Shown one piece after another: positions 1 to 52,299 of a DNA stretch of 52,299 bases. The position numbers were made by a program, and so were the translations under genes. The notes under the pieces are model-generated. The model did not search any database. It was not told where the DNA came from and worked only from the letters and a program-made list of their open reading frames with translations. Positions within the stretch are counted from its first letter, which is position 1. The number at the start of each line of letters is the position of its first letter. Origin of the DNA: a virus. The stretch covers positions 1 to 52,299 of IMG/VR virus record IMGVR_UViG_3300030450_003597; one strand, written 5' to 3'.

Positions 1-1
1 C

Positions 2-54
2 AAGGATGTTCAAGCCAAAGCGTTAGAGCATTTAACTGCTTTGAAGGAAGGTTA
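2..54 (+). CDS. C-terminal tail of a truncated small gene
   Basis: An open frame entering from the left edge reads KDVQAKALEHLTALKEG and then TAA. It is followed 14 bases later by a good intrinsic terminator, which supports a gene end. No start lies in the window. It may be the far end of the gene starting at 52068 if the molecule is circular: that fragment ends in NPKD plus one extra base, and this one begins with one extra base before KDVQ. Simple end-to-end joining therefore leaves the frames one base apart. Function unknown. Confidence 0.4.
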
Positions 55-67
55 AGAGCGTAGTATT

Positions 68-98
68 AGGGAGGTTTAATAGCCTCCCTTTTCTTTTT
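68..98 (+). terminator. Rho-independent terminator
   Basis: A perfect 7-bp stem AGGGAGG/CCTCCCT (68-74 with 83-89) with an 8-base loop is followed at once by a T-rich run. It lies just after the stop at 52-54. It is the clearest intrinsic terminator in the window and would end the first transcription unit of the plus arm. Confidence 0.85.
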
Positions 99-160
99 AT
101 TAAGTAATACATACAGCAAAGCTGTGTGCTAACTTTAAAATAGCTAAATAAGGAGCAAAA

Positions 161-331
161 ATGGTAAATACACCGAAGATTTTTAAAGATTTATATGAAA
201 GCCTAAGTACATGGAAAGAATGCGATATTTGTGGGTATATGTGTAGTCCAGATAAAGTAAATACTCAATCAATAGAGTCTGAAAATTATGGGTATCACGA
301 TTATAAAATTTGTGATGATTGTGATAGTTAA
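161..331 (+). CDS. Small zinc-ribbon protein (56 aa)
   Basis: The ATG follows AAGGAG at an 8-base spacing. The 56-residue product contains CDIC (residues 21-24) and CDDC (51-54), a two-knuckle arrangement typical of small treble-clef or zinc-ribbon folds, with acidic and aromatic residues between. No homologous family is recognised. Small Cys-pair proteins are frequent in phage early regions and often bind host proteins or nucleic acid, but nothing here shows which. The gene stands between the terminator at 68-98 and a long stem-closed non-coding element at 341-480. Confidence 0.7.
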   Translation: MVNTPKIFKDLYESLSTWKECDICGYMCSPDKVNTQSIESENYGYHDYKICDDCDS

Positions 332-340
332 ACAAAAGAA

Positions 341-480
341 TTAGTAAATTATAAATAACGAAAACAGTTGAGCGCTGCCTGGCATAAACCCCAGTGATGT
401 GGAGAGAGAATATATAAAGGCATTTATATGTTCTTGGCGATAACTCTAGTCCCACTTAAAAGGTATTTATAATTTACTAA
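341..480 (+). ncRNA. Stem-closed structured element 1
   Basis: The ends form a perfect 17-bp inverted repeat (341-357 with 464-480, sequence TTAGTAAATTATAAATA and its complement). Inside is a perfect 7-bp hairpin ATATAAA/TTTATAT with a GGCA loop (412-429), plus CTGG/CCAG pairing near 380-393. There is no ORF of note and no T-tract after the stem, so it is not an intrinsic terminator. It is most simply a folded RNA in the early transcript. Family unknown. Confidence 0.55.
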
Positions 481-501
481 ATAATTGTAAATAGTTAAAT
501 A

Positions 502-589
502 ATGAGTTTATAGGCTTGATAAGTTACCTTCTACAAATACTTGTGACGACTCATCAAATATTGCATATGTTGCCTATAGCGTATGCAAT
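502..589 (+). ncRNA. Candidate pseudoknotted RNA element 2
   Basis: Three perfect pairings can be traced. ATGAGT (502-507) pairs with ACTCAT (549-554). ATTGCATA (560-567) pairs with TATGCAAT (582-589) to form a hairpin. TATAGGC (509-515) is complementary to GCCTATA (572-578), which sits in the loop of that hairpin. The last pairing crosses the second helix and would make a pseudoknot. No gene fits the stretch 332-641; this element and the preceding one fill most of it. Confidence 0.45.
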
Positions 590-641
590 AAGGTATTATT
601 ACTAAAAATAACTCTTAAAAATAGCATAAGGAGGGCTTAAA

Positions 642-728
642 ATGTGTGGTTGTGAAAAAGATGAATATTGTTCGTTATGTGGGATAAATAAAAATGAAAA
701 AGTTGATTTAAATAAAAATAATAAATAA
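642..728 (+). CDS. Tiny Cys-rich protein (28 aa)
   Basis: A very good ribosome site (AAGGAGGG) precedes the ATG. The product begins MCGCEKDEYCSLCG, with four cysteines in the first 13 residues (C2, C4, C10, C13), followed by a Lys/Asn-rich tail. The Cys spacing suggests a single metal site. It is short, so the call rests on the strong ribosome site and the Cys pattern. No function is recognised. Confidence 0.5.
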   Translation: MCGCEKDEYCSLCGINKNEKVDLNKNNK

Positions 729-765
729 AACGGATTATTAAATAAACAATGAAAGGTAGGATATT

Positions 766-1062
766 ATGAAGAAATTAAAGTGGTTAATATTAAGATGGTT
801 ACTTGGAGAGAAGTATGAACGAGGTAGTGGAGATGTTTTAGCGATGATATATTCTTTAGGTGGTAGTGTCTCTGATAATACAAATGATATAATGGCTATT
901 AAAAGAGATACAAATAAAATTGAAGCGCTTGAGCATAAAATAGCGGTATTAGATGATTTTAATATAATGAAACTTGCAATTGAGTTTGTAAACACTAAAC
1001 ACGATTTAATCGAGAGAATTGAAGCACTTGAAATGAAAGTAAAAGAACAAAAAGAAAGGTAG
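766..1062 (+). CDS. Coiled-coil protein with amphipathic N terminus (98 aa)
   Basis: The product starts MKKLKWLILRWLLGEKY, a short basic-hydrophobic helix that could lie on a membrane. From about residue 45 to 98 it becomes a heptad-patterned helix rich in Lys, Glu, Ile and Leu, consistent with a coiled coil. AAAGGTAGG supplies the ribosome site. It is followed after 9 bases by a GTG-started gene and is probably co-transcribed with it. No named family is recognised. Confidence 0.65.
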   Translation: MKKLKWLILRWLLGEKYERGSGDVLAMIYSLGGSVSDNTNDIMAIKRDTNKIEALEHKIAVLDDFNIMKLAIEFVNTKHDLIERIEALEMKVKEQKER

Positions 1063-1071
1063 GGTATTTAA

Positions 1072-1254
1072 GTGGGAATAAAGATGGAAATAAAACAGAC
1101 CAAAAGATGGATTAGTATACATAATAATAGTACACATATTATTATAGCAAAGAACTATTGGAAAGCTTTAAAGAAAGCTCAAAAATGGTTCAATAGCAAT
1201 ACTCAAGTTAGAGTATTTGAAGACAGATTATCAACTACAGGTGGGGTAAGATAA
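1072..1254 (+). CDS. Small hypothetical protein, GTG start (60 aa)
   Basis: The frame opens with GTG at 1072, spaced correctly from AAGGTAGGG. An ATG four codons later (1084) is the alternative but has a poorer ribosome site. The product is basic and mixed alpha/beta in character, with 'ISIHNNSTHIIIAKNYWKAL' in its middle. The family is not recognised. Its stop is followed directly by the stem-closed element at 1264-1337. Confidence 0.55.
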   Translation: MGIKMEIKQTKRWISIHNNSTHIIIAKNYWKALKKAQKWFNSNTQVRVFEDRLSTTGGVR

Positions 1255-1263
1255 TCTATATAT

Positions 1264-1337
1264 TTAAAGAGGTAGAATCTAATGCTATTATACGGCTTTT
1301 ATGTTAGCGAAAATAGAATCCAATGCTACCTCTTTAA
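1264..1337 (+). ncRNA. Stem-closed structured element 3
   Basis: A perfect 12-bp inverted repeat (TTAAAGAGGTAG at 1264-1275, complement at 1326-1337) closes a 74-base unit. Inside each arm lies a copy of a 15-base direct repeat differing at one base (TAGAATCTAATGCTA at 1273-1287, TAGAATCCAATGCTA at 1314-1328). A T-run follows about three bases after the stem, so a terminator role cannot be excluded here, unlike most other elements of this type. Confidence 0.5.
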
Positions 1338-1393
1338 GATTTTTTAGTGTTTTTAATAATTTTATGATATTTATAATAAACAGAAGGAGATTA

Positions 1394-1684
1394 ATGATGG
1401 TTTTAAGTATGATGTTAAGTGTTTTAACAATAACAACAGAGTATTCATTTTCAATTATCAAAGTAAATGAAATCCAAGCGATTGAACTGGTAGATAAAGA
1501 TGATGGTGGTATATTAAGTATTACATTAAAAGGTAATAAATCAGAACAAATCATTTATGCTGAAGATAATAAAGATAAATGGGATTATGTTAAGAAATGG
1601 ATGGAATCAAATATCTTAAATATACAAGATGTAATGAGTAGTCAAGATGTATTAAGACATAAAGATACACATCCAGGATTCTAA
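1394..1684 (+). CDS. Small secreted or membrane-anchored protein (96 aa)
   Basis: The open frame extends upstream to 1301, but the only good ribosome site (AGAAGGAG) lies just before the ATGATG at 1394-1399. The upstream part overlaps the structured element at 1264-1337, so I start at 1394. The N terminus MMVLSMMLSVLTITTEYSFS resembles a signal peptide or membrane anchor lacking positive charge. The rest is a soluble acidic domain with beta-strand character (residues 20-55) and a helical tail. Function not recognised. Confidence 0.55.
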   Translation: MMVLSMMLSVLTITTEYSFSIIKVNEIQAIELVDKDDGGILSITLKGNKSEQIIYAEDNKDKWDYVKKWMESNILNIQDVMSSQDVLRHKDTHPGF

Positions 1685-1687
1685 AAT

Positions 1688-1778
1688 TTAGAGAGATGAG
1701 GAGCTATGTAGACACATAGGCTTGGCTTGTAGGGATTCCGAGAAGGGTCACCTGTAATGGTGAGTGTAATCTCTCTAA
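1688..1778 (+). ncRNA. Stem-closed structured element 4 (cloverleaf-like)
   Basis: TTAGAGAGAT (1688-1697) pairs perfectly with ATCTCTCTAA (1769-1778). Three further hairpins fit inside: CTATGT/ACATAG with an AGAC loop, CTTGG/CCGAG (one G-U), and TCACC/GGTGA with a 6-base loop. The result is a four-way, cloverleaf-like fold. It lacks tRNA invariants and an anticodon arm with a 7-base loop, so it is not a tRNA. The same outer flanks recur in the element at 1940-2010. Confidence 0.55.
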
Positions 1779-1789
1779 TAAAATTGCTA

Positions 1790-1841
1790 ACATACCAAGG
1801 CAGAAGAGAAGAAGGCTATAGCGCTCATTATGCAAGTATGT
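1790..1841 (+). ncRNA. Stem-closed structured element 5 (short)
   Basis: ACATAC (1790-1795) pairs with GTATGT (1836-1841), closing a 52-base unit. This is the weakest of the five consecutive units, with only 6 bp, and is listed mainly because it fits exactly between its neighbours with 11 and 4 bases to spare. No gene is seen in it. Confidence 0.3.
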
Positions 1842-1845
1842 AAAT

Positions 1846-1933
1846 TATAAACCGAGGTGATGGTGGGAGATAGTTGTATAATGAATATAATAAAGTAATT
1901 ATACTATTATCGAGGAAAAAGTGTAGGTTTATA
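1846..1933 (+). ncRNA. Stem-closed structured element 6
   Basis: TATAAACC (1846-1853) pairs perfectly with GGTTTATA (1926-1933). Five more outer base pairs can form across a 4-base bulge. A second perfect helix, GTATAAT/ATTATAC (1876-1882 with 1898-1904), lies inside. No ORF or T-tract accompanies it. Confidence 0.45.
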
Positions 1934-1939
1934 TAAAAT

Positions 1940-2010
1940 TTAGAGAGATAATGGCGTATGGTGCATCATGGACAGGCATGTCTTCGGTATCGATGCTGTT
2001 ATCTCTCTAA
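1940..2010 (+). ncRNA. Stem-closed structured element 7
   Basis: TTAGAGAGATAA (1940-1951) and its complement (1999-2010) form a perfect 12-bp closing stem. Inside are GCATC/GATGC and GACA/TGTC with a GGCA loop, the same loop as in the hairpin at 412-429. Its flanks, TAAAATTTAGAGAGAT on the left and ATCTCTCTAATAAAATT on the right, are identical to those of the element at 1688-1778, while the interior is different. Confidence 0.55.
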
Positions 2011-2016
2011 TAAAAT

Positions 2017-2122
2017 TAAGGCAGTGTGTCTGTTATCGCGAGAGCAGCAACGGGTTTTATAGCATATAGGTTAATATTACCTTTTCGGTGCTATCCTTTC
2101 ACCTGTGTTTAGCACTGCCTTA
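2017..2122 (+). ncRNA. Stem-closed structured element 8
   Basis: TAAGGCAGTG (2017-2026) pairs perfectly with CACTGCCTTA (2113-2122) to close a 106-base unit. An internal ATAGCA/TGCTAT helix with an AT-rich inner hairpin fits near 2060-2095. It is the last of five near-contiguous units and ends 22 bases before the next gene. With its neighbours it accounts for the gene-free stretch 1685-2144. Confidence 0.5.
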
Positions 2123-2144
2123 TAACTTAAGAAAGGAGGCATTT

Positions 2145-2252
2145 ATGCCAAATAGAAAAGCTAAAGAAAGAAAAATGGAGCGTAAAAGAAAAAACGCGGC
2201 AATAAAGAAATATAAAAGAGATTTAAAGAAACTTAAAAAGGAGAAGAAATGA
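2145..2252 (+). CDS. Very basic small protein (35 aa)
   Basis: AAAGGAGG precedes the ATG. The product, beginning MPNRKAKERKMERKRKNAAI, is almost entirely Lys/Arg/Glu and helical, suggesting nucleic-acid or ribosome contact. Its last codons overlap the start of the next gene (ATGA-type overlap at 2249-2252), indicating translational coupling. Short basic proteins of this kind are common in phages, but no function is recognised. Confidence 0.55.
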   Translation: MPNRKAKERKMERKRKNAAIKKYKRDLKKLKKEKK

Positions 2253-2407
2253 GCTCAAATGATTGGGAAGTAAATCACGAATGGGAAGAAGTTCCAGGTG
2301 AAGATTTGTGGGAAGATGGAGAGCTTGGAGTAGAAGATGTAAAATCTAAGATATTTAGACGAATAAGATTAGGTAAATATAAATTAATGAGGAGGAAACA
2401 TGAATAG
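2249..2407 (+). CDS. Small acidic-to-basic hypothetical protein (52 aa)
   Basis: It starts inside the stop of the preceding gene, with an AAAAGGAG ribosome site within that gene. The first half is acidic and Trp/Glu-rich (MSSNDWEVNHEWEEVPGEDL); the last 15 residues are strongly basic. The end overlaps the next ATG at 2400. No family is recognised. The chain of overlaps from 2145 to 2838 reads as one coupled operon leading into the ubiquitin-like cassette. Confidence 0.5.
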   Translation: MSSNDWEVNHEWEEVPGEDLWEDGELGVEDVKSKIFRRIRLGKYKLMRRKHE

Positions 2408-2555
2408 TTATGAAGATTACCTTTTAAGTCAAATAGATGTAATGATACAAAATTCAATTAAAATAAAAAGGAGCAGTAATGCAAAAAAGAACAAATCAAG
2501 CAACATTCGCAGTATTGGCAATGTTAACATTCTGGCTAACAATACACACAGTTAA
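2400..2555 (+). CDS. Small hypothetical protein overlapping the next gene (51 aa)
   Basis: An excellent AGGAGG ribosome site precedes the ATG at 2400. The frame has no stop until 2555, so it overlaps the gene at 2479 by 77 bases. The N-terminal 20 residues look like a genuine helix (MNSYEDYLLSQIDVMIQNSI). The later part is Ser/Asn/Lys-rich and may merely shadow the overlapping gene. Function unknown. Confidence 0.4.
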   Translation: MNSYEDYLLSQIDVMIQNSIKIKRSSNAKKNKSSNIRSIGNVNILANNTHS

Positions 2556-2838
2556 ATTAAATACAATAGTTCCAGACTATGAATATTTAACTAAAACTAT
2601 GAATTCTCTTATGAATAGAGTTATAGGAGCTGAAGAATTTATGAGAGAATTAGAAAGTAAAAAGGGTGAATTAGACTATAAAAAGCTTTATGAGAAACAA
2701 ATAGATAGTTTAACACCTTTTGGAGAGAAGTTTAATGAGATGAGAGAAGTATATGGAGCAGGATATACATTCCATTGGAATGGAGAATATTTTACTACAT
2801 ATTACGCTGAAGAAATTAACAATAACCAAACAAGATAA
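2479..2838 (+). CDS. Membrane-anchored protein upstream of the Ubl cassette (119 aa)
   Basis: A single N-terminal hydrophobic segment (about residues 9-26, ATFAVLAMLTFWLTIHTV) follows a short basic stretch and fits a signal anchor. A helical, charged region (40-90) and a Tyr/Trp-rich C terminus follow. It ends 11 bases before the ubiquitin-like gene and has its own AAAAGGAG site, so it probably belongs to the same operon. It could tether or be a target of the conjugation system, but only proximity supports that. No family is recognised. Confidence 0.65.
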   Translation: MQKRTNQATFAVLAMLTFWLTIHTVKLNTIVPDYEYLTKTMNSLMNRVIGAEEFMRELESKKGELDYKKLYEKQIDSLTPFGEKFNEMREVYGAGYTFHWNGEYFTTYYAEEINNNQTR

Positions 2839-2849
2839 GGAGAGAAGGC

Positions 2850-3053
2850 ATGTCTATAAAAATCAATCTATTAAATAATGGTGAGTTCACATCACGAGAT
2901 GTATCTGCAAGTAATGTTGGAGATTTAAGGAATGAATTAGAAATTCCTACATCAGCACAAGTTAATGTTGGTGGAACTATCAGACAAAATGATTTTTCAT
3001 TGTCTGAAAATGATTATGTAGCATATACATCTAACAATAAAGTAGGAGGTTAA
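2850..3053 (+). CDS. Ubiquitin-like beta-grasp protein ending in Gly-Gly
   Basis: This 67-residue protein shows a beta-grasp order. Strand 1 (IKINLL, 3-8), strand 2 (about 12-19), a helix (NVGDLRNELEI, about 22-32), strand 3 (AQVNVGG) and a final strand (ENDYVAYTSNNKVGG) lead to a C-terminal Gly66-Gly67. ThiS, MoaD and the prokaryotic ubiquitin-like proteins of PRTRC-type cassettes share this pattern and are activated by adenylation of the terminal glycine. Because GG is already the end, no protease maturation is needed. The GG codons form part of the ribosome site (AGGAGG) of the next gene, two bases downstream. The identity as a Ubl is inferred from fold pattern, GG terminus and JAB/E1 neighbours. 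Confidence 0.8.
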   Translation: MSIKINLLNNGEFTSRDVSASNVGDLRNELEIPTSAQVNVGGTIRQNDFSLSENDYVAYTSNNKVGG

Positions 3054-3055
3054 TT

Positions 3056-4612
3056 ATGAGCGATAGTATAACTTTCGATAATGGATTAACAGTTTTAAAT
3101 GTTAATAATTTAGATGTATTATCTGAACCATCTCAAGAGTTGGCTAATGCTATCGCTACAGGACCTCAAGATGAATTCTTTCAATTGTTAGAAAGTACTA
3201 ATGGGCTTATTAGGAGATTATCAGCAGGTAGAAATTATTATAATCAACCTGTTGATAATTCTCTTGATGTTTCCATTACACCATCTTGGAATTGGCGACC
3301 AGGAACTTACGATAAAATAAGAGAGCTAACGATAAAAATGCTACAATTAGAAAAGCGTAGTAATGGAGTATATAATTTCATTAAAAGAACAAAAGATAAT
3401 GCAGAATGGACTATGCATACTTTATTACGCAATTTTGATGAACTTGAGAGCTTGAAATCTACATTAAAATCAGAGAATTACCCATATAATGTTGATGTTA
3501 ATGAATATACAGATAAATTAAAATCATTTAGTACATCTGTTATAGAGCAATGTGAGAAAGTTGAAGAAACATTCCAAAACATATCTATAAAACCTTATAT
3601 TCATATAAATCAGGATAATACAAGAAATTCTATGTTTTATTTAGATGTTACATTAAATGAGCTAAAAATGAATGTATTTCATCAAAGAAATAAAATACAA
3701 GAAATTGCTTTAGAGCCTATTAGAATAGTTATTTATAACAAATTAAGGCATACTATGGCCAATTACTTGAAAAATTCTAGAATAAATAATTATTCATTTA
3801 GAGGAGTATATCAAGCAGAAGAATATCAGTATTTTAGCACAGACGATGGTGGAAGAAGTTTTAATTTTCCATATATTGCAAAAGCTAGATATAGGTATGA
3901 TAACCAAAGATATGATTATCAAACAGTATGTTTAGATAAATATTTAGATGATATTAAAAATAATCTAAGTAAAGTTGAATACATGCCAATGATAATGAAT
4001 TTAATGTCTTGGGCTACATATTATAATACTGAATATTCAAATCCTTATAACCAACCTTACGAATTGCATTTTGGTATGCCTGAATATATGAGCAGAGAAT
4101 ACAAATCAACATTTGCTAATGCATCTGATAATTGTTCAAATAGATTAGCGCGTACATATGGATTACATTCACAGCCATCTTTATCATATAAATATTTAAA
4201 TAATGGTATCGATATGATTAATAATGAATGTGATAGGATAAAATGCGTTTGGAGAGAAAATTGTGGAAAATATAGGACAATAAAACGCAATTTCGAATTA
4301 GTTAATAATGAAGATTTGAGGAATCAAGCTGAATCTTTATTAGGATTTATTCAATCTTTAGATGATTGGATGACAATTTTTAGAGATTATTATGGAGCAG
4401 TAGAAGATGATGATGAAATATTATTAAATCTTTTAATAATAAATTATAATCGTGGTAATACTCTACATGGAAATCAAATATTAACTGATTTTGGTTATTT
4501 TGACAAAGAAAATGAAGATAAGCTGGAAGATAGAGATGGAGAAGGTTCAGTACCAACAAGAGAGCAAATACAACAGAGAATGTTGCAATGGGCAACAGAA
4601 AGGAGTATGTAA
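3056..4612 (+). CDS. Probable E2-like conjugating component of the Ubl system (518 aa)
   Basis: The protein sits between the Ubl and JAB genes, the place an E2 would occupy. Its N-terminal ~200 residues look helical and coiled. A later segment, with FPYI at 271-274 and TVCLD around Cys292 followed by a helix and a YNTEYSNPYNQP stretch, resembles the E2 order 'HPxI ... ICLD ... helix ... NPxxP'. Cys292 would be the thioester residue. FPYI-to-Cys spacing is longer than in classical E2s, so this is a distant match by eye. A second Cys group lies at 392, 397 and 403, plus Cys360. It overlaps the JAB gene by one base (TAATG). If not an E2, it could be the dedicated target or scaffold of the system. 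Confidence 0.5.
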   Translation: MSDSITFDNGLTVLNVNNLDVLSEPSQELANAIATGPQDEFFQLLESTNGLIRRLSAGRNYYNQPVDNSLDVSITPSWNWRPGTYDKIRELTIKMLQLEKRSNGVYNFIKRTKDNAEWTMHTLLRNFDELESLKSTLKSENYPYNVDVNEYTDKLKSFSTSVIEQCEKVEETFQNISIKPYIHINQDNTRNSMFYLDVTLNELKMNVFHQRNKIQEIALEPIRIVIYNKLRHTMANYLKNSRINNYSFRGVYQAEEYQYFSTDDGGRSFNFPYIAKARYRYDNQRYDYQTVCLDKYLDDIKNNLSKVEYMPMIMNLMSWATYYNTEYSNPYNQPYELHFGMPEYMSREYKSTFANASDNCSNRLARTYGLHSQPSLSYKYLNNGIDMINNECDRIKCVWRENCGKYRTIKRNFELVNNEDLRNQAESLLGFIQSLDDWMTIFRDYYGAVEDDDEILLNLLIINYNRGNTLHGNQILTDFGYFDKENEDKLEDRDGEGSVPTREQIQQRMLQWATERSM

Positions 4613-5532
4613 TGGAACTAAGTCAAATGTTTCATATCAGAGAGAAAAGCTGGTATGAAATAATATCTTGGGCTAAGTTAGCATATGATGAAGATAAAAA
4701 TGAAATATCAGGCTTAGCTACAGCAGTACCTGATAAAAATGGATTCTTTATTATTGGCGATGTAGAAATAATGAAACAAGAAAATAGTGGCTCTAATACA
4801 GAGTTAGATGGAGATGCAGTTACAGCATATAAAATGAAATATGGGATGAAACATAAAAATCCTAATATGAAATTTGTATGGTGGCATTCACATCATACTA
4901 TGGATGCGTTTTGGTCAGGAACTGATAAGCAAGAAATAGATGCCTGGGAAAATGATTCTTTTTCATTAGCTCTTGTTATTAATCTTAAAGAAGAATATAA
5001 ATTCAGAGTAAGTATTTGGAAAGCTGCTGGATTAAATATAGCTCAACATTATGATATTCCATTAAATATATTAAGAAAAAATGGAGTAAATGTAACAGAT
5101 AAAATGAAAGAACAATATGAAGAACTTTGTTCTGATAAACATACATATGTTAACAATCATAATAACTGGAATAATAATTATCAAACAACAATATGGAATA
5201 ATGGCTTTAAAGCTAATATGCCTAATTGGAATGATATGAGCAAATATTCCAAGACACTTGAGTTAATAGAGAGCGCTATGGATGAGTTTATGAGCGATTC
5301 ATTGTCATTTAAAGATTTTAATGACCAAATGAAATTCTTAAATAGTGAAATTAAAAATCATAAAATTAAGGATTACAAGATAAAGATTCCAAAAGGCTCT
5401 AAACAAGCACTAATAAATAAGTTAAGTAGTATCTTTCCTGAAGAGTTATTAGAATTTAAGGATAATGATACAAAAGAGGCTTATCAAAATCAAACTGATG
5501 TTTGGGGAGGTAATTATGGCTACTTACATTAA
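4612..5532 (+). CDS. JAB/JAMM metalloprotease (deconjugating isopeptidase)
   Basis: The JAMM zinc motif is complete: Glu31, then His92-Ser-His94, seven residues, Ser102, two residues and Asp105 (HSHHTMDAFWSGTD). These families hydrolyse the bond after the terminal glycine of ubiquitin-like proteins, so it probably removes the phage Ubl from targets. I start at the ATG at 4612, which overlaps the previous stop and is preceded by AAAGGAG. An ATG at 4588 in the same frame has no ribosome site. The JAB core covers about residues 1-140. The remaining ~165 residues are Asn/Lys-rich and helical, with no known domain. It overlaps the E1-like gene by 17 bases. Confidence 0.88.
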   Translation: MELSQMFHIREKSWYEIISWAKLAYDEDKNEISGLATAVPDKNGFFIIGDVEIMKQENSGSNTELDGDAVTAYKMKYGMKHKNPNMKFVWWHSHHTMDAFWSGTDKQEIDAWENDSFSLALVINLKEEYKFRVSIWKAAGLNIAQHYDIPLNILRKNGVNVTDKMKEQYEELCSDKHTYVNNHNNWNNNYQTTIWNNGFKANMPNWNDMSKYSKTLELIESAMDEFMSDSLSFKDFNDQMKFLNSEIKNHKIKDYKIKIPKGSKQALINKLSSIFPEELLEFKDNDTKEAYQNQTDVWGGNYGYLH

Positions 5533-6199
5533 TACACGCTCTAGTGGATTAATAGATAGTCTTAATAAGCATTCTTTTCATATACTGGGCTGTGGAGCTA
5601 TAGGTAGCTCTGCAGCTACCCAGTTATGTAGAATGGGAGCAGAAAACTTCTCTTTATATGATATGGATAAAGTAGAAACACCAAATATAGGTGTATCTCA
5701 ATATAATCAATGTCATATTGGAATGAATAAGACATCTGCTTTAAAGCAACTATTAATTGATATTAATCATGAAATAGATGTAACTGAACATTTTGGTTTA
5801 TTTAGCAATTATTATTGGAATAGTAATAATGATATTATCATATTAGGATTTGATAGTATGAAATCAAGACTAGAATCAATGGAAATATGTTTAGCTAAAA
5901 GACCAAATTGGCATGAAAGCAAGCCTTTAATGGTAATTGATGGGAGGATGGGAGCCGAGCATTATCAACAGTATACCTTTTTATCTCCTTCTATAGATAA
6001 ATATAAAAAAACATGGTATTCTGATGATGAAGGAAGCTCTGAACCATGCAACATGAAAGCAACAAGCTATTGCTCTAATATGAGTGGAAGTTTTATAGCA
6101 AATACCGTTCGTAAAGTGCTAACTAAGCAACCTTATGAAGCCGCTTTGTCATTTAATTTTCCTACTACAATATTAGAGAAAAAGACCTTGTATAAATAG
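5516..6199 (+). CDS. ThiF/E1-like Ubl-activating enzyme (227 aa)
   Basis: The nucleotide-binding loop GCGAIG (25-30), the Asp pair DMD (49-51) with Asn57 in place of the usual 'DxDxVexsN', Lys72 and Asp113 match the ThiF/MoeB/E1 adenylation core. RMGAE (144-148) and PCNMKATSYC with Cys178 and Cys186 lie where candidate thioester or metal Cys are found in small prokaryotic E1s. The enzyme would adenylate the GG end of the Ubl. An in-frame ATG lies 17 codons upstream (5465), but 5516 is preceded by GGGGAGG, so I use it. It is short for an E1 and consists of little more than the adenylation domain. The stop codon lies inside the 5' arm of the element at 6194-6285. Confidence 0.87.
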   Translation: MATYINTRSSGLIDSLNKHSFHILGCGAIGSSAATQLCRMGAENFSLYDMDKVETPNIGVSQYNQCHIGMNKTSALKQLLIDINHEIDVTEHFGLFSNYYWNSNNDIIILGFDSMKSRLESMEICLAKRPNWHESKPLMVIDGRMGAEHYQQYTFLSPSIDKYKKTWYSDDEGSSEPCNMKATSYCSNMSGSFIANTVRKVLTKQPYEAALSFNFPTTILEKKTLYK

Positions 6200-6285
6200 C
6201 TGGAATGTTGTAATATAATGGGCTGGATAAAATAAGCAAGTTATGGATGTAATAAACTGCAGGTCTTGCTTATTCCAGCCTATTT
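6194..6285 (+). ncRNA. Structured element 9 with alternative pairings
   Basis: A closing helix of 12 bp with one bulge joins 6194-6205 to 6273-6285. A competing helix of 16 bp with a 4-base bulge joins 6221-6240 to 6265-6280 (GGCTGGA ... ATAAGCAAG with CTTGCTTAT-TCCAGCC). The two share the 3' strand TTCCAGCC and cannot both form fully, an arrangement typical of switching leaders or attenuators. It lies between the Ubl cassette and the Sak4-like gene, so it could set their relative expression. No T-tract follows. Confidence 0.5.
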
Positions 6286-6308
6286 CACTTTAACATAGGG
6301 AGAATGAA

Positions 6309-6980
6309 ATGGCATTAAAAAAAGTCAAAAGAAAAGCTGTCTCCAATAATCCTAAAACGATGTTATTATATGGAGCTCCAAAAGTAGGAAAAACTACTGC
6401 ATTAAGCAAATTAGATGATTGTCTAATTATTGATACAGAAGGTGGAGCAAATATGATTGAAGGATATGTAGAGTCAGTAAAAGATAGAGCTGAATTAATA
6501 ACGCTCTTAAAAGAAGCACAAGACGGTCATGAATTTAAATATGTAGCTATAGATACTATAGATAGAGTAGCTACATGGGCAGATAAGGCTGTTTGTGAAG
6601 AAGAAGGTGTATCAGCAGTGCAAGACTTACCTTTTGGAAAAGGTTTTGGTCTTGTAAGAGAAAAAGTATTAAATACTATACATTTTCTTAAAGAAATATT
6701 TCCTCATGTGATAATAATCGGACATAGGAAATGGGCTAGAGCAATAGTAGATGGTAAAGCTATGGTTGAACCAGAAAGCTTAGATTTAACAGGAAAGTTA
6801 AAGAATATGCTGATGGCAGATTGTGATGCTATAGGTTACGTTTATAGAGATGAAGAGAAAAAGAAGTTAATGGTATCTTTTCAAGCAAATGAAGCCCTTG
6901 AAGCAGGAAGTAGAAGTCCTCATTTGAGAGGCAAAGAAATCGAATTAAACTGGAAGCTAATATATAAAGGAGATAAATAA
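6309..6980 (+). CDS. Sak4-like AAA ATPase, phage recombination protein
   Basis: The RecA-like core is clear: Walker A GAPKVGKTT (22-30), IDTEGG (41-46) and a Walker B YVAIDTID ending near Asp82, then 'VIIIGH' as a sensor-like strand near 155. Length (223 aa) and motif layout match the AAA_24/Sak4 group of phage proteins, which assist single-strand annealing or recombination near replication genes. GGGAG precedes the ATG. It overlaps the next gene by one base and is followed by primase-helicase, which fits a replication-recombination module. Confidence 0.8.
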   Translation: MALKKVKRKAVSNNPKTMLLYGAPKVGKTTALSKLDDCLIIDTEGGANMIEGYVESVKDRAELITLLKEAQDGHEFKYVAIDTIDRVATWADKAVCEEEGVSAVQDLPFGKGFGLVREKVLNTIHFLKEIFPHVIIIGHRKWARAIVDGKAMVEPESLDLTGKLKNMLMADCDAIGYVYRDEEKKKLMVSFQANEALEAGSRSPHLRGKEIELNWKLIYKGDK

Positions 6981-7573
6981 TGGCGATATTTAAACCAGAG
7001 GTAAAATCAAGTCCAACTAATTTCTTAGGATTATGTAAATTTGGTATACTTGAATTTAGAGATAGGTCATCTGAATTTGACTGGGCTGACATTTTCATAG
7101 AAGTCTTAGTAAAACAAGAAGGAAGTGAATATGACAGAACTATTCAAATAAAAGGCTCTTTAGATAAAGAAAATGGAAAGATTGTAGGAGGAGCTGTACT
7201 AAAAAGAATGTATCATACCTTTGAACAATTAGGTTGCGATGCAGGTATAAACATAGATGGAGGATGGGAAGATTCAGATGGAACTGAAATTAAAGATATT
7301 GCAAAATATTTAAATGATAAATTTGTAATAGCTAATGGAAAATCAGAACCAGATATGCATTATTTAGGTTATTTCTACAGAGAGAAACCTAAAGTACCAG
7401 GTGCGAAAGCTTATACAAGAGCTTTTGCTAAGTTCTATAAAAATGAAAATGATAGTGCCAATAAACTTCAAAATGATGTTGATTGGATGAAATCAAAAGG
7501 CTATCTAAAAGAAATGACAGATGAAGTTGAATCTAAAACTGAAATGTCAGGGAGTGGTTTAGATAATCTATGA
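6980..7573 (+). CDS. Probable partner of the Sak4-like ATPase, SSB-like (197 aa)
   Basis: The gene is locked between the ATPase and primase-helicase genes by 1- and 4-base overlaps. The product has a beta-rich first half with Trp/Phe/Tyr residues (DWADIFIEVLVKQE) and a low-complexity, acidic C terminus ending in GSGLDNL. An acidic tail after a beta-rich domain is the usual build of phage single-strand-binding proteins, and Sak4-type genes are often next to one. No diagnostic motif is seen, so the SSB reading is an inference from position and architecture. Confidence 0.45.
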   Translation: MAIFKPEVKSSPTNFLGLCKFGILEFRDRSSEFDWADIFIEVLVKQEGSEYDRTIQIKGSLDKENGKIVGGAVLKRMYHTFEQLGCDAGINIDGGWEDSDGTEIKDIAKYLNDKFVIANGKSEPDMHYLGYFYREKPKVPGAKAYTRAFAKFYKNENDSANKLQNDVDWMKSKGYLKEMTDEVESKTEMSGSGLDNL

Positions 7574-9327
7574 AATACCTGGAGATAGCTAGAGCTACAC
7601 CTATCAATAGGGGTATTATGATACCAAAAGGGAAACTTATTAATTATATTAGTAAGGAACCTTTATATCGCTCTGTTTACTTATATGATGAAGAAGCTTT
7701 AGATTATGTAAGAAAAAATGGAACATTGAAGAATTACTTTGGTGTTAGATATATCGATAAAATACCTATAGATATTGATAAAGGTGATAATAGTGACGAA
7801 AGAACTCTAGACATCTTAAGAAGTGTTATTTTAGAGCTAGAGGAGGCGGACATCGAATGTGGGAGCTTTCAGTCTTACTTCTCTGGCTCTGGATACCATT
7901 TATTGCTATCAGGAGATTTATTTAACTTCAAACCTAGTAATGATTTACCCTTTATTGTTAAGCAAACATTAAAGAAATTAATACCTCATTTAGATTCAAG
8001 TATTTATATGAGAACTGGTATTTATAGAGTACAACATACTACTAATCAAAAAACTGGTTTATATAAAATACCTTTATATAGAGATGAGGTGATGAATTTA
8101 GATGCTAACGATATAATTGAAATGGCTAAAAATAATAGAAGCGATTTTAAATATCATAGCCTTTCAGGTAATGGAGAGCTAGAAAATTCTATAGTAGAAG
8201 ATATTCCTGATGTAAAAGTACTTGGTAAAGTATCAGAACCAAACAAAGTTGTACCTTGTATTCAATCTATGTTAAATAAAGGAGCGAATGAAGGAAGTAG
8301 GCATATTACAGCAATGAGAATAATAAGCTATTTTAAAAGAAATGGTTTACCTAGTCATTATGCTAAAGTATGCATGCTACATTGGAATGCTAAAAGCATG
8401 AATGAACAGCAAGTTATGGAGATGGTAGAGAATGTATATAATAGAAATTATCAATATGGATGTAAAGATTCAATTATGTCAGAACATTGTAAAACTCAAT
8501 GTATACATTTTAAAAGAAAAGACTATTTAGTAGATATAAAATCTTCAGATGAAATGCAAAGTGAATTACATGAAAGATTAACTACCGATTTTAGTGGAAA
8601 AACTATAGACCTAGGTAGGGCATTAGGAATAGAAAAAGAATCGGTTATATATCCAGGTGAGTTAGTAACTATATTTGGGCCAACAGGCTCTAATAAGACT
8701 ACTTTTGCTCAAAACTTAGCATTAGGAGTAGACTTTGTTAATGATAAAATTAATAAAAATTGGCAAATTCCTACATTATTTCTAAGCTTAGAGTTATCAT
8801 CATGGTATATGCATAGAAGGCATTTACAAATAGTATCAGGAAGAACTAAAGATGAAGTGAATAATAATTATTCAGGTCTTTATAATAGTAATAAAGATAA
8901 ACTAGAGCATGTCGTTGTTCAAACAATATCTCCTACTTTAGATAAAATATCTGAAAAAGTAAGAGAATTACAACCAGCTTTGGTAATTGTAGATTATATT
9001 GATTTAGTAGAAACTCCAATGTCGTATAGAGGAGAATACGAGAAAATCAAATATATATCTCATGGATTATCAAATATGGCAGTTAATAACGATATGATAG
9101 TAATACAAATATCGCAAGTAAGCAGAGAATATAGTCGAAATGAAGTGCTCGACCTATATGCAGGAAAAGGGTCTGGAGCAATAGAAAATGCGTCTAGAAA
9201 AGTAATTGGATTAAATGGTCAATCTGATTCCAAAACTAGAGCTGTTAAACTATTTAAAAACACAGATGGAGAGTTATTTGACACAGAAGTTGAATGGACT
9301 CCATCATTCAGATTAAGGAGGTTGTAA
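7570..9327 (+). CDS. Primase-helicase fusion (585 aa)
   Basis: The N-terminal domain has primase-polymerase (AEP/PrimPol) features: IDID (67-70) as metal-binding acids, SGSGYH (105-110), and a basic stretch near 148-165. A Cys group (C298, C307, C311) marks a possible metal-binding linker. The C-terminal half is a DnaB-type RecA helicase with Walker A GPTGSNKT (370-377), LSLELS, Walker B VIVDYID (around Asp475) and IQISQVSR. The order primase-linker-helicase parallels T7 gp4 in design although the primase type differs. It would unwind and prime phage DNA for a host polymerase, as no phage polymerase is seen here. Confidence 0.83.
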   Translation: MKYLEIARATPINRGIMIPKGKLINYISKEPLYRSVYLYDEEALDYVRKNGTLKNYFGVRYIDKIPIDIDKGDNSDERTLDILRSVILELEEADIECGSFQSYFSGSGYHLLLSGDLFNFKPSNDLPFIVKQTLKKLIPHLDSSIYMRTGIYRVQHTTNQKTGLYKIPLYRDEVMNLDANDIIEMAKNNRSDFKYHSLSGNGELENSIVEDIPDVKVLGKVSEPNKVVPCIQSMLNKGANEGSRHITAMRIISYFKRNGLPSHYAKVCMLHWNAKSMNEQQVMEMVENVYNRNYQYGCKDSIMSEHCKTQCIHFKRKDYLVDIKSSDEMQSELHERLTTDFSGKTIDLGRALGIEKESVIYPGELVTIFGPTGSNKTTFAQNLALGVDFVNDKINKNWQIPTLFLSLELSSWYMHRRHLQIVSGRTKDEVNNNYSGLYNSNKDKLEHVVVQTISPTLDKISEKVRELQPALVIVDYIDLVETPMSYRGEYEKIKYISHGLSNMAVNNDMIVIQISQVSREYSRNEVLDLYAGKGSGAIENASRKVIGLNGQSDSKTRAVKLFKNTDGELFDTEVEWTPSFRLRRL

Positions 9328-9542
9328 TGAAAGGTTGGTTCCTAAATATAGCTTTGCTTGAAGATAGATTTATTCTTATATTATTTAACTTATTAAAAAT
9401 AGGAATAATAAGAACTAACTCTGAAGGTTTTAATGGTATTAGTATAGTCTTAGGATTATATAAATTAGAACTTCAGATTAATCTATCATTGGTAAATGAT
9501 ATTAAAATAAAGTATAAAGATTATGAAGCAGGAAGAGCATAA
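9327..9542 (+). CDS. Small hypothetical protein (71 aa)
   Basis: It starts at the ATG overlapping the helicase stop (TAATG) with AAGGAGG ahead. The frame is open further upstream but only as a shadow of the helicase. The product is strongly hydrophobic in its first half (WFLNIALLEDRFILILFNLL) and could be membrane-associated. The second half has alternating Leu/Ile/Lys. No family is recognised. It overlaps the HNH frame by 20 bases. Confidence 0.55.
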   Translation: MKGWFLNIALLEDRFILILFNLLKIGIIRTNSEGFNGISIVLGLYKLELQINLSLVNDIKIKYKDYEAGRA

Positions 9543-10029
9543 AAAAAAGAAATACTACAGACCTAAAAGGGGACGAAAGTCCCCTAATAGGTTAACTGTA
9601 TGGGAAATGAAATTTAGCAAAAAACTTAAGAAAAATCATGGTACATTTGCTAAAAAGACTTTCCATAGATTGATGAAAAAGTCATCAACATTAAGGTCGA
9701 CATTAAAAAGAAGAAGTAGAGAATATGAAGTTGAATTTAATATATCTTTGGAAGAGGTTCGAGAATTATTATATAGAGTTTATGGCAAAAAATGTGGTTA
9801 TTGCGATTGTAAACTTCTTGTTAGTAATATGGCATGTGACCATATTATTCCTCTCAGCCTGGGCGGTAATTCTACTCCTGAAAATCTTCAAATGATTTGT
9901 GGGAGATGCAATACAAGAAAAGGGCCTTTAACAGATAGAAATTTTAGAAAAGTATTAAAATGGCTTGATAGACAAAATGGTGAATTAAAAAGATATGTTT
10001 TAAGGAAGTTATCAAGTAGAGATTTTTAA
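9523..10029 (+). CDS. HNH endonuclease
   Basis: The C-terminal half is a typical zinc-stabilised HNH domain: Cys91/Cys94 and Cys126/Cys129 as zinc ligands, DHIIPLSLGG (106-115) carrying the first catalytic His107, and NLQMICGRCN (121-130). The first 70 residues are very basic, suited to DNA binding. It may be a free-standing homing-type nuclease or a packaging/nicking enzyme. Start choice is uncertain: 9523 has a weak ribosome site and the first codons contain a GNRA hairpin (9562-9591). ATG 9608 is an alternative. Confidence 0.85.
   Translation: MKQEEHKKKKYYRPKRGRKSPNRLTVWEMKFSKKLKKNHGTFAKKTFHRLMKKSSTLRSTLKRRSREYEVEFNISLEEVRELLYRVYGKKCGYCDCKLLVSNMACDHIIPLSLGGNSTPENLQMICGRCNTRKGPLTDRNFRKVLKWLDRQNGELKRYVLRKLSSRDF
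9562..9591 (+). other. GAAA-tetraloop hairpin in the 5' part of the HNH gene
   Basis: AGGGGAC-GAAA-GTCCCCT (9568-9585) is a perfect 7-bp stem with a GNRA loop. CCTA/TAGG (9562-9565 with 9588-9591) continue pairing across small internal loops. It is G+C-rich compared with its surroundings. It may regulate HNH translation or show that the HNH gene really starts downstream. Confidence 0.5.
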
Positions 10030-10035
10030 TAGCAA

Positions 10036-10142
10036 ATGAGAGCACGATGGTAGCTGGTGCACTGTAAAGAAAATAGCTAACGCGGTCAAAGAGAGTGAAT
10101 TTCAATTACTCATCATTGTTGGTTTACTCTCTAAGCTCTCAT
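10036..10142 (+). ncRNA. Stem-closed structured element 10 (three-way)
   Basis: ATGAGAGC (10036-10043) pairs with GCTCTCAT (10135-10142). Inside are TAGCT/AGCTA (10051-10055 with 10075-10079) and AGAGAGT/ACTCTCT (10090-10096 with 10126-10132), giving a three-way junction. No ORF is seen. It begins 6 bases after the HNH stop and is followed 7 bases later by another such element. Confidence 0.5.
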
Positions 10143-10149
10143 ATAATTA

Positions 10150-10223
10150 GGGGTAAGTACGTGTTTTTTATAACTAATGTCAAGATTAAGTTTAGAAACG
10201 TAATGTCAATTATTACTTACCCC
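10150..10223 (+). ncRNA. Stem-closed structured element 11
   Basis: GGGGTAAGTA (10150-10159) and TACTTACCCC (10214-10223) form a perfect 10-bp closing stem. The AT-rich interior holds a direct repeat TAATGTCAA (10175-10183 and 10201-10209). It ends 8 bases before the ribosome site of the next gene, so it could influence its translation. There is no T-run after the stem. Confidence 0.5.
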
Positions 10224-10240
10224 GAAGAATTGGAGGAAAT

Positions 10241-10390
10241 ATGAAGAAAATGAGCGAAGAAAAAAAGAAAAGAATGTTAGACTGGATTAAAAAACATCCT
10301 CAAAAAAATAAAGGTAGAAATAAAAAACCAGCTATGACAAATTCATATGGAAATGTTTTATTTTCATATAAAAGTAGGAGAAAAAAATGA
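10241..10390 (+). CDS. Small basic protein (49 aa)
   Basis: TGGAGGAAAT precedes the ATG. The product is Lys-rich (MKKMSEEKKKRMLDWIKKHP) and helical in its first half, with a Ser/Tyr/Arg tail. Its stop overlaps the next start (ATGA at 10387-10390), so the two genes are translationally coupled. Function not recognised. Confidence 0.55.
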   Translation: MKKMSEEKKKRMLDWIKKHPQKNKGRNKKPAMTNSYGNVLFSYKSRRKK

Positions 10391-10581
10391 AAACTAAGTA
10401 TAGAACATACTTTAAATGGAAGTTTCATCCTAAGTATAATATTGAAATAAGATGTACTAAGGAAAACTATGTTTTTATGTATTGTAATAAATCTGTAAAA
10501 GATTTTGATAGGAAAGCTAAAAGAATTTATAGCAAAACTATTAGAAATCTAATAAAAAGAGTATCTAATGCCATCTCCTGA
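10387..10581 (+). CDS. Small basic hypothetical protein (64 aa)
   Basis: It begins in the ATGA overlap with the preceding gene, with AGTAGGAG upstream. The product is rich in Lys, Arg, Tyr and Phe with a short beta-like first half (FKWKFHPKYNIEIRC) and a basic helix at the end. No named family. It overlaps the following zinc-ribbon gene by 14 bases. Confidence 0.55.
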   Translation: MKTKYRTYFKWKFHPKYNIEIRCTKENYVFMYCNKSVKDFDRKAKRIYSKTIRNLIKRVSNAIS

Positions 10582-10789
10582 TTTTTGCTTAGAATGTGAT
10601 AAACCAAGTAAAATATTAGATTGGCGGTATTTATGCAATGAATGTGCAGAAAAGGAGGATGAATATGAGTTCGAAAAAGAAATGTACATTTGTAAAAATG
10701 GGAACAAAGAAACATCAATTAAAGGGAAAAAGAACAACTTCAAAATCATTGGAGAAAATAACAAAAGACAAAAAAAGGAGACTGAATGA
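10568..10789 (+). CDS. Small zinc-ribbon protein (73 aa)
   Basis: CLEC (residues 7-10) and CNEC (23-26) make a compact zinc ribbon in the first 30 residues. The remainder is Lys/Glu/Asn-rich and probably unstructured. The ribosome site is weak, consistent with coupling to the gene it overlaps. Its 3' half is overlapped in another frame by an ORF with a very strong ribosome site (10665-10811), so the C-terminal extent is less certain than the Cys part. Confidence 0.55.
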   Translation: MPSPDFCLECDKPSKILDWRYLCNECAEKEDEYEFEKEMYICKNGNKETSIKGKKNNFKIIGENNKRQKKETE

Positions 10790-10811
10790 GTGGCAGAAAT
10801 GGTGGAGTTAA
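10665..10811 (+). CDS. Overlapping small basic ORF (48 aa)
   Basis: AAGGAGGATGAAT precedes the ATG, one of the best ribosome sites in the region. The reading frame differs from that of the zinc-ribbon gene it overlaps. The product is Lys-rich (MSSKKKCTFVKMGTKKHQLK) and ends NEWQKWWS. It also overlaps the start of the nuclease-like gene by 26 bases. Either this is a genuinely overlapping gene or the ribosome site is a coincidence of coding sequence. Confidence 0.4.
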   Translation: MSSKKKCTFVKMGTKKHQLKGKRTTSKSLEKITKDKKRRLNEWQKWWS

Positions 10812-11211
10812 TAATTTTACTGAAAAGTGGAATAAAGACTATACATCTAAATTTGATATTGATTTAAAGTTTGGTGAAGAGTTTGAATATAGTTTAGCTA
10901 GAATACTATCTATAGGCAAAGTAGAAGTAAAAACCGAACGAGACCAATGGAAAAAAACAGGGAACATAGCTATAGAGCTAATGAACGAAGGCAATAAAAG
11001 TGGTTTAGCTACAACAGAAGCTGAATGGTGGGCTCAAATACTCACTTTAAAGGGGAAAATTCAAAGTGTAGTACTTCTCCCCGTAAAAGTCCTAAAAAGA
11101 CGATTAAAACGCCTTGTAGTTGAAAATAAAGCTAAGATAGTAATGGGAGGTGATAACAATTCAAGTGAATTAGTATTAGTTCCTATCAAGGAAATACATG
11201 GTAGCTTTTAA
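10786..11211 (+). CDS. PD-(D/E)XK-like nuclease (141 aa)
   Basis: An acidic helix (FGEEFEYSLARIL, 29-41) is followed by VEVK (46-49) with Lys49 as the metal-site lysine, TGNIAIEL (58-65), and SGLATTEAEWW (72-82). This order resembles small phage proteins of the restriction-endonuclease fold, in which the E...EVK acids bind metal. AAAAAGGAG precedes the ATG. It might act as a Holliday-junction or DNA-repair nuclease alongside the Sak4-like protein, an inference from family style and neighbours only. Confidence 0.6.
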   Translation: MSGRNGGVNNFTEKWNKDYTSKFDIDLKFGEEFEYSLARILSIGKVEVKTERDQWKKTGNIAIELMNEGNKSGLATTEAEWWAQILTLKGKIQSVVLLPVKVLKRRLKRLVVENKAKIVMGGDNNSSELVLVPIKEIHGSF

Positions 11212-11413
11212 AAGAAATAAAAAATACTGTTCCGTGTTAACAGAGCTTAAAGAAGGTTATTGGGTAGATAGTTGCCCCTTATTCGTGTGCGGAGATAAGG
11301 GGCTCTTCCCAGTCTTTAAGACAGGAGGGCCAACAGGAAGGTTTCCTAAAAACCATCAGGAGTTAATCCTGAAGAATATAGGAGGCAAAGATGAACTTGA
11401 AAACAGAATATGA
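11198..11413 (+). CDS. Doubtful small ORF over a hairpin-rich, G+C-rich stretch (71 aa)
   Basis: The frame starts 14 bases inside the previous gene after AAGGAAA. Its product has no clear secondary structure and contains GGPTGRF and scattered Cys. The DNA is unusually G+C-rich for this genome and full of inverted repeats (see 11274-11303), so the stretch may instead be a structured RNA with an accidental reading frame. Both readings are kept. Confidence 0.35.
   Translation: MVAFKRNKKYCSVLTELKEGYWVDSCPLFVCGDKGLFPVFKTGGPTGRFPKNHQELILKNIGGKDELENRI
11274..11303 (+). ncRNA. Stable hairpin within a candidate structured RNA
   Basis: GCCCCTTAT (11274-11282) pairs perfectly with ATAAGGGGC (11295-11303), a 9-bp stem with a 12-base loop. 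Nearby shorter hairpins include CTGTT/AACAG around 11228-11244 and the palindrome GTCTTTAAGAC near 11312. Together they suggest a folded RNA spanning roughly 11220-11390. Confidence 0.4.
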
Positions 11414-11528
11414 TAAAAGGAGGCATCTTCAGAAGCAGTTAGATTTAGCTTTAGAAGAAATAGCATTTTTAAGAAGGGAGTTAGAGCTATGTCTAGAAAA
11501 GACTATGAAGCAATCTCAAAAATCATAG
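11391..11528 (+). CDS. Small coiled-coil protein (45 aa)
   Basis: TAGGAGGCAAAG precedes the ATG. The product, beginning MNLKTEYDKRRHLQKQLDLA, is a single charged helix with heptad Leu/Ile spacing, likely a short coiled coil. It overlaps the next gene by 40 bases in another frame. Function unknown. Confidence 0.45.
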   Translation: MNLKTEYDKRRHLQKQLDLALEEIAFLRRELELCLEKTMKQSQKS

Positions 11529-11788
11529 AAGAGGTAGTTGGTAAAGACACATTAACTGGTGTTAAGCTTTTAGAAGGAATAAAGTTCTATATCGATAATA
11601 GAGTTGAAGAGATTAAAATCATAAGGGATGATAATACGATAAGAACTACAAAAAGCGATATAGTATCAGCATATAAAAAAGAAGCAGATAATGCTATGAA
11701 AAGATATACTGAGAAGCTAATAAAAGAGAATGAAAAATACAAAAAAAGAAAAAAGCCAGTCAAAGAGACTTGTTCAGTTACTGGCTGA
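11489..11788 (+). CDS. Helical hypothetical protein (99 aa)
   Basis: GGGAG lies upstream of the ATG. The product is predicted mostly helical, with an N-terminal globular part (about 1-50, SKIIEEVVGKDTLTGVKLLE) and a highly basic helical tail (70-95). No recognised family. It overlaps its neighbours at both ends, as is usual in this compact stretch from 11391 to 12687. Confidence 0.55.
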   Translation: MSRKDYEAISKIIEEVVGKDTLTGVKLLEGIKFYIDNRVEEIKIIRDDNTIRTTKSDIVSAYKKEADNAMKRYTEKLIKENEKYKKRKKPVKETCSVTG

Positions 11789-12005
11789 GAATAAATACTC
11801 TAAGTGCACAGTTTGTGGAACTACTAAAATGCAGGCGATATATAGGTTTAGACATCAACAATTTGTTCCAAGGTATGAACCTCCAATATTAGAACCTGTA
11901 TGTAGAAAGTGCGTTTATAAAGAATGTTTTGGAACAAAGAACTATAAAAAAGAAATGAAGGAAAGGAGCCTAGATGGCAAAGTTCAAAAAGAAACCTACT
12001 ATTAA
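11730..12005 (+). CDS. Zinc-finger protein (91 aa)
   Basis: CTVC (26-29) and CRKC followed by YKEC (58-65) form a likely zinc site of the treble-clef type; the first 20 residues are basic. This build is often found in small HNH-less DNA- or RNA-binding phage proteins. It overlaps the genes on both sides and lacks a strong ribosome site, so the start is uncertain: the first 20 codons largely shadow the previous gene. Confidence 0.5.
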   Translation: MKNTKKEKSQSKRLVQLLAENKYSKCTVCGTTKMQAIYRFRHQQFVPRYEPPILEPVCRKCVYKECFGTKNYKKEMKERSLDGKVQKETYY

Positions 12006-12282
12006 AGAGGTATCTGAGTTACTAATACAAGTTAACAAAAAAGTTGACGATTTGTTTCATATAGTTAGAGATTTAGACAATTTATTTGGTTTATATGTAA
12101 GAATGAATAAAGATGTTGATAATTTCAATAAGTATGTAGAAGCAAAAGTTGAAGAAGTAAGAAAGAAAAGGGAGAAAGCGAATGACTCAAAAGAAAATGG
12201 AAATCCTGATACAGAAAATATTCAAGCAGATACAGTTAATGAGGGAAGCAGGGCAGAAGGAGTACGCGAGAAAGCAGAATAA
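11974..12282 (+). CDS. Helical coiled-coil protein (102 aa)
   Basis: AAAGGAG precedes the ATG. Residues 10-75 form a long helix with regular hydrophobic spacing (VSELLIQVNKKVDDLFHIVR). The last 30 residues are acidic and Asn/Glu-rich, probably unstructured, and overlap the next gene. No known family. Confidence 0.55.
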   Translation: MAKFKKKPTIKEVSELLIQVNKKVDDLFHIVRDLDNLFGLYVRMNKDVDNFNKYVEAKVEEVRKKREKANDSKENGNPDTENIQADTVNEGSRAEGVREKAE

Positions 12283-12502
12283 TGCATTTGCTAATTTTGA
12301 AAGAGTATCAGAACATATTGAGTCTTCAAGAGAAAAAGTCTTAATGGTTTATTTATTAAAACATATAGACGGAATTTCTTCTTTTGTCAACGGACATAAA
12401 TCACAACGAGAAGATGTCAGAGGTCGTATCACAGATGCAATAGTATATCTTTGTTTATTATGGGGTATGATTGAAGATACAGAAAACAAGAGAAGAATAT
12501 GA
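12182..12502 (+). CDS. MazG/DUF1599-like all-alpha protein, possible nucleotide hydrolase
   Basis: The segment 'NNAFANFERVSEHI' followed by a Lys-Asp helix pair (LLKHIDGISSF, EDVRGRITDAIVYLCLLWG) resembles the all-alpha NTP pyrophosphatase/DUF1599 proteins of phages, where 'DxFxNF', 'K..D....' and a terminal 'D...Y..L' are typical. Such enzymes adjust nucleotide pools or hydrolyse non-canonical nucleotides. The usual acidic cluster is only partly visible, so activity is uncertain. GGGAGAAAG precedes the ATG; 101 bases overlap the preceding gene's tail. Confidence 0.55.
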   Translation: MTQKKMEILIQKIFKQIQLMREAGQKEYARKQNNAFANFERVSEHIESSREKVLMVYLLKHIDGISSFVNGHKSQREDVRGRITDAIVYLCLLWGMIEDTENKRRI

Positions 12503-12687
12503 TTAAATGCTCAAAATGTAAAGAGTTAATAGGGCCATCAGCGCCTTGTTATAAAGCATCAAGGGGTTTTATGGATAGTGATGGAGTGTTCTATGAAGAT
12601 GAAACTATAGTTTTACACATGGAATGCTATTATCATTATACATTTGACCCTTTTGATGAAATAGAAAAAAATATAAAGAATAGTTAA
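12499..12687 (+). CDS. Small zinc-ribbon protein (62 aa)
   Basis: CSKC (4-7) and a later Cys/His group (Cys17, then HMECYYHY at 40-47) indicate a small zinc-binding fold, in which a His may replace one Cys. It starts in an ATGA overlap with the previous stop. It is the last gene of the plus arm: its stop at 12685-12687 overlaps the stop of the convergent giant gene, leaving no space for a terminator. Confidence 0.6.
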   Translation: MIKCSKCKELIGPSAPCYKASRGFMDSDGVFYEDETIVLHMECYYHYTFDPFDEIEKNIKNS

Positions 12688-15600
12688 TATAAAGACATGC
12701 CAGGAGTAGGAGGAGTATAATCAGATTCTCTTATTCTTTTTGCTTCTCTAGCCATTCCAGTTAATGGAAATCCAACTACTTTCTCAGGGAGCCTTAATGG
12801 GTTATTTAATAATCCAGTTTCAGGATGAGCAACATCCCTTATCATTCTACCAAATGGGAACATAGTCCACATATAATAATCAGATAATTTAGTATAATCA
12901 TCTTCAGCAAATTCTCTTATTACAGAGATAGGAAATCTTGCTATAGGAGGAGTAATCATTTGAAGAGGGGCTACAGCTCTAGGATAAGTACCAAAGAAAG
13001 CTCTATCTCTTTCTTTTTCATCACCAAATAGCCATTCTGATGTATCCTGTAACCAATTCCAAGGGGCAGGGAGTACTTGTTCAAATAATGAGTACATGAA
13101 AACTGAAGATAAAGCAAGAACAAATAAATCAGTAGTCATAGTTCTTTCAAATCTTTTCATAGCTTCAGTTCCTGGAGTATATCCATATAAACGAGCTTGT
13201 TTTCTTATATCATTTCTAAATCTAACAGCATTCCAAGACCATAATTGGAATCTTGACATAATTTTACCTAAACCAGAACGAGCAAATGCTGGTCTAAATG
13301 GAGCATTATATAAGAATTGTGTAGCTTTGACACCTTTTTTAGCTATTTCTATAAGATAAGGATGATTTGGGTCTTGTATAGAACCTCCAAATCTTTCCCA
13401 TGCTTTAATATAATGAGCCATAAAAGAATCTCTTCTTAACATTCTTTCAGGTATAGTCATAAATGCAGCAGCTTTTTTCATAACAGCATCTGTAATACCA
13501 TATTTTTTAGAAAGTGCAGTAAAATCTATATCTTTTACTTTTGCATCACTTTTTGATATTTCTATAAGTTCATTTGCAAAAGCTTTACCTTTACCTTCTC
13601 TAAATTCTTTATGTAATCCAAATTCATGTTGTAAAAATTCAGGCTGTATTCCTAAATCAGCTACAAAATCATTAATAGCTTCTTTGTTTTTCCATTTAGG
13701 ATTAATAGTTTGTAAAAAAGAAATATCTCTTGCTTTTCTTAAAGGCTCATAACCTACTGATTGAAATGTATGCATAGTACCACCAAATACATTATTAATC
13801 ATAGTTTTAGGATGAGTCATTAAAGTAGCTAATTGATATTTACCTTCAGTATTAGCAAGACTTCTTATATTATATGCATCTAATCCACCTATAATAATAT
13901 CTTTATCTTGCTTTTTAGTTATATCAATTTCTTTTATTGGGTCTTTGATTAAACCTAATTTTTCACCAATTTTATTTAGTTTTTTAGCAACAAGATTGTC
14001 AGCAAACCAACTATAAGGAGTGCCTTTTAATTTTAAATTAGGATTATCTAATTCAGCTTGAGATAACATTACTGGATTACCCATAGCTTCACTAGCATAC
14101 TTTTTCCAAAAAGTAACCCAGCCTTTAACCATTTCTCTAGCTTCTTTTTTATCCTTTTGAGATGCAGGTGTAACCCATTTTTTATTCATATGTTCCCTCA
14201 TATTATGAAGAGTATATCTAGATACTAAATTCCCCATTTGTCTAAAATAAGTATTTGTTAAGTTTCTAATATAAACTTCAACAGAGGTAGGGTCAACCAT
14301 CCATCCACCCATATGATTATCTCTTGCAAACATATTACCAAATCTCATATTTACAGAAGGAAGTTTAGTAGTTTCTTGTTTGCTTAATTCTTTCTTTTCA
14401 AGTTTAGTTAAAGTTTCTTTAAATAAATCAGCATCTAATTTATTCCACATTTTATAGTCAGCAAAATCCCAATCTCCAATTCTTGTTTTATATTGAGTAA
14501 TAAGTTTTTGAATTTTAGCTTGCTTTTCTTGTTTAGTAAGCGTTTTATCGCTTAATAACATATCTTTTTCATTCTTTAAAGATTGCTTTAATTTCTTTTT
14601 ACTATGAAAATAATGAGGGAAATAACCTTTTCTATATCCTGTGCTATTTATAACTAAGTCCTCATATTCCCTAGCTTTAGCTTCCTTGTCAGGTCTCCAT
14701 TTTGCTTGTTCAAGTTTGGATAATTTCCAATAATCTTCAGTGTTAATCTTTTTAACTTCACCTTTAACAAATCTAGTATATTCAGTAGGAGGAAGTAAAT
14801 CTATAAACATAGAACGAGTCATATGTCTCATTCCATCAACACCTATACCTAAAAATTCATCAACTTTTTTATCTTTAGATGATAATAATTGCCCTTTTTT
14901 ATAAGCTATATCTAAATCATTAATAAAGGATTTATAGTCTAAAATAGGCTGAGTTTGTTTATCAGGGTCATACCAGCCTGTTCTATATTTAGATAAAGCC
15001 CCAGGTCTACCTCTTATAATACTGTGATAATTCTCCATTAAACCTTCTAATTTATTCATTGTATAATCTATTAATTCGTGACCATTATACTTTTTTCTAA
15101 CCCCATCTAACTCAACAACATAGTTTTTATTTCTAATTTTAAAATAATTGTTATTCTTTTGAGAATCTTTCCAATTTTGTTCATATATCTTTTCACCAGA
15201 ATCATGGAATTGTTTTAACTCACTTTTTCTAACAGCAAGACGCCACATAGCATCGCCATCTTTAGTTTGGTTTAAATATTTAAATGAATCTTGAAAACTT
15301 CTTATCAATTCTTCAGATTTACCATAAGATAAATCATGAGTTCTACTTATCCAATTCTGTAATACTTCTCCATAATAAGTAGGTCTATACATTTTACCTA
15401 TTTTTGCAATACCATCTTTTGTTTGAAAATATCCTTCTGAAGGAAGGAATTTCATATCATTAGATAACATCTCAGCATCTATTTGTTTAGGGAATAAAAG
15501 ATGATGCCTTCTTTTTAATCCAGCTTTTTTCAAATTATCTAAATGTTTTTCCATTTGTTGAAACATATTACCGCTTCTTACAAATTTGAAATAATTATTT

Positions 15601-18600
15601 ATCAACTTATAATCTTTAATATTCATTTGATTTAAAGTTTTAGGAGGAACATCTGAAAAAGGTTCATGCATAGTACTATAAATACCAGATAATAATTGAC
15701 TTATATCTTTTCCTTTAGCATCAGAATAGAATTTTAAATTCTCAAATAGTTCCTTAACAATCTTCTTATTTTCAGGAGTAGCTTCAACATTGCCTTTCTT
15801 AATACCTTGATATGCATCAATATCATTTGTAATATTTGCTGCTAATCTTATATCTCTTTTATTTATAAGCGGGTCAATTTCTTTTTCGAAAGATTCTATA
15901 TCTACCTCTTTATAAGGCTCCATAGATTTAAGATAATATTTATTTTTAGTTTTAAAGAAGTTCATTATATTCTTAGAACTAACAACTTTAGAATCGAATG
16001 CAGCTTTAGTAGTATTTGTTTTAGCTCCTTGTTTATATAAATCAGTTAAAGTTATCTTTTCTAATTTATCTTTATTAGGCATTTTCATATACTTATCAAT
16101 AGATTTCTGCATTTCAGGACTTCTTAAAGAGCCAATATACAGATTATCAAATACATCTCTTGCTGACTCCGAAGGTAAGGATTCCTTGTATTTTAATATT
16201 AAATTATCTAAAGTAGCATTGTCAACTAATTTTGTTCTTCTCTCTAATCCTTTAAGATTAATAGGACTTTTCAAATTTAAAGCTTCATGTAAAGATTTTA
16301 TATCTTTCAATCTATTTACTTCTTGAGTTGACTCAGATGGAACAAATTCCCCTCTATTGCTTCTCATTTTATGTTGATAAGCATTAATACTTTTAAATTC
16401 TTCTACTTTAGCTCTTATTTGAGCCATTAATTCATTAGTTAGACCTTCACCTTTTTCATAACTTTTTTCATAAATATCAACTATTCTATCAAGAGTAGTC
16501 ATATTATGAAAAGCATTAGATAGATAATCTTGAGAATCACTTAATAATTTCCTAAGATAGCCTTCTACTTCTACTTCATTTAGAGGGTCTTTGATATTAT
16601 GTCTTATCTTACTAATACCCAATTCTTTAATTAAAGATTTACCATCCTTAGACCAAGATTTAATATTTTCTTCAATAAATAAATCATTTTTAAGTATGAA
16701 GTCAACTTGTTTACTAGGTTCTTCTACTAATTTTGTTCTACCTAATAATTGTTTATAGAAATCTAATTTCTTAGCATATACTTCATGTTTGTTATATAGT
16801 TTTTTATAAGCATTAAAATCAATTCTTTTAAATAAAGATATATCCATATCTACGTTTCTAAGAGTATTGGCAAATTTCATAGTACTAGTTGTCATTTCAT
16901 TACTATCATAATTGTTTATTCTTTTGCCCATCATTTTTTTCTCAAATGGAGTATAACCTCTATTTAAATCCCAATTTCTACTAAAATAAGCAGCATTAAA
17001 ATTCCTAATATCATTATATCTTTGATGATTTTGAGTTTTTCCTTCAATTCCATAAGTTGGAATCTTTGATAAATTAATCCATTTTTTAGTTTTTTCATTA
17101 TATTTTTGAGGAGTAATTTTAAAATAAGCTTCTCTTAATAATGATTGCATCTTAGGAAATTCTATTAATCCAGTTTCATTTGCTGGGTCAGCTGTGAAAT
17201 TAACTAAAGCTTTACTTAAATCTCTTTGTTCAGCACTAGCTTCTTTAGGTTCTAATATAGTCCTATATTTTACCCCATCTTTAAAGATTCCTTTTTCAAA
17301 TACATCAAACTTATTATTACTATGCTTTAAAGAGCTCCATGCAGCTCTCATATGAGATGTCATCCCGACTACTGGTCCCATTTTACCTCTACTCCTGGCA
17401 TGTTCTTGTCCAACAAACATTCGTACAGCAGGAGAGAATCTAGCTAATGGGTTTTTATTTACTTGGTCTAAGAAATCAGGATTTAAACCCCTATCTTTTA
17501 CATCTTTTCTTGATATAACAATTTTATCTCTATATTGAGTTTTAGCATCTTTTATATTAGTCTTATCTTTGGTATAAAATTCTTCTTTTTGTGCTTTATA
17601 CATATCTTTCCAGCTTTTTTTCATACCTTCGCCAGTACCATCAGCATGCCTTCCTCCAAAATATATAAAAGATTCATCTCCATCAAGGTCAGCTCCACCT
17701 TGAGCCTCCATAGACCTTCCGTGAGATAATACTCCATGGTCTTTAATACCAGTAAATCCAGCAAATCTTTTAACTTGAGCTCCTGAAGGTGAATCCTGAG
17801 GTACTCTTACATTGATTGCTTCAAATATATCATCAAACTCTTGTTTGTATTTCTTAAATTCAGGCATATTTTTAACAGACCACAATTTGCCTAATGTAGT
17901 TTTTTCTAATCTAGGAATATTAGTATACATAGGAGTATCTTTATATAAGTCTCCAAGATAGAATATATCATCTTTTTTGTTTAACTCAGGAAACTTTTCC
18001 TGTAAAGATTTATCATAAGGTCTCATCCTGGCTACAATAGCATTTTTCATCTTAGGTCTTAAAACTCTTTCAGCTACAAATCTATCAATAGAAGTATGCA
18101 CATAATCTTTAGTATATTTATCAAAAAACATTGGATAAGCATCTTCCATTTTAGATAAATGCTTAATAATATTATCAGCTGTAGAGTAAAAATCAACTAA
18201 ATTCCTACTTTGTTCTTCAGCTTGAGTTCCAGAGTTTTCGCCTTCATTTCTAGACATTTCTAGAGATTCTTTATTTGTTTTAAGTATCTTTAAAAGCATT
18301 TCTTGAGCTAATTTTTCCGAACCAGGACTTTTCAATACTTTCTCTACAGATTTAATACCAACATCATCAAAGTTTTCTATAATGTCTTTTAATATTTTAT
18401 CAGAAGGTTTTTCTAAATAAGAATCAACTAACTTATTATATTCAGTCTTCCCATCAAACGACCTTTGTGCTATTTCATTATAAAGATTATCGATAGTCTC
18501 TTGGCTAACCTTAGAGTACATATCAGGATGAAGGTTAGTAAGCATTTGTTTTACAAATGTAATGCCTATAGGTTTACCAGCTTCATTTTTACCAAGCATT

Positions 18601-21600
18601 TTATGGTCATTGATAACAGAATGAGAATATCTTAAATCTCCTGGGTTTATTTCAATAATTTCTTTAGCTCCTCCAATAAGCTCTAAAGGTTTACCTTTAA
18701 TATAATTATAATCACCTGGAATCCTGTCTCCTGTTTGTTTAATAGCACTTTCCATCATAAGAAAATTAACGCCTTCTCCATTATTAGCTTTTTCCATAGC
18801 TTTAGTTAAGTCAGGACCAGCTTTATGAATCATATATTTACCAAGTATAGTTCCTTTAGGATTCTTTGATATAATAAAAGACTTATTAGAACCTGTATAT
18901 GGAACTCCTGCATCAAGATTAATAGCATCTACAACTGCATCTGTTGCTATAATAGCTCCATCAACATGCTGAGGTAGTTTTACATTTAAAGCTTTTAATA
19001 TATTATCTATCTTTACGGGGTCAGCAATAAGAGAACCTTTATAGTTACCATCTCTTTTACCTAAAGCTATTTCATTAGCATGATTCTCTCTAGATGCTAG
19101 ATTTTTTATAGCTTCATTTTCAGGTAAAAAATGAGCTTTTTCATGTCTAATTACAAAATCTTCCCAAGATTTATAACTTTTGAAAATATTTTCAGGAAGA
19201 GGATTTACTCCTTTTACTTTAGGTTTTATCCACACTTTATTATCATAATCTTCTCTAAGTTTATCTTTATCAATTTTAATTGCTCTATTTTTCTTATCTG
19301 TTTGCGCAGAAACAAATCTGTCTGAAACAGTTGATTTTATATTCTTAGAATAAACTATCTTTAAATCAGGTAATTTAATTTTAGATAATTTTAAATCTGC
19401 ACCTGTATATTTAGGATTATTAATAAATTCTTTATCTCCTTTAATACCATTAGTCATCCATATTTGAGCTCTTTTATTATCTGCAACAGCATTTTGTATA
19501 AATCCAGGATTATTTATCATTTTATTTATAGGCATACCATTTAATTGCTCTTGATATGCTATAATAGATTTCATCATATTATCATGCTCTAATCGATTCA
19601 TACCATATAAATCTTTAGCAGTCTTATAAATAGAAGGAGGTAAATTTACTTTCTTTGTTTTCTTATAATTTGGATGATACTTAACAAATATTATTCTATC
19701 TTTATCGCCTACTCCACCATATGGATGATAACCTTTTTTACCCATCTTTTTTATAGTATTTGATATAAAGTCCTTTTTAATTGCTTTTTGCTCTAATGAA
19801 GTACCCTCTCTTCTTGTAGCATATTCAAATTTAGATAAGTCATAATCCACGCCTTTATAAGTAAGCGCATCTAATATAGCATATTCAAATTCTTTTGGAG
19901 GCTCTATTACTAATTTTGATTTACCTCCCATTGTATATGGATTTTCTTTATCTGTTAGCTCAACCTTTTTACCATCTGTATTTATAAAACGAACAGCCTC
20001 TCCTTGATTTTGTACAGCAATCCACTGTCTCATTTTACCTTTTAAGTCAGTTGGTAGTTGCATATTAAACTCTTGTTCTATAGCTTCTACCCATTCTGGA
20101 GACCTATTTTTAGTTGAACCTCTTTCTATGTATTCAGGGGCTAATTTACCAGCAGATTTTGATATTTTAACTATCATATCATCTCTTTCAACAGAGCTTT
20201 TAATAGTCTTTTTTAATTCAGGTCTTAAGTAGGTTTGCATAAAATAAGACATTTTATTATCAATAGGGCTAGTATAGAATTCACCTGCATCTCTAACATC
20301 ATTTGTCTCAATATCAAGAATATCCTGTTTTTTATCTATTTCTGCATCAATTTCAGCTTTAAAGCCCATTTTATCCCATTTTTGGAACAAAGACTCTATA
20401 GCCTGCTTCTCACCTATGTCAATAGCTTTCTTTCCAAAAAAGGCTACTCTAGGGCTTAATTCAGGAGTTTTAGCTGTTGTAATGAATTTTTTACTACCTT
20501 TATCATACTTAAGCCATTGCTTAGTTTTATCATAAACATACACCTCTTTACCTGCATCAATACCCATTTGAATTGCATATTTAGATAATCCTTTAGTAGC
20601 AGTCATTTTATCATTTACTTTGTCTACTGATATAATTTGGTCTGAGAATTTAACATTAACGAAATCTCTTCTCATTCCTTCTTTAGCATATTCAGATAAT
20701 CTTCCTATCCTAACCTTTTCTCCAGCTTTATTTAAATTTTCTATAGCAGTATCAATACCTTTATTAGCTTCAACTAGATACTTTCTTTCTATAGTAATTG
20801 ATTCATTAGGCTTACCATAAGTCTTTACTTGGTCAGGGAATTTTGTCTCTACAGAAGATATATCTCTTTTTCTAGCACTCTCTAATACTTGTGCTTGAGT
20901 TCCAGTTTCTCCAGTAGTCATAACATAGTATCTAGTAGGGTCTGGTTTAGAAGCTTCTTTGATAGATTCTCTAATTATTTGTTTTTGTTGTTTTTGAACT
21001 TCTTTTTCTATTTTATCAGCAACTTTAAATACTTCAGAGCGAACATCTTTTCCAGATTTTTGAAGCTCTTCCATCTTAGGAGCCATGCCTTCTACTTCAG
21101 CTCTCCTATAGAGTTCATAGGTAGCTGCTTCTATTTCCTCTGGAGTACCTCCAGCCATACCTGGTCCAGAAGTAATTTTTAAAACCTCTTTTTGAACTTC
21201 AGGTTCTACTTTTTCCCAACCTTCATATAGTTCTCTTGGGTCATAAGTTTTTCTATGAATAGGATTATCACTTTTTTCAGCTTTCTCTCTAACCTTTTGA
21301 GCAATAGGCATAGCCTTAGCTACAGTCCAAGGTTTTTCAGAACCACCAAAGTATGCACCCATAAGATATTCATATACTTGTTCAGGAGTTGAAGCTCCTC
21401 TTGCAGTTGCAGGTAATCCCATAAATAAAGAACCTGCTAAACCTCTTGCAAACTTCTCTGCCTTAGGGTCTTGCATGTTTATTTGATTTCCAATACCTCT
21501 AAATACACCACCAGCTATAGCTCCATGAAAGAAACTATCAAGCATAACATCTACACCACCTTGCCAAGCAGATATAGCACTTGCAGTACCTAGGTTGAAA

Positions 21601-22148
21601 GCACCTTCAGCTATATGTTTTGCTTTTCCTGTAGATAGGAATTTAGCTGCATCTTGAAATGCTTGACTCTTAGCCCCTATTCCAGCTTTTAATCCAGCAT
21701 TAGCTACTTTAGCGGCTCTAGGAGTAATATATTTCTCAGCTACATATAAAGGAATACCTTTTTTACCTTGAAGGAATTTAGCGCTATCTAATAAGGTTCT
21801 ACTTTTAGTAGTCATACCAAGGAATTTAAGAGGACCAGCTAATATACCAGGAGCAAATCCAGCTAAGTGACCTACACTTTTAGCTACTGCTTCCCAAGCA
21901 TTATCTGGAGTATCTTTAGATACATTTAAAGTAGTAAAGCCTTCTAGGAATCCTGCTCCAGCATATTTAATAGCATCAATAATAGAAAAATCCCCTTCAT
22001 AAAAGGGGACATTATGATATTGAGCATGTTGCCTTACAGATTCTAATCCTTGAGGACTAAAATTAGAAGGATTCTTTTCATATGATTTTATGAAATCTCT
22101 AGTCTGAGATTTGGTATAGGAAGGACTCCATTGAGAAGTTTCTGCCAT
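12684..22148 (-). CDS. Giant virion polyprotein with two-barrel RNA polymerase core (3154 aa)
   Basis: Residues 1448-1491 carry RVP ... GGADLDGD, matching the catalytic barrel of cellular beta-prime and YonO/crAss-type single-chain RNA polymerases ('RxP ... DxDGD'); Asp1487, Asp1489 and Asp1491 would bind the catalytic metal. Upstream, DGAI at 1063, K1104, K1109 and SAIKQTG (Lys1137) fit the Lys-bearing second barrel. After the catalytic loop, GKMGPVVGM (about 1588-1596) resembles the Gly-rich segment following it in crAss-like enzymes. An HEKAH zinc motif lies at 1002-1006. The N terminus (about 50-230) and C terminus (about 2850-3154) have hydrophobic segments suited to membrane passage. 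The neighbouring upstream genes encode internal virion proteins, so it is probably packaged and injected. TAGGAG precedes the start. Confidence 0.78.
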   Translation of the reverse strand: MAETSQWSPSYTKSQTRDFIKSYEKNPSNFSPQGLESVRQHAQYHNVPFYEGDFSIIDAIKYAGAGFLEGFTTLNVSKDTPDNAWEAVAKSVGHLAGFAPGILAGPLKFLGMTTKSRTLLDSAKFLQGKKGIPLYVAEKYITPRAAKVANAGLKAGIGAKSQAFQDAAKFLSTGKAKHIAEGAFNLGTASAISAWQGGVDVMLDSFFHGAIAGGVFRGIGNQINMQDPKAEKFARGLAGSLFMGLPATARGASTPEQVYEYLMGAYFGGSEKPWTVAKAMPIAQKVREKAEKSDNPIHRKTYDPRELYEGWEKVEPEVQKEVLKITSGPGMAGGTPEEIEAATYELYRRAEVEGMAPKMEELQKSGKDVRSEVFKVADKIEKEVQKQQKQIIRESIKEASKPDPTRYYVMTTGETGTQAQVLESARKRDISSVETKFPDQVKTYGKPNESITIERKYLVEANKGIDTAIENLNKAGEKVRIGRLSEYAKEGMRRDFVNVKFSDQIISVDKVNDKMTATKGLSKYAIQMGIDAGKEVYVYDKTKQWLKYDKGSKKFITTAKTPELSPRVAFFGKKAIDIGEKQAIESLFQKWDKMGFKAEIDAEIDKKQDILDIETNDVRDAGEFYTSPIDNKMSYFMQTYLRPELKKTIKSSVERDDMIVKISKSAGKLAPEYIERGSTKNRSPEWVEAIEQEFNMQLPTDLKGKMRQWIAVQNQGEAVRFINTDGKKVELTDKENPYTMGGKSKLVIEPPKEFEYAILDALTYKGVDYDLSKFEYATRREGTSLEQKAIKKDFISNTIKKMGKKGYHPYGGVGDKDRIIFVKYHPNYKKTKKVNLPPSIYKTAKDLYGMNRLEHDNMMKSIIAYQEQLNGMPINKMINNPGFIQNAVADNKRAQIWMTNGIKGDKEFINNPKYTGADLKLSKIKLPDLKIVYSKNIKSTVSDRFVSAQTDKKNRAIKIDKDKLREDYDNKVWIKPKVKGVNPLPENIFKSYKSWEDFVIRHEKAHFLPENEAIKNLASRENHANEIALGKRDGNYKGSLIADPVKIDNILKALNVKLPQHVDGAIIATDAVVDAINLDAGVPYTGSNKSFIISKNPKGTILGKYMIHKAGPDLTKAMEKANNGEGVNFLMMESAIKQTGDRIPGDYNYIKGKPLELIGGAKEIIEINPGDLRYSHSVINDHKMLGKNEAGKPIGITFVKQMLTNLHPDMYSKVSQETIDNLYNEIAQRSFDGKTEYNKLVDSYLEKPSDKILKDIIENFDDVGIKSVEKVLKSPGSEKLAQEMLLKILKTNKESLEMSRNEGENSGTQAEEQSRNLVDFYSTADNIIKHLSKMEDAYPMFFDKYTKDYVHTSIDRFVAERVLRPKMKNAIVARMRPYDKSLQEKFPELNKKDDIFYLGDLYKDTPMYTNIPRLEKTTLGKLWSVKNMPEFKKYKQEFDDIFEAINVRVPQDSPSGAQVKRFAGFTGIKDHGVLSHGRSMEAQGGADLDGDESFIYFGGRHADGTGEGMKKSWKDMYKAQKEEFYTKDKTNIKDAKTQYRDKIVISRKDVKDRGLNPDFLDQVNKNPLARFSPAVRMFVGQEHARSRGKMGPVVGMTSHMRAAWSSLKHSNNKFDVFEKGIFKDGVKYRTILEPKEASAEQRDLSKALVNFTADPANETGLIEFPKMQSLLREAYFKITPQKYNEKTKKWINLSKIPTYGIEGKTQNHQRYNDIRNFNAAYFSRNWDLNRGYTPFEKKMMGKRINNYDSNEMTTSTMKFANTLRNVDMDISLFKRIDFNAYKKLYNKHEVYAKKLDFYKQLLGRTKLVEEPSKQVDFILKNDLFIEENIKSWSKDGKSLIKELGISKIRHNIKDPLNEVEVEGYLRKLLSDSQDYLSNAFHNMTTLDRIVDIYEKSYEKGEGLTNELMAQIRAKVEEFKSINAYQHKMRSNRGEFVPSESTQEVNRLKDIKSLHEALNLKSPINLKGLERRTKLVDNATLDNLILKYKESLPSESARDVFDNLYIGSLRSPEMQKSIDKYMKMPNKDKLEKITLTDLYKQGAKTNTTKAAFDSKVVSSKNIMNFFKTKNKYYLKSMEPYKEVDIESFEKEIDPLINKRDIRLAANITNDIDAYQGIKKGNVEATPENKKIVKELFENLKFYSDAKGKDISQLLSGIYSTMHEPFSDVPPKTLNQMNIKDYKLINNYFKFVRSGNMFQQMEKHLDNLKKAGLKRRHHLLFPKQIDAEMLSNDMKFLPSEGYFQTKDGIAKIGKMYRPTYYGEVLQNWISRTHDLSYGKSEELIRSFQDSFKYLNQTKDGDAMWRLAVRKSELKQFHDSGEKIYEQNWKDSQKNNNYFKIRNKNYVVELDGVRKKYNGHELIDYTMNKLEGLMENYHSIIRGRPGALSKYRTGWYDPDKQTQPILDYKSFINDLDIAYKKGQLLSSKDKKVDEFLGIGVDGMRHMTRSMFIDLLPPTEYTRFVKGEVKKINTEDYWKLSKLEQAKWRPDKEAKAREYEDLVINSTGYRKGYFPHYFHSKKKLKQSLKNEKDMLLSDKTLTKQEKQAKIQKLITQYKTRIGDWDFADYKMWNKLDADLFKETLTKLEKKELSKQETTKLPSVNMRFGNMFARDNHMGGWMVDPTSVEVYIRNLTNTYFRQMGNLVSRYTLHNMREHMNKKWVTPASQKDKKEAREMVKGWVTFWKKYASEAMGNPVMLSQAELDNPNLKLKGTPYSWFADNLVAKKLNKIGEKLGLIKDPIKEIDITKKQDKDIIIGGLDAYNIRSLANTEGKYQLATLMTHPKTMINNVFGGTMHTFQSVGYEPLRKARDISFLQTINPKWKNKEAINDFVADLGIQPEFLQHEFGLHKEFREGKGKAFANELIEISKSDAKVKDIDFTALSKKYGITDAVMKKAAAFMTIPERMLRRDSFMAHYIKAWERFGGSIQDPNHPYLIEIAKKGVKATQFLYNAPFRPAFARSGLGKIMSRFQLWSWNAVRFRNDIRKQARLYGYTPGTEAMKRFERTMTTDLFVLALSSVFMYSLFEQVLPAPWNWLQDTSEWLFGDEKERDRAFFGTYPRAVAPLQMITPPIARFPISVIREFAEDDYTKLSDYYMWTMFPFGRMIRDVAHPETGLLNNPLRLPEKVVGFPLTGMAREAKRIRESDYTPPTPGMSLY

Positions 22149-22161
22149 TAAGAACTCCTAT

Positions 22162-23151
22162 TTACTTCATTTCTTGAATAGTCTTTGCTACATCATGTAA
22201 ATCTTTAGCCGACCAAGCTGCCATTGCTGCAGTTAAAGCTCCACCAGTAGCTAATCCAGCAGCTCCTAATCCAATCTTAGCTAATGTCCTAGCTGCAACC
22301 TTCCACCCTAAATTTTTAGCAACATATGCTGATACTCTTGCAGCTCCATGTTTCTCTATTTTACTTAATACAGTATTATATAAACCGCTAACAGCTTGTC
22401 CTGCTGCTTTACTTTTATTCATAAGAGATGAGGCTGTTTGTTTTTTAGCTTCTTTACCAGTAAAGAATTTTTTAGCTTTTCCTAATGCATCAATACTTTT
22501 TAAACCTCTATAGGCTCCATATCCTAAACCAGCTTTTAAAGCTGTTCCACCTATGTTTTCAGGCTCTACCATACCTCTAATTCCTTCACCTATTCCTTTA
22601 AAAGTTCTTCCCCATGATTCACCTAAGGTATCTCTTGGAATTAAATAATTAATTGTCGGATTAGGCATTCCTTGTTCATCTTGCATAGGAACTTTTGATA
22701 TTAAAAGTTTTCTAAGGTTAGGTTTATTATCTAATAAAGAAGACATCTCTCTATCAGATTTCTTGTAAAATTTCTTATAAATATCTAATTTTGAATTTAA
22801 ATCTAAAGCAAGAGCACTCTTATATTTATCATATTCAGCTCTAAATAAAGCAGGATTTAATAACCCTCTTTTTTCTGCATGCCTTCTCATTCTAGGACTT
22901 AAGCTTTGAGACCATTTTAAATAAGCATCATCAGCACTTAATGCATCTACATCACCCATAGATTCTATATTCTCTTCAGCATATTGACCAAATATATCTT
23001 CAAATGTTCCTGCCCATAATCTCTTGAGTTTGTCATCTTTATTAGGAACTAAGGAAGCTAAAGCTGAACCTACTTGTTCACCAAATCGAGCTTGGTCTGA
23101 ACCTCCATATGATTTTGCGTATTGTGCTATTAAATTGGGGTTAATTGCCAT
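22162..23151 (-). CDS. Internal virion / DNA-ejection protein (329 aa)
   Basis: The N-terminal half is helical and charged. The C terminus (about 275-320) is a Gly/Ala-rich hydrophobic stretch (IGLGAAGLATGGALTAAMAA) capable of crossing a membrane. Together with its place between a Gln/Met-rich internal protein gene and the giant polyprotein, this matches the ejection proteins of P22- and T7-like phages, which leave the capsid ahead of DNA and form a conduit. AAAGGAGAAAA precedes the ATG. The specific family is not recognised by sequence. Confidence 0.55.
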   Translation of the reverse strand: MAINPNLIAQYAKSYGGSDQARFGEQVGSALASLVPNKDDKLKRLWAGTFEDIFGQYAEENIESMGDVDALSADDAYLKWSQSLSPRMRRHAEKRGLLNPALFRAEYDKYKSALALDLNSKLDIYKKFYKKSDREMSSLLDNKPNLRKLLISKVPMQDEQGMPNPTINYLIPRDTLGESWGRTFKGIGEGIRGMVEPENIGGTALKAGLGYGAYRGLKSIDALGKAKKFFTGKEAKKQTASSLMNKSKAAGQAVSGLYNTVLSKIEKHGAARVSAYVAKNLGWKVAARTLAKIGLGAAGLATGGALTAAMAAWSAKDLHDVAKTIQEMK

Positions 23152-23165
23152 TTTTCTCCTTTTTC

Positions 23166-23795
23166 TTATCCACCTGGAAGAAAGCTTCCCAAAAGCCCTT
23201 GTCCAAATGCTTGGTTAGAAGCTCTTCTTGCATTAGCAGCATTAATATTTCCTATATACATATTAGCTTGATTCTCATCTAAACCTTGTTGCATACCTAT
23301 TAATCCTGATTGTAAACCAGCTACTCCTTGCATGCTTCTTGCATGTCCTAATCCTTGACCCATAAGTCCAATACCTTGCTGAGTAGCTCCTTGCATTTGA
23401 GCTAAAGCTGATTGTAATAAGCTTGAACCTATACCGCCCATAGCTTGATTTTGAGCCATTCTTGATTGCATCATAGCTTGTCCAGGAGAAACTCCTGACA
23501 TTGCACCCATTTTCATCATAGAACTACCTATTTGAGCACCTTGGTCTGAAGCTTGTCTAGTAGCTATATTTTTTAATAAACCTCTCATTCCAACATTACG
23601 GTCGGAATAAATATCCATAAATTCTCTACCGAGACCTAATTGTTCATCGGCTTGACCCATACCCGATTCCATCATGCTAGCTAAATTACTAGCTTGATTA
23701 GTAATCATATTTTGAGTAGGCTGCATATATTCTTTAATTTTCTGCACGCTTACTTTCTTTCTTTTACCAAATAATTTATCAGATAACCAACCCAT
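23166..23795 (-). CDS. Internal virion protein, gp14/gp7-like (209 aa)
   Basis: The product begins MGWLSDKLFGKRKK and then becomes a long Ala/Gln/Met/Gly-rich helical protein (GAMSGVSPGQAMMQSRMAQN) ending in FGQGLLGSFLPGG. This composition and the N-terminal amphipathic motif are typical of small ejection proteins such as T7 gp14 and P22 gp7, which insert into the outer membrane. It is the first of three consecutive ejection-type genes, with the polymerase polyprotein last. Confidence 0.6.
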   Translation of the reverse strand: MGWLSDKLFGKRKKVSVQKIKEYMQPTQNMITNQASNLASMMESGMGQADEQLGLGREFMDIYSDRNVGMRGLLKNIATRQASDQGAQIGSSMMKMGAMSGVSPGQAMMQSRMAQNQAMGGIGSSLLQSALAQMQGATQQGIGLMGQGLGHARSMQGVAGLQSGLIGMQQGLDENQANMYIGNINAANARRASNQAFGQGLLGSFLPGG

Positions 23796-23856
23796 TAAAT
23801 CTCCTTAGATTTCATCATTATAATATACACTTATTTACTATTATCATCAAAGTACT

Positions 23857-24483
23857 TTATAGATTAACTCCTATTTTCCATGCAAATACTCTTAAATGCC
23901 CAGAAGTTTCTTTTGTCATTGCAGTTCCAGTAGCAGAATGAGTATTGTCATGTATTAATATATGCGGGTCAGCAAATCCTATACTCATATAGCTGTTTTG
24001 CATAAATACTGACATTCCAGTATCGGTATTTGTAGGAGTATTATATAATTCAGCTATTCCTATGTGATTAAGTGAAAATATATCACCTGTATTGCCCGCT
24101 GCATCTCCAGTACTTATTTTTACTCCCGTTCCATTTGCTTTGAAATAGAAATGGGTTAATAGAAGCTTACTATTTAAACCATGGTGAAATTTATACCTAT
24201 TATTAGCTGAAACTGCTGTCCATCCACTATCATAATGAGGTGAAATAACAGGATTTTCCCATCCTTTGTTTGTTCTAACTCTCATTTTATAAGAATTATC
24301 TACTTGTCTTTCTACACTTAAGTCACCACTTTTTCCTTTTGTTTCTGGAATCTCTAATTCAGCAGGATTATTAACAGCATCTTTTAATAGATTTAATTTA
24401 TTTTCAATATCTTGTAGGCTTTTTTGAACTCCATTAAAGTCTTTAATTTTAGTTAATATTTTAATCTTATCAATTGAAAACAT
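23857..24483 (-). CDS. Small tail-fibre-like protein (208 aa)
   Basis: The first 40 residues form a coiled helix (KSLQDIENKLNLLKDA). The rest is beta-rich with 'SGWTAVSANNRYKFHHGL', a phrase style common in phage tail-fibre or receptor-binding domains. It overlaps the stop of the giant tail gene by 3 bases, suggesting coupled synthesis and a common structure. Length suggests a short trimeric fibre or spike. The family is not identified. Confidence 0.5.
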   Translation of the reverse strand: MFSIDKIKILTKIKDFNGVQKSLQDIENKLNLLKDAVNNPAELEIPETKGKSGDLSVERQVDNSYKMRVRTNKGWENPVISPHYDSGWTAVSANNRYKFHHGLNSKLLLTHFYFKANGTGVKISTGDAAGNTGDIFSLNHIGIAELYNTPTNTDTGMSVFMQNSYMSIGFADPHILIHDNTHSATGTAMTKETSGHLRVFAWKIGVNL

Positions 24484-27400
24484 TATTTTGTAGATTTTCT
24501 TCTATATAAAATACCAATTGAATCTAACTCTTTATCCATATTCTCTAATTTAAATTGAAGCCATCTACCTTTTTTATTTGAACTACTTATTTTATATTGA
24601 GAATCATTTGTTGATGTAGAACTATATGTTGTATCGGAATTTGATATATTGCCAGTACTTGTTACTAATAGAAGTTTATTTTGACTATTTGTATTGCTAC
24701 CATCAAGATTTACATTTTCTTTAATTCCATTTAATTTAATCTTATTAAATACTTTGACAATAGAATCTTCACCAACTGTTATCTTTTTACTTACCCATGT
24801 ATAATCTCTATAATCAATTCCGCCTTTATATTCATATATAAAGTCACCTATCGGAATACAAACCTCACCTGCAGTTCCTAAGAATGGTTTACCTACATTA
24901 GAATCTTCGCATAAATCCCATAAATCCCATCTTGATTGAGGTATATTATAAGACCAAACAAAGTACTTTACTGTACTTGCATTGTTTGTTCCCTCTTTAT
25001 GATTTATTTTAAATACAACCAATACGCTAGAAGTAGAAGAGTCTAATATTAAAGAAGGGGGAGTAAAATTTGGTTGATTAACTATATTTTTCCATGAAGC
25101 ATCTACAATATTATCATCTCCTCCTAATAATGAATAAAAATCTGTATCAACTTCTCCACTTTCAGATATAGGTTCGGATATTTTTCTAGGAATAGTACCA
25201 TCATGTAAATATATACCAGTTATATCAACAAAAAACATACCATACTCAGTAACAAGAACACTATATTTGTCTATACAACCTATGCCTTCAAAAATATCTT
25301 CTATTACTAGTGTTTCTTGATTTATTCTATAAATATTAGTACTATCAAAGGCATATAATCTTCCATTAAAGTTAGCTAAGGCAGTCGGTTTAGATTTTAA
25401 TAATATAAAATCATTAACCCAATCAAATAAACTAAACATACCAGGTCTAGACCTGAATAACATATTTGAAGCATTTAATACTTTCTGATGAGAACAATCT
25501 CCTACTATTAAATAACCATCAATTTCAGTTGATATTCCATACTTCATATCAACAGTTTCTAAAATTTCAGACATACCTGTTCTTGATTCATATGTAGCTC
25601 CTAATTTTCCAGTATCTACTATAAGATTGCTCCATACTCCTTCTTCTGATTGACTCCATCCAGTTGCAGTACTAACCTCTTTGACTAATCTAAAGAAATC
25701 AGTAACTCCATTTCTTCTATAAATACAAACATGAGTTAATCTCCTGCTGTAATTCTTTATAGCCAATGTAATATTATAACTCCCTACTGCAGAGTTAGGC
25801 GAATCACTATATAATGTTGAAGATAAAGGACCCTCTTGATAGCCATCATATATAAAAGATATTTTATATTCATATCTAACATCTGTTTCAAAAGTATTAC
25901 CACTTCCTTCTGATGTACTCATACTTCCAGGATTTATTATAATATTATTAAAAGCTGCTGTCATAAACATATCTTCAAATACAGCAGAACTAGAATCATT
26001 TCTAAGTAAATTGAATTCAGAAGCTCCTCTATCCCAAGAATTCCAATTATCTCTTATTTTTGTTATCCTAGATTCTGAGCCATTACCACTTTCAATTAAA
26101 AACATCTCCCAATAATTTGTATAAGCTCTACCTTGTAATACCTCTTCATCTTTATGAGCAACATCAAAAGCATTTGCCCCAGAGGTTGCAATGTCTTTTG
26201 TATTAAAAGTTCCACTTATTTTAACATCCTGTACAGATACATTATCAATATTCCAAGTTATTGTCCCATTATGAGTAGATGAAATAATCAAAGCAGCATC
26301 TGAGCTTGCAACTACTTCCTTACTATAATAAGTTTTAGTAGTAGTGATAGAAAATGTATCAGAAGCAGTTCCGCCTATTCCCATGCTAACATTTGTTAAT
26401 GTTCCACTATCAGTCCAAAGTTCGGCAGTAATTCTATAAGTTCTTGCTGAAACTGCTCTTAAGCTACCTGTTCCAAGAGTCGCTCCTTGAGGGTCAGTAT
26501 CTGCAAGATTTGTTATTACTAAATTCGCAGGACTTCCATCATCACTAAATGTAGGAGCTGAACCATCTGGAGAATACTCTGTCCAATTAGAAGCAGAGGC
26601 AAAAGTTCTATCATTTTCATTTTCAATCATCTCAGATTTAAATGTTACAGTATCTCCATCAGATAACTTATGAGCCGTAGAAGAGAGCCTTAAATCATCA
26701 CTATCATTAGCTGTGACTGAGACTGCATATTCTCTTAATTTTCTCATATTAAATCCACCAAACATTGTTCTATACACAGCTCCACTAAAGTTGAGGGCAA
26801 TAGGATTTTGAACTGAAGATATATTATTAATAATTGGTATTGCATACCAATAAGCATCTGTTATTGCAGTTGTTGTAGATACTGTAAATTCACAAGAACC
26901 TGTGACTGTCACTGTATATCCAGTAGGATTTGGAATTCCAACCTTTCTAATCCAAACTTTATCTCCAGTAGTTAAACCATGCTGATAAGTGCATGTAACT
27001 ACGCCACTTCCAGAAACACTACATTTATTTCCTTCTGTTTCAGGTAGTTCTAAATAAGAGCTAGAAGAACCTATATTATCAGATATACTATATGTCCATT
27101 CTCTTTTCATTGGAAGTTTAGCTATAGGGTCTCCTATATAAGCATTATTAGGAGGATAATTATTATAATTTACTAGACCAGTAGTTGAATTTGTAAATTC
27201 AAATGGAATAGTTTGCTGCTTAGCTAGTCTTACAGGAGCAGTGCAAGCTTGCCATGGAGTCCATATATAATAATAGTCATTAATAGAAGGATTATGTCCA
27301 AATGGATAATGGACCATTACATATATAGCATCACTAGTAGCAGAGCTTCCTTGAGATTTACTATCAACAATTTGTCTTGTTTGAATGCATCCTGTTTCTT

Positions 27401-30400
27401 TATCTAATATTGAAATCATTAGACCACTAAAAGCTCCTCTGTCTCTCCATTGAGATGAAGTAGCCCAATAATTATGCAAAGTGTCCCGAGCATAATTACC
27501 CGAATTGCCATGATATATGCTTCCAGTAGTACCGTCTAATTTTATATAAGGTTGTAAATTTGCAGCAGGATAATCGGCATCTGCAGTTGTGATATACGGT
27601 TCTATAGCTGTTAATCTTCCTACTAACATAGGTTTGTTATAATTGCCGAATAAATGTTTATAATAGTTTGTTCCCTGCCCATTGTCTACAACATTATTTG
27701 AAAGACTTCCTTCTAAATAACTACCAGCATATAAATTATAATTAATAGATTCGTCTACTATCGTAGGTGTATCAGCACCATTAAAATCACTATTAATCTG
27801 CCATATAGATTCTACCATAGTAGAACTTGGATATAATAAATTTAAATCTATGCTATAAAAATTTACACCTTTTTTATGACCTGGTATATCCTCTGTTTGG
27901 GCATCATTTAAAAGATGGCTCATATATATTCTGCTAGAAAATTGATTATTATTTTCATTATTATTAATACTAGAAGAAAGATTTGAACCTTGTTTTTTGT
28001 GATATATATTATCAGGAAAAGATGGAGCATCTACACAAATATTCATATAATTTATATGTTTTAAATTATCATTATTATCAAAGTTAAATATAGTACCGTA
28101 GCTATCAGATGAGTGAGTACTAGTATTCTCAACAGGTCTAAGCATAACTCCAGATTTATAATTCAAAGATTCTATTTTAGAGATAATACCTGGAGCGAAT
28201 CCTCTTCCATCAGGCTGTCCCGATGTTTTAGTTCCAAAAGCTCCAGTAACACCAAATCTTGTTGGAACAGTATAAAAAGTCTTTCCAAGGCTTGCCATAT
28301 TTCTAAACTCTTTCTTAGTTCCTCCAGAGTGTGTCTCAACTAAATCATTAAATGACTTTAAATAACCTCTTTCACCACTATTCCATTCATAATCTCCTTC
28401 ATCATCATCCCAAGCAGGTTGAAATAGATTATTAAAAGGTATTCTATTCATTTTTTCTTCAGGATAAAAAGCTCTATGAAAAGCTGGAAATTTAGAAATA
28501 CAACCTGTATTATAGACATTATTAACCATATTTACATGAGTTTGATAATCATATCCTAAAGCAGGTGTCATTGGATAAATCTTAGCATTATTTATACTAG
28601 AATTATGAGCTACTGGAACAAAGAATTCATCATCATCATGTATACTAGAAATATAAGTTGCACCGTAATTTGTAGCACCATAATCTGGGTCATCTGCAAT
28701 AAAAATAGGGTCTCCAGCTTGCAATGTAGCAGTCGAATTTCCACTAGCTAATTGTACTTTTGTATACTGTCCAGATGCAACTGAACCACTAGCATGAGCT
28801 GTTAATTGAGGAGGCATTTCATAGTCACCAAAGTGAGCATCAGGACAAGTAGCTAAATATATTTTAGTTTTATTATGGTTGAAATATGGAGTATCTACAT
28901 TTTTAGGAGACATTTTTAAATAATCAACAGCATTTGAATCGTTTATATCTGATATTCCATTTTCAGGTAGAGATGAATGAAAATACTGTTTTCCATAGCA
29001 TGCCATCTTACCATTATGAGCAATCCATGATGATTCATCCCAATTATCTTCTTTGTTGATTAAGAGTATTCCAACAACATGTCCACATACTCTTCTATGA
29101 TATTCTCCATAAGGTCCCATATGCCTATCATTCATCTCTGTGGTCAATGAAGTTGTACTTGGAACTACAAGCCCAGTTCCATCTATTAAACCATCTCTAT
29201 CATTGTCACCCATTTGGAACAATCCAAATCTAGGCTGTCTAAATTTTATCTTTGATTGAAATCCAACATTGTAACCAAAATTTATATAACTTGTATACCT
29301 AGGGTCAGATGTATCCATGTTTGCTATATAATAATCATTATTACTAGTCATATCATCAGTAAGCGCATGTAGCCCTAAAGTATTATAATAATTTGGGAAT
29401 ATTTCAGAATCATGTCCACCATTAAATCCTCCTTTTTGAAAATGTGGTGGACTATTTAAATAAAAATATTCGGTCATAGGTCTTATTGCGCTTAAAGTCA
29501 TTCCCCAACCACTTGGGTTAAGGGTAGCATTTAATACATCAAAAGCACCTGAAGAAAAATTATTATCTACCATTGAGAAATCGGTAGCATTATCTCCATA
29601 CGACCATCCTGTATCTGCCATATGTTGAGTAAATTGAGTGCCTCTATATACAAATAAATCTCCCCATACTTGAGGTCCTCCAATAAAATAACTAGTGCCA
29701 AAAGTAGTTACATCTCCAGCATCACTATTAACGCTCCATTCCATGTTATTATAAGCTACACCATGGTGTTTTACATGGTAATGTACAAAATATTTATCAC
29801 CAGGAAAGTCAAACATATAAGCGGCCTGATTATCACTACCAGTCGACCAAGAACTTGAAGCTGCATTGTTAGCACCATCAAAAAACTTAGTAGAAGGACT
29901 TCTATCTCCTAGATTAAAAGTATCATTATAGTTATCTGCCATAATTGCTTCAGGAGTTCTTCCGCAAAATACAAAAGGCTGATTTTGACTATAACCTCCA
30001 ATATCATTTGCTTGAACCCATAATCTTGTATCAAAATGGTCAGGCTCATTAGTAACATTAGTAGTAACCTCATGTACATATTTTTCATTAGGAGCTTTAG
30101 TTTCTAAAATATCACTTAGTTCATTATATCCTTCATTTGTAGCACTTCCAAATTTAATAATAGGAGTACTCTGACTAGCAACACTATCAAATACTGCTGT
30201 ACTAGAGCCTATATCACCATTTGTTCCATCATTAGACCATTTAAAACTTCTAAATTGCAGTTTTAATACACCTTTTTTAGAAATTTGTCCTGCTGACCAA
30301 GCTTCAGCTGACCTCATTATATCATAAATATGGACTTCTGGTACTCCATCACTATTATCGTAAAATGTAGGAAGAATATATACACGACCACCATTAAGCG

Positions 30401-33400
30401 CAGCTGTACTAGCGCTTTCTTCTTTTGCATAACAAGTTGCTATAGAATTAATAGGAAAATTAAGACTTAAACTTCTTTCTATTTTTCCTGCAAAGTAAAC
30501 CTCATCTAAATTGGTTACATCAGTTTTAATCCTATCTTCTGGCCATATTCTATATATATAAGGCTCTCCTACCTCTATTCCATAGTAATAATAAGGTCTA
30601 TAACATATTTTTCCAGTATTCTCATCTCTAGCACCATCTGATTGCATAAAGCTAGTATTATCTGGGTCTGGGTCCTTAGTATTATATCTTTTACATATAA
30701 AAGCATCACCATCACTATCAGGGTCATTATTTGTAACTACCCATATTCCAGAACCAGTCCACTCATTAGAGGCATCTCCATATTCTCTAATAATTAAATT
30801 ATCTCCTAAACTGACTCTATGACTAGCATGTGTTATTTTTAAAGTTTTATCACCATTATCCCAAGCAGCAGGTAAATATTCAAATTCTCCTGCAGTACAT
30901 ATTTTAGAAATATTTGTAATATTAGAACTTCCTGATGTACCTCCATAATTAGTAAGGGTAGATACAGAATTATCATCTTGATATAATTGGTTATTAAAAG
31001 ATTCACCAAACACTTTATGATTTAAATATCCTAACCATTGAGGACGAGAATCTTCTATAGTACTTCCAAATCCCATATGTAAAGCTCTATTTTTAGATAC
31101 CACAGAAGGACCTGAAGATGAGCTTATATTCAAAGCAGAAATAGGAGAATATATAATATTAGTTGAAGGAGTTTGCAATGTTGAAGAAGCTGAAAATCCT
31201 TCAATAACAGAAAATGTACCTCCATTAAAACCTATAGAGACTAAATCTTTTCTTCCTGAATTATTTATATAATTTGATACTAAATATGAATCTCCAGTAT
31301 AAGTGTTAGCTTTATAAACTGAAGTAACTTCGGATAAATCTAGTAAATCAATATCTATATACGATTGAATTCCTCCTCCATTATGCTTTCCTCTAGATGC
31401 AAATTCAATTGTTAAATCTGATTCTATCTCTACATTCCTCGGTATACTAAAATGAAAGGTAAAATTTCTCCATGTATCTATAAGCGTATCACCTAAAGAG
31501 CTATATATTTCATTAAGATTTATCCATCTTTGCTCTTGTGATATATTTTTAGAGGAATAAGTATCAATAAACCCTGAATTTCTATTATTATTAGACGCCA
31601 TCCATTGACCACTTTTATTTATATACCCACCATTAATTTTCAATGAAAAGTCTAAAGATGCATAATCATTAGTAGCATCATTATCTCTTGCAAAAAAAGA
31701 TAATTTATATTGGCCACCTGCTTTAAGCCTAGATTTAGAAATATCCTGAGAGATTAAATGATTCTTACATTTATAAGGTTGAGAAACAGAATGACTAATT
31801 GCAGTAGTGCCAAAATATCCTCTTAAAACAGTAGCAATATTACCTGATACAAAATCTACTTTCATATATTCTGTGCTACCATCTAATGTACTAGCTTCAA
31901 ATGCTATAATATCACCTCTTGATAACAAGGTGTCTACTTCTGAAGCAAATTGAAGCTTAGTATCAGTTGCAGATAAAGAAATTACTATTGGAACTCTTAT
32001 TCTAACATATTCAGATTCTATTCTAATAAATGAATCATTGTCATTATCATCTCCACCAAAAGGATAATATGCTGTCTCTGCAGCAGCTGTTTCTCCAAAA
32101 GTATAATTAGCAGCATCCCATACTCCGCCACTTGTTTGTATAGATACTTTAGTAGTTACGTCATTATCATAAACATTATCAATAGTAGATGCTTCTCCTT
32201 CTACACCATATGATTTATGAAGCCAATCATTACATTTATAAATAGCAGATGCTCCAGGAGTTATAGTTCCATCTGATACTACATGATGAAAAGTATGGTT
32301 TTTAATTAAATTAGCTTCTATATATACTCTATCAGTAGATTCTGTATCTTGAGTAGGAGCTTCATCAACAGTAAATACAACTGGATTTGTTGTCTTTTTT
32401 AATATTTTAAAACTATTTCCATTATTTGCCGATGTACCAGATTGATATATAGTAATTGTATCACCTTCATTAAATAAAACATCTCCACTCCCAACAGCAT
32501 TACTACTTCCAAGTGTTATTGTTTTATTTGTAGCATCATAAACAACGGCCTTATTACTATCAGCTGATTCTATTTTTCCACATTTTTCTCTACCAGCTTC
32601 ATTTGATGTTTTAGTCAAAAATGAAGCATTAGTATTTACATTATTCCCAGAATGACCACTCCAATCATATAATTTGCATGTAGCCATAGTAGTTGGGAAT
32701 TGATTTGCTGCAGTTTGAGTTCCATTTGTGACTCTATTAGCATAAATATAATATTCATTAGATGTGCTTAATGTTGGAAAAGACTGAGTACCAAAACAAT
32801 TTCTCTTAACTGTCATATTAGTATCAGATAAAGTTAAAACCCTCATTATTTCAAACTCATCTCTTCCTGTAAAAGTATCATTTGTTTGAACAAACGATAT
32901 ATAGTCACCTACATTTAAAACTCCATTATTTAATGGTTGAATTTTATAAGTTAAGGTTAATAATCCAGTTGTTCGAGTTATACTTATTCTAGTCCCATGT
33001 CCATTAGTAGCATTCTCAATTGCTGTCTTTATTTCAGTAGCTATCCCAGCAACAGTAGTCTCTCCATGTAACTGAATTAAAGTATTTCCACCAGAAGTTA
33101 AAGCTCCACTTGTATGAGTTCCACTAGCTCCCTCATTGTTATCTTTTCCAAATTCATATTGAATATTTTTCCCATCTGGAGTTCTAAAACTCATTAATTT
33201 TCCATCAAAGTCAGCTAAAGTAGTTCCAGCTACATTTATCGTAGCAACACCATCATCAAAACCACTTACAGTAAGTTCAGAATCGGCTAAATTTTCAGCT
33301 ATAGTATTAGTTTTAGTATAAAAAGAAATACTACTATCGGTTGCACTGAATGCTGCAGATGGAATAAAAGTATAAGAATCTGTTGTTACACCAAAAAGCT

Positions 33401-33785
33401 TCTCCATTACAGGCTCTATATAAGTAGCAGTTAATGTCTCTTTTTTCCCTTTTGTTCCTACGAAACTTATTTTTGAAGCCGCTTCATCATTAAAGATAGA
33501 TGAATTTGCTATTCTATTTCTATAATGATTAACTACCATAGGACTTGGGTCTGCTACTATAGTATTACCAACTGTTCCCCATGTTACTGGATTTGCGAAT
33601 GAAGTCAACTCTTTATTATAACTAGCTACAATCCTATCATTTTTTATAGCACTTAAAATACCATGCTCAGACATAGGATTTACATTTAATGAAAAAGAAG
33701 GGGAATCTTGAGGAATATCCCTTTCTGAAGCGTTTAATATAGTTCCTGTATTAAAGTTCTTTATTTCTTTTAACTGTCTTGGCAT
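24483..33785 (-). CDS. Giant tail/hub protein (3100 aa)
   Basis: The frame opens 21 codons earlier, but AAGGAGAAAA sits immediately before the ATG at 33785 (MPRQLKEIKNFNTG), so I start there. The protein is overwhelmingly beta-rich with Ser/Thr/Asn/Gly and many short repeats of the type 'VSxGDxVxI'. A late segment (roughly the last 500 residues) has Tyr/Phe/Asp-rich strands such as 'LANFNGRLYAFDSTNIYRIN' suggesting a beta-propeller, as in short-tail nozzle proteins. No catalytic motif was noticed. It is probably the tail nozzle or hub carrying appended adhesin-like domains. It precedes the fibre-like gene and follows the phosphoesterase gene. Confidence 0.55.
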   Translation of the reverse strand: MPRQLKEIKNFNTGTILNASERDIPQDSPSFSLNVNPMSEHGILSAIKNDRIVASYNKELTSFANPVTWGTVGNTIVADPSPMVVNHYRNRIANSSIFNDEAASKISFVGTKGKKETLTATYIEPVMEKLFGVTTDSYTFIPSAAFSATDSSISFYTKTNTIAENLADSELTVSGFDDGVATINVAGTTLADFDGKLMSFRTPDGKNIQYEFGKDNNEGASGTHTSGALTSGGNTLIQLHGETTVAGIATEIKTAIENATNGHGTRISITRTTGLLTLTYKIQPLNNGVLNVGDYISFVQTNDTFTGRDEFEIMRVLTLSDTNMTVKRNCFGTQSFPTLSTSNEYYIYANRVTNGTQTAANQFPTTMATCKLYDWSGHSGNNVNTNASFLTKTSNEAGREKCGKIESADSNKAVVYDATNKTITLGSSNAVGSGDVLFNEGDTITIYQSGTSANNGNSFKILKKTTNPVVFTVDEAPTQDTESTDRVYIEANLIKNHTFHHVVSDGTITPGASAIYKCNDWLHKSYGVEGEASTIDNVYDNDVTTKVSIQTSGGVWDAANYTFGETAAAETAYYPFGGDDNDNDSFIRIESEYVRIRVPIVISLSATDTKLQFASEVDTLLSRGDIIAFEASTLDGSTEYMKVDFVSGNIATVLRGYFGTTAISHSVSQPYKCKNHLISQDISKSRLKAGGQYKLSFFARDNDATNDYASLDFSLKINGGYINKSGQWMASNNNRNSGFIDTYSSKNISQEQRWINLNEIYSSLGDTLIDTWRNFTFHFSIPRNVEIESDLTIEFASRGKHNGGGIQSYIDIDLLDLSEVTSVYKANTYTGDSYLVSNYINNSGRKDLVSIGFNGGTFSVIEGFSASSTLQTPSTNIIYSPISALNISSSSGPSVVSKNRALHMGFGSTIEDSRPQWLGYLNHKVFGESFNNQLYQDDNSVSTLTNYGGTSGSSNITNISKICTAGEFEYLPAAWDNGDKTLKITHASHRVSLGDNLIIREYGDASNEWTGSGIWVVTNNDPDSDGDAFICKRYNTKDPDPDNTSFMQSDGARDENTGKICYRPYYYYGIEVGEPYIYRIWPEDRIKTDVTNLDEVYFAGKIERSLSLNFPINSIATCYAKEESASTAALNGGRVYILPTFYDNSDGVPEVHIYDIMRSAEAWSAGQISKKGVLKLQFRSFKWSNDGTNGDIGSSTAVFDSVASQSTPIIKFGSATNEGYNELSDILETKAPNEKYVHEVTTNVTNEPDHFDTRLWVQANDIGGYSQNQPFVFCGRTPEAIMADNYNDTFNLGDRSPSTKFFDGANNAASSSWSTGSDNQAAYMFDFPGDKYFVHYHVKHHGVAYNNMEWSVNSDAGDVTTFGTSYFIGGPQVWGDLFVYRGTQFTQHMADTGWSYGDNATDFSMVDNNFSSGAFDVLNATLNPSGWGMTLSAIRPMTEYFYLNSPPHFQKGGFNGGHDSEIFPNYYNTLGLHALTDDMTSNNDYYIANMDTSDPRYTSYINFGYNVGFQSKIKFRQPRFGLFQMGDNDRDGLIDGTGLVVPSTTSLTTEMNDRHMGPYGEYHRRVCGHVVGILLINKEDNWDESSWIAHNGKMACYGKQYFHSSLPENGISDINDSNAVDYLKMSPKNVDTPYFNHNKTKIYLATCPDAHFGDYEMPPQLTAHASGSVASGQYTKVQLASGNSTATLQAGDPIFIADDPDYGATNYGATYISSIHDDDEFFVPVAHNSSINNAKIYPMTPALGYDYQTHVNMVNNVYNTGCISKFPAFHRAFYPEEKMNRIPFNNLFQPAWDDDEGDYEWNSGERGYLKSFNDLVETHSGGTKKEFRNMASLGKTFYTVPTRFGVTGAFGTKTSGQPDGRGFAPGIISKIESLNYKSGVMLRPVENTSTHSSDSYGTIFNFDNNDNLKHINYMNICVDAPSFPDNIYHKKQGSNLSSSINNNENNNQFSSRIYMSHLLNDAQTEDIPGHKKGVNFYSIDLNLLYPSSTMVESIWQINSDFNGADTPTIVDESINYNLYAGSYLEGSLSNNVVDNGQGTNYYKHLFGNYNKPMLVGRLTAIEPYITTADADYPAANLQPYIKLDGTTGSIYHGNSGNYARDTLHNYWATSSQWRDRGAFSGLMISILDKETGCIQTRQIVDSKSQGSSATSDAIYVMVHYPFGHNPSINDYYYIWTPWQACTAPVRLAKQQTIPFEFTNSTTGLVNYNNYPPNNAYIGDPIAKLPMKREWTYSISDNIGSSSSYLELPETEGNKCSVSGSGVVTCTYQHGLTTGDKVWIRKVGIPNPTGYTVTVTGSCEFTVSTTTAITDAYWYAIPIINNISSVQNPIALNFSGAVYRTMFGGFNMRKLREYAVSVTANDSDDLRLSSTAHKLSDGDTVTFKSEMIENENDRTFASASNWTEYSPDGSAPTFSDDGSPANLVITNLADTDPQGATLGTGSLRAVSARTYRITAELWTDSGTLTNVSMGIGGTASDTFSITTTKTYYSKEVVASSDAALIISSTHNGTITWNIDNVSVQDVKISGTFNTKDIATSGANAFDVAHKDEEVLQGRAYTNYWEMFLIESGNGSESRITKIRDNWNSWDRGASEFNLLRNDSSSAVFEDMFMTAAFNNIIINPGSMSTSEGSGNTFETDVRYEYKISFIYDGYQEGPLSSTLYSDSPNSAVGSYNITLAIKNYSRRLTHVCIYRRNGVTDFFRLVKEVSTATGWSQSEEGVWSNLIVDTGKLGATYESRTGMSEILETVDMKYGISTEIDGYLIVGDCSHQKVLNASNMLFRSRPGMFSLFDWVNDFILLKSKPTALANFNGRLYAFDSTNIYRINQETLVIEDIFEGIGCIDKYSVLVTEYGMFFVDITGIYLHDGTIPRKISEPISESGEVDTDFYSLLGGDDNIVDASWKNIVNQPNFTPPSLILDSSTSSVLVVFKINHKEGTNNASTVKYFVWSYNIPQSRWDLWDLCEDSNVGKPFLGTAGEVCIPIGDFIYEYKGGIDYRDYTWVSKKITVGEDSIVKVFNKIKLNGIKENVNLDGSNTNSQNKLLLVTSTGNISNSDTTYSSTSTNDSQYKISSSNKKGRWLQFKLENMDKELDSIGILYRRKSTK

Positions 33786-33851
33786 TTTTCTCCTTGCATA
33801 TCCATTTAATGTTATTATATGAAGATGTCCAGTATTTGTCAGGAACAATCA

Positions 33852-34634
33852 TTATTTGTTCCCATCTAGCATCTCTCCCCATACTGCAGTCCTCCCATCT
33901 ATTATCTGAACTATATCTACTGTAAATCTACCACCTCTATAGTAATCAACTATTGCAAAAGCATGAGCCCACTTATGTTGTCTTCCTCCTAACCATTCAT
34001 TCTTTTCAGAGGACATATCTTTTAGGCATCCTAATGACCAAGCTGATTTAGGTCCATCCATATGCGTTACACTATCTTGTTGCAGGGAATGATGATGACC
34101 ATACATTATATTGGCACCTAGCTGTCTTAGATGATTCTTTGCGTGGAATTGTCCACCAAAATGGTGCCCATGGTAAAAATAGAGCTTTCCTATTTTAAGA
34201 TATTTACCAGGTTTGTGGTATTTATATCCTCGCTCTTTAAAGTTACATACATCTTTAAAGCGATAGTTGAGATAAGGATGCTCTTCTACGAATCTATCTA
34301 ACCATTCATCATGATTCCCTGCACATATATGTTTTTCTTTACAACCAACTTTGTCCAGAGACTCGTCTATTATATCAAGTAACTCGTTTACTGCTTTTAT
34401 ATCTTCGTCGACCCTTGGCATTATATATTCCAAAGGTGGTTTCTTCTTTCTTTTCCACTGCCAATGAGAAACGCTTGAGAACTCTCCGAGGTCACCTAAA
34501 TCTACATATATATCAGGTTTAACCAGTTCTATTGCTTGACATACAACCTTGATAGCAGCTTTATCATATATAGGTGCATGTTTATCTGGAGTAACTATAG
34601 CACGCTTTAGTACTCCTCCACTTTTCTTTTTCAT
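33852..34634 (-). CDS. Calcineurin-like metallophosphoesterase (260 aa)
   Basis: All five metallophosphoesterase blocks are visible: DKH (17-19), GDLGE (47-51), GNHDE (106-110), a His in FYHGHH (about 152-157) and GHHH (about 177-180). These residues hold two metals in the family and hydrolyse phosphodiesters or phosphomonoesters. Phage members include nucleases and cyclic-nucleotide hydrolases; the substrate here cannot be told. Its position inside the tail/lysis region, away from replication genes, is unusual and might point to a late role, for example countering host nucleotide signals. Confidence 0.85.
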   Translation of the reverse strand: MKKKSGGVLKRAIVTPDKHAPIYDKAAIKVVCQAIELVKPDIYVDLGDLGEFSSVSHWQWKRKKKPPLEYIMPRVDEDIKAVNELLDIIDESLDKVGCKEKHICAGNHDEWLDRFVEEHPYLNYRFKDVCNFKERGYKYHKPGKYLKIGKLYFYHGHHFGGQFHAKNHLRQLGANIMYGHHHSLQQDSVTHMDGPKSAWSLGCLKDMSSEKNEWLGGRQHKWAHAFAIVDYYRGGRFTVDIVQIIDGRTAVWGEMLDGNK

Positions 34635-34645
34635 TCAAAAAACTC

Positions 34646-34972
34646 CTAGTTATATTCTCTCCTAGGAATGCGTCCCCAACAATTAGGGACAGTCCAACAC
34701 TCTTTAGCATTTTGTAACTCTATCTCAGTTTCGTCTGCTTCATATTTTAAAAACATTTCGTAGCAACTTTCGCATTCCCAAAGAAGGACACCATTTTTTG
34801 CGCCCATAATTTCAACTCCCACCATTTCTGATGAATTACATGAAGGACAAGTATGAGGATTATCTCTATAAATTTGCTTTTGATTTTTAACTAATCTATC
34901 AAGCAATCTTCCTTTAATCCTATCTACCAAATCCTCCACTAGAATCATTCGATTAGGGAGTTCTTTGTCCAT
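34646..34972 (-). CDS. Zinc-ribbon protein (108 aa)
   Basis: CPSC and CESC (about residues 42-45 and 68-71) with the intervening strands VGVEIMGAKNGVLLWE form a textbook zinc ribbon. The flanking N-terminal part is a basic helix. Such ribbons in phages often sit in transcription or DNA-contact proteins. It overlaps the preceding small gene by one base and lies 11 bases from the phosphoesterase gene. No specific family is recognised. Confidence 0.7.
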   Translation of the reverse strand: MDKELPNRMILVEDLVDRIKGRLLDRLVKNQKQIYRDNPHTCPSCNSSEMVGVEIMGAKNGVLLWECESCYEMFLKYEADETEIELQNAKECWTVPNCWGRIPRREYN

Positions 34973-35124
34973 TATGATAATGACTTCTTAACCTCAGCCC
35001 AAATCTTATCATCTAAATCGTTTTCACTTTTCTTTACTAACCAATCGCCTAATCTTAATAAGATTGCAATAAGCACTTTTTGACTTAGCATTTTAGTTGC
35101 TATAGCTCCTAATACTGAACCCAT
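34972..35124 (-). CDS. Small membrane-associated protein (50 aa)
   Basis: The product MGSVLGAIATKMLSQKVLIA continues as a hydrophobic/amphipathic helix pair and ends with a charged tail (SENDLDDKIWAEVKKSLS). Small proteins of this design are commonly found next to phage holin genes. AGGAG precedes the ATG. It is part of a run of six short, overlapping genes (34972-36116) that looks like a lysis or membrane module. Confidence 0.5.
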   Translation of the reverse strand: MGSVLGAIATKMLSQKVLIAILLRLGDWLVKKSENDLDDKIWAEVKKSLS

Positions 35125-35280
35125 TTACTTCTCCTTTTTTTGCTTTAACTTTTTTTTGCAACAATCGCAAGTTACAAAATCTCTTTGTGGATGGGAGCTT
35201 AATTCAAGTTTAGCTAGCCTTAATTTAATATCCGATAATTCAAGCTCAAACTCTTTCTTCCACATATTATCTATTCCCAT
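35125..35280 (-). CDS. Small helical Cys-containing protein (51 or 46 aa)
   Basis: Two in-frame starts are possible. ATG 35280 overlaps the stop of the upstream gene by 10 bases; ATG 35265 gives 46 residues. Neither has a strong ribosome site. The product has a helical first half (WKKEFELELSDIKLRLAKLE) and CDCC in a basic tail. No family; its place suggests the lysis/membrane module. Confidence 0.45.
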   Translation of the reverse strand: MGIDNMWKKEFELELSDIKLRLAKLELSSHPQRDFVTCDCCKKKLKQKKEK

Positions 35281-35408
35281 TTGTCTTCATCTTCTGCGAT
35301 ACTATCATCAAGCATTTCATCAATCTCTAGCATAACCCTATAGTATATTACTAATCCTCCTCCAAATACTATGCAGAATCCTGCTATAAATGGCAAAATG
35401 CCTTCCAT
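35271..35408 (-). CDS. Single-TM small protein (45 aa)
   Basis: An N-terminal hydrophobic segment with a Gly run (ILPFIAGFCIVFGGGLVIYY, residues 4-23) is followed by an acidic tail (MLDDSIAEDEDKWE). This is the build of small holin- or spanin-like membrane proteins. It is 2 bases downstream of another TM gene. Function is inferred only from topology and context. Confidence 0.5.
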   Translation of the reverse strand: MEGILPFIAGFCIVFGGGLVIYYRVMLEIDEMLDDSIAEDEDKWE

Positions 35409-35410
35409 AA

Positions 35411-35584
35411 TTAACCTCTTATTTTCGCGTATAGAGTCATTATTCCAACTACTATACCAATTGATAATGATACAAACGTTAGAATAGGGTTTAAAACCTT
35501 TAAAAAGCCTATTAACGTTGAGAAAAAGCTAGTACCCATACCTATCTCAGGGTAGGTAGATAAAACTCGCAAAGTGTCCTTCAT
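35411..35584 (-). CDS. Holin-like small membrane protein (57 aa)
   Basis: I start at the ATG at 35584, which follows GAGGAGGAAGA and overlaps the upstream stop. An ATG five codons earlier is possible. Residues 20-52 carry two hydrophobic stretches (FFSTLIGFLKVLNPILTFVS and LSIGIVVGIMTLYA) separated by Pro/Asn, then a basic end (AKIRG). This fits a small two-helix holin. The transglycosylase-like gene lies far away (49964), so holin and lysin are not adjacent here. Confidence 0.5.
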   Translation of the reverse strand: MKDTLRVLSTYPEIGMGTSFFSTLIGFLKVLNPILTFVSLSIGIVVGIMTLYAKIRG

Positions 35585-35964
35585 TCTTCCTCCTCGCAAT
35601 CATCCCATTTAGATAAGTCTAACATAGGTAATGGTTTCTCTATCATATGACTTTTTAATTCTCCATTTTGAACCGCTACTTTATTTCCACCTTTTATATA
35701 AGGCTTTCCATCTACACATCCTACAGAGTAAACAAATAAAATAGTTTTCCATATACCTACACGCACAACACGAGCAGGTTTACCATCAAAATGAATCACA
35801 TCATCAGTATTTAAGTCATTTCCAAGGAAGATTTTCAAACCCTCTACAGCCGATTCAATGGTAGATTTAAATATAAAGAGGAATCCTCCTGTTATAATTA
35901 AAAAAGCATAATCTCCTAATAAACTTTTTAAATAATCTTCCATTTTAACCGATGCTTTCTCCAT
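35581..35964 (-). CDS. Small MscS-like membrane protein (127 aa)
   Basis: A hydrophobic helix (about 17-32, GDYAFLIITGGFLFIF) and an amphipathic helix (TIESAVEGLKIFLGN) precede a beta domain: LNTDDVIHFDGKPARVVRVG, a 'T' strand, then GNKVAVQNGELKSHMIEKPL. The same order (pore helix, 'GDxV', 'G.V..I...T', 'IPN..l....I.N') marks the core of MscS mechanosensitive channels. It would be a minimal version with one full transmembrane helix. A phage could use it as a pore in lysis or as a channel in infected cells. The match is by eye; the acidic C terminus (DDCEEEE) is not typical. The start has no clear ribosome site; ATG 35943 is an alternative. Confidence 0.5.
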   Translation of the reverse strand: MEKASVKMEDYLKSLLGDYAFLIITGGFLFIFKSTIESAVEGLKIFLGNDLNTDDVIHFDGKPARVVRVGIWKTILFVYSVGCVDGKPYIKGGNKVAVQNGELKSHMIEKPLPMLDLSKWDDCEEEE

Positions 35965-35966
35965 AG

Positions 35967-36116
35967 TTATTTTTTAGATTTCTTATCTTCTTCCTTAGTT
36001 TCTTCTTCTATCATTGATTGAAGAAACTCTATTGCTCCTTGACACTTTATAAAAAGCTCTCTAGCTTGTTCTTGTTGACTCTTAAGATTCTTTACTTTCT
36101 CTTCTAGATTTGACAT
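35967..36116 (-). CDS. Small coiled-coil protein (49 aa)
   Basis: The product MSNLEEKVKNLKSQQEQARE continues as one charged helix with Cys25 and an acidic/basic tail (EEETKEEDKKSKK). It likely forms a coiled coil. It lies 2 bases before the MscS-like gene and 21 bases after the next coiled-coil gene. Function unknown. Confidence 0.5.
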   Translation of the reverse strand: MSNLEEKVKNLKSQQEQARELFIKCQGAIEFLQSMIEEETKEEDKKSKK

Positions 36117-36137
36117 TTACTTTGACCTCTTTTATTA

Positions 36138-36386
36138 TTATAAAGCTTTAATATCTGTAATAATTTTATCAAGTTCAGCTAAATCAGCTTCTAATCCAGA
36201 TTTCTCAGCTTCTAATCTTCTTTTTTCTGATTCATAATCACTTAAGTCGACATTTGCAACTGAGTCACTTAAAGTTTCTCCCGTAGATGCATCAAATCTT
36301 TTTTCAGTCAATGATACAACATCCCCATCTTTTGAGAAAGAAACTTTATTTGCTGATTTTAATGTTGAATAATTCTTTAATTTCAT
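36138..36386 (-). CDS. Coiled-coil protein following the tail fibre (82 aa)
   Basis: The first 45 residues are polar and beta-like (KVSFSKDGDVVSLTEKRFDA). Residues 48-82 form a clear heptad coiled coil (YESEKRRLEAEKSGLEADLA). The start codon overlaps the fibre gene's stop, indicating coupling, so a fibre-assembly or fibre-associated role is likely. No family is recognised. Confidence 0.55.
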   Translation of the reverse strand: MKLKNYSTLKSANKVSFSKDGDVVSLTEKRFDASTGETLSDSVANVDLSDYESEKRRLEAEKSGLEADLAELDKIITDIKAL

Positions 36387-39010
36387 TACTTCTCCTCTAA
36401 TTGTTTTTCTAAGTTATTTACTTTATTATTTAATTCTTGGACAGCTTTTACAAGAGTAACAACCATAGATTCTTTCGATACTCTTTGTCTCCCATCAGGT
36501 TCAACTGCCCATGCACTATAATCAGGCATATTATATTTATCTATAGCTTCTTTTACATCTTGTGCAATAAAACCATAATAATATCTATCCTTACCTCCCA
36601 TAGGGACAGTATCATCAGGATTATAAGCATTCCACTCTTTAGGAAATTCACTTGGTGATTTATGTTTATATTTAACTGGCTTTAGCATAGTAATAAAACC
36701 TAATCCTGATTCTATATCTTTAATATCTTTCTTTTGTCTCATATCTGAGGATGCATCCCAAGTTTGGTCAGCATTAAAATCACATCTTATATGGCTAGTG
36801 TTATTACCTATATGAACTGCATTATCAGCTGTTCCGTTCATATTATTTCCAATTACTATTTGATTATGCGCTGAAGTATCTTGAGCCTCACAATTATATC
36901 CAATAACAGTATTTTCATATCCTGTAGTAGTTGTATTTCCAGATAAACTACCAACAAAAGTATTAGAATGTCCACTTGTTTCTAAATCCGAACCAGAGCT
37001 TCTCCCTATAGCTGTATTGTTATTACCAGTAATCTCAGAGCTATCTGTTCCAGTACCAGCAAAAGCTCCTATAAAAGTATTATTAACTCCTGTTGACACA
37101 TATTTGCCAGCTTTAGTTCCAACAGCTGTATTTTTATTATCTCCAGCTTGATTTGCTTCCATCAAAGCTTCATAACCTACAGCTGTATTAAAATCTCCTG
37201 ATTGATTAGAAGTTAAAGATTTATATCCTACTGCTATGTTTTGACTAACATCTGTTGCACCATACAAAGATTGAAATCCTATAGCTACCGTCCCATCAAT
37301 AGCAGTTGCATGATTAAGCCCTTTTCCAGCTTGAGCTCCAATCAAGACAGTTTCATCTCCTGATGTCATTGAAATTCCAGCTTCAGCGCCTATTATTGTA
37401 TTTTGAGTAGCCTCACCTTGGAGTAATTTAGCAGCATGCATTCCTAATGCTGTATTTTTATCTCCTAATAAAGGAGTTCCATCTACCCCATATCCACATT
37501 GCAATCCTACAAAAGTATTTCGAATTCCTGTAGTAACCCAATATCCAGATTCGTAACCTACTGCTGTATTTGCTATATTCGTAGTATCTCCATCCATACT
37601 AAATAAAGCTGCATAACCAACAGCTGTATTTTGAGATTCATCATTATTAGCAGTTCCCATTGCATAAGTCCCTAATGCTACATTCTTTGCTCCAGTCTTA
37701 CAAACATCCAATGCTTGAGAACCAACAACTGTGTTATCTGTAGCAGCACCTTCTAAGTCTTTTCCTGCTTTGTATCCAACGCATGTATTCTCGTCTCCAG
37801 TCATTGTACTTGAACCCGATTGCCCAGACATAGAACCTATAAATGTATTATATTGTCCAGATGAAACTACATATCCAGCTCCTCTACCTACAGCTGTATT
37901 ATGACCTCCATCAACTGAAATAGGTGTCATTTGAGCAAGAGCATATGCTCCTATAGAAGTATTGTTACTCCCTGCTTCATTTGTAAATAAACAATTCCTA
38001 CCTATAGCTACATTATCATCTCCTGTTTCCGTATTTTTTCCAGCTTGATGACCCATAAATACATTGCTATGACCTGTTGTCATATCCGCTCCAGACAAAG
38101 AACCTACTAAAATATTTGCATATGTCGTAGTTGTATCTCCTCCTCCTTGCAATAAAAATCCAGCTTTATAACCTATGGCCATATTATAATCTCCGTCAAG
38201 TCTAGTACCTGTTATTCCTTGTCCAGCTCTATCACCAACGAATGTGTTATATTGTCCATATTGAAGGAATTCTCCTGCATTATGACCAAGCCCTGTGTTA
38301 GAGCCATCTCCAGAACTTTGTGCATTGAAATAACGTAAAGCTGCATCTCCAAAGGCAACATTTCTATCACCATCAACATTTGATGTTAATGTCTTATGGC
38401 CAACAGCTACATTAAATTGGCCAGTTGTATTTGCAAGCATTGACTGATAGCCAATTGCAATAGTTCCATAAGCATCATTATTTGATATTACTTTTCCAGC
38501 TTCATATCCAATTAAAACTGATTTACTTAACAAAGCTGCTGTTTTTCCAGCATCAAAACCTATAATAACATTAGCTCCATAATTATCTATACTTCCTGCA
38601 GCTGTTAAAGCAAGCCCAGCATTGTATCCGATAAGAGTATTGTTTTGCCCTGTTGTTATAGCGGTACCTGCATTTTCACCAAACAATGTATTATAATTGC
38701 CACCACTTGCAATTGAATCACCTGCATTTTTACCAAATATTGTATTTGATGTACCAGCTGAAGCGCTTGTTGATTGAACTAATACTGAATCTGAATCAAC
38801 TCCTAGGGTAACTCCATTTATTGTTGAAGAAAGTGTTACAGCTCCTGCAACTGTAAGAGTACCATTAACTGTTAATGCTCCACTAGCCAAAGATAATAAA
38901 TCAGTATCATCTACATGCCCTACATTACTACCATCTATATTTACATTATCAATACGAAGACTAGCTCCCGCTACTGATAAATCAACTACTTCTTTTGTCC
39001 ATGTCGCCAT
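36386..39010 (-). CDS. Tail fibre with beta-roll repeats and peptidase S74 chaperone (874 aa)
   Basis: About 34 copies of a 'NT(A/F)(V/I)Gxx(A/S)(G/L)' unit run from about residue 85 to 740, each a strand-turn of the left-handed parallel beta-roll seen in trimeric autotransporter heads. The C terminus has the intramolecular chaperone: Ser755-Asp756 in SSDMRQKKDI, KPVKYKHK, YYYGFIAQDVKEA and a final coiled coil. In this family Ser attacks the preceding bond, releasing the chaperone after trimer folding. It is probably the adhesive fibre. Repeats at DNA level make this locus prone to length change. Confidence 0.85.
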   Translation of the reverse strand: MATWTKEVVDLSVAGASLRIDNVNIDGSNVGHVDDTDLLSLASGALTVNGTLTVAGAVTLSSTINGVTLGVDSDSVLVQSTSASAGTSNTIFGKNAGDSIASGGNYNTLFGENAGTAITTGQNNTLIGYNAGLALTAAGSIDNYGANVIIGFDAGKTAALLSKSVLIGYEAGKVISNNDAYGTIAIGYQSMLANTTGQFNVAVGHKTLTSNVDGDRNVAFGDAALRYFNAQSSGDGSNTGLGHNAGEFLQYGQYNTFVGDRAGQGITGTRLDGDYNMAIGYKAGFLLQGGGDTTTTYANILVGSLSGADMTTGHSNVFMGHQAGKNTETGDDNVAIGRNCLFTNEAGSNNTSIGAYALAQMTPISVDGGHNTAVGRGAGYVVSSGQYNTFIGSMSGQSGSSTMTGDENTCVGYKAGKDLEGAATDNTVVGSQALDVCKTGAKNVALGTYAMGTANNDESQNTAVGYAALFSMDGDTTNIANTAVGYESGYWVTTGIRNTFVGLQCGYGVDGTPLLGDKNTALGMHAAKLLQGEATQNTIIGAEAGISMTSGDETVLIGAQAGKGLNHATAIDGTVAIGFQSLYGATDVSQNIAVGYKSLTSNQSGDFNTAVGYEALMEANQAGDNKNTAVGTKAGKYVSTGVNNTFIGAFAGTGTDSSEITGNNNTAIGRSSGSDLETSGHSNTFVGSLSGNTTTTGYENTVIGYNCEAQDTSAHNQIVIGNNMNGTADNAVHIGNNTSHIRCDFNADQTWDASSDMRQKKDIKDIESGLGFITMLKPVKYKHKSPSEFPKEWNAYNPDDTVPMGGKDRYYYGFIAQDVKEAIDKYNMPDYSAWAVEPDGRQRVSKESMVVTLVKAVQELNNKVNNLEKQLEEK

Positions 39011-39019
39011 AAATTTCTC

Positions 39020-39409
39020 CTAAAAATCCTGTGCCTTAGTATGACCTATATCTGTATAATTTGATTTAGAGAATTTCTTACCTTCTTTAACTCCTGCTAT
39101 ATACTCACTATCAAAATATTGAGCAGTATTTATATCTATATTTCTAGGGTCTTTATATCCAGATGCTATCACCTTAGATACAATAGATTCATGAAATTGC
39201 TCTGGAATCTGATTAAATGTATTGCTTAAATCATTTGATGATAAATCATTTTCTCTAGATATTGCATAAATTCTAAAAGTTTTAGCTACAGTTATAGATT
39301 TCCAATCAGTTGTAAATCCATTTTTAGTAACAGCATTATTAGACTTTTCTACAATACCTATTTTACCCAATTTATCAACAAACCAAGCTCTTTGAGTTTT
39401 TGTAGCCAT
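39020..39409 (-). CDS. Probable head-tail connector protein (129 aa)
   Basis: It sits between two small connector-like genes and the fibre gene, overlapping the upstream gene by one base. The product has a basic N terminus, a beta-rich centre (TTDWKSITVAKTFRIYAISR) and a polar tail. No named family is visible. Position in the order capsid, decoration, connectors, fibre suggests a head-completion or tail-joining protein. Confidence 0.4.
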   Translation of the reverse strand: MATKTQRAWFVDKLGKIGIVEKSNNAVTKNGFTTDWKSITVAKTFRIYAISRENDLSSNDLSNTFNQIPEQFHESIVSKVIASGYKDPRNIDINTAQYFDSEYIAGVKEGKKFSKSNYTDIGHTKAQDF

Positions 39410-39687
39410 TATGTATATTCTCCTGCATCTTCATCGTCAATAATAGGTTTACCTATTAATTTTGGTATTTTAATATCATCAATCCAAACACTTTTTATTT
39501 TAATAATTCTATTATCAATATCATAATATCTTTGATTCGCTACTGTAGTACCAGTATAAGAATCTTTAACTATTTCTGTTCTTGCACAGAAATCATTTTT
39601 AGCTCTATCTAATAATTTAACTATTTCAGTTTGTCCCATATGAGGATGATGTTGTTGAACTAATTCTATCATTTCTTTAATTGTCAT
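39409..39687 (-). CDS. Small connector/adaptor-like protein (92 aa)
   Basis: It starts with a helix of 'MTIKEMIELVQQHHPH' type followed by a second helix (EIVKLLDRAKNDFCARTEIV) and a beta hairpin (YYDIDNRIIKIKSVWIDDIK). Two helices and a hairpin are the common core of gp6/gp15-like head-tail adaptors. One-base overlaps on both sides tie it to its neighbours. Identity is inferred from design and place. Confidence 0.45.
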   Translation of the reverse strand: MTIKEMIELVQQHHPHMGQTEIVKLLDRAKNDFCARTEIVKDSYTGTTVANQRYYDIDNRIIKIKSVWIDDIKIPKLIGKPIIDDEDAGEYT

Positions 39688-40385
39688 TATTCACTCCCTG
39701 CTTCACTCGTATCATCTATAAATCTTGATATTTCTTCTTGATAAGATTTTTCTAAACCTTGAATTTGAGATTGAACCATTTGTAAAATCTCTATGTCTTC
39801 TTCATCTTGAATTTGATTGCTAATATAGGCTTGTAAAATATTTATAGAGCTTTTTAATGCTATAGCATGTATCAAATTACTAGGTAAAAAATAAGAAGTA
39901 TTTAAAGCAGCTGATGCAATGCCAGTTAAATCGATTGAATCTGTAGCATATGAAAAATACCATATCTTTCCTTTTTGAGTTGCACCAGGCTCAGGTAAAA
40001 TTTTAAGAGTAGCTGCTCCTGCATTAGCACTGTCAAAATGATAAATAGGACTATATGCTGTTGCATAATATATACTATTAGAATCACCAGCTCTTGCAAA
40101 TACATCTCTATCTACATATAAACACTCTCTTTCAATCCCGCTACTATTAGAATCAATTCTTGTAACTTTTAAAATCTTCCTATCTTCTACTAACCATTCA
40201 GAATTAGATTCAAGTACTCCTGGAGTCTTAGAATACTTAAGCAATAAATCTTCAGAAATCATATCTGCTACTTCATTAAAAGCAGCATTAATAAGGTCTT
40301 TATAACTCAAATCAGGAGTTGTTGAATATTCAGCTCCTATTAAATCAGTTATTCTTTCTGCTATAGTTGAACCAGGTGTTGCCAT
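39687..40385 (-). CDS. Head-to-tail adaptor (232 aa)
   Basis: An N-terminal helical region (TIAERITDLIGAEY ... LINAAFNEVADMISEDLLLK), a beta core including YVDRDVF and a Pro/Gly-rich strand set (TLKILPEPGATQKGKIWYFS), and a long C-terminal helix (190-232) match the gp4/gp6-type adaptors that sit under the portal in P22-like phages. The stop overlaps the next gene and the start overlaps the tiny basic gene upstream. Confidence 0.55.
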   Translation of the reverse strand: MATPGSTIAERITDLIGAEYSTTPDLSYKDLINAAFNEVADMISEDLLLKYSKTPGVLESNSEWLVEDRKILKVTRIDSNSSGIERECLYVDRDVFARAGDSNSIYYATAYSPIYHFDSANAGAATLKILPEPGATQKGKIWYFSYATDSIDLTGIASAALNTSYFLPSNLIHAIALKSSINILQAYISNQIQDEEDIEILQMVQSQIQGLEKSYQEEISRFIDDTSEAGSE

Positions 40386-40498
40386 TATTTTTTACCTTTT
40401 TTCTTTAAATTTAATTTTCTTCTAATATCAGGCTTTACCTGGCTATGCCAAGGGTTCCCAATACTAGTTGAAAATCTATTTGCTAATTTCTTAGCCAT
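40385..40498 (-). CDS. Tiny basic protein (37 aa)
   Basis: The product MAKKLANRFSTSIGNPWHSQ continues to a Lys-rich end (RRKLNLKKKGKK). Stop and start overlap the flanking genes by one base each, so it is very probably translated. The basic composition fits a DNA- or RNA-contacting virion peptide. Function unknown. Confidence 0.5.
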   Translation of the reverse strand: MAKKLANRFSTSIGNPWHSQVKPDIRRKLNLKKKGKK

Positions 40499-40662
40499 TA
40501 TCTTGTACGTCTAGCTGTGCCTCTACTAGCATAAGTTGTAGATTTGGATTTTCTAGAACGAACTTTTTTAGTTTTTTTTATCTTTTTAGGCTTAGGAGTA
40601 GGTGTACTAGGTGCACTTACTCCAACTAAATTGATATTACTTCTTTGTTTCTTATCTCCCAT
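40498..40662 (-). CDS. Small Arg/Lys/Pro-rich protein (54 aa)
   Basis: GGAGAAATA precedes the ATG. The product has a short N-terminal segment and then a run of Lys, Arg, Pro, Ser and Thr (PTPKPKKIKKTKKVRSRKSK), a histone-tail-like composition. It is translationally linked to the next gene by a one-base overlap. It may neutralise packaged DNA or be an unstructured tail peptide; nothing decides this. Confidence 0.5.
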   Translation of the reverse strand: MGDKKQRSNINLVGVSAPSTPTPKPKKIKKTKKVRSRKSKSTTYASRGTARRTR

Positions 40663-40672
40663 TATTTCTCCT

Positions 40673-41698
40673 TTAATGTAACATTATAAATGTAGGCCAG
40701 AACTGATTATAAGCTGAAATTACAGTTTGTCCAGGCCCTGACATAAATTCAAATCTTATTTTAGCATATCCCATTCTTTGCGCAATAAGAGCAGAGTTTA
40801 AATCTGTAGAACCATCTCCACTTCCTCCAGTATCAGAAAAAGGAGAAGTGAGTTTAGAGGGAAAGTCCTCTGAGTTATATGTAAATGTATCTCCATCATA
40901 TGTAAATACAGTTCCAAATTTCCATCCTTCAGCTGCTTGTGGCTCAAATGTAGTAGCTGAAGCTGCAGCTGAATGGTCTGCTGTTGGATTTACGCTCCAC
41001 TCTAAAGCAACAGTAAGAGCTTCATTTCCAGCTATATCTTCAGCTGATGTAGCTTGCTGTAAAGCTTTTGTTGATGAAGCAATACCAGTAGGAGGATTAA
41101 CCACAGCTGTAATACTTCTCATATTTAAATTAGTAGGGATAGTCTCAGAATGAAAGGATATATTCTCTTGATAAGGAAGTCTCATAAATCCAAAGAAACC
41201 TCCATGATAAATCTTTCTTCTTTCCATAGTATCATAACTTGGTAATGTTATTTTATAAACATCCCCTTCATCAAATCCTAATTCATCTGGGATATATATA
41301 TTTACCCCTATATCTATCGTAATAGGAGTATTGGAAACAGCTGAACCTTCACTTGTTTTTACTATCCAATATCTACCATCTCCACTATGAGCACTAGCAT
41401 GAATTGTATCTATAGTAGTGCCTGCTAAATTCTTTTTAGTAACTATAAATCCATCTTCATTATTACTAGTTGCTTCATTTACAAAAGTTAATTCATAGTA
41501 AAAATCACAATTCACTGAATGTGTACAACTTCCATAAAGAGCTTGAGCCGAACTTCCAGTTGTTTGTGTGATATAAGTATTCCCATCTGTAGAGCCATCT
41601 CCATCAGCCAATCTACCTAAATGAAATTGGTCATAATAATATGGGAACCATTTTCCAGCTATTTGACTTGAATTACTTGCTATTAATACATTAGCCAT
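40673..41698 (-). CDS. Virion structural protein (341 aa)
   Basis: Beta-rich, Ser/Thr/Gly-rich and lacking Lys runs, this protein follows two decoration-type genes and precedes the connectors. Segments such as FDEGDVYKITLPSYD and YHGGFFGFMRLPY suggest jelly-roll strands. No catalytic motif is seen. A capsid decoration or head-fibre role is plausible. The start ATG lies 2 bases after the previous stop. Confidence 0.45.
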   Translation of the reverse strand: MANVLIASNSSQIAGKWFPYYYDQFHLGRLADGDGSTDGNTYITQTTGSSAQALYGSCTHSVNCDFYYELTFVNEATSNNEDGFIVTKKNLAGTTIDTIHASAHSGDGRYWIVKTSEGSAVSNTPITIDIGVNIYIPDELGFDEGDVYKITLPSYDTMERRKIYHGGFFGFMRLPYQENISFHSETIPTNLNMRSITAVVNPPTGIASSTKALQQATSAEDIAGNEALTVALEWSVNPTADHSAAASATTFEPQAAEGWKFGTVFTYDGDTFTYNSEDFPSKLTSPFSDTGGSGDGSTDLNSALIAQRMGYAKIRFEFMSGPGQTVISAYNQFWPTFIMLH

Positions 41699-41700
41699 AA

Positions 41701-42192
41701 TTAAGTATTATTATGCATAAATACATTAATTTTAATGTTATTCGCTACAGCAGTACAATTAGCATCACCTCCTGGTGTTAATGCAATTCTCATATAAGGC
41801 ATTACACCATAACTTTCAAAATCATAGATTCCAGAACCTATAACCTCGTCTTCAGAGCCACCACCAGCATTCCAAGCAGCTATTAAATCATATAATTTGA
41901 TATAATTAGTTCCATCTACAGAGCCTTCTATATCTACATCAACATTGTCAGCATCTGCAGTAATATCATTTAATGTAGCATTTAACATTACAGAGAAATT
42001 TCCATTTATAGCCCAATTAAAACTAGGTGTAACATGTTTAGAAGTACCATCAAGCCACATTAAACATTCATGTCTAACATAGCCATTTATACCACTTGCA
42101 CCTGTAGCTGTTTGAACAATACTAACATTAGAAGATGTATCTGGAGGATTACCTGTATTTGCTGCTATTGTAGTCCATTGACTATTTGCCAT
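41701..42192 (-). CDS. Capsid decoration-like protein B (163 aa)
   Basis: The segment IEGSVDGTNYIKL with a later YGVMPYMRIAL strand repeats the pattern found in the upstream gene (GSIDGKNWVMIG ... PWYRLSW). Both are small beta-sandwich proteins of similar length, so they look like diverged tandem paralogues. Proteins of this design bind the outside of capsids. AAGGAGATTTT is the ribosome site. No formal family is assigned. Confidence 0.5.
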   Translation of the reverse strand: MANSQWTTIAANTGNPPDTSSNVSIVQTATGASGINGYVRHECLMWLDGTSKHVTPSFNWAINGNFSVMLNATLNDITADADNVDVDIEGSVDGTNYIKLYDLIAAWNAGGGSEDEVIGSGIYDFESYGVMPYMRIALTPGGDANCTAVANNIKINVFMHNNT

Positions 42193-42213
42193 AAAATCTC
42201 CTTCTAAATTTGT

Positions 42214-42239
42214 GTAGAAGGGGCCGAAGCCCCATCTAC
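42214..42239 (-). terminator. UUCG-type hairpin between decoration genes
   Basis: On the minus strand, GTAGA-T-GGGGC, a TTCG loop, then GCCCC-T-TCTAC form an 11-position stem with one T-T mismatch. An AT-rich stretch follows but no long T-tract. In the strongly AT-rich background it stands out. It could be a partial terminator or an mRNA stability element reducing expression downstream of the capsid genes. Confidence 0.5.
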
Positions 42240-42259
42240 GTTATTAATTAAACTAACCA

Positions 42260-42766
42260 CTATGATGGGTCAGCACCTGCACCACCAACACTTATTCCAG
42301 CATTAGCTCCGCCAGATAAACCACCAACAAAGAAAACACCTTGCCAAGTAGTTACATCATCAGTTCCATCATTCCATGATAATCTATACCATGGTAAAGT
42401 GTAATCAGATAAATCAACTGTATAAAGTTGAACACCTGCTACATCAGGAGTAGTATCGTCATCTAATGATGAACCAATCATTACCCAGTTTTTACCATCT
42501 ATAGAGCCATCTAAATGAAAATCAGATGTAACATTAGCACCAGCTGTTGTAGTATTAAAACCAACAACAAGTTTCTTCCCATTTACTAAACTTCCAGGAA
42601 TACCTGGGCTAACAATCTCTGCATCAGTATCTGAAGGGTCTATAGTATTTGTAGTTAAATACATTACTCCACCTTCAGTTACCTCAGTCCATTTTCCATA
42701 AGCGCTATCATCAGGGTGACTAGTACCTTCAGTTATAGCTCCATTGCTTATACCTATTACTGCCAT
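42260..42766 (-). CDS. Capsid decoration-like protein A (168 aa)
   Basis: It follows the major capsid gene after a 15-base gap with a strong GGGAGGAT ribosome site. The protein is beta-rich with FHLDGSIDGKNWVMIG and LPWYRLSW strands and a Gly-rich end (GGLSGGANAGISVGGAGADPS). Shared motifs with the next gene suggest duplication. A position directly after the capsid gene is classic for decoration proteins. Confidence 0.55.
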   Translation of the reverse strand: MAVIGISNGAITEGTSHPDDSAYGKWTEVTEGGVMYLTTNTIDPSDTDAEIVSPGIPGSLVNGKKLVVGFNTTTAGANVTSDFHLDGSIDGKNWVMIGSSLDDDTTPDVAGVQLYTVDLSDYTLPWYRLSWNDGTDDVTTWQGVFFVGGLSGGANAGISVGGAGADPS

Positions 42767-42781
42767 GTATCTATCCTCCCC

Positions 42782-44173
42782 TTAAGAAAACTTAAGAATT
42801 GCGTGAGTTTCAGGAAGACTAATTTCCAAGCCAGCTTCAGTGATGATTTGGTCTTGTCTACCATCAACTCCGTTGTCCTGTACATTAGTTTCAATGAAAG
42901 TGTCTCGACTAACACCATTACCCGCTAGTGGTCTATAAGCTACATTCTTCATATCTATAGCTACTGCATAATCTTCCCATGGTCCTCTTAATAGAGGTTC
43001 AGCAACAAAATGCAAATTACCAAATATGGTATTAACAACTGTCACTGTATGCCCGAAAGCACCAGGAATAGATTCTACATCTAGTCTATATTGAGATGAA
43101 CCTACAGAATTATTTAAGAAGCTTCCGCTTCCAAGTTTGTTCAAGTAAGTAATAACTTTTCTAGAAGCTAGAACTAGTTTATTACCACTGTTACCAGACT
43201 CAGGAGCAAAGTAATCTTCCATTGCATCTAAGAAAGCATCGTAACCTGAAGAAGCATAAGACATATTATATACTTTACCATTAGATGAAGTAAAAGGAAC
43301 TATACCATGAGAATATCTGACAGCAGCACCACCAGCAGCAGCTTCTTGAGCCGCAGTAGTTATACCATCGCCAAATAACATAGCTTGTTCTATATCCATC
43401 TTATGTTCCATTAGTTTATCTTGCCATATTCTTTGAAACTCATTTGCAACGCCTCTATACTCTGTAGCAAGAGCTGTACCAGAGAAGATATTCATACCAG
43501 TTTTGAAGATTTGACAATATCCTTCTCTGTCATACATTGAATCTTCCCAACCAATAGGAGTATCAGTTCCTTCTGCCCATGCTGAGCCAATCACTTGACC
43601 TTTATTACCAGCTGAAAATACTGTACCAGTAGGTATTGTAGTTCCTACTGCTGAAAGCATTTCACCAGCAACATTGGTTTTACCATCATCAGTATCATGA
43701 GTTAGTGATGTTGTATCATCTGTTACACTAGTTCCAGTTTCAACTACAGCACTTTCATTAACTTTAAAACGATAAACATTTCCATCGTCAGCTTTAACAG
43801 CTAAAATGCAACCTGGTACGATAAATGGGCAATGAGAACCACTGCTTATTTTACCATACACATCATATTTTGCTTTTACTATTAAATCTTCACCAGAATC
43901 AAAGGCTCCACCATGCGATTCTGCGCCTGATGTAGTCAATGCTGTATGAATTTCAAAATTACGTCTTTGCCACTGATGTCTTTGCTCAAGAAATTTGAAC
44001 ACAGGGTCATTAGTAGCTTTTTTTGCCACCTTTGATAAATATACAAAGAAAGGACTTTGCATTGGAGCAAGTTCTGCAACTCTATCTCCAAAATTAAAGA
44101 CTCTTCTTGTGTTATCTAAGGAAGCTGTACCACTGCCTGTAGCCGAAGCTACATTACTATATACTTTTGACAT
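42782..44173 (-). CDS. Major capsid protein (463 aa)
   Basis: The order portal, scaffold, this gene, decoration is diagnostic. The length suits an HK97-fold shell protein. An N-terminal arm (1-35) precedes RVAELAPMQSPFFVYLSKVA, then an inserted beta domain with HCPFIVPGCILAVKADDGNV. A helix resembling the HK97 spine (EYRGVANEFQRIWQDKLMEH) lies near 240, and A-domain strands (NKLVLASRKVITYLNKLG, GHTVTVVNTIFG) follow. AAGGATG precedes the ATG. The fold is inferred from context and general strand/helix pattern rather than a specific family hit. Confidence 0.75.
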   Translation of the reverse strand: MSKVYSNVASATGSGTASLDNTRRVFNFGDRVAELAPMQSPFFVYLSKVAKKATNDPVFKFLEQRHQWQRRNFEIHTALTTSGAESHGGAFDSGEDLIVKAKYDVYGKISSGSHCPFIVPGCILAVKADDGNVYRFKVNESAVVETGTSVTDDTTSLTHDTDDGKTNVAGEMLSAVGTTIPTGTVFSAGNKGQVIGSAWAEGTDTPIGWEDSMYDREGYCQIFKTGMNIFSGTALATEYRGVANEFQRIWQDKLMEHKMDIEQAMLFGDGITTAAQEAAAGGAAVRYSHGIVPFTSSNGKVYNMSYASSGYDAFLDAMEDYFAPESGNSGNKLVLASRKVITYLNKLGSGSFLNNSVGSSQYRLDVESIPGAFGHTVTVVNTIFGNLHFVAEPLLRGPWEDYAVAIDMKNVAYRPLAGNGVSRDTFIETNVQDNGVDGRQDQIITEAGLEISLPETHAILKFS

Positions 44174-44245
44174 TGTATACCATCCTTAAAATTAGCCCTC
44201 CCTCAACTGTCTTTATTAGACCTTCGGGTAGAGCGATTAATTAAA

Positions 44246-45181
44246 TTACTTCCAAGGGTTTTTACTGTTAAAATTCCCTATCATTGTATCCATAATCTTA
44301 TCTTCAAAAGATGTTGTTTCAGCATTGGATTGTCCAGAAGGCATTACTCCCATAGGAGATGGTACTTGCTGAGCATTCTTTGTTTGCTGAAATGAATCAC
44401 TAGGAGCAGCCTGAGTTGGAACTGCTTGTTGTTGAGCTCCACCATTTTGCATCCTATATAATTGAACAAGATTATCGATTGTTATTGAACTAGGGTCAGA
44501 CATTTTAGACATGAAATCTACAGCTTCTGTTTCGCTCATACCATGATGCCCCATTATGTGAGATTTAACTTCAGCTTCTTGAGTAGCCATTTGTCGAGCT
44601 GCTTGTTGCTTTTTAGCTTCATTAACTCTGGCTTCTTCAATTTTGTTGAATTTCTCTTCCATAATAGCAGTTTGATATTGACTTTTTAAAGAATTGTATT
44701 CATTCATATCATCTCGCCATCCTTCTAGTTCATCTAAATACCTTGCACTTTCGCTAGAAGGGTCGCTGTAAGCTTCCTCTCTATTAAAAGTCCTAGGTCT
44801 TTTTGGTTTATCAGGAGCTGCAGGAAATTCCTCAACTTTAGGTTCAGCAGGTTGAGCAGGAGCTTCAGGTTGAACTGGAGCTACTTGCTGTTGCTTTACT
44901 TCTTCTAACTCATTTTTATACTTATCTGCTTGAGATTGCCAGTATTGATAACGAGTTGTATCATTATCTGTTTGAGTCTCTTCTTGAGTAGTTTCTTGCG
45001 TACTTACTTCAGGTTGTCCTTCCTTAGGAGCTGTTTCAGTATTTCCTTCATTACCAGTAGTAAAAGCACTTGCAGTATTATTATCAGAGCTCGGAGAACC
45101 AAATACAGCTTCTTCTAAAGAAGCATATTCTTGTGTGTTCTCTTGTGAGGTGTCTGATTGTATATTATCTTGCTGTGTCAT
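44246..45181 (-). CDS. Scaffolding-like protein (311 aa)
   Basis: The protein is Gln/Glu/Pro/Ala-rich and mostly disordered or helical: an acidic N terminus, a Pro-rich middle (PVQPEAPAQPAEPKVEEFPA), a coiled segment (EEKFNKIEEARVNEAKKQQA) and a basic last stretch. That is the usual composition of phage scaffolds, which fill the procapsid and leave before packaging. It overlaps the portal stop by one base and lies just ahead of the capsid gene. No protease motif is seen, so no separate maturation enzyme is evident. Confidence 0.65.
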   Translation of the reverse strand: MTQQDNIQSDTSQENTQEYASLEEAVFGSPSSDNNTASAFTTGNEGNTETAPKEGQPEVSTQETTQEETQTDNDTTRYQYWQSQADKYKNELEEVKQQQVAPVQPEAPAQPAEPKVEEFPAAPDKPKRPRTFNREEAYSDPSSESARYLDELEGWRDDMNEYNSLKSQYQTAIMEEKFNKIEEARVNEAKKQQAARQMATQEAEVKSHIMGHHGMSETEAVDFMSKMSDPSSITIDNLVQLYRMQNGGAQQQAVPTQAAPSDSFQQTKNAQQVPSPMGVMPSGQSNAETTSFEDKIMDTMIGNFNSKNPWK

Positions 45182-47403
45182 TATTTCTCTCCTTTAGCTG
45201 CTCCTTTTCCACCAGAAGGAGGTGAGCTTTGTTGTTTTGCAGATTCTCTAATCTGCTGTTTGATAGTGGACAAGTTATCGTCAAGTCGTTTTTCATAAAG
45301 GGTACCTGCAGACTTAGCTTTATTACTAACTTGGTCAAGGTCTCCTTTAAACTTCTCAACTTCAACTCTTTTTCTAAGATTTACTGCTTCACGGTCACGT
45401 GTTTGTAAATCTCCTTTAAGTTTTTTATTCTCTTCTTGAGATTGTTCTAATGCTTGTTGTAATTGCTGTATTATATCAGTCCTTTCCATTACACCTTCCA
45501 TATCAAAAACTTCTGTTTTCTTAAGAACTTCTTGTCTATCTATAATACCTTTTTGATATGCATCCATATAAAACTCAAGTTCAGCATATCTATTAGATGG
45601 TAGAGTAGACCCAGCTACTACAATAACATCATACTTACCTATAGTAATATCATTCATTACTTTGATTTCATCTGTTTTATCATCAACAAGCTTTTTATTT
45701 ATAACATATTCATTAATAGAATTGTTAGGTTGAACTACTCTAAATATCTTTTGACTAGTATATAGTTGCTGCATTAAAGGTATTGCCACTTGACCTACTC
45801 TAGTTAAAGAAGCTTCAATATCAGCTAGTTTAGACTTCATTTTTCTTTGACCAAATTCATCTATACTTATAGTTGCTTTATATGTTTGAGGAGCAGCTTG
45901 TGCGTTACCCATCATCATTTCATATAAACCTAAAGCATGGTCAATATCATTTTTAGCAGTAGTCTCATTTTGGTATAATTCATTAGGAAGAGGCGTGGGC
46001 TGAACTGGCATAGGAGCTCCATCTGTGGGGTCATAGGGGATTGCAACTCCAGGTTGAGCCCATTTCTCTTCAAAATCTTTCATATCAACACTTCCTTCAG
46101 GTACCAATATCTTAGTATTTGTACTTGTTGTAGCATGAGCTATTATCAAAGAACGTGTTTTATTAATGTATTCTTGTAATCCTTTAATCATCCTTACATC
46201 AGAAACTGGATAAGGAGTTCTAGTATGAACATTCATAATAGGAACTAAAGGATATTTATCTAAAGGTAAAATTCTTGAATATAAATGTTTATTCCCTACA
46301 ATAACACATTGTTTTACTTTTTTACTTGATATTTTAACTATATCAATCTCTCCACCTTCAATAAGCTGCATAAATGTTATTTGCTCTAATGATATTTCAG
46401 GTACTTCATTTTCAGCTAACTTTTCAGCTTCTTCTGGAGAATATCCAGCATATAATAATTCTTCACCTTTTTGTAGAAGAATTTCTTGTCTTTTTACAAT
46501 TAATTGTTCGTATAACTTAGTAGCATCTTGCTCACTAGTCATTATTTGTCCTTGGATAATCCAAGCTGGTCTTTCAGAGTAAATCTTATAAGCATCTTCA
46601 TCTAATAACTCTTCTTTACCAGAAAACTTTTCAAATGTTCTATATTCAGTTACATCAACTTTATAATATCTTTCATATCCTCTGATATAATTCTGATTAT
46701 CTAATCTACCTACATCTTCTGGGAATTGAACTTCACCATCATCTTCGCGTACGGTAGATGGAGCATTAAAATCAAATCGAGTGCCACTATCATCACCAGC
46801 ATTATCAATAGCCTTTTCATACATAGGCCACATCTTCTTAGCTTGGTCTTTAGTAAATAACTTAGATATGATTATATTTTCAGCATCATCAAAAAGCTTA
46901 TGACGACTATTAGGGTCTACATAAACATCTAATGGGTCTACATCATGAAAACAAACTTCGCCTTTCCCCATGTCCATCATAGGGTCTTGGTATACATGTA
47001 GATAACCTACACCCATAACGTAATAATCATCTACTGCTTGTCTTATAGCACTTCTTCCATCTGATATATCGTACATATAAGTCAAGAGAGCACTCATAAC
47101 CTGAGCAACCTTATTGTCAGAATCTTCTCTAGGAGCAGCTCTAAAAGAAGGTCTATTCGCAGTTAACATAGCTTTAGCAGATTCTACTGCTGGATGAACT
47201 CTATTTATAACAATAGGAGCTTGACCTCTAGATTCTAAGGTTTCTCTTTGTTCTGCAGTCCATTGTCTTCCAAGACGAAACTCTTTATCTTCTTTTGCCT
47301 GATTAGCCCAAGTGTCCCTCTTACTAGAGTACTTGTCAAATAGGTCTAAAGTTTCAGTGACTATGTTTTCTGCAGGTTTACCATCTTTTTTGGTATATGC
47401 CAT
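45181..47403 (-). CDS. Portal protein, P22-like (740 aa)
   Basis: The length and several segments fit the P22-type portal group: an opening helix (LDLFDKYSSKRDTWANQAKE), FRLGRQWTAEQ, PIVINRVHPAVESAKAML, YDISDGRSAIRQAVDDYYVM and DVDPLDVYVDPNS. The C-terminal part (about 610-740) is a long helical barrel segment ending in a Lys/Gln-rich tail. It forms the dodecameric vertex through which DNA is packed. It lies 16 bases downstream of the large terminase gene. Confidence 0.85.
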   Translation of the reverse strand: MAYTKKDGKPAENIVTETLDLFDKYSSKRDTWANQAKEDKEFRLGRQWTAEQRETLESRGQAPIVINRVHPAVESAKAMLTANRPSFRAAPREDSDNKVAQVMSALLTYMYDISDGRSAIRQAVDDYYVMGVGYLHVYQDPMMDMGKGEVCFHDVDPLDVYVDPNSRHKLFDDAENIIISKLFTKDQAKKMWPMYEKAIDNAGDDSGTRFDFNAPSTVREDDGEVQFPEDVGRLDNQNYIRGYERYYKVDVTEYRTFEKFSGKEELLDEDAYKIYSERPAWIIQGQIMTSEQDATKLYEQLIVKRQEILLQKGEELLYAGYSPEEAEKLAENEVPEISLEQITFMQLIEGGEIDIVKISSKKVKQCVIVGNKHLYSRILPLDKYPLVPIMNVHTRTPYPVSDVRMIKGLQEYINKTRSLIIAHATTSTNTKILVPEGSVDMKDFEEKWAQPGVAIPYDPTDGAPMPVQPTPLPNELYQNETTAKNDIDHALGLYEMMMGNAQAAPQTYKATISIDEFGQRKMKSKLADIEASLTRVGQVAIPLMQQLYTSQKIFRVVQPNNSINEYVINKKLVDDKTDEIKVMNDITIGKYDVIVVAGSTLPSNRYAELEFYMDAYQKGIIDRQEVLKKTEVFDMEGVMERTDIIQQLQQALEQSQEENKKLKGDLQTRDREAVNLRKRVEVEKFKGDLDQVSNKAKSAGTLYEKRLDDNLSTIKQQIRESAKQQSSPPSGGKGAAKGEK

Positions 47404-47419
47404 ATGCTTAATTTACGCA

Positions 47420-48919
47420 TTACATTGTCATCCAATCAAGAGTTTTCTTTGGATTTCTCCATTCATCTTCTGATAATTTAGCAAATTCTTTAACTCTACA
47501 TGGCTTTGCACCATCTAAAGCAGTCCAAATAGCATCCATTATATCATCATGCTTACCCTTCGGATAAGATAAAAACTCTTGTTGTGCTTTTATATCTTCT
47601 GGTCTAAAGAAGAACGTTCCTTTAGCAAACAATGGAACTAGCGATAATAACCTTTCTGATTTACTATTTCTTGGTTTTACACCAGATTCTAAACCTGGTA
47701 TATAAATATTTTCTTCTCTCATAAGTTCTCTAACCGCAGTTCTTAAAGCTTCTTGATACCCTACTGTCTCAACTTTAACTCTACGAGGTTTAAACTTTTT
47801 ATAAACATCTATTATCTTTTGAGGCTGTTCAGCTGGAGATATTCTATCTCTATAAATATCCACTATATATTTATTATTCTCATTATCAATAGCAATAGTG
47901 GTGATAACAAAGTAGTCAGCCCTAGTAGATAAAGAAGATGCAGGGTCCACTCCAGTATACAATTCCACCGGTCTTGTTTCTTCATTTTCTAATCCTTTAT
48001 TTTTAATTAGACAATTCTGACCTTGAATTCTATCATATTCATAATGATGCATTTTAATCCAATCTGGTTGGAAAGGAGCATCATCAGGAGATTGGGCTAT
48101 ATTCATGTATTCCTGATAGAATCCATTAATATTTCCTACGGACGAAAACTCGTCCTTTATGGCCAATATCCTTTCTCTAGGGAATCTCTCAGGCCAAATA
48201 CTTTTTTCATCTTCATTCCAAATAGAATACCAAAGAACATTCCATGCTGATGATTCTTTAGCCCAGCATAAGAAGCAATCTTCTGATATTACCGTACCAA
48301 TCATAGCGATTCTACCTTCATCTGATAATGAGGGTATAACAGCTTCTGTCATCCACTTTCTATTTTTAGCTCTAGCTTCAGGGGTATATGCATTAAGCTC
48401 TGATTCGAAATCATCTACTACAATTAAATTAGGACGAGTATCACCTTCTATAAAACCCCTAACTCTCTGACCTGTACCCACTGCTATAATACGAGTACCA
48501 TTAGCAAGTACTACATCTGTATGAGTCCATCTTCTAGCTGTATTTGGTCCCATATCTCCAAATATTTGTTTAAATCTATCGGAGTGAGTTAAATGATATT
48601 TAATTCTAGATAAGAAGTTTATAGATTGAGCTTGTGATTCTGATATTATAACCATAAATAAGTCTTCATCAGACTTTTTAAATGCTGCTTTCCAAAGAGG
48701 GAATATAAGTGTAGTAACAGTAGATTTTGCTGTACCTCTAGGTGCAGCTATTAAAACCCTACGTTTATCATCATTTGATAAATTTGCATACACCTCATTA
48801 TGGAATGGGGGTGTTGCTTTTTTAAGGGCAGTAGGAAAGCAATGCTTACCAAATAAAGCCATGTTGTTACGAAGCTTTTTAAGTGCTTGTAACTGCTCAT
48901 ATTTTTCCTCGTAATCCAC
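47420..48919 (-). CDS. Terminase large subunit (499 aa)
   Basis: The ATPase domain has Walker A APRGTAKST (59-67), Walker B NLIVVDDFESE (about 162-172) and a coupling segment IGTVISED. The nuclease domain has YTGVDPASS (about 318-326), with the metal Asp, and GKHDDIMDAIWTAL near 465, a typical RNase H-like C-terminal pair. It packages DNA into procapsids and cuts the concatemer. The start overlaps the small-terminase stop by one base. Confidence 0.93.
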   Translation of the reverse strand: MDYEEKYEQLQALKKLRNNMALFGKHCFPTALKKATPPFHNEVYANLSNDDKRRVLIAAPRGTAKSTVTTLIFPLWKAAFKKSDEDLFMVIISESQAQSINFLSRIKYHLTHSDRFKQIFGDMGPNTARRWTHTDVVLANGTRIIAVGTGQRVRGFIEGDTRPNLIVVDDFESELNAYTPEARAKNRKWMTEAVIPSLSDEGRIAMIGTVISEDCFLCWAKESSAWNVLWYSIWNEDEKSIWPERFPRERILAIKDEFSSVGNINGFYQEYMNIAQSPDDAPFQPDWIKMHHYEYDRIQGQNCLIKNKGLENEETRPVELYTGVDPASSLSTRADYFVITTIAIDNENNKYIVDIYRDRISPAEQPQKIIDVYKKFKPRRVKVETVGYQEALRTAVRELMREENIYIPGLESGVKPRNSKSERLLSLVPLFAKGTFFFRPEDIKAQQEFLSYPKGKHDDIMDAIWTALDGAKPCRVKEFAKLSEDEWRNPKKTLDWMTM

Positions 48920-49668
48920 TAATCTTCGCTTTTAGTGGTAGTCTTAGTAGCAATAAGCTTTTCTTCTTCTTCTCTAAGCTCATCTATTAATTTAACATTA
49001 CTAGTAGCTTCAATAGATTCTACTGTCTTAACAAGATGTTTGTCTTTCATACCATGCATATCTTGCAGATTATCAACAGCTCTCATTAAGTTAGTAACAT
49101 CACCTTTGTCTTTAGCTTTTTTAATAGTTTCTTCAAGTAATTCTAAAGTATAAGCCTCTGTTAGGCCATGGTCTTGAAGTAACTTTTGTAGTTCATCTCT
49201 TACCATATCTTTAAATTTCTCCTTCTTCATTCTCTTCTTCCACATAATCTTTTGATTATCAGTTGGATTGTCTAGAACGTGATTGATTGTTTTATCGTAA
49301 TCCATGGTCTGAGCATAGACCATAGCTAGATTTTTCATTTTCTGTCCGCCTGACAGCACTTCCCAATGAGTTTTTCCAGATATTGTATTATTAGCCTTCC
49401 TCCCTGAAGCAATAAGCTTAGAGGAGCTATAATTAGGATTATAAAAAGTATAACCATAGGGAAGACGAATATAGATGCTAGTAGGCTTATAAGTGGACTT
49501 AGTGATGACTTTAGCCACGTATTCATCATCGGAGATTGCGTAATCTCCTTGCTCAGCTTCTCTCCAGGCCTTGTATATAATCTTTCTTTCATCTGCTTCC
49601 TCTTTTCTATAAATCTTGTAAGAAGTAGGCTCTTTATCCCCTTTATGATGAATGTCTATAGTATACAT
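48919..49668 (-). CDS. Probable small terminase subunit (249 aa)
   Basis: The gene abuts the large terminase. I use the ATG at 49668, which overlaps the upstream stop (TAATG); a TTG two codons earlier only extends the frame. The product has a basic DNA-binding-like first half, a helical middle (WKKRMKKEKFKDMVRDELQK) and an acidic C-terminal coil (LIDELREEEEKLIATK). Small terminases recognise the packaging site and contact the large subunit through the C terminus. No strict family motif is seen, so context carries the call. Confidence 0.6.
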   Translation of the reverse strand: MYTIDIHHKGDKEPTSYKIYRKEEADERKIIYKAWREAEQGDYAISDDEYVAKVITKSTYKPTSIYIRLPYGYTFYNPNYSSSKLIASGRKANNTISGKTHWEVLSGGQKMKNLAMVYAQTMDYDKTINHVLDNPTDNQKIMWKKRMKKEKFKDMVRDELQKLLQDHGLTEAYTLELLEETIKKAKDKGDVTNLMRAVDNLQDMHGMKDKHLVKTVESIEATSNVKLIDELREEEEKLIATKTTTKSED

Positions 49669-49928
49669 TACCAATCAATGCCTTGTCTTCCCCATATTGG
49701 ATGAGTAGGGCCAGTTTGACCATCTATCCACTCATCTGCTCTTCCCCACCTAACATCTTCCTCCGCCATCTTATCTATTTTTTTATTTACTCTTTTATTA
49801 GCTTTAGGAAGAGCTCTTTTTATTTGCTTTGAACTAAATCCTAATTTCTTAGCCAATTTAGGACCATGCCTTAGTCCATGTTTCATTATCAGCGATGATA
49901 ATATCTTTACTATCGCACTTGCTGCCAT
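49668..49928 (-). CDS. Small basic protein upstream of terminase (86 aa)
   Basis: A hydrophobic/helical N terminus (SAIVKILSSLIMKHGL) is followed by a Lys/Arg-rich helix (LAKKLGFSSKQIKRALPKAN) and a Trp/Gly/Pro-rich end (GPTHPIWGRQGIDW). The stop overlaps the small terminase start. It could be a virion or packaging accessory protein. No family recognised. Confidence 0.5.
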   Translation of the reverse strand: MAASAIVKILSSLIMKHGLRHGPKLAKKLGFSSKQIKRALPKANKRVNKKIDKMAEEDVRWGRADEWIDGQTGPTHPIWGRQGIDW

Positions 49929-49963
49929 AATTTTCTCCTGTTTACTTGACCTTATTAAAAGTT

Positions 49964-50497
49964 TTATCTCTCTGAAAAGGCACTATTTACTCGATTATAG
50001 TTTTCCATAGTCATATCCATTAAATCATTCTCAACTGGTATAAAGGACTCTGCTCTATTTATAGTAGCCGTATCTGGTTTTGTATGATGAAAGCTATAAT
50101 AAGCATCTCTTCTTGTTTTTAAATTTCCCAAGCCTATCTCTTGTAACATTGGGTCTGAACCTTTTTGAGCAAATATATTCCCAAAGAACATAGCATCAGC
50201 CTCATCATCAGACCAATCTTGAGGATTATTTGATATAGAGTTTATAACCTTTTTATCATAACCCATGTTCTTTAACCTTCTTTTTGCTGTTTTAACAGAA
50301 CTATCTGTGAATTGATAAACTCCTTTAGCAGTAGATGCAAGTGTTCCATCTTTCTTTCTAGGAACAGCCATAATTCTATTATCAGACTCTATATGTCTGA
50401 CTTGCATAGCCCATTCCTTAAAATTCTTATATGCATTCATTAAATTGGAACCATCAAAGCCGATTCCTTTTAAAAGATTAACTAAAAAGTTATCCAT
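49964..50497 (-). CDS. Lytic transglycosylase-like peptidoglycan hydrolase (177 aa)
   Basis: HIESDNR with Glu37 as candidate catalytic acid, then TAKGVYQFTDSSVKTA (56-71), matches the 'ES ... S.GA.G.YQF' layout of SLT/lysozyme-like domains. The rest is helical. It overlaps the upstream virion-type gene by one base and is far from the holin-like gene, so it may be a virion-associated enzyme that opens the wall during entry rather than the main endolysin. No other endolysin is apparent in the window. Confidence 0.6.
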   Translation of the reverse strand: MDNFLVNLLKGIGFDGSNLMNAYKNFKEWAMQVRHIESDNRIMAVPRKKDGTLASTAKGVYQFTDSSVKTAKRRLKNMGYDKKVINSISNNPQDWSDDEADAMFFGNIFAQKGSDPMLQEIGLGNLKTRRDAYYSFHHTKPDTATINRAESFIPVENDLMDMTMENYNRVNSAFSER

Positions 50498-51276
50498 TAT
50501 CTTCTATTTTTACCTAGAAGTTCGTATTGATAAGCTTGATATATGGGATTAAGTGGGTTCATAGCCTGTTTAAAATAATCGTCATCTTCATCTTCTATTG
50601 TAATATCTACTGCAGAAGGTGGGGCTCCATACATAATATCTGCAGCCTCCTGATAACCTCCTGGACCTAATGTTGCAGGTATATCGGCATTTATACCAGG
50701 AATTTGTTCAGTTTGTGGAACTATTTCCCCTTCATTATTATAAGTCTTTGGTACCTCGGTACCATCACCAGAAGCTAAGGCTCCATAACCTCCTGGACCC
50801 AAGACTGAAGAATCTCTAGCACTTTTCTCTTCTTTAATATCTTTTTGCTGCTCTTTATTTGTTTGATATACTTTATCTAGATTACTAGTATCTTTTCCCC
50901 TTATTTTATCCAGAGTCTCCTGTTGCTCTAGATTTCTTTTCTCTTGTACAAGATTCCTAGCTATATTATCCAACTCATCCTCTACTGTTTCAGTCGCTGT
51001 ATTTGGGCCTATAGCCCATTGAACTTGCTCTGGTCTATCAGGTATCTGATAAAGAGGAGGTTTTGAACCTGGAATAACTCTATTATCCTCTTTTGGAGAG
51101 AACCATTTAGATAAAAGACCTCTGCCTTCAGAGAATAAGTCTTGCAATGGAGTTCCTCTTGCAGCTAGTTTTGCTTCTCTTGCAGCCTGCAGTTCAGCTA
51201 ATTCCTCTTCAGTCAATCTAGTCCCAGGCCATCTTGGGGCTTCGTCTTTTCGTATCTCTTCCATTGTTCTGCTCAT
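50497..51276 (-). CDS. Disordered virion-type protein with LGPGGY repeats (259 aa)
   Basis: TAGGAGAATTG precedes the ATG. The protein is Glu/Gln/Pro/Gly-rich, with an acidic helical N terminus (TEEELAELQAAREAKLAARG), a coiled centre and two copies of LGPGGY about 40-45 residues apart. An acidic run (IEDEDDDY) precedes the end. Low-complexity proteins near the start of the late operon are often minor virion components or assembly factors. No family is recognised. Confidence 0.45.
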   Translation of the reverse strand: MSRTMEEIRKDEAPRWPGTRLTEEELAELQAAREAKLAARGTPLQDLFSEGRGLLSKWFSPKEDNRVIPGSKPPLYQIPDRPEQVQWAIGPNTATETVEDELDNIARNLVQEKRNLEQQETLDKIRGKDTSNLDKVYQTNKEQQKDIKEEKSARDSSVLGPGGYGALASGDGTEVPKTYNNEGEIVPQTEQIPGINADIPATLGPGGYQEAADIMYGAPPSAVDITIEDEDDDYFKQAMNPLNPIYQAYQYELLGKNRR

Positions 51277-51285
51277 TCAATTCTC

Positions 51286-51621
51286 CTAAAATCTGTAATT
51301 TATGCCCAGACTACTGGTATCACCCTTCTTTCCAAAGCTAAAACCTAGCTTCTTAGTAGGACTATAAAGTAAATTTTGTTTTAAAACATCTAATTTAACA
51401 CTATCTGGTAACATTTTCTCTAAAAAAGGATTAATATGTCTATCGAGAAGAGATTTACCAAGCATACCCTTAAAAAGCAAGCTAGGGTCACCCTTTACTT
51501 GCTCTGCAGCATCTGATAGCTTATCCCTTTTTTGAACCCCTTTGTATAACAATTCAGCCCAAACAGGAGAAACACCCCTGTCAAACGTTGATTGTGTGAA
51601 TATGTCTTTATTAGCGCTCAT
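51286..51621 (-). CDS. First gene of the minus-strand late arm (111 aa)
   Basis: AGAGGT lies before the ATG. The protein starts SANKDIFTQSTFDRGVSPVW, has a helical centre (SLLFKGMLGKSLLDRHINPF) and ends in strands LGFSFGKKGDTSSLGINYRF, with a terminal aromatic residue like that of outer-membrane or beta-barrel-associated proteins. No family is recognised. It is the gene nearest to the divergent control region. Confidence 0.5.
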   Translation of the reverse strand: MSANKDIFTQSTFDRGVSPVWAELLYKGVQKRDKLSDAAEQVKGDPSLLFKGMLGKSLLDRHINPFLEKMLPDSVKLDVLKQNLLYSPTKKLGFSFGKKGDTSSLGINYRF

Positions 51622-51957
51622 ATACCTCTATAATATAAGTCTAATTATGCTTTAAGTACAAGAACTTATTTGGTTTTAGTTATTCCCTTTACATAAGCTC
51701 TATTATAGCTTTATATAACCTATATATACACCTATGGTATAAAATAATCAAAAAAATATATTATGCAAGACTTTTTTTAAAAAATATCAAATAACCTTTT
51801 TCTCGTCGGAAACCGTTGAAAAACCTATTTCAAAAGGAAGAAAAGGAAGTATACTTCACCCCTAACTCATTTTCAAAAAAATTATTCTAGAATGTGAACA
51901 CTAGATATACCTACTTGGGTACCCCTTGAAATTTAGGTGCCAGGGGGTAGTACCTCG

Positions 51958-51969
51958 TTGAAATTTCAA
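51958..51969. promoter_or_regulatory. Perfect palindrome, possible operator
   Basis: TTGAAATTTCAA is a perfect 12-base palindrome. Its left half, TTGAAATTT, also occurs some 32 bases upstream, so a dimeric protein could have one full and one half site. It lies about 100 bases before the first plus-strand gene. Confidence 0.4.
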
Positions 51970-51978
51970 TGACTGCTC

Positions 51979-51995
51979 GCTCGCATACCGCGAGC
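51979..51995. repeat. GC-rich hairpin in the control region
   Basis: GCTCGC (51979-51984), loop ATACC, GCGAGC (51990-51995) form a perfect 6-bp stem with a 5-base loop. It is exceptional in this AT-rich genome. Short GC hairpins with small loops serve as promoters for the virion polymerase of phage N4, so a comparable role for the polymerase at 12684-22148 is conceivable, but unproven. Confidence 0.45.
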
Positions 51996-52067
51996 TTCGC
52001 ACCACTGTTATCTGTGCTATTAAAATAATTTAAATTAACAGCTCTATGAGCAGAAAGGATAATAGCA

Positions 52068-52299
52068 ATGGATAAATTATTTGAAAGATTATTGGAACTT
52101 GGGGTTAGCGTAATGATTCCAACGAAAAAGGGAGTTCTTATTCCTGCAGAGGAAGTTGTTACTCGTTCGTTGGATATAGCAGAGTTAAAACCCCTAGTTC
52201 CATCGGGTTATACTATCACTGTATTGCCAAAGCAGTATAGGGACGACCCTTGTGGCTCTTATTTCATTGGCTTAGCTCGTGAAGTTAATCCCAAGGATA
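52068..52299 (+). CDS. First gene of the plus arm, truncated by window end
   Basis: AGAAAGGAT precedes the ATG. The visible 77 residues (MDKLFERLLELGVSVMIPTK ...) contain a helical start, strands (GVLIPAEEVVTRSL) and end at NPKD without a stop. No domain is recognised. As the gene next to the divergent region it is probably among the earliest expressed. Its missing end may be the fragment at 2-54. Confidence 0.6.
   Translation, partial: MDKLFERLLELGVSVMIPTKKGVLIPAEEVVTRSLDIAELKPLVPSGYTITVLPKQYRDDPCGSYFIGLAREVNPKD

Follow-up and report, generated by a model that had tools for sequence, protein, structure and literature searches.

What is known of bacterial ubiquitin-like conjugation comes chiefly from defence operons, plasmids and cofactor pathways. 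PRTRC-type operons correspond to type 6d of Iyer et al., 2006 (PMC1779556). BilABCD is a bacterial ISG15-like defence operon of four genes encoding a ubiquitin-like protein (Ubl), an E2, a JAB protease and an E1; BilA has two Ubl domains, while BilD has two adenylation domains plus a Cys domain (PMC11354881). In the CBASS protein Cap2, E1 and E2 are joined in one protein and the tag is the cGAS-like enzyme; bacterial Ubl systems take part in phage conflict (PMC10097602). On the phage side, lambda tail genes I and K encode a Ubl plus a JAB-NlpC protein (PMC1779556).

The locus considered here lies at positions 2850-6199 of a virus DNA of 52,299 nt (IMG/VR record IMGVR_UViG_3300030450_003597), the whole of which is called the window below. 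Its four genes resemble a ubiquitin system in miniature, complete with a tag, an activating enzyme, a carrier enzyme and a tag-removing protease (Table 1). The tight coupling claimed in a preliminary description is exactly as stated there: 2 bases separate the Ubl gene from that for the 518 aa protein, the latter overlaps the JAB gene by 1 base (TAATG), and the JAB and E1-like genes overlap by 17 bases. The same description had read the four as a complete Ubl, E2-like, JAB and E1-like cassette, and this is supported, the E2-like part less firmly than the other three.

Table 1. Features of the ubiquitin-like cassette and its conserved neighbours
Feature	Position	Strand	Remarks
Ubl gene	2850..3053	+	67 aa, ends K-V-G-G-stop
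E2-like gene	3056..4612	+	518 aa; helical N- and C-terminal extensions; putative catalytic Cys292
E2 signature stretch	3866..4072	+	Within E2-like gene; residues ~271-339, FPYI...TVCLD...W...SNPYNQP
JAB/JAMM metalloprotease gene	4612..5532	+	306 aa; JAMM ligands 67/67; RPN11 best PDB profile match
E1-like adenylating enzyme gene	5516..6199	+	227 aa, single ThiF domain; ThiF 3e-20
Conserved RNA hairpin	6200..6308	+	Stem GGGCTGGA...TCCAGCC; z -4.95
Sak4-like ssDNA-annealing ATPase	6309..6980	+	Conserved neighbour
197 aa protein	6980..7573	+	Conserved neighbour, without family match
Primase/DnaB-like helicase	7570..9327	+	Conserved neighbour

The parallel with PRTRC, CBASS and Bil that had been drawn beforehand is valid as analogy, but the cassette fails the membership tests for each. 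As in the PRTRC operons, the E1-like enzyme, E2-like protein and JAB protease each have a gene of their own, and so does a small Ubl that ends in Gly; the PRTRC genes, however, have other neighbours and lie in plasmid or chromosomal operons rather than at a phage replication locus. On the JAB, PRTRC_A scored only 16 against a cut-off of 101.8 bits and, on the E1-like protein, PRTRC_ThiF 19.8 against 144.75, which rules out membership, and the PRTRC models gave no match to the Ubl or the 518 aa protein. Bil is ruled out by the single-domain 67 aa Ubl and the single-domain 227 aa E1; the CEHH pattern of BilB is also missing after Cys292 of the 518 aa protein, and the present cassette is carried by phages. 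With CBASS Cap2/Cap3 and with Bub it shares E1 chemistry and a JAB isopeptidase, and its E1 matches the Cap2 and Bub structures and the PADLOC E1-E2 models. Only the E1 part of those E1-E2 models is matched by the 227 aa protein, however, which excludes type II CBASS; E1 and E2 are separate proteins here, the Ubl is a dedicated one, and family-library searches found no CD-NTase among the cassette genes. Assignment to 6A-MBL was rejected, the models being far below cut-off or the architecture wrong. Lambda I and K are likewise a phage-borne Ubl and JAB pair, but without E1 or E2, with the JAB fused to NlpC and at a tail-assembly rather than a replication locus.

The assignments of the Ubl, the JAMM protease and the E1 rest on family conservation and profile matches, joined for the Ubl by its predicted fold. 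Neither the Ubl nor the 518 aa protein alone matches anything in the family library, so their identities lean on relatives and structure prediction; PDB profile searches for sequence homologues of either gave nothing meaningful. The structure prediction that had been proposed as a check on the 67 aa protein (AlphaFold AF2, pLDDT 88) gave a beta-beta-alpha-beta-beta arrangement, that is, a beta-grasp, predicted to be close to ubiquitin, SUMO and ThiS. The top PDB matches of the model in Foldseek are Mth1743 (4e-4) and the Caldiarchaeum ubiquitin complexed with an Rpn11 homologue (6e-4), with SUMO, NEDD8, ThiS, SAMP1 and a bacterial Ubl-deubiquitinase complex further down. The only invariant residues among 46 distinct sequences are K64, G66 and G67 (L26 is found in 45), so that the Gly-Gly reported earlier as the natural end of this copy is present in every relative, and K-x-G-G is kept whatever the length of the tail behind it (0-11 residues).

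The JAMM ligands noted in the third gene -- E31, H92, H94, S102 and D105 -- are all there and are invariant in the 67 distinct relatives. The single sequence scores 0.0013 with Pfam Prok-JAB, below the cut-off, while the family profile reaches RPN11 at 2e-4; a C-terminal extension of about 160 aa has no known role. It had been argued that the Ubl needs no trimming and that the JAB therefore acts as a deconjugase. This fits the present copy, which has no tail, but 15 of the 46 Ubls carry 1-11 residues behind the Gly-Gly, so the JAB family probably matures the tag as well in those tailed relatives. The ThiF/E1 core ascribed to the fourth gene is borne out by a match to Pfam ThiF (PF00899) above the cut-off. 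R8, G25-x-G-x-x-G30, D51, K72, D113 and Cys178 occur in 73 of 73 E1-like sequences; from family knowledge, these are presumed to supply the nucleotide-binding motif, the Arg finger, the Asp, the Lys and the catalytic Cys. Besides its best match, MccB, the E1 profile finds UBA5, MoeB, UBA1, Bub and Cap2 in the PDB.

The 518 aa protein is the least secure member of the set. In all 63 sequences of its family P272, C292, W319 and P330 are invariant, within an E2-like motif [H/F]P[YF][IV]...[VI]C[LM]; the position of HPN type is His in 40 of the 63 and Phe in this copy. The family has the residues looked for in an E2, namely a Cys after an HPN-like motif and a Pro downstream, and has a second near-invariant Cys at position 397. 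The model is mostly helical outside one beta-meander, which precedes Cys292. TSG101/Vps23 UEV proteins head its list of PDB structures, without significance (E 0.25), and alignment of the family profile to human E2s places C292 on their catalytic Cys, though not significantly (hhalign P 0.035, probability 1.5%). None of the Pfam E2 families matched any of 18 E2-like proteins. The E2-like assignment thus draws on the invariance of its active-site motif and on a weak structural resemblance to UEV proteins, with no significant sequence match behind it.

The cassette is far beyond chance. The order Ubl, 518 aa protein, JAB, E1 recurs in 61 of 105 loci examined (some of which overlap on one contig), down to about 20% identity, and the recurring cassettes adjoin replication or recombination genes; dN/dS is below 1 in all four genes. 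A Ubl lies upstream of the 518 aa gene in 55 of the 56 loci with at least 500 bases of upstream sequence, and no Ubl was detectable beside the E2-JAB-E1 genes of locus L008. The E1 accompanies a P22-like portal in all 12 phage records of 46-56 kb. Being present in each of these genome-length records, with position and neighbours kept across divergent relatives, the cassette behaves as a core rather than an accessory gene set; it is a conserved part of the replication block in a lineage of uncultured tailed phages of about 50 kb. Its placement at the head of the replication operon, as first described, is right in substance, with Sak4, the 197 aa gene and the primase-helicase following in that order, but several small ORFs lie upstream of it. 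The hairpin that separates the cassette from the replication genes, probably a terminator or processing site, has a z below -2 in 42 of 50 relatives. The sequence preceding the hairpin, near 6200, was considered as a repeated phage promoter and rejected, there being just one exact site in the window.

Outside this lineage, E1 and JAB homologues were found in Steigviridae crAss phages, including the cultured crAss001, and in Flavobacterium Fpv phages. There the gene order is the same, with Ubl-like domain, HSH...C-x-G protein, JAB and E1 (gp76-gp79 in crAss001, gp78 being the E2 candidate and the N-terminal domain of gp79 the Ubl-like one), next to a primase and a uracil-DNA glycosylase; the E1 is homologous (75-115 bits, against 34 for MoeB) and retains Cys178. 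The Ubl-like domain differs in being fused to a C-terminal extension and in ending K...S-G. Profile-profile comparison could not demonstrate homology between the E2-like family and the crAss candidate, and linked the Ubls only weakly (probability 9-13%); with that reservation, a distant form of the cassette is present in crAss phages of the human gut. No relatives turned up when 84,980 cellular genomes were scanned twice, each time with narrow peptide patterns, and tblastn of the 518 aa protein and the JAB against 50,697 named phage records gave no match. No description of the cassette was found in the open-access literature searched, most subscription papers and preprints being outside that scope.

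The best explanation, held with good confidence though without biochemical data, is that the genes form a complete phage-borne ubiquitin-like conjugation system -- most likely a reversible one tied to DNA replication, the reversibility being inferred. Using ATP, the E1-like enzyme would adenylate the Ubl at its terminal residue, Gly67, and then bind it through a thioester at Cys178; the Ubl would pass to Cys292 of the E2-like protein and from there onto a lysine in the target, to be removed again by the JAMM protease, which in tailed relatives would also expose the Gly-Gly. Adenylation, thioester transfer, conjugation and deconjugation are all inferred from the named families. No E3 was identified. 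The weakest inference, drawn from gene neighbourhood alone, concerns the targets, which would be DNA replication or recombination proteins of the phage or the host.

One possibility, unlikely yet to be kept in mind, is that the linkage to replication reflects early expression only and that the cassette turns the same chemistry to counter-defence, tagging host immune or nucleoid proteins or acting as a decoy for Ubl-based defences of the host, such as Bil or CBASS Cap2. Bacterial Ubl systems do act in phage conflict (PMC10097602), and the E2-like gene evolves fastest (dN/dS 0.45-0.66, against 0.06-0.26 for the E1), as expected if it tracks changing targets; loosely constrained helical extensions could equally explain that rate, however, and the core-like distribution described above speaks against such a role. 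The doubts about the 518 aa protein leave room for a closed two-state switch, in which this protein is a substrate or structural partner and the E1 attaches the Ubl directly for the JAB to remove. The lack of any match to a known E2 model, the low significance of the UEV match and the largely helical build all fit that reading; it remains quite unlikely given the four invariant residues in E2-like order and context and the beta-meander lying before the Cys.

Two further alternatives do without protein conjugation. Were the Ubl and E1 a pair like ThiS-ThiF, MoaD-MoeB or Urm1-Uba4, a thiocarboxylate would carry sulfur to a nucleotide, tRNA or DNA base; the E1 is indeed small and single-domain, ThiS structures are among the fold matches of the Ubl, and the ThiS Pfam model matches 5 of 16 Ubl relatives (best 0.002). 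This is nonetheless improbable, with an E2-like partner and a JAMM protease regularly present and no phage-encoded sulfur donor of the kind used with ThiS or Urm1: no members of the rhodanese or cysteine-desulfurase (class-V aminotransferase) families were found in the same 12 phage records, though the host could supply sulfur. Very improbable is the addition of a small molecule to the Ubl C-terminus, as by MccB on the microcin C7 peptide. In its favour, the E1 profile has MccB as its top PDB match (3e-11). That match, however, spans only the shared adenylation core, and microcin synthesis involves no folded Ubl, no JAMM protease and no E2-like partner.

A broader form of the preferred reading, that of a complete conjugation system, is speculative and unlikely to hold in full: the cassettes would be a virus-specific family of such systems, core and replication-linked in uncultured podovirus-like, Steigviridae crAss and Fpv phages, reversibly tagging replication and recombination proteins as a phage counterpart of PCNA SUMOylation, with C397 of the large E2-like protein as a built-in E3-like relay. 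With a core Ubl-E2-JAB-E1 set in this phage lineage and relatives of it in crAss phages that are in culture, some bacterial viruses seem to be equipped with protein-tagging machinery that they encode themselves. If this is true, phages run a reversible protein tagging of their own, the purpose of which would be directly testable in infected cells, and the finding would bear on the origin of eukaryotic-type ubiquitin cascades.

The four-gene layout put forward in the preliminary description was matched exactly when the reading-frame coordinates were checked, and its residue numbering (G67 of the Ubl, C292 of the 518-aa protein, C178 of the E1-like protein, and E31, H92, H94, S102 and D105 of the JAB) is correct. 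Plausible ribosome-binding sites lie upstream of the starts of the JAB (AAAGGAG) and the E1-like gene (GGGGAGGT). In single-sequence searches only the E1-like protein was recognized outright (PF00899, 3e-20); the JAB gave a sub-threshold 0.0013 against Prok-JAB, and library searches found no useful match for the Ubl or the 518-aa protein, so the evidence for the cassette had to be built from relatives.

Features of the window, which is the entire IMG/VR virus record (52,299 bases)
Feature	Position	Strand	Remark
Ubl	2850-3053		
518-aa gene (E2-like)	3056-4612		
JAB	4612-5532		
E1-like	5516-6199		
E1-Sak4 spacer	6200-6308		long conserved hairpin
Protein >3,100 aa	12684-22148	minus	late strand; no Pfam match
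Protein >3,100 aa	24483-33848	minus	late strand
Metallo-phosphoesterase-like gene	33855-34634	minus	PHROG 221; among late genes

Scans of viral contigs yielded 6 encoding stretches with the E1 query, 24 with the 518-aa alignment and 354 with the E1 alignment. In a profile survey the order Ubl-E2-JAB-E1 was found in 61 of 105 loci (some overlapping on one contig), and a Ubl lies upstream of the 518-aa gene in 55 of the 56 with at least 500 bases there. The exception, related locus L008, has E2-like, JAB and E1 genes without a detectable Ubl nearby, and a 258-base E2-JAB gap at 2506-2763. For each of the four genes dN/dS is below 1 (Nei-Gojobori, three pairs): 0.06-0.26 for E1, 0.08-0.23 for the Ubl, 0.15-0.33 for the JAB and 0.45-0.66 for the 518-aa gene, the fastest evolving. 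Two scans of 84,980 genomes with narrow peptide patterns gave no cellular relatives, and tblastn against 50,697 named phage records gave no close JAB or 518-aa relatives.

The beta-grasp fold proposed for the 67-aa protein is supported by structure prediction. The AlphaFold model (pLDDT 88) has strands at 3-9, 12-18, 37-40 and 55-60, a helix at 23-29 and a loose C-terminal tail; its top Foldseek match in the PDB is Mth1743 (4e-4), with the complex of Caldiarchaeum ubiquitin and its Rpn11 homologue (6e-4) near the top and SUMO, a plant Ubl, NEDD8, ThiS, ubiquitin, TtuB and SAMP1 lower down. Pfam ThiS is matched by 5 of 16 relatives (best 0.002). K64, G66 and G67 are invariant in 46 distinct Ubls, and L26 is kept in 45. 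The chain ends exactly at Gly-Gly in 31, including the window copy, while the other 15 carry 1-11 further residues of varied sequence (among them KNK, K, KEVK, DKE, DAR, Q, QA, IK and RIISVWSV), the pattern expected if a protease exposes the di-glycine. At locus L017 the tail could reflect an error in the sequence: L015, a close relative, ends at GG.

Profile matches of the E1-like enzyme include MccB, UBA5, PaaA, MoeB, ThiF, UBA1/UBA6, Bub and Cap2. Its R8, G25-x-G-x-x-G30 loop, D51, K72, D113 and C178 are identical in all 73 distinct sequences; from the MoeB/UBA families, we take these to be arginine finger, ATP contacts and catalytic cysteine. C178 (context E-P-C-x-x-K-A-T-S) is also kept in the homologues of Steigviridae crAss phages (mostly [IL]-C-S-Y-K-Q-T) and Flavobacterium Fpv phages (A-P-C-T-M-K-Q-T), whereas C186 generally is not. 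In the PDB the JAB profile matches RPN11 entries best, and the E, HxH, S and D residues line up.

No library searched names the 518-aa protein as an E2. P272, C292, W319 and P330 are unchanged in 63/63 distinct sequences, and the usual motif, [H/F]-P-[Y/F]-[I/V]-x(n)-[VI]-C-[LM] followed by W and [SN/TG]-P-[YL]-N, resembles the E2-enzyme motifs HPN[IV]...G-x-[IV]-C-[LI] and PNPxxP. When the family is aligned by profile with four human E2-fold sequences, C292 pairs with the catalytic cysteine, at negligible significance. In the model (pLDDT 79) a helix precedes a beta-meander (176-229), after which come C292 and helices; its PDB list is topped by the UEV domains of TSG101/Vps23 (E 0.25-0.29, probability about 0.7), which are E2-fold proteins. 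The viral library gave six proteins (1e-30 to 1e-15) and one of 420 aa (1e-3); the latter, unnamed, has the same length as the Fpv-phage protein at the corresponding position and may be that protein, which is only a lead. An apparent four-cysteine cluster (C360, C392, C397, C403; residues 360-403) is intact in 51 of the 63. C397 is kept in 62 and is the sole remaining cluster cysteine in 9, the other three being absent there, which suggests that it has a separate role.

The window E1 matches 76 named phage records, mainly Bacteroides crAss phages and Flavobacterium phages, whose locus runs primase, Ubl-like N-terminal domain with extension, Y-[MI]-HSH...C-x-G protein, JAB and E1, with a uracil-DNA glycosylase downstream in the crAss phages. 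Scored with window-family profiles, their E1s reach 75-115 bits, compared with 34 for MoeB of E. coli, and their JABs 18-38 bits; profile comparison gives only a weak Ubl link (probability 9-13%) and could not demonstrate an E2 link. Common ancestry is well supported for E1, supported for the JAB and merely plausible for the Ubl and E2. In phage cr126_1 (L111, 1323-2249) the Ubl-like ORF apparently carries a ribosomal L7/L12 C-terminal domain; PF00542 (5e-12) was found in one member of alignment A11, assigned to this locus by sequence. In phage cr106_1 (L110, 725-1928) an HNH endonuclease gene, lying at the predicted domain end, separates the Ubl-like domain, whose ORF ends KKIKSGKF, from its C-terminal part.

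The window phage has a P22-like portal, an SU10-like capsid protein and a terminase, and a portal and one ThiF gene occur in 12/12 records of 46-56 kb. These twelve contain neither a rhodanese nor a class-V aminotransferase, both of which were detected in control genomes. Of the 92 loci that extend far enough, 72 have a Sak4-like annealing ATPase 3' of the cassette, and 47 of 50 have a primase-helicase; in L008 Sak4 is absent and an ERF annealing protein (PF04404, 4e-22) takes its position. Long conserved hairpins structure the E1-Sak4 spacer (z < -2 in 42/50 relatives) and the Ubl-E2 spacer (25/34). Neither matches Rfam; possibly they are terminators or RNase processing sites, which would set Ubl excess.

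The best reading, which we hold with fair assurance although its chemistry is inferred, is that the E1-like enzyme would adenylate the Ubl and take it as a thioester on C178, pass it to C292 of the E2-like protein for conjugation, and that the JAB would take it off again. Judging by sequence alone, the tagging is likely reversible, since none of the relatives examined has lost a JAMM residue. That the substrates are replication or recombination proteins is a tentative suggestion resting on gene neighbourhood alone; the main alternative is that host defence factors are the targets. Membership in PRTRC, Bil or CBASS was rejected, as the cassette fails the defining features tested. The proposed conjugation and removal would work much as in those systems, but the cassette is phage-core and replication-linked, with a large and separate E2-like protein; what would be new is a four-protein Ubl system as such a set.
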